A stretch of DNA of 32,286 nt from Bacteroidota bacterium (GTDB lineage Bacteria; Bacteroidota; Bacteroidia; Bacteroidales; UBA932): NCBI GenBank assembly GCA_029567375.1, contig JAKQLB010000263.1, positions 1 through 32,286 on the forward strand, written 5' to 3'. Of the stretch, positions 1 to 32,286 are shown one piece after another. Under the pieces are notes generated by a model that saw only the letters and a list, made by a program, of their open reading frames with translations, ran no database searches and was not told the DNA's origin. The position numbers and the translations under genes were made by a program. The number at the start of each line of letters is the position of its first letter. Positions within the stretch are counted from its first letter, which is position 1.

Positions 1-1920
1 GAGTACCTCATCAACAAGACTCACCTCGCAGAAGAGGCTGCCGCTCTTGCAAACCTCAAGACCAGCACTCTGATACCTACTCCCGGTCCGAATCAAGGTA
101 AGGCCGAGGACTTGATCTTTGCAATCAAAGACTTCAAGCTCAGCCGCACAAATAATGGTACTGATAGTTCATATGGTGACACCATTCAGCTTATCAATGC
201 TATAAAGGATTTCATAAACGCGAAAAAAGCTTATATCGGCAATCCTTGGAAAGGCCGTGACTCTATCACCTTTAAGGATGCTATGAACCAGGACAGAAAA
301 GTATTCCTCGGTGATCTCGAATATGCTCCCTTTAAGCAGCAGAGTACCGGCGTTAATAAGTTCTCTTCAATCTATGGTGGCAAGAATTATACAACCTTTG
401 GTAATGATCTTAACAAGGCAGTTGACGAAACAGTTTGGTTACCTACTCTACCTGCAGCCGAGCAACCTGCACACCTTTATGATGCAATTTTGAAAGTTTT
501 CTGCGTTCTCTTCCCTGAGGCCGCTGAGGCTCCCGGACTCAATTTTGACACTTGGGCTAAAGCAGAGGCGTGGATTGACGGTATTGATCTTGTTTCCGGT
601 CCTCAAGAACTCCTTTGGGATGTGTACGCCGCAGACGGTGTTACTAAGGAGGATGCAAGGAAAGCTCCTACATCTCTCTATGACCCGACAGCAGCCGACC
701 TCAATCTCAAGGGTAAAGGTGCAACTGAATTCCTTAAGGTTTATAACAGATTCTGGGGTCTCGCAGGTACTGCCGAAGCAGTAGGTGATATAGCTAATGC
801 AAAATGGGAGGCTTCTTGCTACACTTGGAATACTTTCTCACAGCCTTACAGACTCGTAAGATTTACCGGTGGTACTATTAATCAGAATCGTGACCTCCAG
901 GTAGTTCTTTCTCTCGTTGACCCCAATAAGGCAACATTACCGAATTCTACTGATTGGAATGACATAGACAATCAGTCGGCTATCTTCGGAGACCCCGCTC
1001 ATCGTACTGAGTTCTACAAGATGCTCAAGGCCGAGCAGGATCTCTTCATCGAGATGGCCATGACTACCTACAGTGCTACTCTTGCAGAGATCAAGGCTTA
1101 TGTAGCGCAAATCGAGGCAGACTTCGATGCCAAGAGGGCTGATATGCAGAACAAGTATAATGCCGCTAAAGAGGCTTATGACTTCAACAAAGCAGCTTGG
1201 GCAACATATCAGGCAAATTTGAAAGCCAAGAAAGAAGCACTCCTCCTCGAGCTTACCGGCAATAAGGAAGGTAAGGTTGTACCTGCAATTGCAAAGCCTG
1301 ATGCCAATACACACAACGTACCTACTTCCATGAAGAAGTACTTCGACCACGAAGGTCTGCCGATATGGAACGGCGAGTACGCTCTCGGTGGAAAACAGCT
1401 TGATTGGGCTAACGAGTTCCTCAAAGATTATCCTGCAAAGCTCAAAGAGTGGATGATTGCTACACGCACTGCAAATCACGTGATTATGCACCTCAACGCC
1501 ATCAAGGCCATTCTCGATCCTGCATACACGGCTGCTACCAAGATCTACACCTATGATTGGCAGAAGTATGTTCTCAACGTAAATCCTGACCATACCTACA
1601 ACGTTAACGTTCAGGCTATAAAGAAAGATTACGATGATGCCGGAGCTGCTACGTTGCTTGAGTATTTCAATAACTACAACGAGTTCCAGAAGGAGTACAG
1701 AGAGGCTTGGACCAAGTATCTCGAAGACTGTACAGTTCAGCTCCGTTATTGGAAGCAGGTTCTTGCAGCTTACGAGGCAGGTTACGATCCTCTCGAGATG
1801 GCTGTTAAGCAGCAGAGGGGTATAGTTGATACACTCGAGGAAGTAGTTGCAGTCTTCAAGACATACCTCGATGCTGCTGAGGCTGAGTACAAAGCAACTA
1901 TCGCTAAACTTTTGAAGTAA
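1..1920 (+). CDS. Large alpha-helical, probably exported protein of unknown function (5' end outside window)
   Basis: The reading frame is open from base 1, so the gene begins upstream of the window; the TTG at 112 is only an internal codon. The visible part is 639 residues. I do not recognise the family. It is rich in Ala, Lys, Glu, Tyr and Trp, with two long stretches of coiled-coil character, one encoded at about 1069-1260 and one at about 1660-1917, separated by a more globular part containing the motif KYFDHEGLPIW. No catalytic motif or membrane segment is seen. Lysine is mostly AAG and leucine mostly CTC/CTT, which suggests high expression. It is followed 48 bases later by an outer-membrane beta-barrel gene, so a surface or periplasmic structural role is a reasonable inference. 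The missing N-terminus prevents checking for a signal peptide. Confidence 0.8.
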   Translation, partial: EYLINKTHLAEEAAALANLKTSTLIPTPGPNQGKAEDLIFAIKDFKLSRTNNGTDSSYGDTIQLINAIKDFINAKKAYIGNPWKGRDSITFKDAMNQDRKVFLGDLEYAPFKQQSTGVNKFSSIYGGKNYTTFGNDLNKAVDETVWLPTLPAAEQPAHLYDAILKVFCVLFPEAAEAPGLNFDTWAKAEAWIDGIDLVSGPQELLWDVYAADGVTKEDARKAPTSLYDPTAADLNLKGKGATEFLKVYNRFWGLAGTAEAVGDIANAKWEASCYTWNTFSQPYRLVRFTGGTINQNRDLQVVLSLVDPNKATLPNSTDWNDIDNQSAIFGDPAHRTEFYKMLKAEQDLFIEMAMTTYSATLAEIKAYVAQIEADFDAKRADMQNKYNAAKEAYDFNKAAWATYQANLKAKKEALLLELTGNKEGKVVPAIAKPDANTHNVPTSMKKYFDHEGLPIWNGEYALGGKQLDWANEFLKDYPAKLKEWMIATRTANHVIMHLNAIKAILDPAYTAATKIYTYDWQKYVLNVNPDHTYNVNVQAIKKDYDDAGAATLLEYFNNYNEFQKEYREAWTKYLEDCTVQLRYWKQVLAAYEAGYDPLEMAVKQQRGIVDTLEEVVAVFKTYLDAAEAEYKATIAKLLK

Positions 1921-1968
1921 TCAAACAATCTGATTGAATCTTAAGTGATTATTTTTAAAACAGAAACA

Positions 1969-3036
1969 ATGTTAAAGAAATTAAGCATATTACTATTGAC
2001 TATCCTTATGGTTGTGCCAGCAATGGCACAACCCGAGGAGGGTTGCGAGTGTATGTTTGCTCCTCAAAAGGGACAATGGCAAATAGATCTTACCGTAGGT
2101 CAGGGACAGTTCTTCAATGACATTGCGGGTCTATATTATCTATTGCCAAATGCGGATGGTAGCTCCATCGGATTGGGTTTGAATGTTTTAGGTCTTGGTA
2201 ATCAAGAGATTCTAGGACTTGGAAACGAGAACATTTCGGCCGATCTAGCCACCTACGTCTTGAACATTGGGTCGTTAAACAGAAACAGTCTTGTTAACAT
2301 AGTAGGTCTCCAGACCAGATATTTCGTCGCAGACAGATGGGATCTCAACCTACTGGCAGCTTACAACGTTAACATGCAGCCTAGAAAGGATTTCATTGAA
2401 GGTGCTTTCACCGACGATGCAAACCTCAACGTTGACCACATTGACCCTTCAAGGGTTAACGTGCGAGTAGGCGTTGGTGATATTTATGCACATAAAGCTA
2501 TTCTGGGAGCTGTTACTCACAGTTTGATGACACAAATCGGATCAAACTTCTATTTCAATACGAAGAATCCGCGCATCAATCCTTACATAGGAGTGATGGG
2601 ACAGTTCAAGTTGGCCCGTATAGAAGCATATTATCCTTATACCGGACAGACCGTAGAGGATGACACCAATTTTGGTGGCACCACTAACAACGGCCCCCAG
2701 GTTCCCGGGATCAATGATCCTCTCGCAGGAGTGGGTCAGCAGAACAACAATCCCTGGAATCAGCCCGCTACAGGCAGCGGGACGCAGTTCGATGATATCG
2801 CGCTGCACCGTCCTGCGCTAAGGGGTGCTCAGGTATTGGGATTTGGCGGTGGACTGACGACAGGCGTTAGTTACTCATTGGCTCAGGGACTTATTCTGAG
2901 TTTTGAGGTGGCTCCCGTTCTCTATCAGTACTCGCTATTACACTTGCAAGTGCAGGGACAAGATGCATACTATGCTATGAATCACAACATCAGAGCGTTT
3001 GCTTTTCCTCAAGTGAAGCTTGGCATTCGCTTCTAA
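1969..3036 (+). CDS. Outer-membrane beta-barrel protein
   Basis: This 355-residue protein starts at the ATG at 1969; an in-frame GTG at 1945 would only place extra residues before the signal peptide. Residues 1-21 (MLKKLSILLLTILMVVPAMA) form a clear signal peptide ending in AMA-Q. The mature part starts with a Cys-containing segment (GCECMF), then alternating hydrophobic/polar strands rich in Gly, Tyr and Asn, and ends in KLGIRF, the terminal aromatic residue typical of outer-membrane barrels. A Gly/Asn/Pro/Gln-rich stretch at about residues 237-275 is probably a long surface loop. It lies 48 bases after the helical protein gene and before a strong terminator, so the two are probably co-transcribed. 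The exact role (anchor, porin or adhesin) cannot be read from the sequence. Confidence 0.8.
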   Translation: MLKKLSILLLTILMVVPAMAQPEEGCECMFAPQKGQWQIDLTVGQGQFFNDIAGLYYLLPNADGSSIGLGLNVLGLGNQEILGLGNENISADLATYVLNIGSLNRNSLVNIVGLQTRYFVADRWDLNLLAAYNVNMQPRKDFIEGAFTDDANLNVDHIDPSRVNVRVGVGDIYAHKAILGAVTHSLMTQIGSNFYFNTKNPRINPYIGVMGQFKLARIEAYYPYTGQTVEDDTNFGGTTNNGPQVPGINDPLAGVGQQNNNPWNQPATGSGTQFDDIALHRPALRGAQVLGFGGGLTTGVSYSLAQGLILSFEVAPVLYQYSLLHLQVQGQDAYYAMNHNIRAFAFPQVKLGIRF

Positions 3037-3070
3037 TCTGATAATTAGCGAGTAGCATTACTAAAGCTTA

Positions 3071-3099
3071 AAAAGGCGACCAAACGGTCGCCTTTTTTT
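3071..3099. terminator. Bidirectional Rho-independent terminator
   Basis: Stem GGCGACC / GGTCGCC (3075-3081 with 3086-3092) with loop AAAC, flanked by AAAA and TTTTTTT so that both strands have a U-tract. It lies between the convergent barrel protein gene and rsmA and can serve both. Confidence 0.93.
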
Positions 3100-3136
3100 G
3101 TTAGTTATAATCGTAGCGATTAATTGTAGCTCTTGT

Positions 3137-4009
3137 TTATTGCTGCAACGCCTGTGTGAGCGTGATGAACTCTTCTACCGAGAGTTGTTCGGGACGCGCC
3201 TCTGCAAAGGGGATTGAGTTGGTTGACGCTTGCTTACCCGTGCTCCTCTTTGAAGATGGGGCCGAAGCGTCCGGTGATAGCTGTGTCTCAGCTACAAAGT
3301 TTGCAATTAAAGGTTTGAGGGAGTTGCGAAGTGTTTTACGGCGCTGGTTGAAAGCAGTTTTTACCACACTTTTGAAAAGTTTCTCGTCACAGCCAAGATC
3401 AGTGCGGTCATTGCGCGTAAGGCGGATAACGGCCGATTTCACTTTAGGTGGTGGTATAAAGGCCCCTTCGCCTACGGTAAATAGGTATTCTATATCATAC
3501 CATGCCTGGAGAAGTACGGAGAGTATGCCGTATGTTTTAGAACCGGGAGGAGCGGCAATCCGTTCCGCCACCTCTTTCTGTATCATACAGACCACTTCAG
3601 GTATTTGCTCTTTATAGTCCAGAACCTTGAAGAATATTTGAGAGGAGATGTTGTAAGGGAAGTTGCCGATAATTGAAAACTTTCCCGGAAAGAGTTTGGA
3701 GAGGTTGCTTTTCAGGAAGTCTGCCTCGTAGAGTACGGGGCTGAGTTGCGGCCACTTTTCGAGTAAGTATCTTACCGATTCGCTGTCAATTTCTATCACT
3801 TTGAGGCGCACGTCACTGCGTGTGAGAAGATGCTGTGTGAGCACACCCATTCCCGGACCTATCTCGAGGGTATCAAAAGCGCCATCGCCGGTACCCTTTA
3901 AGGCTTCGACGATGTTGCGCGCTATAGTCTGATCTGTTAGAAAATGCTGTCCAAGACCCTTTTTAGGCCGTACAGCAGGTTTTCTTGTTTGATCGAGGGT
4001 TCTACTCAT
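3137..4009 (-). CDS. rsmA: 16S rRNA dimethyladenosine transferase RsmA (KsgA)
   Basis: RsmA dimethylates two adjacent adenines near the 3' end of 16S rRNA during small-subunit maturation, using S-adenosylmethionine. The 290-residue protein shows the family opening KKGLGQHFLTD, the SAM-binding LEIGPGMGVLTQHL, the catalytic GNFPYNISSQI and the C-terminal RPEQLSVEEFITLT. It is longer than the usual roughly 260-270 residues because of a Ser/Ala/Lys/Thr-rich insertion before RPEQLS. The ATG at 4009 lies inside the end of the upstream serine hydrolase gene (8-base overlap), which suggests translational coupling. The 3' end faces the terminator at 3071-3099. Confidence 0.96.
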   Translation of the reverse strand: MSRTLDQTRKPAVRPKKGLGQHFLTDQTIARNIVEALKGTGDGAFDTLEIGPGMGVLTQHLLTRSDVRLKVIEIDSESVRYLLEKWPQLSPVLYEADFLKSNLSKLFPGKFSIIGNFPYNISSQIFFKVLDYKEQIPEVVCMIQKEVAERIAAPPGSKTYGILSVLLQAWYDIEYLFTVGEGAFIPPPKVKSAVIRLTRNDRTDLGCDEKLFKSVVKTAFNQRRKTLRNSLKPLIANFVAETQLSPDASAPSSKRSTGKQASTNSIPFAEARPEQLSVEEFITLTQALQQ

Positions 4010-5141
4010 TTGCGATGAAATGGTCGTACATAATCTTAATCATGCCCTTTAAGAGGCCCTCTTCTGAGGTCTTGGCTCCGCTACTGATCACGATGAAGCC
4101 ATATTTCTCTTCAGGATGGAAGAACATTGCGCTCCTAAGTCCGTATGCACCGCCTGTATGACCTACAAGTTCCACTTCGGGGATATAGTCCGTATTACGC
4201 CACAGGGCGAGTCCGTAATGTTCGTCATCCGAGCGGGGAGTCTGCATATTTTTAGAGCTTTCCTCAGAGATGATGCGCTCCTGCACTCCGGGATAGAGGC
4301 CATAATTCATATGCATCATCATATATTTTGCAAGGTCGGTGGTGGAGATCTTCATTCCTCCGGTGGGGGAGAAAATAGGGGTGCTGTATCCGGTAACGTA
4401 GTTGGCAATTTCTTCGGCTCTCGACTTGTATGCGTTGGGCTGAGCTTCCAGGCTGTCATTCTCCGAATTATAGGAGTAGAGAGTGGCAAAGCGGGTAGAA
4501 TCGAGTTCATCGATGTTGTAGCCGCCGTAGAGTCCGAGGGGATTTAGTATATGGTTTACTACATATTGATCAAAGCGCTCTCCTGAAAGCTTTTCGAGGA
4601 TGGTGCCTGCCATGTTGAAATTGAGGTTGCAATATTGGTAACCTTTGCCCGGTTCGTATTCATTGTAACAGGCTGCGCAGTCGGGGTTGGTTGCGGGATT
4701 GATGACATCGAGTGTGAAATAACCTTGGGAGTCATTTAAGCTGGAGGTATGCGAGAGCAACATCTCGAGAGTAATGATTGTCTCGGGAAATTTGGGATTG
4801 CGTACCTGAAATCCCATCAGATCGCTGACATCGGTCTCAAGAGTGACTTTGCCCTGTTCAACCATCTGCATGAGGGATGTGGAGGTAAAGGATTTGGAGA
4901 TGGATGCAATCCTGAAAATAGTCTGTGCATCTACCTTTTCTCCGGTTTCAATATTTTTAACTCCGAAATAGTTGTCGTAGATGATCTTGTTATCTTTGAC
5001 AACGGCTACTCCGAGGCCTATGTTGCCGATCTCTTCCCTGAAAGCGTTGAGATCTTTTTCAAACTCGGGATAGGATTTTGGGGCGCAGGCCGTAATCAGG
5101 AGCGCAACCAGCGCAAATAGGGTGATTTTCTTCATAATCAT
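4002..5141 (-). CDS. Beta-lactamase/PBP-type serine hydrolase, lipoprotein
   Basis: A serine hydrolase of the beta-lactamase class C / AmpC-AmpH / esterase superfamily. Visible motifs are SISK (Ser-x-x-Lys nucleophile), YCN (Tyr-x-Asn) and HTGG (equivalent of the KTG box). The N-terminus MKKITLFALVALLITAC is a lipoprotein signal with a lipobox-like ITAC, so the protein is probably anchored in the periplasm or outer membrane. Two in-frame ATGs, at 5141 and 5135, are both plausible starts. The open frame extends to 5180, but that would start upstream of the predicted promoter. The substrate (peptidoglycan peptide, ester or beta-lactam) cannot be told, and resistance should not be inferred. It overlaps rsmA by 8 bases and is divergent from mutS. 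Confidence 0.85.
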   Translation of the reverse strand: MIMKKITLFALVALLITACAPKSYPEFEKDLNAFREEIGNIGLGVAVVKDNKIIYDNYFGVKNIETGEKVDAQTIFRIASISKSFTSTSLMQMVEQGKVTLETDVSDLMGFQVRNPKFPETIITLEMLLSHTSSLNDSQGYFTLDVINPATNPDCAACYNEYEPGKGYQYCNLNFNMAGTILEKLSGERFDQYVVNHILNPLGLYGGYNIDELDSTRFATLYSYNSENDSLEAQPNAYKSRAEEIANYVTGYSTPIFSPTGGMKISTTDLAKYMMMHMNYGLYPGVQERIISEESSKNMQTPRSDDEHYGLALWRNTDYIPEVELVGHTGGAYGLRSAMFFHPEEKYGFIVISSGAKTSEEGLLKGMIKIMYDHFIANE

Positions 5142-5163
5142 AGGTTTTGATAAATACTTTTTA

Positions 5164-5171
5164 CAAAGATA
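5164..5171 (-). promoter_or_regulatory. Predicted -7 element for serine hydrolase-rsmA
   Basis: Reads TATCTTTG on the minus strand, an exact match to the Bacteroidetes -7 consensus TAnnTTTG, 23-29 bases before the two candidate ATGs. No good -33 TTTG is seen. Confidence 0.55.
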
Positions 5172-5194
5172 GGATTTCAAGTTAAAATAATTGG

Positions 5195-5202
5195 TATTTT
5201 TG
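5195..5202 (+). promoter_or_regulatory. Predicted -7 element for mutS
   Basis: Reads TATTTTTG, matching TAnnTTTG, with a poor -33 candidate TTTC at 5175-5178. It ends only 6 bases before the mutS ATG, so transcription would start at or next to the start codon. Confidence 0.5.
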
Positions 5203-5208
5203 TGGACT

Positions 5209-7833
5209 ATGAAAGAGAAGAAACCGGCTACCCCGCTGCTTAAGCAGTTTTATGGAATCAAGGCACAGTATCCTGATTCTCTGCTGCTCTATAGGGTAGG
5301 TGATTTCTATGAGACTTTCGGTGAGGATGCCATTATAGCGAGCAAGGTGCTGGGTATCGTTTTGACGAGACGTGCCAGCGGTAAGGGAAGTTATATCGAA
5401 TTGGCCGGAGTACCCCATCATGCTCTGGAGAGTTATCTTCCCAAACTGGTTCAGGCGGGTTATAAGGTGGCTGTTTGTGATCAGTTGGAGGATCCTAAAT
5501 TCACCAAAAAGCTGGTCAAACGCGGAGTTACAGAGCTTGTCACTCCCGGGGTTGCCTACAATGATACCATTCTCAAGCAGAATGAGCACAATTATCTGGC
5601 AGCGGTCGCTTTTGAGGGGAAAAATGCGGGAGTCGCCCTGCTCGATATATCCACAGGTACATTCAAGGCAGCCCAGGGGTCGCTGGAGTATATTGAAAAT
5701 CTACTTTCGGGCAGCGCACCTAAAGAGATCCTGGTGGAAAAAAGTTATTGCGAAGGTTTCCGCAAAAGATTCGGAAATATAGCCTATATATCACCGCTCG
5801 ACGAATGGGCTTTTGTCTTTGAATCTTGCCATAAAAAACTATGCAATCATTTTGCCATAAATTCACTCAAAGGATTCGGCATAGAGAGTATGCCGCTTGG
5901 CATAAAAGCGGCGGGTGCGATACTATTCTATATGGAGATTACCCACCACCATGCGCTGGGGCACGTTAGTTCAATTTCACGTATCGACGAGGGAGATTTT
6001 GTCTGGATAGACAAATTTACATTCCGCAATCTGGAGGTATTCACCCCTCTTGCCGGAGCGGAAGGAGTTTCTCTATTGGAGACTATAGACAGGTGTAGCT
6101 CCCCTATGGGTGCACGCAGACTAAGGGAGTGGCTGGCAATGCCTATCAAAGATATATCGGAACTCACTTTGCGTTATGATACCATTTCCGCCTTCCAGGC
6201 TGACGAAACAATGCTGGAGAAGGTAAGGAGCCATATCGGCGATATAGGTGACCTGGAGAGGATCATCTCCAAAGCAGCTGCGGGTAAACTTTTGCCGCGT
6301 GAGGCTCTGCAACTCTCACGGGGCCTCGATGCCATAGCAGAGATAAGAAAGTTGCTTCTGAAGAGCGCCGATCCGGTATTCAACTCCTGCATAGATCAGC
6401 TGGATGCTTGCGGGGAACTGTCCAAAGAGATTTCTACCCGAATTCTGCCCGATACGGCCGCTCAAATAGGTAAAGGAGATGTAATTGCGCACGGAGTGTC
6501 GGAAGAGCTCGATTCATTGCATGATGCACTTTCCCACAGCAAGGAGATATTGCTGGATATTCAGCAACGGGAAAAGGAGCGTACCGGTATTCCTTCGCTC
6601 CGCATCAGTTACAACAATGTTTTCGGCTATTTCCTCGAGGTGCGCAATACCCATAAGGATCGCGTACCGGCTGATTGGATTCGCAAACAAACGCTGGTTA
6701 GCGCTGAGCGTTACATCACTCCGGAACTCAAACAATACGAAGAGAAAATTCTCGGGGCAGAGGAGAAGATACTCGCCCTCGAGACAGAGATATATGGTGC
6801 TCTGCTGACCTCTATTCAGGCTTCAGTTGCCGTAATACAGCGTAATGCTTCGGTAGTGGCACGGTTGGACGTGCTCGCCGGTTTTGCACGACTGGCGCTG
6901 GATAACCGGTACTGCCGTCCGGAGGTGAATGATTCACTGGAGATCGAAATCAGCGGAGGCCGCCATCCCGTGATAGAGACCCGCATGGCTCCCGGAGAAG
7001 AATATGTGCCCAATGATCTTTATCTGAATAATGACTCGCAGCAGATAATCATTCTCACCGGACCCAACATGTCCGGAAAATCGGCTTTCCTGCGGCAAAC
7101 GGCGTTGATAGTGATGATGGCCCAGATAGGCTCTTTCGTCCCCGCAAATCGCGCGAAAATAGGCATTGTGGACAAAATATTCACCAGAGTCGGGGCCTCC
7201 GACAATATTGCGCGTGGAGAGTCCACTTTTATGGTGGAAATGCTCGAAACTGCCACCATTTTAAATAATCTTTCCAAAAGGTCGCTGGTATTGCTCGACG
7301 AGATCGGACGAGGCACGAGTACTTATGACGGGATGTCGATTGCCTGGGCGATAGTCGAGCATCTGCACGACAGTAGCCAGCGGGCCAAAACACTATTTGC
7401 TACCCATTATCACGAACTGAACGATCTGGAGCAACTTCACGAACGTGTCTTCAACTACCATATTTCCGTCAGGGAAAGTGACGGTAAGATCATCTTTTTG
7501 CGTAAGCTCTGCAGGGGCGGTGTCGCCCACAGCTTCGGTATTCACGTCGCCCGCCTTGCCGGAATGCCTGATGAAGTGGTAAAACGTGCCGAAGCACGTC
7601 TCGCCGAGCTCGAGGCTGAAGGTGGCAATGGAGGCTCCGCTACATTTTCACCCAAACCCCCAAAATCCGCCCGCTCCACCCCCGAAAAAGGAATACAGCT
7701 CACCCTCTACCAATTGGATGACCCGCTGTTGCTCGAGATCAAGGAGGAGCTCCAAAATATTGATATCAACCAAATGTCTCCCTTGGACGCATTCGACACC
7801 ATACGGAGGCTCAAAAAGAAGATAGGACTGTAA
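5209..7833 (+). CDS. mutS: DNA mismatch repair protein MutS
   Basis: MutS recognises mismatches and small loops and recruits MutL. The 874-residue length is normal for MutS1. The mismatch-reading Phe-x-Glu motif is present (F33-Y-E35 in GDFYETF), followed by the connector, lever/clamp domains and the ABC-type ATPase: Walker A GPNMSGKS at 618-625, Walker B LVLLDEIGRG with D697-E698, then ATHYHELNDL. The C-terminal tail with an SPLDAFDTIRRLKKK helix is typical. I chose the ATG at 5209; the TTG at 5191 precedes the predicted promoter. No mutL is in the window. The ABC permease gene follows 25 bases later and could be read through. Confidence 0.97.
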   Translation: MKEKKPATPLLKQFYGIKAQYPDSLLLYRVGDFYETFGEDAIIASKVLGIVLTRRASGKGSYIELAGVPHHALESYLPKLVQAGYKVAVCDQLEDPKFTKKLVKRGVTELVTPGVAYNDTILKQNEHNYLAAVAFEGKNAGVALLDISTGTFKAAQGSLEYIENLLSGSAPKEILVEKSYCEGFRKRFGNIAYISPLDEWAFVFESCHKKLCNHFAINSLKGFGIESMPLGIKAAGAILFYMEITHHHALGHVSSISRIDEGDFVWIDKFTFRNLEVFTPLAGAEGVSLLETIDRCSSPMGARRLREWLAMPIKDISELTLRYDTISAFQADETMLEKVRSHIGDIGDLERIISKAAAGKLLPREALQLSRGLDAIAEIRKLLLKSADPVFNSCIDQLDACGELSKEISTRILPDTAAQIGKGDVIAHGVSEELDSLHDALSHSKEILLDIQQREKERTGIPSLRISYNNVFGYFLEVRNTHKDRVPADWIRKQTLVSAERYITPELKQYEEKILGAEEKILALETEIYGALLTSIQASVAVIQRNASVVARLDVLAGFARLALDNRYCRPEVNDSLEIEISGGRHPVIETRMAPGEEYVPNDLYLNNDSQQIIILTGPNMSGKSAFLRQTALIVMMAQIGSFVPANRAKIGIVDKIFTRVGASDNIARGESTFMVEMLETATILNNLSKRSLVLLDEIGRGTSTYDGMSIAWAIVEHLHDSSQRAKTLFATHYHELNDLEQLHERVFNYHISVRESDGKIIFLRKLCRGGVAHSFGIHVARLAGMPDEVVKRAEARLAELEAEGGNGGSATFSPKPPKSARSTPEKGIQLTLYQLDDPLLLEIKEELQNIDINQMSPLDAFDTIRRLKKKIGL

Positions 7834-7858
7834 AAAGAGCATTTAAGAAGGATTTGTG

Positions 7859-9094
7859 ATGAGAGATTTATTGGCGGACAAACTCAGGACTACCCTTTCA
7901 CTGGCGGGTGTCAGCATAGGGATTTTTTCGATAGTGGCGGTTTTTACCGTCGTGGATTCACTCAAAGAGAGCGTAAATGAAGGCTTCCGGAAATTCGGAA
8001 GCGACGTAGTTATAGTGGAGCGTGTGCCTCTGGAGCCCGATTTCGACCGCGATGGGCGACAAAAATTGTGGCAATATGAGAGCCGCCCGCAGATCGGATG
8101 GCCGGAGTATCTTTTTCTTCAGGAAAATAGCGCTGCTGCCGGCAATATGGCATTTTCGGCCTCATTTGAGATGGAATGTGCAGCCGGTCGTGAAAGTTAT
8201 GATGAAGGTGCGTTTGTTGCCGTGGACGGCGACTGGAGGATGCTGGTTCAGGAGAAAATTCTCCATGGGCGCGGTTTTACTTCCGGAGAGCTTGCAAGCG
8301 GTGCGGCCGTCACCATCATTGGCTCAGAGGTGGCACAAAAGCTTTTTGCCGATATAGCCGATCCGGTCGGCAGAATGATAACTGTCAGGGGTGTTCCGTT
8401 GCGGGTAATCGGCATATTTGACTCTGCGGGAGATAATCTGGTCGGCATGATGGATGTGGATTGTGTCAGGTTGATACCGGTAAGATTTGCATTCCGCATT
8501 GCCGATATCACTTCCCCTGCCGTTAAAACCCGCATAATAGCCTCTCCGCATCAGGCAGGGGAGAGAAGTTCTGACGGGATTTCCAAAGAGGAATTCAAAA
8601 GCGAACTGCGTATGCTGATGCGTCAATATCGTCGGTTGCGACCGGTCCAGGAAGATGATTTTGCTCTTAACGAACTCTCTTTTGTTGCAGAACAATTTAG
8701 GTCGGTATTCGGTATGGTAAATACGGTTGGTTGGGTGGTCGGTATCTTCTCTTTGCTTGTGGGCGGATTCGGAATAGTCAATATAATGTATGTGTCCGTT
8801 GAGGAGCGCACGCGTATTATTGGAATTAAAAAGGCTCTGGGTGCTCGTAAAAGAGTGATTACGATGCAATTTTTGGCCGAAGCCGCTACATTGTCAACTC
8901 TCGGCGGACTTGCCGGCATCGTACTGGTCTGGTTTGCCACACTTCTGATTCCCGATACTCTTTTTCCGATCTATCTGTCGCCGTCGAATGTTCTAAAAGG
9001 AATAGCCATAGCGCTTGTGATAGGTGTCGTTTCCGGTGTGGCCCCCGCCCGGTATGCCGCATCGCTTCACCCCGTCGAGGCGATAAATAGTTGA
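7859..9094 (+). CDS. MacB/FtsX-type ABC transporter permease
   Basis: A 411-residue permease with one N-terminal membrane segment (about residues 12-33), a large MacB-like periplasmic domain and three C-terminal segments containing the family signature EERTRIIGIKKALGARKR. This fits the four-helix MacB/LolC type, which uses ATP to drive export or lipoprotein and peptide movement across the envelope. The start is GTG 7856 or ATG 7859; an AAGGA at 7848-7852 is well placed for the ATG. No ATPase gene is adjacent. The nearest is the LolD-type gene at 15125-15778 on the other strand, so the partner is unknown. It converges on lepA with 8 bases between stops. Confidence 0.88.
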   Translation: MRDLLADKLRTTLSLAGVSIGIFSIVAVFTVVDSLKESVNEGFRKFGSDVVIVERVPLEPDFDRDGRQKLWQYESRPQIGWPEYLFLQENSAAAGNMAFSASFEMECAAGRESYDEGAFVAVDGDWRMLVQEKILHGRGFTSGELASGAAVTIIGSEVAQKLFADIADPVGRMITVRGVPLRVIGIFDSAGDNLVGMMDVDCVRLIPVRFAFRIADITSPAVKTRIIASPHQAGERSSDGISKEEFKSELRMLMRQYRRLRPVQEDDFALNELSFVAEQFRSVFGMVNTVGWVVGIFSLLVGGFGIVNIMYVSVEERTRIIGIKKALGARKRVITMQFLAEAATLSTLGGLAGIVLVWFATLLIPDTLFPIYLSPSNVLKGIAIALVIGVVSGVAPARYAASLHPVEAINS

Positions 9095-9102
9095 GAACCT
9101 TG

Positions 9103-10890
9103 CTAATTGAGCTTGAGAACAGCCATGAATGCACTTTGCGGAACTTCAACGGAGCCGATCTGGCGCATACGTTTTTTACCCGCCTTCTGCTTTTCGAGGA
9201 GTTTGCGTTTACGGGAAATGTCGCCTCCGTAACATTTGGCGGTTACATCTTTGCGCAACTGACGCACGGTTTCCCTGGCAATGATCTTGGAGCCTATAGC
9301 CGCCTGAATGGCTATATCAAATTGCTGACGTGGGATCAGCTCCTTGAGTCTTTCGCAGATTTTTCTGCCGAAATCGTAGGCATGGTCCTGATGGATCAGG
9401 GTGGAAAGCGCATCTGCCGGTTCGCCGTTGAGAAGAATGTCGAGCTTTACAAGTTTGGCTTCCCGAAATCCTGTCAAATGGTAGTCAAATGAGGCGTATC
9501 CTTTGGAAATGGATTTGAGCTTGTCGTAAAAGTCGAAAACAATCTCCGAAAGCGGCATATCGTAGGTCAGTTCGATACGGTCGGCCGAGATATAGTGCTG
9601 ATTTTTGAGGGTGCCTCTCTTTTCGAGGCAGAGTTTCATTATCGGACCGTAATATTCAGTCTTGGAGATAATCTGTGCTTGAATATATGGCTCTTCGATA
9701 TGCTGGATGAGTGTGGTGGGGGGAAGCCCTGAAGGATTGTGCACTTCGATACATTCACCCTGGGTTGTATATACTTTGTAGGAAACGTTGGGAACGGTGG
9801 TAATCACATCCATATCAAATTCGCGGAAGAGACGTTCCTGTACTATTTCCATATGAAGCATTCCCAGAAATCCGCAACGGAAACCGAATCCGAGCGCAAG
9901 CGAACTCTCCGGCTCAAACACCAGCGAGGCATCATTGAGTTGAAATTTTTCCAGTGATGCACGCAAGTCTTCATATTCGTCCGCGCTTACCGGGAACATA
10001 CCCGCATAGAGCATAGGTTTCACATCCTCAAATCCCGCAATGGCACTCTTACAGGGATTGTGGACATGTATAATGGTGTCACCCACTTTCACCTCCGCAG
10101 CCGTCTTGATGCCCGATATTATATACCCCACCGAGCCGCATTCTATTTCATTTGTGGGAAGGTATTTCATTTTGAGAACGCCTACTTCGTCGGCGACGTA
10201 TTCCTTGCCTGTATTTACGAACTTGACCCTATCGCCTTTGCGGATAATGCCGTTTGCTACCTTGAAATAGGCTATGATGCCTCTGAAAGAATTGAAGACC
10301 GAGTCGAAAATCAAGGCCTGGAGTGGTGCTTCGGGATCGCCTTTGGGAGCAGGAATTTTTTCTACAATGGCTTCTAAGATGGCTTCTATGCCTACTCCCA
10401 TGCGCGCAGAAGCTAGCAATACATCTTCGTTTTTACAGCCGAGAAGATCGGTCACCTGATCCCTGACCATATCCACCATGGCGGCTTCTACGTCGATTTT
10501 GTTGAGGACGGGAATAATCTCAAGGTCGTGTTCAATGGCGAGATAGAGATTGGAAATGGTCTGTGCCTGAATACCTTGTGTGGCATCGACCACCAGGAGG
10601 GCTCCTTCGCAGGAGGCTATGGCGCGTGATACTTCGTAGGAAAAATCTACGTGTCCCGGAGTGTCAATCAGATTTAGGGTATATTCTTCACCTTTGTGCA
10701 CATAGTCCATCTGGATGGCATGACTCTTTATGGTGATGCCCTTTTCCTTCTCCAGATCCATGGAATCCAGCACCTGTGTAGCCATGTCACGGCGGTCGAT
10801 GGTATTGGTAAATTCGAGCAATCTGTCGGCCAGAGTGCTCTTTCCGTGATCTATATGTGCAATGATGCAGAAATTCCTAATGTGTTTCAT
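9103..10890 (-). CDS. lepA: Elongation factor 4 (LepA), ribosomal GTPase
   Basis: LepA/EF-4 is a translational GTPase that acts on stalled or initiating ribosomes. The protein is 595 residues, the usual length. It shows the G1 loop AHIDHGKST, the G2/switch region [11 protein letters not shown]3 DTPGHVDF and G4 NKID, followed by EF-G-like domains and the LepA-specific C-terminal domain ([18 protein letters not shown]). The catalytic His of DTPGH is present, unlike in the EF-G paralogue at 15778-17895. The ATG at 10890 lies 20 bases from a predicted -7 element inside a palindrome shared with the divergent transketolase genes. The gene is convergent with the ABC permease. Confidence 0.97.
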
Positions 10891-10910
10891 CTTTATCTTC
10901 TTCCAAAGCG

Positions 10911-10931
10911 CAAAGATAATGATTATCTTTG
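10911..10931. promoter_or_regulatory. Palindromic divergent promoter between lepA and transketolase
   Basis: A perfect inverted repeat: arms CAAAGATAAT (10911-10920) and ATTATCTTTG (10922-10931) around a single G. Each arm holds a -7 element TATCTTTG (TAnnTTTG), one pointing to lepA (10911-10918, minus) and one to transketolase (10924-10931, plus). No clear -33 TTTG is seen on either side. Confidence 0.6.
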
Positions 10932-10953
10932 TTTTTTAATTTCATTTCGCACT

Positions 10954-11799
10954 ATGAACGATATTCATACTTATCAAAAAATCGCATCTCAGGTCAGAAG
11001 GGATATCCTCAGGATGGTTACAGGTGCAGGATCCGGTCATCCTGGAGGTTCGATGAGCAGTGCCGACATTTTGACGGCACTCTACTTCAAGGAGTTGAAT
11101 GTGGCTCCGGAGAGTTGGAACAGGGCCGGAACCGGTCACGATATGTTCTTTCTTTCCATCGGACACGTCTCTCCTCTCTTTTACAGCGTCCTGGCTCGCA
11201 GGGGATTTTTTCCGGTTTCCGAGCTGGGCACATTCAGAGTATACGGCAGCAGACTCCAGGGGCACCCTTCTATCGAGGCAGGCCTTCCGGGAGTGCACCA
11301 GGCTTCCGGTTCTTTGGGGCAAGGACTCTCCGTAGCCATTGGAGCTGCACTTTCCAAGCGCCTTGCGGGTGACAAAAGCAGGGTATTTGTCCTTATTGGA
11401 GACGGTGAGTCTCAGGAGGGTCAGATTTGGGAGGCAGCGGCAGCAGCAGTTCACCATAAGGTTGACAATCTCATTGCAATGACCGACTGGAACCACCAGC
11501 AGATAGATGGCACCACGGAAGAGGTACAGAGTCTGGGCGATCTGACCCTCAAGTGGAACGCCTTCGGATGGGAGTGCATCGTGGCAAACGGTCATGACTT
11601 CAACTCCATTTTCGAAGCATTCGGCAGGGCTGACTCTCTTTTGGGCGGCGGTCGTCCGGTGATGATTCTTTTCGAAACCGAAATGGGTCACGGAGTAGAT
11701 TTCATGGCAGGTACCTGCGAATGGCATGGCAAGAGTCCCTCAAAAGAGCAGTGTGAACGGGGACTTGCCCAACTTGAAGAGACTTTGGGAGACTATTAA
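10954..11799 (+). CDS. Transketolase, N-terminal (TPP-binding) subunit
   Basis: This subunit of a split transketolase carries the thiamine-diphosphate and metal site: SGHPGGSMS near the N-terminus, GVHQASGSLGQGLSVAIG, and the TPP motif from GDGESQEGQIWEA to MTDWN. It is 281 residues, the length expected for the N-terminal half. With the C-terminal subunit encoded 11 bases downstream it moves two-carbon units between sugar phosphates in the non-oxidative pentose phosphate pathway. The ATG at 10954 was chosen because the longer in-frame extension (from 10696) runs antisense through lepA and across the promoter palindrome. Confidence 0.95.
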   Translation: MNDIHTYQKIASQVRRDILRMVTGAGSGHPGGSMSSADILTALYFKELNVAPESWNRAGTGHDMFFLSIGHVSPLFYSVLARRGFFPVSELGTFRVYGSRLQGHPSIEAGLPGVHQASGSLGQGLSVAIGAALSKRLAGDKSRVFVLIGDGESQEGQIWEAAAAAVHHKVDNLIAMTDWNHQQIDGTTEEVQSLGDLTLKWNAFGWECIVANGHDFNSIFEAFGRADSLLGGGRPVMILFETEMGHGVDFMAGTCEWHGKSPSKEQCERGLAQLEETLGDY

Positions 11800-11810
11800 A
11801 ATCCGGCAAT

Positions 11811-12761
11811 ATGAAAAAATATATCAATACAGGAAATAAAGATACCCGTTCGGGTTTTGGAGCGGGTCTTTCGCATCTCGGTGCCATAAACCCTAAAGTG
11901 GTTGCGCTTTGCGCAGACCTTACGGGTTCGGTTAAGATGGATGCATTTGCAAAAGCGCATCCTGAAAGGTTCTTCCAATGCGGCATAGCTGAGGCAAATA
12001 TGATGGGAATGGCGGCAGGACTTGCAATTGGCGGTTATATTCCTTTTGCCGGCACATTCGCAAATTTTGCTGCAGGCAGGGTATACGATCAGATCCGTCA
12101 GGTGGTCTGCTACTCTGAGACCAATGTCAAGATAGCTGCATCCCACGCCGGTATCACACTCGGCGAAGATGGTGCCACTCACCAGATACTGGAGGACATC
12201 GGACTGATGCGGATGCTCCCCAATATGGTGGTAATCAATCCTTGCGACTATAACCAGACCAAAGCGGCCACCATCGCTGCAGCAGCCTGGCAAGGCCCCG
12301 TCTATCTGAGATTCGGACGTCCCGGAGTGCCTAACTTCACACCTGAAGATCAGGTATTAGAAATCGGGAAAGCGCTGCATCTCAACGAGGGATCCGACGT
12401 TACCGTAATTGCAACCGGACATCTTGTCTGGGAGGCAATTCAGGCGGCTGAAATCCTCGCTACGGAAGGTATAAGCGTAGATCTTATCGATATCCATACC
12501 ATTAAACCTCTTGATGGAGAAACAGTCATATCTTCTGCGGTAAAGACCGGCCGTGTAGTTTGCGCTGAAGAGCACCTGATGGCCGGAGGACTCGGAGAAG
12601 CTGTTGCAGGTCTGCTGGCAAGGGAACATCCCGTACCGATGAGATTTGTTGCAGTCAACGATCGTTTCGGCCAGAGCGGTAAGCCGGCTCAGTTGTTGTC
12701 AGCTTACGGGCTGGACGCAGCACATATAGTTGCAGCAGTAAAGGAGATTTCCGGCGCATAA
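11811..12761 (+). CDS. Transketolase, C-terminal (pyrimidine-binding) subunit
   Basis: The 316-residue partner of the preceding subunit. It has the transketolase central and C-terminal domains: FFQCGIAEANMMGMAAGLA contains the catalytic Glu that activates the TPP aminopyrimidine, SHAGITLGEDGATHQ is the following conserved loop, and IDIHTIKPLD plus AEEHLMAGGLGEAV belong to the C-terminal domain. DXP synthase is excluded because that enzyme is a single chain with a different N-terminal arrangement. Only 11 bases separate it from the first subunit, so co-translation in equal amounts is likely. The sigma factor gene follows after 32 bases. Confidence 0.94.
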   Translation: MKKYINTGNKDTRSGFGAGLSHLGAINPKVVALCADLTGSVKMDAFAKAHPERFFQCGIAEANMMGMAAGLAIGGYIPFAGTFANFAAGRVYDQIRQVVCYSETNVKIAASHAGITLGEDGATHQILEDIGLMRMLPNMVVINPCDYNQTKAATIAAAAWQGPVYLRFGRPGVPNFTPEDQVLEIGKALHLNEGSDVTVIATGHLVWEAIQAAEILATEGISVDLIDIHTIKPLDGETVISSAVKTGRVVCAEEHLMAGGLGEAVAGLLAREHPVPMRFVAVNDRFGQSGKPAQLLSAYGLDAAHIVAAVKEISGA

Positions 12762-12793
12762 GAAAGAATATTGTCGGAAGATAATCATCATTG

Positions 12794-13336
12794 ATGGAAG
12801 ATAGCGATATCATAAGATTGTACAAATCCGGTCAGCCTGAGCGCGCTTTTACCTTCATCGTGCGCAAATATGGAGAGCGTCTCTACTGGCATATCAGACA
12901 GCTGGTGGCCGATCACAATGATGCCGACGATATCCTGCAGGAGACCTTTATAAAAGTTTGGAATGCTCTTCCCGCATTCAGGGAGGAATCCAAGCTTTAT
13001 ACCTGGCTTTATCGCATCGCTACCAATGAGAGCCTTACCTTTCTAAAGAGGAAAAGACTCCGGGCGACTTTTACATTCCGTGACCCGGATGCAGATATGG
13101 CTTCATTCATCGAATCCGATCCGCTTTTTGACGGGGATCAACTCCAACTTTCTCTCCAGAAAGCAATAGCCACCCTTCCGCCGAAGCAGAAAAGTGTCTT
13201 CATTATGCGTTATTTCCACGAAATAAAGTATGAGGACATTTCCGAAATAATGGGTATTTCGGTCGGAGCCTTAAAAGCCTCTTATCACCACGCTTTCAAC
13301 AAGGTACAGGAATACCTCAAAAAAGAGGGATATTAA
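12794..13336 (+). CDS. ECF-type RNA polymerase sigma factor (sigma-70 family)
   Basis: A 180-residue sigma factor with only regions 2 and 4, as in group 4 (ECF) factors. Region 2 includes DADDILQETFIKVW and LYTWLYRIATNESL; region 4 includes LPPKQKSVFIMRYFHEIKYEDISEIMG with a helix-turn-helix and the ending SVGALKASYHHAFNKV. It starts at the ATG at 12794 (an in-frame TTG lies just before). It is followed closely by a one-helix membrane protein and a Spy/CpxP-like periplasmic protein, so it probably answers to the cell envelope. No TAnnTTTG promoter lies in the 32-base gap after the transketolase gene, so read-through or a promoter inside the transketolase gene is likely. Confidence 0.93.
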   Translation: MEDSDIIRLYKSGQPERAFTFIVRKYGERLYWHIRQLVADHNDADDILQETFIKVWNALPAFREESKLYTWLYRIATNESLTFLKRKRLRATFTFRDPDADMASFIESDPLFDGDQLQLSLQKAIATLPPKQKSVFIMRYFHEIKYEDISEIMGISVGALKASYHHAFNKVQEYLKKEGY

Positions 13337-13353
13337 ACCTTTTATTCGATTTA

Positions 13354-13842
13354 ATGTCTAAAAGTTATATGAATCAGCAACACGACATACACGACGACCC
13401 ACATTTGAAGCGCAATCCCTTCAAGGCTCCCGAAGGATATTTGGAATCTCTCGAGGAGAAGATTCTCTCTTTGGCAGGCATTGTTCAAAATGAAGAGGTA
13501 CGGGAAGTTGTCACTTCTTCACGCGGTAGTAGGTGGTTTAATGTCCTCAAGCCGGCACTCTTGCTTGCCTGTACATTCGGAGTGATTTTCGGCATGGGAT
13601 ATGGTGTGTTGAGATTGACCGGCACCCTTAATAAGCCTTCAGATACCGAAGATTCCTATTATGCGAAAATGATTGAAAAAGGGTTGATCAGGAGCAGTTT
13701 CATCTACCCGATTGAAGAGGAGCTCGGGTATGAAGATTTCGATGATGAAGAGCCTGTATTTGACGAAGAAGAAGTAGTTACCTGGTTGGCAACACAGTAC
13801 TCGTCAATGGATTTGGCACAGTTGTATTACGACGAAAAATAG
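13354..13842 (+). CDS. Single-pass membrane protein, probable anti-sigma factor
   Basis: 162 residues. A cytoplasmic N-terminal part of about 60 residues contains NPFKAPEGYLESLEEKIL, a motif I recognise from Bacteroidetes proteins encoded beside ECF sigma factors. One membrane helix follows (about residues 64-87, ALLLACTFGVIFGMGYGVL), then a very acidic C-terminal part (EELGYEDFDDEEPVFDEEEV) that should face the periplasm. No zinc-binding ZAS motif is seen, so it is not a classical anti-sigma factor. The position 17 bases after the sigma gene and 7 bases before a Spy-like gene makes an anti-sigma role the best guess; this is inference. An alternative ATG exists at 13369. Confidence 0.75.
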   Translation: MSKSYMNQQHDIHDDPHLKRNPFKAPEGYLESLEEKILSLAGIVQNEEVREVVTSSRGSRWFNVLKPALLLACTFGVIFGMGYGVLRLTGTLNKPSDTEDSYYAKMIEKGLIRSSFIYPIEEELGYEDFDDEEPVFDEEEVVTWLATQYSSMDLAQLYYDEK

Positions 13843-13849
13843 AGAAGAT

Positions 13850-14368
13850 ATGAGACGATTTATTTTAATTATCATGACAGTTGCACTTTGTTTTGGCGCT
13901 TATGCTCAGGACAAACCTCAGAGGCTGGGAAGAAAATCCCAGCACGAGGAGATATTCAACAAGTTGCATAATGAAAAAATTGCATTTTTCACCTCTGAGA
14001 TAGACCTCACACCGGAAGAGGCTCAGCTCTTCTGGCCGGTGTATAACCAATTTCTCAAAGAGAGCCAAAAGGCACACTCAAAAAGCATAAAGGCTCTCCA
14101 GGCCCTTAAAAATAAGTCCGGAGAGAAACTTACCGAGACTGAGCTTCAGAAAAGAATTGACGAATATGTTGCGAGCATTGCCGCGCAGGATGAGATTTTT
14201 GTCAAATATGCCGCTGAATTCAAGAAAGTGCTCCCTGTAGAAAAAATAGCCAAACTCTATGTGGCGGAGGAGAAGTTTCGTATAAAAATGATCCGCGGGT
14301 TTAGAACTAAAGGTTCCGGTCAGAAAGATTCCAAGGATTCCGGGTCTGAAGAGATGGAAAAAAATTAA
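13850..14368 (+). CDS. Spy/CpxP-like periplasmic protein
   Basis: 172 residues with a signal peptide (MRRFILIIMTVALCFGAYAQ). The mature protein is almost wholly helical and charged, with EIDLTPEEAQLFWPVYNQF, which resembles the LTxxQ repeats of Spy, CpxP and ZraP periplasmic chaperone/sensor proteins. The tail is Lys/Ser-rich (GSGQKDSKDSGSEEMEKN). Encoded 7 bases after the probable anti-sigma gene, it could sense misfolded proteins or metals for the sigma factor, or be a product of its response. The stop codon overlaps the trmN6 stop on the other strand within TTAA at 14365-14368. Its terminator appears to lie inside trmN6. Confidence 0.82.
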   Translation: MRRFILIIMTVALCFGAYAQDKPQRLGRKSQHEEIFNKLHNEKIAFFTSEIDLTPEEAQLFWPVYNQFLKESQKAHSKSIKALQALKNKSGEKLTETELQKRIDEYVASIAAQDEIFVKYAAEFKKVLPVEKIAKLYVAEEKFRIKMIRGFRTKGSGQKDSKDSGSEEMEKN

Positions 14369-15120
14369 AAATTGAGATAAAATTCACAGGTAAGCGACTT
14401 ATACTCTCGGGTAAAGTCGCTTTTTGTTTGTATTATCAGTTCTTCGGTCGTGATTGCGGCTCCGGTGGCATTGTCGCCAGGATTGTCTTTGAAAGAAAAC
14501 TCCATCAAAGCTCTTTTCGGCGGTGTATCGGGTAGAGATCTCACCAGACATAGGCGGGTGAGTTCCAACCCCTTCAGATTGGCTTTTCGCTCGAAAACAC
14601 GGCTCTCCTCCACAGGAAGTATCAGCGCCAGCCGTCCTTCGGGAGCAAGAACGTTTATTGCCCCGTCGAGTATCTCCTCAAATTCCAAAGTGTCGTTATG
14701 GCGTGCCGTGCTACGTCTGAGGGAAGGGGCTTTCTGTGAATCTATGAAATAGGGTGGATTGGAGACTAATAGATCGAAACGTTCCCTTCCATAGTCGGCC
14801 GCAAACTCCTGAAACGATATATTGCGGGCAGTCAGAACCCCACTCCAGGGAGAATTGGCAAAGTTCTCTTTTGCCTCCTGAGCGGAATCAGGATCGATAT
14901 CTATGCCGGTAACAAGAGCATTGCCTTCGCAGCGCTGAGTTATCACCAGAGCTATGACACCTGTCCCTGTGCCGATATCCAATACTTTTAAAGGGGAATT
15001 AGGTGGCTTGGAGTCTTGTTGAAGATCTACCCAGGCCCCGAGTAGCACACCATCGGTGTTGACCTTCATCGCGGACTTCTCATTGGAGAGACTGAATCTT
15101 TTGAATCTGAAAATGCTCAT
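14365..15120 (-). CDS. trmN6: tRNA1(Val) (adenine-37-N6)-methyltransferase, TrmN6/YfiC type
   Basis: A 251-residue class I SAM-dependent methyltransferase. It has motif I LDIGTGTGVIALVI, the acidic motif II TGIDIDPDSAQEA and the N6-adenine catalytic tetrapeptide NPPY (LLVSNPPYFIDS). The N-terminal FRFKRFSLSNEKSAMKVNTD matches the YfiC/TrmN6 substrate-side segment (compare QQMKVGTDG), supporting methylation of A37 in tRNA-Val. The ATG at 15120 was preferred to an upstream TTG at 15135 because it sits 4 bases after the LolD-type gene's stop. It is the last gene of the EF-G2 cluster. Its C-terminal residues are encoded by an inverted repeat that acts as a terminator for the opposite strand. Confidence 0.88.
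   Translation of the reverse strand: MSIFRFKRFSLSNEKSAMKVNTDGVLLGAWVDLQQDSKPPNSPLKVLDIGTGTGVIALVITQRCEGNALVTGIDIDPDSAQEAKENFANSPWSGVLTARNISFQEFAADYGRERFDLLVSNPPYFIDSQKAPSLRRSTARHNDTLEFEEILDGAINVLAPEGRLALILPVEESRVFERKANLKGLELTRLCLVRSLPDTPPKRALMEFSFKDNPGDNATGAAITTEELIIQTKSDFTREYKSLTCEFYLNF
14392..14426 (+). terminator. Rho-independent terminator of the sigma-factor operon, inside trmN6
   Basis: Inverted repeat AAGCGACTT (14392-14400) and AAGTCGCTT (14414-14422) with a 13-base loop, followed by a T-tract on the plus strand. It lies 24 bases after the Spy-like gene's stop, within the coding end of the opposite gene. Confidence 0.75.
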
Positions 15121-15124
15121 CCGA

Positions 15125-15778
15125 CTATCCGACAAACTCCCCGTCTTTCATCTCGAGAGTCCTGTCCGAGAGGGCTGCAAGCTCCTTGTCGTGAGTGACT
15201 ATGACAATGGTAATGCCATATTTGTCCCTCAGGTCGAAAAAGAGGCGATGAAGTTCACCTTTGTTCTTGCTGTCGAGGTTGCCGGAGGGTTCATCTGCAA
15301 AAAGAACTGCCGGCCGGTTGACCAGAGCGCGGGCAATGGCTACACGTTGCTGTTCGCCTCCGCTGAGCTCGGAGGGTTTGTGATTTGTTCTTTCGCCCAA
15401 TCCCAGCTGTTCGAGTAGTTCCATAGCCTCTGAAGAGGCCTTTTTGCGGCTCTTTCCGGCAATCAAGGCGGGAATCATAATATTTTCAAGCGCCGTAAAT
15501 TCAGGAAGCAGATGATGTGCCTGAAAAACAAATCCGATCCTGGTGTTGCGGAAACGGGCCAGTTCTTTGTCCGAAAGAGCAAGAACATTAGTCCCATCAA
15601 TGGTAACCCGTCCGCTGTCGGGTTTGGAAAGTGTTCCGAGAATGTGCAGAAGAGTAGATTTACCGGCGCCGCTGGCTCCGACAATGCTGACAACTTCAGC
15701 AGCATCCGCCTGAAAACAAATATCCTTCAGGACGACGAGCGTCCCGAAGGATTTTTTGATATGTTCGGCTACAATCAC
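15125..15778 (-). CDS. LolD/MacB-type ABC transporter ATPase
   Basis: 217 residues, the usual length for LolD-type ATPases. It has Walker [10 protein letters not shown], the Q-loop [16 protein letters not shown], the signature [15 protein letters not shown], Walker [14 protein letters not shown] and the H-loop IVTHD. Proteins of this type power LolCE/MacB/FtsX permeases that release lipoproteins or export substrates. No permease is adjacent; the nearest is the MacB/FtsX-type gene at 7859-9094. The start is GTG at 15778, which overlaps the EF-G2 stop (TAGTG), so translation is probably coupled. A LolD role is likely but not proven. Confidence 0.9.
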
Positions 15779-17895
15779 TAGTCTTCCTCTTGAGCCTCAG
15801 CTTCGTATTCCTTGAGGAGTTTTTCCTGTATGTCGGCAGGTACCTGCTGATACTCGAGAAGTTCCTGTGTAAAGGTCGCACGGCCTGAAGTAAGAGAGCT
15901 CAAAGTGGTGGAATACCTGTAAAGCTCTGCCAGAGGAACGCGTGCACGAAGCACCTGGAAACCCTTTTTAGAGCTCATTCCCTCAATCATGCCGCGACGG
16001 TTTTGGATGTCGCTCATAACATCGCCCATGCAGTCGCCCGGCACAAGCACCTCTACCAAATAAATGGGCTCCATAATCTTCGGACCGGCATTCTTGAAGG
16101 CCTCTCTAAAGGCGTTACGGCCGGCAATAATGAAGGCGATTTCCTTAGAATCAACCGGGTGCATTTTACCGTCATAAACGAATACACGGATGTCACGGGC
16201 ATAAGAACCTGTAAGAGGACCTTCCTCCAATCTCTGCATGATACCCTTCTTGATGGCGGGCATGAAGTTGGCATCGATGGCGCCGCCTACGACACAGTTG
16301 TAGAATTCCCATTTTCCGCCCCAATCCAGCTCAAACTCCTCTTTGGCTCTAACGTTGAGCACTTGCTCTTTACCGTCAATCTTGAATTTTGCGGTAGTCT
16401 CGACTCCCTCTATGATAGGTTCGACAAGGAGAGTAACCTCACCGAATTGACCTGCACCACCTGACTGTTTTCTGTGACGATAGGTGGCATTTGCAACCTT
16501 GGTGATTGTCTCTCGATAGGGAATCTTCGGAGCGAAGAGATCAATCTCGAGTTTGTTGGTGTTGTTGAGGTGCCATTTTAGGATATTGATGTGCTGCTCG
16601 CCCTGGCCGTTGAGGATGGTTTGCTTGAGTTCTTTGGAATACTCCACTACCATTGTGGGATCCTCTGCTGCCGCGCGGTTGAGAGCTTCGCCCAACTTCT
16701 CCTCATCTTTCTCGTCCTTTGCTTTGATGGCGGTGCGGTATCTGGAGGGAGGGAATACTATGGGCTCAACAACCTCCTCATATCCGGGCTGGTTGAGGGT
16801 CTGGTTGGTCTTTACGTTTCGGAGTTTTACGGTACAACCCAGGTCACCTGCCAGAAGCTCGGAAACTTTCTCTTTTTTCTTGCCGGCTACGGCGTAAAGA
16901 GCTGAAACTCTCTCTTTATTACCTGTAACGGGATTGACCAAATCCTGAGCCTCGCCGATTTTACCGGACATAACTTTGAAGTATGATACATCACCGAGAT
17001 GCTGCTCTACGGATGATTTATAAACGAAAAGCGAGGTGGGACCATCCACTTTCTCCGAAGGAGCGGGAGCAACATCCAGCATAAACTGCATGATACGTTT
17101 CACGCCGATGCATTTCTTTGCAGAGAGACAGAAAATGGGATAGAGTTCTCCCTTTACAAAGCCGATGTTGAGACCTTTATTCATATCCTCTTCCGATAGT
17201 TCACCATCTTCGAAAAACTTCTCCATCAAAGACTCATCGCTCTCTGCCGCCATCTCCATAAGGGATGCACGCATCTCTTCGGCCCTGTCCATCTGGTCTG
17301 CGGGGATCTCAAGCACCTCACGTGTGCCATTATCATCTTTGTATTTGTACATCTTCATTGTGAGGACATCGATAAAGCTATCGAAGCCCAGGCCGGGATT
17401 AACGGGATACTGAAATACAACTGCTTTAGAACCAAATGCCTGATGAATGCTGTCTATGGTGTTTTCCCAGTTGGCTTTCTCGGTTTCGAGCTGATTGACT
17501 GCCAGCACTACGGGGAAATTGCGCTCTTCTGCATAGCGTCCGTGAATCTCGGTACCAACCTCAACACCCTGCTGTGCATTTATGAGCATGATACCGGAGT
17601 CGCACACCTTCATTGCCGAAACCACGCCGCCTATGAAATCGTCAGCACCGGGTGCATCGATTATATTGAGCTTGTGGTCCATAAACTCTGCAAAGAGTGG
17701 AGTGGAATAAATGGAGCGCTGGAAGAGCTGCTCGACTTCGGTGTTGTCAGAAACAGTGTTCTTGGCTTCAACTGTACCTCTTCGGTCAATTACTTTGCCC
17801 TCGAAAAGCATAGCTTCGGCAAAAGTAGTTTTACCTGACCTTGTACCTCCCAATAGAACGATATTTCTGATCTTGTCTGTGGAGTAAGTTTTCAT
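15778..17895 (-). CDS. fusA2: EF-G paralogue with degenerate GTPase motifs (EF-G2)
   Basis: 705 residues with the full EF-G domain order, including domain IV/V segments (for example [20 protein letters not shown]). The G domain is altered: the P-loop reads GGTRSGKTT (16-24), the switch I Thr of RGITI appears replaced by Y63 (RSIYS), the DTPGH motif reads DAPGAD with A84 in place of the catalytic His, and the NKxD base-recognition motif reads NQLE (134-137). A second EF-G that lacks GTPase activity and supports translation under nutrient limitation and gut colonisation has been described in Bacteroides thetaiotaomicron; this protein has the features expected of that type. It has a well-formed promoter with a palindrome at 17977-17995 and heads the cluster with the LolD-type ATPase and trmN6. 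Confidence 0.92.
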
Positions 17896-17963
17896 TGTAT
17901 AGATCGATTTTGAATATATTTATTTGTTAATTGCAAGAGTGTTTTTCCGTCGAAAATAGCCCA

Positions 17964-17995
17964 CAAATTTATGTTTTTTGCATTAAATATGCAAA
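17964..17995 (-). promoter_or_regulatory. EF-G2 promoter (-33 and -7 elements)
   Basis: On the minus strand, -33 TTTG (17992-17995), 20 bases, then -7 TAAATTTG (17964-17971). This matches the Bacteroidetes promoter and is the best one in the window. Expected transcription start is near 17957, giving a leader of about 60 bases. The -33 lies in the end of the upstream fusion gene. Confidence 0.75.
17977..17995. promoter_or_regulatory. Palindrome over the EF-G2 -33 region, candidate operator
   Basis: Perfect inverted repeat TTTGCAT-N5-ATGCAAA. One arm end is the -33 TTTG itself and the rest fills the spacer, so a bound dimer would contact the promoter directly. The regulator is unknown. Confidence 0.5.
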
Positions 17996-19686
17996 TTCAA
18001 TTGGTTATCAGTCAGATTGAATGAACGGCGATGATATGGAGTGAGGCCGTAAAGGGCAATAGCCTCCCTATGTTTCGCTGTCGGATAGGCCATGTTTTCT
18101 TCCCATCCGTATTGGGGATATTCGGTCGCAAGGTGCCGCATATATTCATCCCTATGGGTTTTGGCCAGGATAGAAGCCGCTGCAATGCAACTTAATTTGC
18201 CATCGCCTTTGACTATGCAGTGATGGGGTATTTCCCCGTAGGGTTTGAATCTGTTGCCATCTACAAAAATCAGTGAAGGAGTCACCTTTTTTCCACCGGC
18301 ATCTTTTAGGTCGTCAATTGCCCTATGCATCCCCTCTATGGAGGCGTTGAGAATATTGATGCGGTCTATCTCCTGTGCATCTATGGAGACAACACTCCAA
18401 GCCATGGCTTCTCGCTCTATTATCTCCCTCAGCTTCTCCCTTTGATGGGCGTTAAGCTGCTTAGAATCGTTTAACAGCGGGTGAGAAAAACCTTTGGGAA
18501 GGACCACCGCGGCTGCAAATACCGGTCCTGCAAGGCATCCGCGGCCCGCTTCATCACATCCGACCTCGATGAGTCTCGGATCTGTGCCTTTGAGTAATGT
18601 TTCTGCCGACAAGATAGAGGTCTGCCTGTCGGGACAGATATCCATCAATTGATAGACATTGCCTATTTTATGTTTTTTAAGCAGTTCGGGGCCGACCAGG
18701 CTCTCGCCACACACCACCGCCGGACTTTTGCCGTATTTGCGGCAGAGTAAGGCAATGCCATCAATGAGTTTTCCGCTCAAACTCTGGGAATCGAAACGAC
18801 CTTCACCTGTGATAATTGTTTCCGCGGAGGCTATTTTTTCTTCCAGGGAGAGCATTTCTGAAAACAGTTGCCATCCGGGCAGAAGTTCTGCTTTGAAAAA
18901 GCCGTAAAAAGCAGCTCCAACTCCTCCTGCAGCTCCCCCTCCGAGGATAGTTGCTATATGGGTAGCGCGTGCGGCAAATTCTCCTCCAAATTGTTTCAGT
19001 AAAGATTGTGCTTTTTCCGCATATAGCTCCATACGTTGCTCCAGCAGTGGAAGTGTCATCCAATTTGCTCCCTTTTGCGGAGCATAGACCATAGTCGCTC
19101 CGTTTGGGCCCAGCAAAAGATTCTCCACATCGCAGGCTATTTGGAAGGAGATATTTTCGCACATACGCACGATTTCCTCGGGAGATATGCTTCCCTTTTC
19201 ACCCCAGATACCGTAGCCCATATCGTTGGTTGCACTACCTCCGATACCGATAATTATTCTTCGTGCACCGGCTTCGGCAGCGGCACGGATCATCAGTCCG
19301 AGTCCGAAAGTGTCGGTCTTAAGCGGATCCCGTTCCTCCTCTTTGAGCAATGTCAATCCGCAACATTGTGCCATCTCTATAAAGGCGCATTGTTCGCCGT
19401 TTCTATGAAAGAGCAGTATCGGTGCTTTGAGAGGTCTCCGGAGAGGATCACAGCACTCTACATCCACCAAATGCGCTTGGGACGAAGTATCCTTTGAAAG
19501 TGCGGCGTACATTACATCCAACGACCCGTCACCACCATCCGCCATTGGGATTTTTTCCATCTTCACCTCTGAAATGTGTACCGCACGCATTTTTATGGCC
19601 TCTTCTATTGCGTCTGCCACTTCAGGAGCACTCAAGGAACCCTTGAATTTGTCCGGTACAATCAATATTTTTCTATTTGAAACCAT
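17983..19686 (-). CDS. Glycerate kinase-ribonuclease HII fusion protein
   Basis: One uninterrupted 567-residue frame with two unrelated enzymes. Residues 1 to about 360 are a GlxK/GarK-type glycerate kinase (ATP + D-glycerate to phosphoglycerate): PDKFKGSLSA, PMADGGDGS, GIGGSATND, ACDVENLLLGPNGA, GGGAAGGVGAAF, ITGEGRFDSQSLSGK. Residues from about 370 to 567 are a complete RNase HII, which cuts RNA in RNA-DNA hybrids and at single ribonucleotides: D378-E379 in CDEAGRG, D476 in FVDGNRF and D513 in AKTHRD give the acidic catalytic set. The kinase looks about 20-25 residues short after GIGGSATND compared with the family. No start codon in a normal position separates the halves. The ATG is at 19686. 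The gene is divergent from the DPP7-type gene. Confidence 0.93.
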   Translation of the reverse strand: MVSNRKILIVPDKFKGSLSAPEVADAIEEAIKMRAVHISEVKMEKIPMADGGDGSLDVMYAALSKDTSSQAHLVDVECCDPLRRPLKAPILLFHRNGEQCAFIEMAQCCGLTLLKEEERDPLKTDTFGLGLMIRAAAEAGARRIIIGIGGSATNDMGYGIWGEKGSISPEEIVRMCENISFQIACDVENLLLGPNGATMVYAPQKGANWMTLPLLEQRMELYAEKAQSLLKQFGGEFAARATHIATILGGGAAGGVGAAFYGFFKAELLPGWQLFSEMLSLEEKIASAETIITGEGRFDSQSLSGKLIDGIALLCRKYGKSPAVVCGESLVGPELLKKHKIGNVYQLMDICPDRQTSILSAETLLKGTDPRLIEVGCDEAGRGCLAGPVFAAAVVLPKGFSHPLLNDSKQLNAHQREKLREIIEREAMAWSVVSIDAQEIDRINILNASIEGMHRAIDDLKDAGGKKVTPSLIFVDGNRFKPYGEIPHHCIVKGDGKLSCIAAASILAKTHRDEYMRHLATEYPQYGWEENMAYPTAKHREAIALYGLTPYHRRSFNLTDNQLNLHI

Positions 19687-19691
19687 TTCTG

Positions 19692-19699
19692 TACATTTG
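19692..19699 (+). promoter_or_regulatory. Predicted -7 element for the S46 peptidase gene
   Basis: Reads TACATTTG (TAnnTTTG) 48 bases before the ATG at 19748. The -33 is weak (TTTT at 19668-19671, 20-base spacing). Confidence 0.45.
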
Positions 19700-19747
19700 T
19701 AAGATAAACTCTAAAATTAAACCAATTTTTTGACAAAATTTTTAAAT

Positions 19748-21889
19748 ATGAAGAAAATTACAATCGTATCCCTTCTCGCGCTGGTTTTTATGATAACACC
19801 TATGCGCGCCGACGAAGGAATGTGGCTTCTCCCTTTGCTGAAAAAGATGAATATCAAAACAATGCAACAGATGGGCCTCAAACTGTCGGCAGAAGAGATT
19901 TACAGCATCAACAACTCCTCCATCAAGGACGCCATTGTACACTTCGGTGGCGGTTGTACGGCAGAAATCATCTCTTCTGAGGGTCTTTTAGTGACCAATC
20001 ACCACTGTGGCTACGGTTCCATACAGCGTCTGAGCTCCGTAGAGAACGACTATCTCGCTGATGGTTATTGGGCGATGGACCGCTCACAGGAACTTCCTGC
20101 AGAGGGTCTCACCGTGACATTCCTCGAGAGCATGACTGATGTCACAAAAGATGTTGAGAAGGTACTCAAAAAGGCAAAAACCGCCAAAGACAGCACCAAG
20201 GCAATGAAACAACTCGAGGCCAATCTTACAGGAAAGGCTGTCGGCGATAACAAATATCTACGCGCCAGAGTCTATTCGATGTATGGTGGAAATGCCTACT
20301 ATCTCGTTGTTTCAAAAGTTTACAGTGATATTCGTTTTGTGGGTGCTCCCCCTTCATCAATAGGTAAATTCGGAGCAGATACGGACAACTGGATGTGGCC
20401 GCGTCACACTTGTGATTTCTCCATGTTCAGGGTATATGCGGACAAAGAGAATAATCCCGCTCCCTATTCTTCCGACAATGTGCCTTACAGACCCAAGCAG
20501 CATCTGAAAATCTCCCTCAAAGGCATTCAGCCCAACGATTATACGATGATTATCGGCTATCCCGGCCGTACCAACCGTTTCATGACCCAGTCGGAGCTGA
20601 TTGAAACGCGTGACATTTCCAATGCCATCAGCATTTATATCAGGGGTAAGCGCCAGGAATTGATGATGGAGGATATGCTCGCCGATCCCAAAGTAAAAAT
20701 CCAGTATGCAAGCAAATACAGCGGCTCTTCAAACGGCTGGAAAAAATGGATGGGAATGAACGAAACATTTGCAAAACTCAATGTAGAGTCACGCCGCGCA
20801 AAGGAAGAGGCTGAGTTTACCGAATGGGTGGGCAAAAAGAAGTCCCGTATCAAGAAATATGGCGACGCTCTCGATAAGATCAATTATGCCGTAAAAGATA
20901 GGGCAGAGGCTCTTATCATCTATACTACGCTTGCCGAGAGCGTGGGCCGTATTGAGATAATGTCCATTGCATCCATGGTCAACAGCCTCTATACCACTCC
21001 TTTTGCAACCGATCAGGAAAAAGAGGAATACGGCAATATGCTTGACCGTCGCATCACCTCTTTCTATAAGGATTATTCCCTATCTACGGACAGGAAGATT
21101 TCAAAAGCTATGATTAAGATTGCAAAAGAGCGTCTCTCGGAGGAGCATCTCCCTTCATTCTACAAAGATATAGAGAGCAAATTTGCCGGAGATATTGATG
21201 CTTATGTAGATTATATTTTTGACAATTCCATTTTTGCGTCTGAGAAAAAGGTACTTGAGGCCATTGCAACCGGAACTCCTGTGGAAAATGATCCTGCAGT
21301 GGAGTTGGCAAAATCATTCAGTTTGGTTACTCCACCGCTTCGCGCCAAGATTGCCTCCTCTCAGAAGATATTTAACGAGGGCAAAAAGGCATATATTGCA
21401 GGTACTCTCGAGATGCGTGAAGGCGAGGCCATCTATCCCGATGCCAACTCTACAATGCGACTCACTTATGGAAGAGTGCTTCCTTATTCCCCCAAAGATG
21501 CCGTTATCTACAATTACTACACAACCCTCGAGGGCGTAATGCAGAAGGAAGATCCTAACAATTGGGAGTTTATCGTGCCCGAAAAGCTCAAGGAGCTCTA
21601 TAAAGCCAAAGATTATGGCAGATATGCCATGCCTAATGGCGAAATGCCCGCCTGTTTCATTACCAATAGTGACATTACCGGGGGCAATTCCGGCAGCCCC
21701 GTACTCAATGCCAATGGCGAACTCCTAGGACTGGCCTTTGACGGTAACTGGGAGGCAATGTCGGGTGACATCATCTTTGAGCCGGAACTTCAGCGCTGTA
21801 TCAATGTGGATATCCGCTATGTCCTCTTTATAATGGACAAATTTGGCGGAGCAGGCTACCTTCTCGATGAGATGGATATAGTGGAATAA
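19748..21889 (+). CDS. S46-family dipeptidyl-peptidase, DPP7 type
   Basis: 713 residues with a signal peptide (MKKITIVSLLALVFMITPMRA), so it acts in the periplasm. S46 enzymes release dipeptides from peptide N-termini; asaccharolytic and gut Bacteroidales use them to feed on protein. The catalytic His is H86 (VTNHHCGYG) and the nucleophile is S648 in ITGGNSGSPV. The residue 18 positions after the nucleophile sets P1 preference: DPP11 has Arg there and DPP7 has Gly. Here it is G666 (AFDGNWE), so hydrophobic rather than acidic P1 is predicted. I chose the ATG at 19748 because it gives a clean signal peptide. The yqeY-like gene follows after 26 bases. Confidence 0.94.
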   Translation: MKKITIVSLLALVFMITPMRADEGMWLLPLLKKMNIKTMQQMGLKLSAEEIYSINNSSIKDAIVHFGGGCTAEIISSEGLLVTNHHCGYGSIQRLSSVENDYLADGYWAMDRSQELPAEGLTVTFLESMTDVTKDVEKVLKKAKTAKDSTKAMKQLEANLTGKAVGDNKYLRARVYSMYGGNAYYLVVSKVYSDIRFVGAPPSSIGKFGADTDNWMWPRHTCDFSMFRVYADKENNPAPYSSDNVPYRPKQHLKISLKGIQPNDYTMIIGYPGRTNRFMTQSELIETRDISNAISIYIRGKRQELMMEDMLADPKVKIQYASKYSGSSNGWKKWMGMNETFAKLNVESRRAKEEAEFTEWVGKKKSRIKKYGDALDKINYAVKDRAEALIIYTTLAESVGRIEIMSIASMVNSLYTTPFATDQEKEEYGNMLDRRITSFYKDYSLSTDRKISKAMIKIAKERLSEEHLPSFYKDIESKFAGDIDAYVDYIFDNSIFASEKKVLEAIATGTPVENDPAVELAKSFSLVTPPLRAKIASSQKIFNEGKKAYIAGTLEMREGEAIYPDANSTMRLTYGRVLPYSPKDAVIYNYYTTLEGVMQKEDPNNWEFIVPEKLKELYKAKDYGRYAMPNGEMPACFITNSDITGGNSGSPVLNANGELLGLAFDGNWEAMSGDIIFEPELQRCINVDIRYVLFIMDKFGGAGYLLDEMDIVE

Positions 21890-21915
21890 TAAGAATCTGT
21901 AAAAATAAAATAAAA

Positions 21916-22365
21916 ATGGCTTTGGAAAAACAGATCCAGGAAGATCTTAAGGCTGCCATGTTTGCAAAGGATGCAACTGCCCTGGCCTCCATAAGGGGGA
22001 TCAAGGCAGCCATCATGCTGGCAAAAACAGCGGCAGGTGCATCGGACGAACTTACCGATGCCGACATTATCAAAATCATTCAGAAACTGGTAAAGCAGCG
22101 CAAAGAGAGCGCAGCCATCTACACCGAGCAGTCACGTCCCGAACTTGCCGAAGCGGAGTTGGCCGAGGCTGCAATTATGGAGAAATATCTCCCCGTGCAG
22201 TTGAGCGAAGAAGAGGTTGAAGAGGCTATCAAAAAGATAATTGCCCAGGTCGGGGCACAATCGCCGGCCGACATGGGCAAAGTCATGGGAGTGGCCACCA
22301 AAGCCCTTGCAGGGCAGGCAGATGGCCGTCTTATTTCAACAATTGTAAAGCGGCTGCTTTCATAG
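21916..22365 (+). CDS. YqeY/GatB-tail domain protein
   Basis: 149 residues, all helical, matching the YqeY family related to the tRNA-binding tail of GatB: LEKQIQEDLKAAMFAKD, IIQKLVKQRKESAAIYTEQSRPELAEAE, EKYLPVQLSEEE and the C-terminal DMGKVMGVATKALAGQADG. YqeY proteins probably bind tRNA or aminoacyl-tRNA complexes, but their exact job is not settled. No gatCAB genes are in the window. Its last 35 bases overlap the end of mrp on the other strand, and both C-termini look complete. Confidence 0.9.
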   Translation: MALEKQIQEDLKAAMFAKDATALASIRGIKAAIMLAKTAAGASDELTDADIIKIIQKLVKQRKESAAIYTEQSRPELAEAELAEAAIMEKYLPVQLSEEEVEEAIKKIIAQVGAQSPADMGKVMGVATKALAGQADGRLISTIVKRLLS

Positions 22366-23236
22366 CTTCAAAGAGAGGTCCGTCTTGGAGTGCGGCGGGA
22401 TTGCCTTCGTCGCCTCCCTCACGGATACTTTGTACTAATGGAACCTGTCCCAGTAGGGGCAGGTTATATTTTTCTGCCATTGCTTTGCAGCCATCTTTTC
22501 CGAAGATGTAATATTTGTTCTGCGGCAGTTCTGCAGGAGTAAACCAGGACATATTCTCTATAATGCCGTAGATATGCTTGTTGACATTTTCATTTCTGAA
22601 AAGATTGACGCCTTTTTCCACGTCTGTAAGGGCGACAGCTTGTGGAGTGCTGACAATGATTGCTCCATCCAGCGGAATGTCATGTACCAATGAAATGTGA
22701 ATATCTCCTGTTCCCGGAGGCAGGTCTACCAGCAAAAAGTCCAGCTTACCCCATTTTACCTGAAGGATCATCTGTTTGAGGGCGTTGCAAGCCATCGGGC
22801 CGCGCCAAATAAGTGCCTGTTCGGGTCGGGCGAAATAGCCTATAGACATCCATTTCACACCGAATTTTTCTATCGGAAGGATAATTTCGGTGCCATCTTC
22901 GATATACTGGCCATAATCTTCGACAAGGTTGCCTTGGGCGTCATAAATTTCGACTCCGGGTGTTTGTCCTTCGGTACCGGTCATTTTTGGCACTGAAGGG
23001 CCGTAAACGTCGGCATCGGCCAGGCCCACCTTGTAGCCCATGCGGGCAAGGGCAATCGCCAGATTGACCGCGACGGTGGATTTGCCTACGCCACCTTTGC
23101 CGGAGGCTATGGCAATAATTTTATCTACATCAGTAAGTTGCTTCTCGTCCAGGTCGAGAATGGTTTTTTTCTTTTGCGGCTCCTTTTTGGGAGGATTGGG
23201 ATTGTAGGGACCCTTGATATTGTAAGGATTTGTCAT
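22331..23236 (-). CDS. mrp: Mrp/ApbC-type P-loop ATPase (iron-sulfur carrier family)
   Basis: 301 residues. Mrp/NBP35 ATPases carry and deliver Fe-S clusters in the cytosol. The deviant Walker A GKGGVGKST, DADVYGPSVP, WRGPMACNALKQMI and LVDLPPGTGDIHISL are clear. Two usual features are missing: the N-terminal MIP18-like (DUF59) domain of many bacterial Mrp proteins is replaced by a short Pro/Lys-rich leader (NPPKKEPQKKK), and the C-terminal CxxC cluster motif is absent, with FTPAELPQNKYYIF at the expected place. It starts at the ATG at 23236. The leader upstream consists mostly of five TAGTNNN heptamers. Confidence 0.92.
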   Translation of the reverse strand: MTNPYNIKGPYNPNPPKKEPQKKKTILDLDEKQLTDVDKIIAIASGKGGVGKSTVAVNLAIALARMGYKVGLADADVYGPSVPKMTGTEGQTPGVEIYDAQGNLVEDYGQYIEDGTEIILPIEKFGVKWMSIGYFARPEQALIWRGPMACNALKQMILQVKWGKLDFLLVDLPPGTGDIHISLVHDIPLDGAIIVSTPQAVALTDVEKGVNLFRNENVNKHIYGIIENMSWFTPAELPQNKYYIFGKDGCKAMAEKYNLPLLGQVPLVQSIREGGDEGNPAALQDGPLFEAMKAAALQLLK

Positions 23237-23237
23237 T

Positions 23238-23272
23238 TAGTGTGTAGTGTGTAGTATGTAGTGGGTAGTTGG
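23238..23272 (+). repeat. Array A: five tandem heptamers TAGTNNN
   Basis: Five contiguous 7-base units, all starting with TAGT; the first two are identical (TAGTGTG). It lies one base beyond the mrp start codon, inside the predicted mrp 5' leader on the opposite strand. Its last two units match array B in inverted orientation. Confidence 0.85.
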
Positions 23273-23284
23273 TTAATAATTGCA

Positions 23285-23292
23285 CAAAGTTA
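23285..23292 (-). promoter_or_regulatory. Predicted -7 element for mrp
   Basis: Reads TAACTTTG on the minus strand (TAnnTTTG), 48 bases before the mrp ATG. If used, the mRNA leader would be nearly all heptamer repeat. Confidence 0.45.
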
Positions 23293-23385
23293 ATAAAGAA
23301 AAGACGAACAACAAGGAGAAAAAATATGCAAAAAATATTGATTGGAAAGGTTATGCTATTGGTGATATCCAATCAAATTGTTACG

Positions 23386-23393
23386 TATATTTG
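23386..23393 (+). promoter_or_regulatory. Predicted -7 element for the GNAT gene
   Basis: Reads TATATTTG (TAnnTTTG), 21 bases before the ATG at 23415. It supports that start over longer in-frame extensions. The -33 region is weak. Confidence 0.5.
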
Positions 23394-23414
23394 TGCCCAC
23401 AAAATAATTTATTC

Positions 23415-23954
23415 ATGGAATTTTTACGAGTTGATATTGAAAACTCTGAACGATGGGATAAAGTTTGGGAGCTGTATGAGGCCAGTTTTCCCATAGCCGA
23501 ACTGCGAAAAAAGAAAGACCATTTGCGTGCATGTCAAGACCCATATTTCTTCCCGATTTCGGTATGGGAAGGAAATCAATTGATTGGTATTCTATTTTAT
23601 TGGGAGTGGCCCACATACCGCTATTTGGATTATTTAGCCGTTTTGCCCGAGTTGCGTGATCATGGTTACGGCTTTCAGATGTTGCAACACCTTCGCGATA
23701 CGGAACATAAGGTTATCTTGGAAATTGATCCGCTCACTGACGAACAATCCGTACGTCGTTTGCATTTTTACGAACATGCAGGATATACCCTCACTCCTTA
23801 TCGGTTTTCCCTCGCTTACCGGTTGGATGCGGAACCGCAGGAACTGCTTATCATGAGTTCTCCCGAGATGATTACCAAGGAGCAATACAACGATTTCCTT
23901 GACTTTATTGGAGAACACGTAATTTTATATTGCGAAAAGGAAGAAGCGCAATAA
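23415..23954 (+). CDS. GNAT-family N-acetyltransferase
   Basis: 179 residues. The acetyl-CoA-binding core is visible: a hydrophobic strand YLDYLAVLPELRDHGYGFQML carries the conserved V-x-P-E-x-R-x-x-G-x-G loop, and LHFYEHAGY gives the C-terminal motif. The substrate is unknown. The frame is open back to 23280, but the ATG at 23415 follows a predicted promoter and is the sensible start. It is the only plus-strand gene between mrp and aspS, and heptamer arrays A and B flank it in inverted orientation. Twelve of its first 22 leucine codons are TTA/TTG, which may point to foreign origin. The C-terminal part is Glu/Lys-rich. Confidence 0.85.
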   Translation: MEFLRVDIENSERWDKVWELYEASFPIAELRKKKDHLRACQDPYFFPISVWEGNQLIGILFYWEWPTYRYLDYLAVLPELRDHGYGFQMLQHLRDTEHKVILEIDPLTDEQSVRRLHFYEHAGYTLTPYRFSLAYRLDAEPQELLIMSSPEMITKEQYNDFLDFIGEHVILYCEKEEAQ

Positions 23955-23963
23955 GAACTTCCA

Positions 23964-24021
23964 CCCCGCACTTACTCCAAACTTATCTGACCCCCAACTA
24001 CTCACTAGAGACTAAGAACTA
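23964..24021 (-). repeat. Array B: degenerate heptamer array next to the aspS stop codon
   Basis: Four clear 7-base units of form NNNACTA on the plus strand (23994-24021), i.e. TAGTNNN on the minus strand, where the first unit begins with the aspS stop codon TAG. To its left (23964-23993) 7-base periodicity continues in degenerate form, starting CCCCGCACT and including CTCCAAACT, both shared with array D. Confidence 0.75.
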
Positions 24022-25782
24022 ATTTTTAGCGGTGCTTTTTAGGAAAAGTTCCGCCATCTGTGTGTCGTCAATCTTCGAAGGGGCATCGCACATCACATCC
24101 CTGCCGGTATTGTTTTTGGGGAATGCGATGAAATCCCTGATGGTTTCCTGTCCGCCGAAAAGGGCGCAGAGACGGTCAAATCCAAAAGCGATACCGCCGT
24201 GAGGGGGAGCTCCGTATTTGAATGCATCTATCATGAATCCAAACTTATAGAGATACTCCTCTTCACTCATTCCGAGTACCTCGAACATCCTTTTCTGGAT
24301 ATTGGAATCAAAGATACGGATGGATCCGCCGCCGAGTTCGGTACCGTTGAGAACAAAGTCGTAGGCATTGGCTGCGACCTGCTCCAGATCTTCCTTGTGA
24401 TTGCTGTAAAATTTCTCCAAATCCTCAGGCTTGGGAGAGGTGAAGGGGTGGTGCATTGCATAAAAACGCTTTGTCTCTTCATCCCATTCGAGCAAAGGGA
24501 AATCGTATACCCACAAAGGAGCAAACCGGTCGGGACGGCGAAGTCCGAGACGGTTACCGAGTTCGATACGGAGAGTGCCGAGAGCCACCTGAGTTTTCTT
24601 TTGCTTCCCCGCCATGATAAATATCATATCACCTTTATTTGCACCCATATCGTCTGCGAGAGCCTGTAGTTCTTCTGCTGAGAAAAATTTGTCGATAGAG
24701 GATTTTATACCCTCTTCGCTCACTCTGATATAGATAAGTCCCTTTGCACCCACCTGGGGCCTTTTAACCCACTCGGTAAGCTCGTCAATCTGCTTGCGTG
24801 TATAAGAGGCGATACCTTCCACTACTATCCCACCAATGTAAGGTGATGAATCGAATACGACAAAGTCGTGTCCCTTGACTTTATCGGTGATCTCCCGGAT
24901 CTTCATTCCAAATCGGATGTCGGGTTTGTCGGAGCCGTAGTATCTCATGGCATCTGCATAACTGATGCGGGGAAACTGCTCTTTAAACTCCACTTTAAGC
25001 ACACTCTTGAAGAGATGTTTCATCAAATCCTCGAAAGTGTTGAGCACGTCCTCACGTTCCACAAATGACATCTCGCAGTCAATCTGTGTAAATTCCGGCT
25101 GGCGATCGGCACGCAAATCCTCATCCCTGAAACAGCGCACAATCTGAAAATATCTGTCATATCCCGCCACCATCAGCAGCTGTTTGTATTGCTGGGGACT
25201 CTGTGGGAGTGCGTAAAATTCGCCCGGGTGCATACGGCTCGGCACTACGAAGTCACGTGCCCCCTCAGGGGTTGATTTGATCAGAAAAGGGGTCTCTATT
25301 TCGATGAAGTTGCGGCCATCAAGGAAGTTGCGTGTCTCGTGAGCGAGCTTGTGACGAAGTGTAAGAGCACGTTTTAGGGGGTTACGTCTCAGGTCGAGAT
25401 AACGATATTTGGCCCTGATCTCTTCGCCTCCGTCCGACTCGTCTTCGATGGTGAAGGGAGGGATTGTAGCCTCGTTGAGGATGTTGAGATGGGTGAGTTT
25501 AATCTCGATATCTCCTGTGGGAATACGGGGATTTTTGCCCTGACGCTCCTCTACTATGCCTGTAACCTGGATCACATATTCGCGTCCGAGGCCGGCTACT
25601 TTTTCGTTAAGTTCACTTGATGATGACTCGTCAATTACCACCTGAGTGATGCCGTAGCGATCTCTGAGGTCTATGAAGCTCATACCGCCCATTTTGCGGT
25701 TTTTTTGAACCCAACCGGCAAGAGTTACGGTTTGGCCGGCATTTTCAAGCCTCAGTTCGCCACAAGTGTGTGTTCTATACAT
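24019..25782 (-). CDS. aspS: Aspartyl-tRNA synthetase
   Basis: 587 residues, the normal bacterial length. It charges tRNA-Asp. The N-terminal OB-fold anticodon domain contains [21 protein letters not shown]; the class II catalytic core shows motif 2 with [18 protein letters not shown] and motif 3 with [15 protein letters not shown]; the bacteria-specific GAD insertion lies between. Whether it is discriminating or also charges tRNA-Asn cannot be decided here. It starts at the ATG at 25782, 6 bases after the SGNH lipoprotein gene, in a cluster ychF-SGNH-aspS. The stop codon TAG is the first trinucleotide of heptamer array B. Confidence 0.97.
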
Positions 25783-25788
25783 ATAATT

Positions 25789-27138
25789 TTATTCAAAATT
25801 GGGGTCTAAAATAATCAATCTGTTGCCTTCAGCAAGTTTTTTTGCCCATATAAAATAGCCCGTGGCACTAAGATGAATACCATCCGTGGTGTAGGCATCG
25901 GCAAGATCTCCGTTGGCATCACTCAAAAGCGATGCGATATCAAGATAGATATATCCATATCTGTCTTTTGCGGCATCAAGGAGTTTGTTGAGTTCGAATA
26001 TTCTCTGGTTGTTGCCTTCGTAGAATTTTGTTTTAGGATTGAGAGGTAGAACACTCTGCACATAAATGAGAGCATTGGGCATCTCTTCCTTGAGCTTTTT
26101 GATAAGTGATTCATATTTAGCCCATATTTCGGAAACCGGAAGCTCCTGTTCGTTTAGAAGGTCATTGGTCGAGGTCATCAGGAATATTTTATTGGCATTT
26201 TCATCGGCAATCTCATCCACTCTATCTATGATACCTTCGATAACATCTCCGCTGATACCGCGGTTAAGAATGTTGAGGAAGGGGAAAAGTTCTTTCCAGG
26301 GAGCATTATTGGTGAGGCTGTTGCCTAGCATTATTATTGACGACTCTTCGCTGTTGGGTAGTGAGCGGAAGATGGAAAGACGGTGGTTGTAGTGATCAAA
26401 TCTTTCGGCTTTTACTTCTTTTTCCTGCGCTTTGTTGAGGGCAGTCAGACCTATAAAGGGTTCGATGGCTTTTGCGTATGCCTCGTAACCGGCTCCATTG
26501 AGCAACATACCATTCCAACTATAAGCGGGATTGATGGCTCCGCTTTCATCGGTAAGCACAGTTGCCATATCGATAAAAGTAAAGCCGGTTTCCTCGGCAG
26601 ATTCGGCAAGTGAATTATTTAGCTCTGCGGTCTGTGCCACCTGTTCGGCAGTCATCTCTCCCAGAGGGGTGACTCCGATATAATAAATGAGACTTACGGG
26701 GGAAACCTCCTTTATGAGGCCGCAAATTTCAGAAATGTGTTCGAGAATAACAGCGTTATCATCTCCGTGCATAATGTCCCTTGCGCCCGCGCTAAGGAAG
26801 ATTTTTTTGGGTTGGGCTTTGGCAATACCGCCGATTCTATAGCGAAGATGTTCGGTGCCGTCATATGTAATGCCTCTGCCGATAACTTTGACCGATCCGA
26901 AAAAATCACTCCACATACCCCTATCTATGAAGTCGTCACCGACCAGCACGATGCAAGACGTGTCTATCGGTAATTCGGCGTACAATGTATGCTTTTCAAG
27001 GAAATAGGGTTGATTGGTGTACCAGAAGGGCTCCACAGCCGTCTCCTTTTTACAGGAAGTGGCGAATGTCACTGCGACTAGTGTCGCAAGGGTCAATAGA
27101 AATAATTTTTTTCTCATTTTATCATTGAATTTTGTCAT
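25789..27138 (-). CDS. Two-domain SGNH/GDSL hydrolase, first domain inactive, probable lipoprotein
   Basis: 449 residues with a lipoprotein-like signal (LATLVAVTFATSC, Cys29). Two SGNH folds follow in tandem. The C-terminal one is intact: LGNSLTN with S274, the block IV-like TSTNDLL, and DGIHLS with D419 and H422, as in acetylesterases and GDSL lipases. The N-terminal one keeps the fold signs (VLVGDDF, SAGARDIM, NGAGYEAYAKAI) but has Asp69 where the serine should be and no Asp-x-x-His. The substrate is unknown; deacetylation of a glycan is one option. The ATG at 27138 overlaps the ychF stop (TAATG); the ATG at 27117 gives a shorter signal peptide and is an alternative. Confidence 0.87.
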   Translation of the reverse strand: MTKFNDKMRKKLFLLTLATLVAVTFATSCKKETAVEPFWYTNQPYFLEKHTLYAELPIDTSCIVLVGDDFIDRGMWSDFFGSVKVIGRGITYDGTEHLRYRIGGIAKAQPKKIFLSAGARDIMHGDDNAVILEHISEICGLIKEVSPVSLIYYIGVTPLGEMTAEQVAQTAELNNSLAESAEETGFTFIDMATVLTDESGAINPAYSWNGMLLNGAGYEAYAKAIEPFIGLTALNKAQEKEVKAERFDHYNHRLSIFRSLPNSEESSIIMLGNSLTNNAPWKELFPFLNILNRGISGDVIEGIIDRVDEIADENANKIFLMTSTNDLLNEQELPVSEIWAKYESLIKKLKEEMPNALIYVQSVLPLNPKTKFYEGNNQRIFELNKLLDAAKDRYGYIYLDIASLLSDANGDLADAYTTDGIHLSATGYFIWAKKLAEGNRLIILDPNFE

Positions 27139-28241
27139 TATACATTGAAAAGGAAGTGCATTATGTCGCCATCTTGCACCACATACTCTTTGCCTTCGCT
27201 GTTGAGTTTGCCGGCAGCGCGGCAGGCAACCTCTGATCCCAGTGCAACGAAGTCATCATATTTTATAACCTCTGCACGGATGAATCCTTTCTCGAAGTCG
27301 GTATGGATAACTCCGGCAGCCTTTGGTGCCTTATCTCCCTTTTTGATGGTCCAGGCCTTCAATTCGGGCCCTCCTATAGTGAAAAAGGTTTGCAGATTGA
27401 GCAGAGAATAGGCCGATTGTATCAAACGCACTACTCCGGAAGTTTCGAGGCCGATCTCCTGCAAAAACATCTCTCTTTCTTCAAAGCTTTCCAACTCTGC
27501 AATCTCGGATTCAATTTCGGCGGCAATCACCAGTATTTCGGCATCTTCGCCTTTAATGGCTTCACGTACCCTCTCCAAATAGGCGTTTCCTGATGCGGCA
27601 GAGGCTTCGTCCACATTGCAGACATACATTACGGGTTTGTTGGTGAGAAGAAAGAATTCTTTCGCAATCTTAGCATCCTCTGCATTCTCAATCACTACTT
27701 CACGGGCATTGCGCCCCATTTCCAGTACTTCTTTATATCTGAACAGCAGATCTAGAACTTTTTTGGCGTGCTTGTCGCCGCCTGACTGAGCTTGTTTCTC
27801 AACCTTTACAATACGGTTGCTGACCGTCTCCAAATCCTTAATCTGGAGTTCTATATCTACAATTTCCTTGTCTCTTACCGGATTTACGCTGCCGTCCATA
27901 TGGACCACATTTGGGTCGTCAAAACAACGTAGTACATGCAGAATTGCATCCGTTTGGCGTATATTGGATAGAAACTGGTTGCCGAGTCCTTCACCCCTGC
28001 TTGCTCCCTTTACAAGTCCCGCAATATCCACGATTTCCACCGTAGCGGGTACTACGCGCGGTGGTTTTGCCATATTTGCGAGAACTGTCAATCTCTCGTC
28101 CGGAACGGTGGTAAAACCAATATTGGGCTCTATCGTGCAAAAAGGGAAATTGGCCGCCTGTGCTTTTGAGGAGCTGACACAGTTGAAAAGGGTTGACTTT
28201 CCGACATTTGGCCGTCCTACTATTCCATATCTGAATCCCAT
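27138..28241 (-). CDS. ychF: Ribosome-associated ATPase YchF (OLA1 family)
   Basis: 367 residues, standard length. YchF is an Obg-related NTPase that prefers ATP and binds ribosomes; it affects stress responses. Visible are G1 GRPNVGKST, G3 DIAGLVKGASRGEGLGNQF, the altered G4 region YVCNVDE (NxxE-type in place of NKxD, as in the family), a coiled coil and the C-terminal TGS domain ending in YVVQDGDIMHFLFNV. The start ATG at 28241 lies 28 bases from a predicted -7 element. The stop overlaps the start of the SGNH gene, so the two are probably coupled. Confidence 0.96.
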   Translation of the reverse strand: MGFRYGIVGRPNVGKSTLFNCVSSSKAQAANFPFCTIEPNIGFTTVPDERLTVLANMAKPPRVVPATVEIVDIAGLVKGASRGEGLGNQFLSNIRQTDAILHVLRCFDDPNVVHMDGSVNPVRDKEIVDIELQIKDLETVSNRIVKVEKQAQSGGDKHAKKVLDLLFRYKEVLEMGRNAREVVIENAEDAKIAKEFFLLTNKPVMYVCNVDEASAASGNAYLERVREAIKGEDAEILVIAAEIESEIAELESFEEREMFLQEIGLETSGVVRLIQSAYSLLNLQTFFTIGGPELKAWTIKKGDKAPKAAGVIHTDFEKGFIRAEVIKYDDFVALGSEVACRAAGKLNSEGKEYVVQDGDIMHFLFNV

Positions 28242-28268
28242 GAATAAACTTATTATTAATCCAAACTA

Positions 28269-28276
28269 CAAAAGTA
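28269..28276 (-). promoter_or_regulatory. Predicted -7 element for ychF-SGNH-aspS
   Basis: Reads TACTTTTG on the minus strand (TAnnTTTG), 28 bases before the ychF ATG. No convincing -33 was found at 17-21 bases. Confidence 0.45.
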
Positions 28277-28306
28277 GTAATTATTTGTTTATATTGGCGC
28301 TCAAAC

Positions 28307-28313
28307 AAGGAGG
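28307..28313 (+). promoter_or_regulatory. Strong Shine-Dalgarno site before the nuclease/phosphatase gene
   Basis: AAGGAGG, 6 bases before the ATG at 28320. This is unusually strong for a Bacteroidales-like genome and decides the start against the GTG at 28317, which would be only 3 bases away. Confidence 0.7.
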
Positions 28314-28319
28314 TATGTG

Positions 28320-29342
28320 ATGAGAGAGTTGTTATGGGGCGTTCTGCTCATTTTCGCAGTTCCGTTTCAGGAACCTGTCCAACAAGAAGAAATCAGAGTG
28401 ATGTTTTGGAATGTAGAGAATTATTTTGACCCCTTCGACGATGAAAAAACGGATGATGATGAGTTTGTCTATGGGGGTCGGTATGGGTGGTCGTGGAAGC
28501 GTTTTTTGCGTAAGCGCAATGCCATTGCCAAGGTGATCGCCTCTTCTGCAGATGTACTCGGAGGTTGGCCGGATCTGGTGGCTTTGTGTGAGGTGGAAAA
28601 CAGGATGGTGCTCCGCCAGCTTACGGAGCAGACACCTCTGGTACGTTTGGGCTATGATATTGTGCACTACGACTCGCCTGACCTGCGTGGTATAGATGTG
28701 GCGCTGCTTTATCGCAAGGAGCGGTTCAGAGTATTGAGCTCAAGAGCAGTGGGAGTATCTCTTCTCGACAGTTCCGCTACGCGCGACATTTTGTATGTAT
28801 GTGGCATTCCGCTTCCAGGTGAGGAAGTTGCGGATACGCTCCATCTTTTTGTCAATCACTGGCCCTCAAAACAGAGTGATGATTCAGACCTCTCTCCGCG
28901 AAGAATGGCCGCTGCATATGCCTTACGGGAAGCAATAGATTCAGTGCGGGCCATTTTGCCGGAGGCGTCAATTCTAATAATGGGCGATTTCAACGACACT
29001 CCGGATTCCCGTATTTTGACTGAATTTTTACGGGATATGGAGTTGTGTACTCCGACAGCCGATCCGGCGGCAGAGGGGTTGGGTTCCATTAAATACAAAG
29101 GTATTTGGGAACTTATAGATCAATTTTTTCTTACTGAAAATCTTTTCAATAGGATTGTACACCGGGAAAATGGTGCTCTAATGCATCTCTTCGCTCCCGC
29201 TTTTTTGCTGGAGGAGGATAAAGAGTTTCTCGGGCAAAAGCCCAGACGCACATTTATCGGACCTCGATACAACGGAGGGGTGAGCGACCACCTTCCGATT
29301 TTGCTGCGATTGCAGCGAAAAATGCATATATTTGCACAATGA
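28320..29342 (+). CDS. Exported endonuclease/exonuclease/phosphatase-family protein
   Basis: 340 residues. A short signal-like N-terminus ([17 protein letters not shown]) suggests export. The DNase I-like phosphodiesterase fold is shown in order by [12 protein letters not shown] (metal-binding Asn), ALCEVEN (metal Glu), FVNHWPSK (catalytic His), LIMGDFND (Asp/Asn) and SDHLPILL (final Asp-His pair). The substrate could be nucleic acid, a phospholipid or a sugar phosphate. Its stop overlaps the thyA start by 4 bases (ATGA), which would fit nucleotide scavenging, but this is inference. It is divergent from ychF. Confidence 0.87.
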
Positions 29343-30133
29343 AACAGTATCTTGACCTGCTCGAACATATAATGCGGAACGGCACTGACAAGAGCGACCG
29401 CACCGGTACAGGCACCCGGAGCATCTTCGGCTATCAAATGCGCTTTGACCTCAATCAGGGTTTTCCGGCGCTGACCACCAAAAAACTTCATCTGAGATCG
29501 ATTATCTACGAACTTCTGTGGTTTATTGCCGGAGATACGAATATTCGCTACCTCAACGAAAATGGAGTGACCATTTGGGATGAATGGGCAGATGACAACG
29601 GAGATTTAGGGCCTATTTACGGTCACCAGTGGCGCAGCTGGCCTGCTTCAGACGGAGGTACCATCGACCAGTTGACTGCGCTTGTCGAATCGCTTAAGAC
29701 CAATCCCGACTCGCGCCGCCATATTGTTTCGGCCTGGAATGTGGCGGAGGTCAAAAAAATGGCGCTTCCGCCGTGCCACGCGCTTTTTCAGTTTTATGTG
29801 GCAGGCGGAAAACTCTCATGCCAACTCTATCAGCGCAGTGCGGACGTATTTCTTGGGGTACCATTCAATATTGCATCTTATGCGTTGCTGACCATGATGC
29901 TGGCGCAGGTATGCGGTTATCTCCCCGGAGAGTTCATCCATACCTTTGGCGATGCCCATATCTATCACAACCATTTTGAACAGGTGGCCTTGCAGCTTTC
30001 CAGAGAGCCGCGTCCGCTCCCTATGATGCTAATCAATCCCGACAAGAAAGACCTCTTCAGTTTTGAGTATGAAGACTTCACTCTCGAAGGATACGGTCCT
30101 TACCCCGGAATAAAAGCCCCAATAGCCGTATGA
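29339..30133 (+). CDS. thyA: Thymidylate synthase
   Basis: 264 residues, identical in length to E. coli ThyA. It methylates dUMP to dTMP with methylene-tetrahydrofolate, giving dihydrofolate. The nucleophilic Cys is in [13 protein letters not shown], followed by [24 protein letters not shown] and [13 protein letters not shown]. The N-terminal [19 protein letters not shown] holds the phosphate-binding Arg. It overlaps the gene before and the folA gene after by 4 bases each (ATGA), so translation is likely coupled. FolA recycles its dihydrofolate product. Confidence 0.98.
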
Positions 30134-30663
30134 GCAGAGCACCCGTCATCTCCCTTATTGCTGCCGTTGCAACGGATGGAGCCATAGGCAAAGGCAACGC
30201 CATGCCCTGGCACATTTCCGAAGATTTGAAGTATTTTAAGCGGGTTACCTTCGGTAAATGCGTCATTATGGGACGCAAGACCTGGGAATCCCTCGGCTGT
30301 CGGCCCCTCCCGGGACGGGATAATATAGTCATCAGCCGTTATCTCTCCACGGATGGCGGACAGGAATCACCCTCGCGGCTGCACTTTGTTCGCTCCCTGG
30401 AGAGTGCGATTGATCTTGCTATGGCTATTGCTACAGAAGCTGGACAGTGTGAAGTGTTTGTCATCGGTGGAGGACATATATATCGGCAGGCATTGGAGAA
30501 GGCTTCGAGAGCCTATATTACTTCCGTACACACAACTATTCCTGACGCTGATGTGCTTTTTCCCACTCTCGATTTGGGGAAATGGCATATTGTCACACGA
30601 AGCGAGATTTTTACAGATGAAAAATCCGGTTTAAACTATGAATTTTTGATATATGAGTGCTAA
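30130..30663 (+). CDS. folA: Dihydrofolate reductase
   Basis: 177 residues. It reduces dihydrofolate to tetrahydrofolate with NADPH. Visible are [22 protein letters not shown] at the start (substrate and Met20-loop region), the SEDLKYFK acidic residue that protonates folate, [25 protein letters not shown] and [13 protein letters not shown] (NADPH diphosphate loop). It is slightly longer than the 159-165 residues usual in bacteria. The start overlaps thyA by 4 bases and its end overlaps the sodium symporter gene by 11 bases. Confidence 0.97.
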
Positions 30664-32020
30664 AAAATCACAGTCGTCAGGTGTCACCGGACGTGACTCG
30701 TTCACCAGTTCATTTGGAGTGCTGGTTGCATTGGCCGGTTCCGCCGTAGGACTGGGCAATCTCTGGAGGTTTCCCTATCTTGTGGGAGAAAACGGCGGTG
30801 CCGCTTTTATCTTTATTTACATTGTTTTTGTTTTTATTCTTTGTCTTCCGATAATGTATTCGGAGTTTATCATCGGACGTAGGAGTCAGAAAAATGTTTT
30901 CGGTGCCTTCAAGGTGCTGGCTCCGGGCTCAAAATGGGGGATTGTAGGTATTTTCTCGGTACTTTCAGCTCTCTGCATCCTATCCTTTTACAGCGTTGTG
31001 GGGGGATGGTCGATAGAATATCTGGCAAAAGCGATTACATTTGATTTTACCCGTGGAAGCGAAGCTAATCTTGACACAATGTTTGGTGATTTTGTTTCCT
31101 CTCCTATAAAGCCTCTCGTTTGGCATGTAGTATTTTTGCTTCTGACAGCACTGGTGGTGATAGCCGGAATCAAGAAAGGTATTGAGAGATATACGAAAAT
31201 GATGATGCCGCTGCTTTTTTTAATGATAATAGTGATTGCCGTGCGTTCGGTCACCCTTGAAGGGGCAAAAGAGGGTATTACTTATCTCTTCAAGCCTGAT
31301 TTTTCCAAAGTGACTTTTGATACTTTACTCTCTGCGCTGGGGCAGGCATTTTTTTCGCTTTCCATAGGCTGTGGTACAATAATGACTTATGCTTCTTATG
31401 TCAGCAAAAGTGAAAACATAGTGAAAATGTCCGCACTTACGGCAGTAGCCGACACCACTTTTGCCATCATTGCCGGTTGTGCAATCATGCCGGCGGTATT
31501 TGCATTCGGAATAAGCCCGGGAGAGGGCCCCGGTCTCGTATTTATTACATTGCCAAAGATTTTTGCTCAAATGCCTCTGGGAGGCATATTAGCCATCGTT
31601 TTCTTTTTTATCCTTCTTATCGCAGCCCTAACTTCCTCAATTTCTTTGCTTGAGGTGGTTGTGGCCTATCTCAAGGAGGAGTTCAAGATGAAGCGTACCA
31701 CAGCTGTAATCATAGGTTCCTCAATTTTCCTTGTAACCGGATGTCTCGCTTCTCTTTCCATGGGGGTGCTTTCAGATGTCAAGATATTTGGAAAGACTTT
31801 CTTTGATCTCTTTGACACCCTTTCTTCCGACTTTTTCTTGACCACATGCGGCCTATTGGTTGTCCTCTTTGTGGGCTGGAGACTCGGCAAGGCCAATGTG
31901 ATGGATGAACTCACCAATAGCGGTACTCTCAAGCTTCCAAAATGGTTCACAGAAATGACATTCTTCATCATTCGTTTCGTCGCTCCGGCAACCATTTTGG
32001 TGATAATGATTTTTGGATAG
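30653..32020 (+). CDS. Neurotransmitter:sodium symporter (NSS/SNF) family transporter
   Basis: 455 residues with about 11-12 membrane helices. The first helix carries the family signature GSAVGLGNLWRFPYLVGENGGAAF, whose backbone forms the sodium and substrate sites in LeuT-type transporters. Bacterial members take up amino acids or related amines with Na+. The substrate cannot be predicted. The start overlaps folA by 11 bases, so it is the last gene of a four-gene overlapping unit. Its stop TAG begins heptamer array C. The nearest terminator is about 200 bases further on. Confidence 0.94.
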   Translation: MSAKKSQSSGVTGRDSFTSSFGVLVALAGSAVGLGNLWRFPYLVGENGGAAFIFIYIVFVFILCLPIMYSEFIIGRRSQKNVFGAFKVLAPGSKWGIVGIFSVLSALCILSFYSVVGGWSIEYLAKAITFDFTRGSEANLDTMFGDFVSSPIKPLVWHVVFLLLTALVVIAGIKKGIERYTKMMMPLLFLMIIVIAVRSVTLEGAKEGITYLFKPDFSKVTFDTLLSALGQAFFSLSIGCGTIMTYASYVSKSENIVKMSALTAVADTTFAIIAGCAIMPAVFAFGISPGEGPGLVFITLPKIFAQMPLGGILAIVFFFILLIAALTSSISLLEVVVAYLKEEFKMKRTTAVIIGSSIFLVTGCLASLSMGVLSDVKIFGKTFFDLFDTLSSDFFLTTCGLLVVLFVGWRLGKANVMDELTNSGTLKLPKWFTEMTFFIIRFVAPATILVIMIFG

Positions 32021-32045
32021 TTTCGAGTATGTAGTGTATAGTTGA
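32018..32045 (+). repeat. Array C: four heptamers of TAGTNNN type starting at a stop codon
   Basis: Four contiguous 7-base units with TAGT (one GAGT) at each start; the first TAG is the stop codon of the symporter gene. Same type and orientation as array A. Confidence 0.7.
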
Positions 32046-32101
32046 TGCAAGAGTTTGATAATTAAGAGCGAAGGTAATAGTTATTGGCAAATTATCATCA
32101 G

Positions 32102-32137
32102 TATATTACAGTTATTTTATTGTTTATCTGTAATATA
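32102..32137. repeat. Inverted repeat in the terminal intergenic region
   Basis: TATATTACAG (32102-32111) and CTGTAATATA (32128-32137), perfect 10-base arms with a 16-base loop. It has no T-tract, so it is not a terminator. It could be a regulatory site of a gene beyond the window or part of a repeat element. Confidence 0.6.
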
Positions 32138-32138
32138 T

Positions 32139-32181
32139 TACGGATAATTGAGTATTTATCCTCAACATGCTACGGATAATT
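32139..32181. repeat. Direct repeat TACGGATAATT with nested GGATAA/TTATCC palindrome
   Basis: TACGGATAATT occurs at 32139-32149 and 32171-32181. Between them TTATCC (32156-32161) pairs with GGATAA on either side, for example GGATAA-N8-TTATCC at 32142-32161. The spacing resembles an operator cluster, but no gene is adjacent in the window. Confidence 0.45.
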
Positions 32182-32183
32182 AA

Positions 32184-32218
32184 CCCCGCACCCCGTACCC
32201 CGCACTGCGTACCTCCAA
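32184..32218 (+). repeat. Array D: five heptamers of CCCCGCA type
   Basis: Five contiguous 7-base units; the first three are CCCCG[CT]A and the last two diverge. CCCCGCACT and CTCCAAACT are both also found in array B in the same order, with a spacer of different length. Confidence 0.75.
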
Positions 32219-32221
32219 ACT

Positions 32222-32254
32222 AAAAATGGGCAGCCGTATGGCCACCCATTTTTG
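32222..32254. terminator. Bidirectional Rho-independent terminator
   Basis: Stem AAAAATGGG (32222-32230) with CCCATTTTT (32245-32253), plus inner pairs GCC/GGC across a symmetric CA/CA mismatch and a GTAT loop. It directly follows array D and could serve the symporter operon or a gene beyond the window on the other strand. Confidence 0.85.
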
Positions 32255-32286
32255 TTTGGAACTTACTCCGACTATCTGAGAATCTT

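Follow-up and report, generated by a model that had tools for sequence, protein, structure and literature searches.

The heptamer-periodic arrays seen in the window (the whole stretch of DNA analysed, 32,286 nucleotides) are real, and they belong to a dispersed family of a gut Bacteroidales genome. They fit intergenic heptamer simple-sequence repeats, with an over-represented period of 7 and length variation in whole units, and represent a well-marked further case of a bacterial repeat kind that is already known. The arrays are anchored with their 5' ends at stop codons, a TAG of the array can itself be the stop of the gene, and divergent (promoter) regions are avoided.

Four arrays lie in the window. 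Array A (23238..23273, + strand) reads TAGTGTG TAGTGTG TAGTATG TAGTGGG TAGTTGG, and Tandem Repeats Finder reported it as a clean 4.6-copy period-7 array at 23238-23269. It starts one base from the start codon of mrp (22331..23236, − strand), which encodes a P-loop NTPase of the NUBPL/ParA family. Array B (23962..24021, − strand) consists of TAGTTCT TAGTCTC TAGTGAG TAGTTGG, followed by degenerate units including TGCGGGG. It is clean only in the TAGT part (23997-24021 on the minus strand, two overlapping exact matches); the remainder (23964-23996) is degenerate and contains stretches resembling TGCGGGG and GTTTGGAG. A GNAT acetyltransferase gene (23415..23954, + strand) is located between arrays A and B. 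The first unit of array B supplies, through its TAG, the stop codon of the gene at 24019..25782 (− strand), which we take from its sequence to be aspS. The first unit of array C (32018..32045, + strand; TAGTTTC GAGTATG TAGTGTA TAGTTGA) does the same for a gene of the Sodium:neurotransmitter symporter (SNF) family (30653..32020, + strand). Array C is weak alone (two matches with one mismatch each), yet it is backed by its G062 orthologue, in which three exact TAGT units in a row follow the same stop codon. Array D (32183..32218, − strand) reads AGTTTGGAG GTACGCA GTGCGGG GTACGGG GTGCGGGG on the minus strand, and Tandem Repeats Finder assigned it periods of 7 and 14 at 32183-32213. The original prediction described a TAGT-type array followed by a CCCCGCA-type array, twice. 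This order is captured better by strand: A and C lie on the plus and B and D on the minus strand, and therefore each pair, including C and D, is convergent. At the mrp edge, the site of array A, heptamer arrays of other unit classes occur in G014 and G005, and a TAGT array in G062. An Rfam search of 22000-32286 for structured RNAs of known families gave no match at the gathering score.

Within the window, three consecutive TAGTNNN units with up to two mismatches gave 10 matches against 1.28 expected, and none of 100 shuffles reached 10. CCCCGCACCCCG alone did not reach significance there (3 matches, 1.79 expected, 28 of 100 shuffles reaching 3). The genome-wide scan returned 148 occurrences of three TAGTNNN units, overlapping matches included, versus 3 for the reversed control, and TRCGGGGTRCGGGG occurred 9 times versus 0 for its reversed control; the expectation of a dispersed family with related units is borne out. 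The foreseen 7-base autocorrelation is also present. In 516 kb of the genome's own sequence, much of it chosen for its arrays, we counted 40 segments at period 7 and at most 6 at each other period from 4 to 19, except for 25 at period 14. The 180 kb obtained for reasons other than arrays, the window among them, gave small segment counts: 3 each at periods 7 and 9 under the lower threshold, and 3 versus 1 under the middle threshold.

The orientation of the arrays relative to genes follows one main rule, a 5' end at a stop codon with convergent pairing. The counts below pool arrays of five genomes, most of them fetched for their arrays, and orthologues are counted separately and are not independent. 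They exclude five runs that lack an upstream called gene and two that lack a downstream one, as well as arrays C and D, which hold no exact TAGT run. Start codons are approximate, because genes were called by a simple hexamer caller written for the analysis. The G/T-rich, C-poor strand coincides with the coding strand. The median distance between its 5' end and a gene is 10 nt, and in most cases this end directly follows a coding-strand stop codon. A sense gene lay upstream in 63/79 runs. In 28 of these 63, a TAG of the array was the stop codon of the gene (16, 8, and 4 times in units 1, 2, and 3, respectively), which gives substance to the earlier remark that such units place TAG in all three frames. 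The 5' gap was smaller than the 3' gap in 66/77 arrays (38.6 expected; maximum of 53 in 2000 random placements), and in 26/29 for G000 alone. No polarity was found when the upstream gene was antisense (8/16). Divergent regions contained 1/77 arrays as compared to 114/453 intergenics, array A of the window being the exception. In tandem regions, 33 arrays were sense and 15 antisense (p = 0.013), and neighbouring opposed arrays were convergent in 11/11 cases, two of which are orthologous. Off the stop codon, we found 20 sense runs at 0–24 nt versus 5 antisense runs at 3–24 nt. The bias thus extends to arrays that do not touch a stop, which a pure stop-codon filter does not fully explain.

The share of genes ending in a TAGT stop was 11.6% across the clade stretches, most of which were fetched for arrays, versus 5.6% in G025. 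For the genes that bear arrays in the clade, where 30/48 had an orthologue to compare, the 8 distinct G025 loci had TAA (5), TAG (2), or TGA (1) as stop. The 40 bases inspected at these loci contained no array. Intrinsic-terminator-like hairpins are retained at the arrays, mostly farther from the stop and beyond the array. They were equally frequent behind arrays and elsewhere (4/29 vs. 19/148, and 8/20 vs. 23/53), and we therefore rejected the arrays as terminator replacements.

The two unit types are related, as predicted, but they are not separate alternating families; they are rather modules of one composite array. TAGTRKG units, chiefly TAGTGTG and TAGTATG, are combined with two further unit types that are more often 3', GAGTTYY and TRCGGGG, the latter being CCCCGCA in reverse complement. 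A TRCGGGG-like module was on the 3' side in 28/78 and on the 5' side in 4/78. G runs are confined to this module and to GGG variants of the main unit (58/372). Units of the same array resemble each other, with identities of 0.42–0.46 at lags 1–4 versus 0.266 for units pooled across arrays. Neighbouring units (0.46) were barely above within-array shuffles (mean 0.418, maximum 0.477), and single-unit slippage was therefore rejected as the sole growth step. Variation was concentrated at positions 5 and 6 (modal 0.59 and 0.71). Positions 2–4 reached 0.975–0.992, positions 1–4 being favoured by the chain rule, and position 7 was G in 0.915 of units, though the chain rule does not fix it. Slippage plus mutation alone does not predict variable positions 5 and 6 beside a kept position 7, which counts against it.

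Orthologous arrays vary in unit number, in length, and even in unit class. The anticipated repeat-number differences between species are present; for example, orthologous arrays of G000 and G014 differ by 140 bases, or 20 units. Among indels of 5 or more bases, 15/55 in array intergenics were multiples of 7 (1/7 expected; p = 0.011), about 8 of the 15 being clear heptamer units by eye, versus 3/36 in intergenics without arrays (p = 0.47). Between G000 and its near twin G061, the runs compared by eye from match lists were equal in unit number.

The family was detected in 7/39 tested congeners (5/37 in the first search, plus G061 and G062), and is clade-restricted in the genomes tested. The AspS tree, which covers 30/40 congeners and is midpoint-rooted, placed six of the seven array-bearing congeners in one clade (support 100/99) next to G025 and G035; G012 gave only weak paralogous AspS matches. 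The nearest outgroup, G025, had no period-7 array in the 352,359 bases read, a sixth of its genome. We compared arrays with relatives, outgroup ones included, in 87 cases with a gap difference of at most 1000 bases (from 92 with both flanks among 146 array-to-genome rows), and the relative also had an array in 62.

We explain these results, with moderate confidence in the explanation as a whole, by intergenic heptamer satellites that are restricted to a clade within the genus and probably lie in transcribed 3' UTRs behind stop codons. Slippage or unequal tandem duplication would lengthen and shorten them, about 7 bases at a time. Translation may act as a filter on orientation, because TAGT has TAG in all frames, and ACTA, open in all frames, would lengthen proteins. 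Some feature of replication, repair, or R-loop processing peculiar to the clade might make 7-base slippage frequent. Function need not be assumed, and a role in the 3' UTR is possible. Array A, beside a start codon in a divergent region, counts against this explanation. Phase-variable repeats are unlikely, since the arrays sit behind stop codons. On the whole, the interpretation made from the window was partly supported.

In a rather unlikely alternative, selection keeps the arrays behind many genes as functional elements of the 3' UTR, either as clustered UAGURKG binding sites for an RNA-binding protein or as fail-safe stops. The stop-proximal sense position, the conserved core with variation at two unit positions, the arrays shared with relatives, and their location ahead of the terminator-like hairpins would all suit such elements, whereas orthologous sites differ in length and unit class, and aspS and the SNF symporter gene, the two genes identified at arrays, share no obvious theme. 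RRM proteins were found in 6/8 heptamer-bearing genus genomes (G005, G009, G012, G014, G017, and G062). As a trans-factor they were rejected: the association is present, but G000 and G061, whose assemblies are 89% and 86% complete, break it by having no RRM match, as do matches in 6 of the 32 other genus genomes without known arrays (the 32 include G063, which was outside the array search). It is unlikely that a clade-specific process directed by strand and stop codon writes heptamers behind translated genes, for instance by slippage in R-loops once ribosomes leave the mRNA, and recodes stops to TAG, with convergent arrays becoming sites of accessory-gene exchange.

Exchange could also be the main event, with convergent arrays bounding a site where accessory genes recombine through movable homology, as A-GNAT-B and C-D might be; we regard this as distinctly unlikely. 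It would agree with the convergence of opposed neighbours. The aspS–mrp interval lacks arrays and an extra gene in G025, G035, and G009; it holds GNAT in G000, G014, and G005, and an HTH plus HigB-like (HigBA-like) pair in G062. One locus spans 84 bp in G005 (two arrays back to back), 2.5 kb in G000, and 4.2 kb in G014, with an IS-like transposase. In G000 an array has an AbiEii gene nearby, and G005 has an AAA/DUF4143 gene between arrays at the site orthologous to C-D. Large length differences within the clade were nominally enriched in array intervals (11/51 vs. 5/99, p = 0.004), but the enrichment was lost on conditioning on the shorter side (7/38 vs. 8/90, p = 0.14) or restricting its length (6/30 vs. 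7/50, p = 0.54), and comparison with G025 gave 5/10 versus 7/33 (p = 0.11). Many large events occur in convergent regions, whether arrays are present there or not, and arrays as insertion hot spots were rejected. Remnants of one mobile element inserted at many sites are highly improbable: dispersal, the preferred module order, and convergent pairs would agree with them, but no common flanks or ends, terminal inverted repeats, or target-site duplications were seen in 55 segments inspected by eye, module lengths vary freely, and the period-7 arrays of unrelated families are built from very different units. Chance or an assembly artefact has practically no claim. Several contigs of G061 and G419 do end in or near arrays, so assemblies suffer there, but the genome-wide enrichment and the arrays of other clade assemblies, many at orthologous sites, refute this reading.

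The heptanucleotide repeats of the cyanobacterium Calothrix are named STRR. These repeats, mentioned in PMC4692102, are tandem with period 7 as here, and differ in units and phylum. The original prediction named cyanobacteria as having heptamer repeats; this holds, but PMC4679880 and PMC4692102 also place them in Beggiatoaceae, Xanthomonas, and some Bacteroidetes. The TAGTRKG arrays are probably best read as geometrically similar to the G-rich heptamers GGGAATC of Xanthomonas and GGGGA(C/T)T of Nostoc/Anabaena, as these appear in PMC4692102. In both, the G-rich strand lies downstream on the coding strand with its 5' end near the ORF, arrays are rare between divergent genes, and convergent pairs occur. 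Unlike those repeats as described there, most TAGTRKG copies have no G run (the TRCGGGG module has one) and depart from the G-run/quadruplex pattern; the arrays here also supply the stop codon, combine two to three unit classes in a preferred order, and come from a different phylum. In PMC4679880, TAACTGA direct repeats are reported from Beggiatoaceae, Cyanobacteria, and five Bacteroidetes, with other heptamers alongside in some Bacteroidetes and a suggested link to rearrangement in some. They are likewise intergenic heptamers and patchy across phyla, but in the main genome of that report they form one exact unit mostly just 5' of start codons, whereas the units here are degenerate and mostly behind stops. 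A 2007 study of heptanucleotide simple sequence repeats in prokaryotes raised the question of why bacterial satellites favour period seven (as cited in PMC4692102). PMC6749651 describes satellites derived from heptamers, among them (GATAGRA)n of Chloroflexus aurantiacus. Period 7 is over-represented there as here, and polymerase slippage, tied to the stretch of DNA that the active site contains, is offered as the cause; the passages seen of both papers give no positional rule relative to stop codons, unlike the arrays here. Our search, made through titles and the first part of abstracts with subscription journals and preprints outside its scope, found no report on TAGTRKG arrays or stop-supplying heptamer arrays.

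The arrays show that repeat DNA can take over stop codons, and they may mark sites of accessory-gene swapping. Since they occur on one branch of the genus and the nearest outgroup was clean in the sixth that was read, genomes on either side can be compared for the cause. In G419, which belongs to another family, we found 227 TAGTRKG matches; for the stop-codon rule, the contigs examined offered only 5 runs, 3 of them without a called upstream gene. G059 contained six short stretches with TAGT-type and other heptamers.

In the genome to which the window belongs (G000; 3.38 Mb in 400 contigs, the window being contig 17), runs of three TAGTNNN units were matched 148 times, as compared with 3 matches for the reversed control. 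The enrichment put forward in the original prediction was thus borne out. Within the window, 10 matches with up to two mismatches were found against 1.28 expected, and Tandem Repeats Finder detected both array A (23238–23273, + strand) and array D (32183–32218, − strand). CCCCGCA alone showed no significant excess in the window; genome-wide, TRCGGGGTRCGGGG gave 9 matches vs 0 for the control. The proposed 7-base autocorrelation was present. In 516 kb of G000 sequence, much of it picked for arrays, period 7 yielded 40 segments vs 0 to 6 for each other period from 4 to 19, except period 14 (25). At a lower threshold, the small counts from 180 kb not picked for arrays were 3 segments at period 7 and also 3 at period 9.

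The last three bases of the TAGT units (n = 372) were GTG in 154, ATG in 96 and GGG in 58. Over 363 internal units, the one-letter share was 0.975–0.992 at positions 2–4, 0.893 at position 1 and 0.915 at position 7, decreasing to 0.59 and 0.71 at the most variable positions 5 and 6; TAGT was not required of each unit, yet chains need TAGT within 21 bases, which favors positions 1–4. Unit likeness within an array was 0.42–0.46 at lags 1–4 vs 0.266 in the pool. Within 150 bases of 78 arrays, TRCGGGG-like units (CCCCGCA on the other strand) lay on the 3' side of 28 and the 5' side of 4, and GAGTTYY units on the 3' side of 17 and the 5' side of 7, the 5' counts being depressed since that side is often coding. 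TTRGC-core modules occurred at 5 and 0 of the arrays, respectively, and their reverse complement at 6 and 1. Since the TRCGGGG-like and GAGTTYY units are commoner 3' of TAGT arrays, the TAGT and CCCCGCA types are components of one composite array: they are related, as had been claimed, but do not form two alternating families.

Five genomes, contributing 1.18 Mb in all, contained 84 exact TAGT runs, whose position relative to genes was analyzed. The upstream gene, called for 79 runs, was on the same strand in 63 cases, and in 28 of these its stop codon was a TAG of the array (unit 1 in 16, unit 2 in 8, unit 3 in 4). The first unit of array B (23962–24021, − strand) contains the stop codon of aspS (24019..25782, − strand), and that of array C (32018–32045, + strand) the stop codon of the SNF symporter gene (30653..32020, + strand). 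Array A lies one base away from the mrp (22331..23236, − strand) start codon. At less than 25 nt from a stop codon, 48 runs were in the TAGT sense and 7 in the ACTA sense; at 25 to 100 nt, the numbers were 7 and 10, with the antisense distances inflated by 3'-side modules. The 5' gap was smaller than the 3' gap in 66/77 arrays (medians 10 vs 155 nt), as compared with 38.6 expected by chance and a maximum of 53 over 2000 random placements. This was the case for 26/29 arrays of G000 alone, 58/61 with a sense gene upstream and 8/16 with an antisense gene upstream. Divergent regions held 1/77 arrays (array A) vs 114/453 intergenics, and convergent regions 28/77 vs 79/453; tandem regions had 33 sense and 15 antisense arrays. 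Adjacent opposite-strand period-7 segments were convergent in 11/11 cases, two of these orthologous. The arrays probably lie inside transcripts, because terminator-like hairpins were as frequent behind them as elsewhere and mostly farther from the stop.

Slippage or unequal duplication would produce array growth, within-array likeness and unit-step length differences. Translation could account for TAGT rather than ACTA adjoining stop codons, because TAGT arrays carry TAG in every frame, as predicted, and ACTA arrays are open in every frame. Translation alone does not explain the orientation bias of arrays merely near a stop. A hypothetical transcription-linked process behind the stop, such as R-loops on the G-rich non-template strand, would explain this bias. 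A function in the 3' UTR is possible; RRM proteins were found in 6/8 known heptamer-bearing genomes of the genus, with no fit in G000 and its near twin G061.

Of the 40 genomes sampled from the genus, 39 were tested for three TAGTNNN units, and seven carried them: G000, G005, G012, G014 and G017 (5/37 in the first scan), plus G061 and G062. In a midpoint-rooted AspS tree of 30/40 congeners, the six array-bearing genomes with a full AspS formed one clade (support 100/99), adjoining the outgroups G025 and G035. No period-7 array was detected in the 352 kb scanned of G025 (about 2.2 Mb). G009, outside the clade, bears its own GAGTTRA heptamers. Among named records, the AspS closest to that of the window belonged to a metagenome genome labeled Candidatus Cryptobacteroides (75% identity), in a search that may omit very close records. 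The G061 assembly (AspS 100% identical) has about 1.9 Mb vs 3.38 Mb for G000, and foreign contigs among the 400 of G000 are possible.

In 62/87 array-to-relative comparisons, those with the outgroup included, the relative also had an array. Several orthologous arrays differed by whole units, e.g., by 140 bases between G000 and G014. Indels in array intergenics were multiples of 7 in 15/55 cases vs 3/36 elsewhere, and about 8 of the 15 were clear heptamer units by eye. At 8 distinct loci, the G025 orthologues end with TAA (5), TAG (2) or TGA (1), with no arrays within the 40 bases shown. Judging from protein alignments to G025, which reach the last residue of both proteins, the array starts at the stop codon itself at loci L212/L243 and L241. 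At L063, the G025 protein is longer.

In G025, G035 and G009, mrp comes immediately after aspS, with no arrays and no GNAT gene (23415..23954, + strand in the window) in between. GNAT is found between aspS and mrp also in G014 and G005. G062 has an HTH and HigB-like pair there, with a TAGT array on the mrp side and a TAGT-type array on the aspS side. At the site orthologous to C–D, G005 has an AAA/DUF4143 gene lying between arrays; no gene was called there in G062 or G014. In the window, a 32-base repeat of about 2.5 copies (TATATTACGGATAATTGAGTATTTATCC-like, 32102–32181) occupies much of the 138-base C–D gap. Large length differences were observed in 11/51 array intervals vs 5/99 without arrays; the excess was not significant after conditioning on the shorter side (7/38 vs 8/90), and these interval comparisons are only suggestive of an association with arrays.

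One gene neighborhood was seen in three related species. The shared neighbor genes are separated by 84 bp, formed by two convergent arrays back to back, at L243 (4138–4226); by 2.5 kb with a putative lipoprotein gene (signal-like start) at L071 (2757–5268); and by 4.2 kb with a gene similar to that of L071 and an IS-like transposase at L212 (1128–5333). In G000, an AbiEii-type toxin gene and a small neighbor gene lie near a heptamer array (L051, 3077–4218); the matching G005 interval has only 158 bp.

The arrays were filed as a heptamer satellite, and no earlier description of the TAGTRKG family was found in the literature searched. The G-rich heptamers of Xanthomonas and Nostoc resemble TAGTRKG arrays in the 5' end near an ORF, the convergent pairs and the few divergent sites, but differ in unit sequence (PMC4692102). 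TAACTGA repeats share the period of 7, whereas they sit mostly before start codons (PMC4679880).

In 80 aspS neighborhoods of named genomes (by titles mostly Bacteroidota), picked regardless of repeats, period 7 led with 33 segments at 15 loci vs 14 segments at 10 loci for period 9. Period-7 mosaics with many quite different units were seen at L090, L109, L116, L122, L141, L151, L160 and other aspS loci. Three TAGTRKG units were found in 10/393 genomes of the order. G419, from another family, had 227 TAGTRKG matches vs 0 in its four sampled congeners. Period 7 is therefore more widespread than the TAGTRKG unit, and on/off switches are recurrent. The GAGTT pattern, when reversed as a control, matched 150 times (99 + 51) in G057, and therefore another repeat of that composition seems to be amplified there. 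In G419 (L265–L284), period-8 GTTGAAAA runs adjoin TAGTAGG arrays. G419 also has AGCCAAY heptamers in common with G000, and several of its contigs carry arrays at or close to an end.
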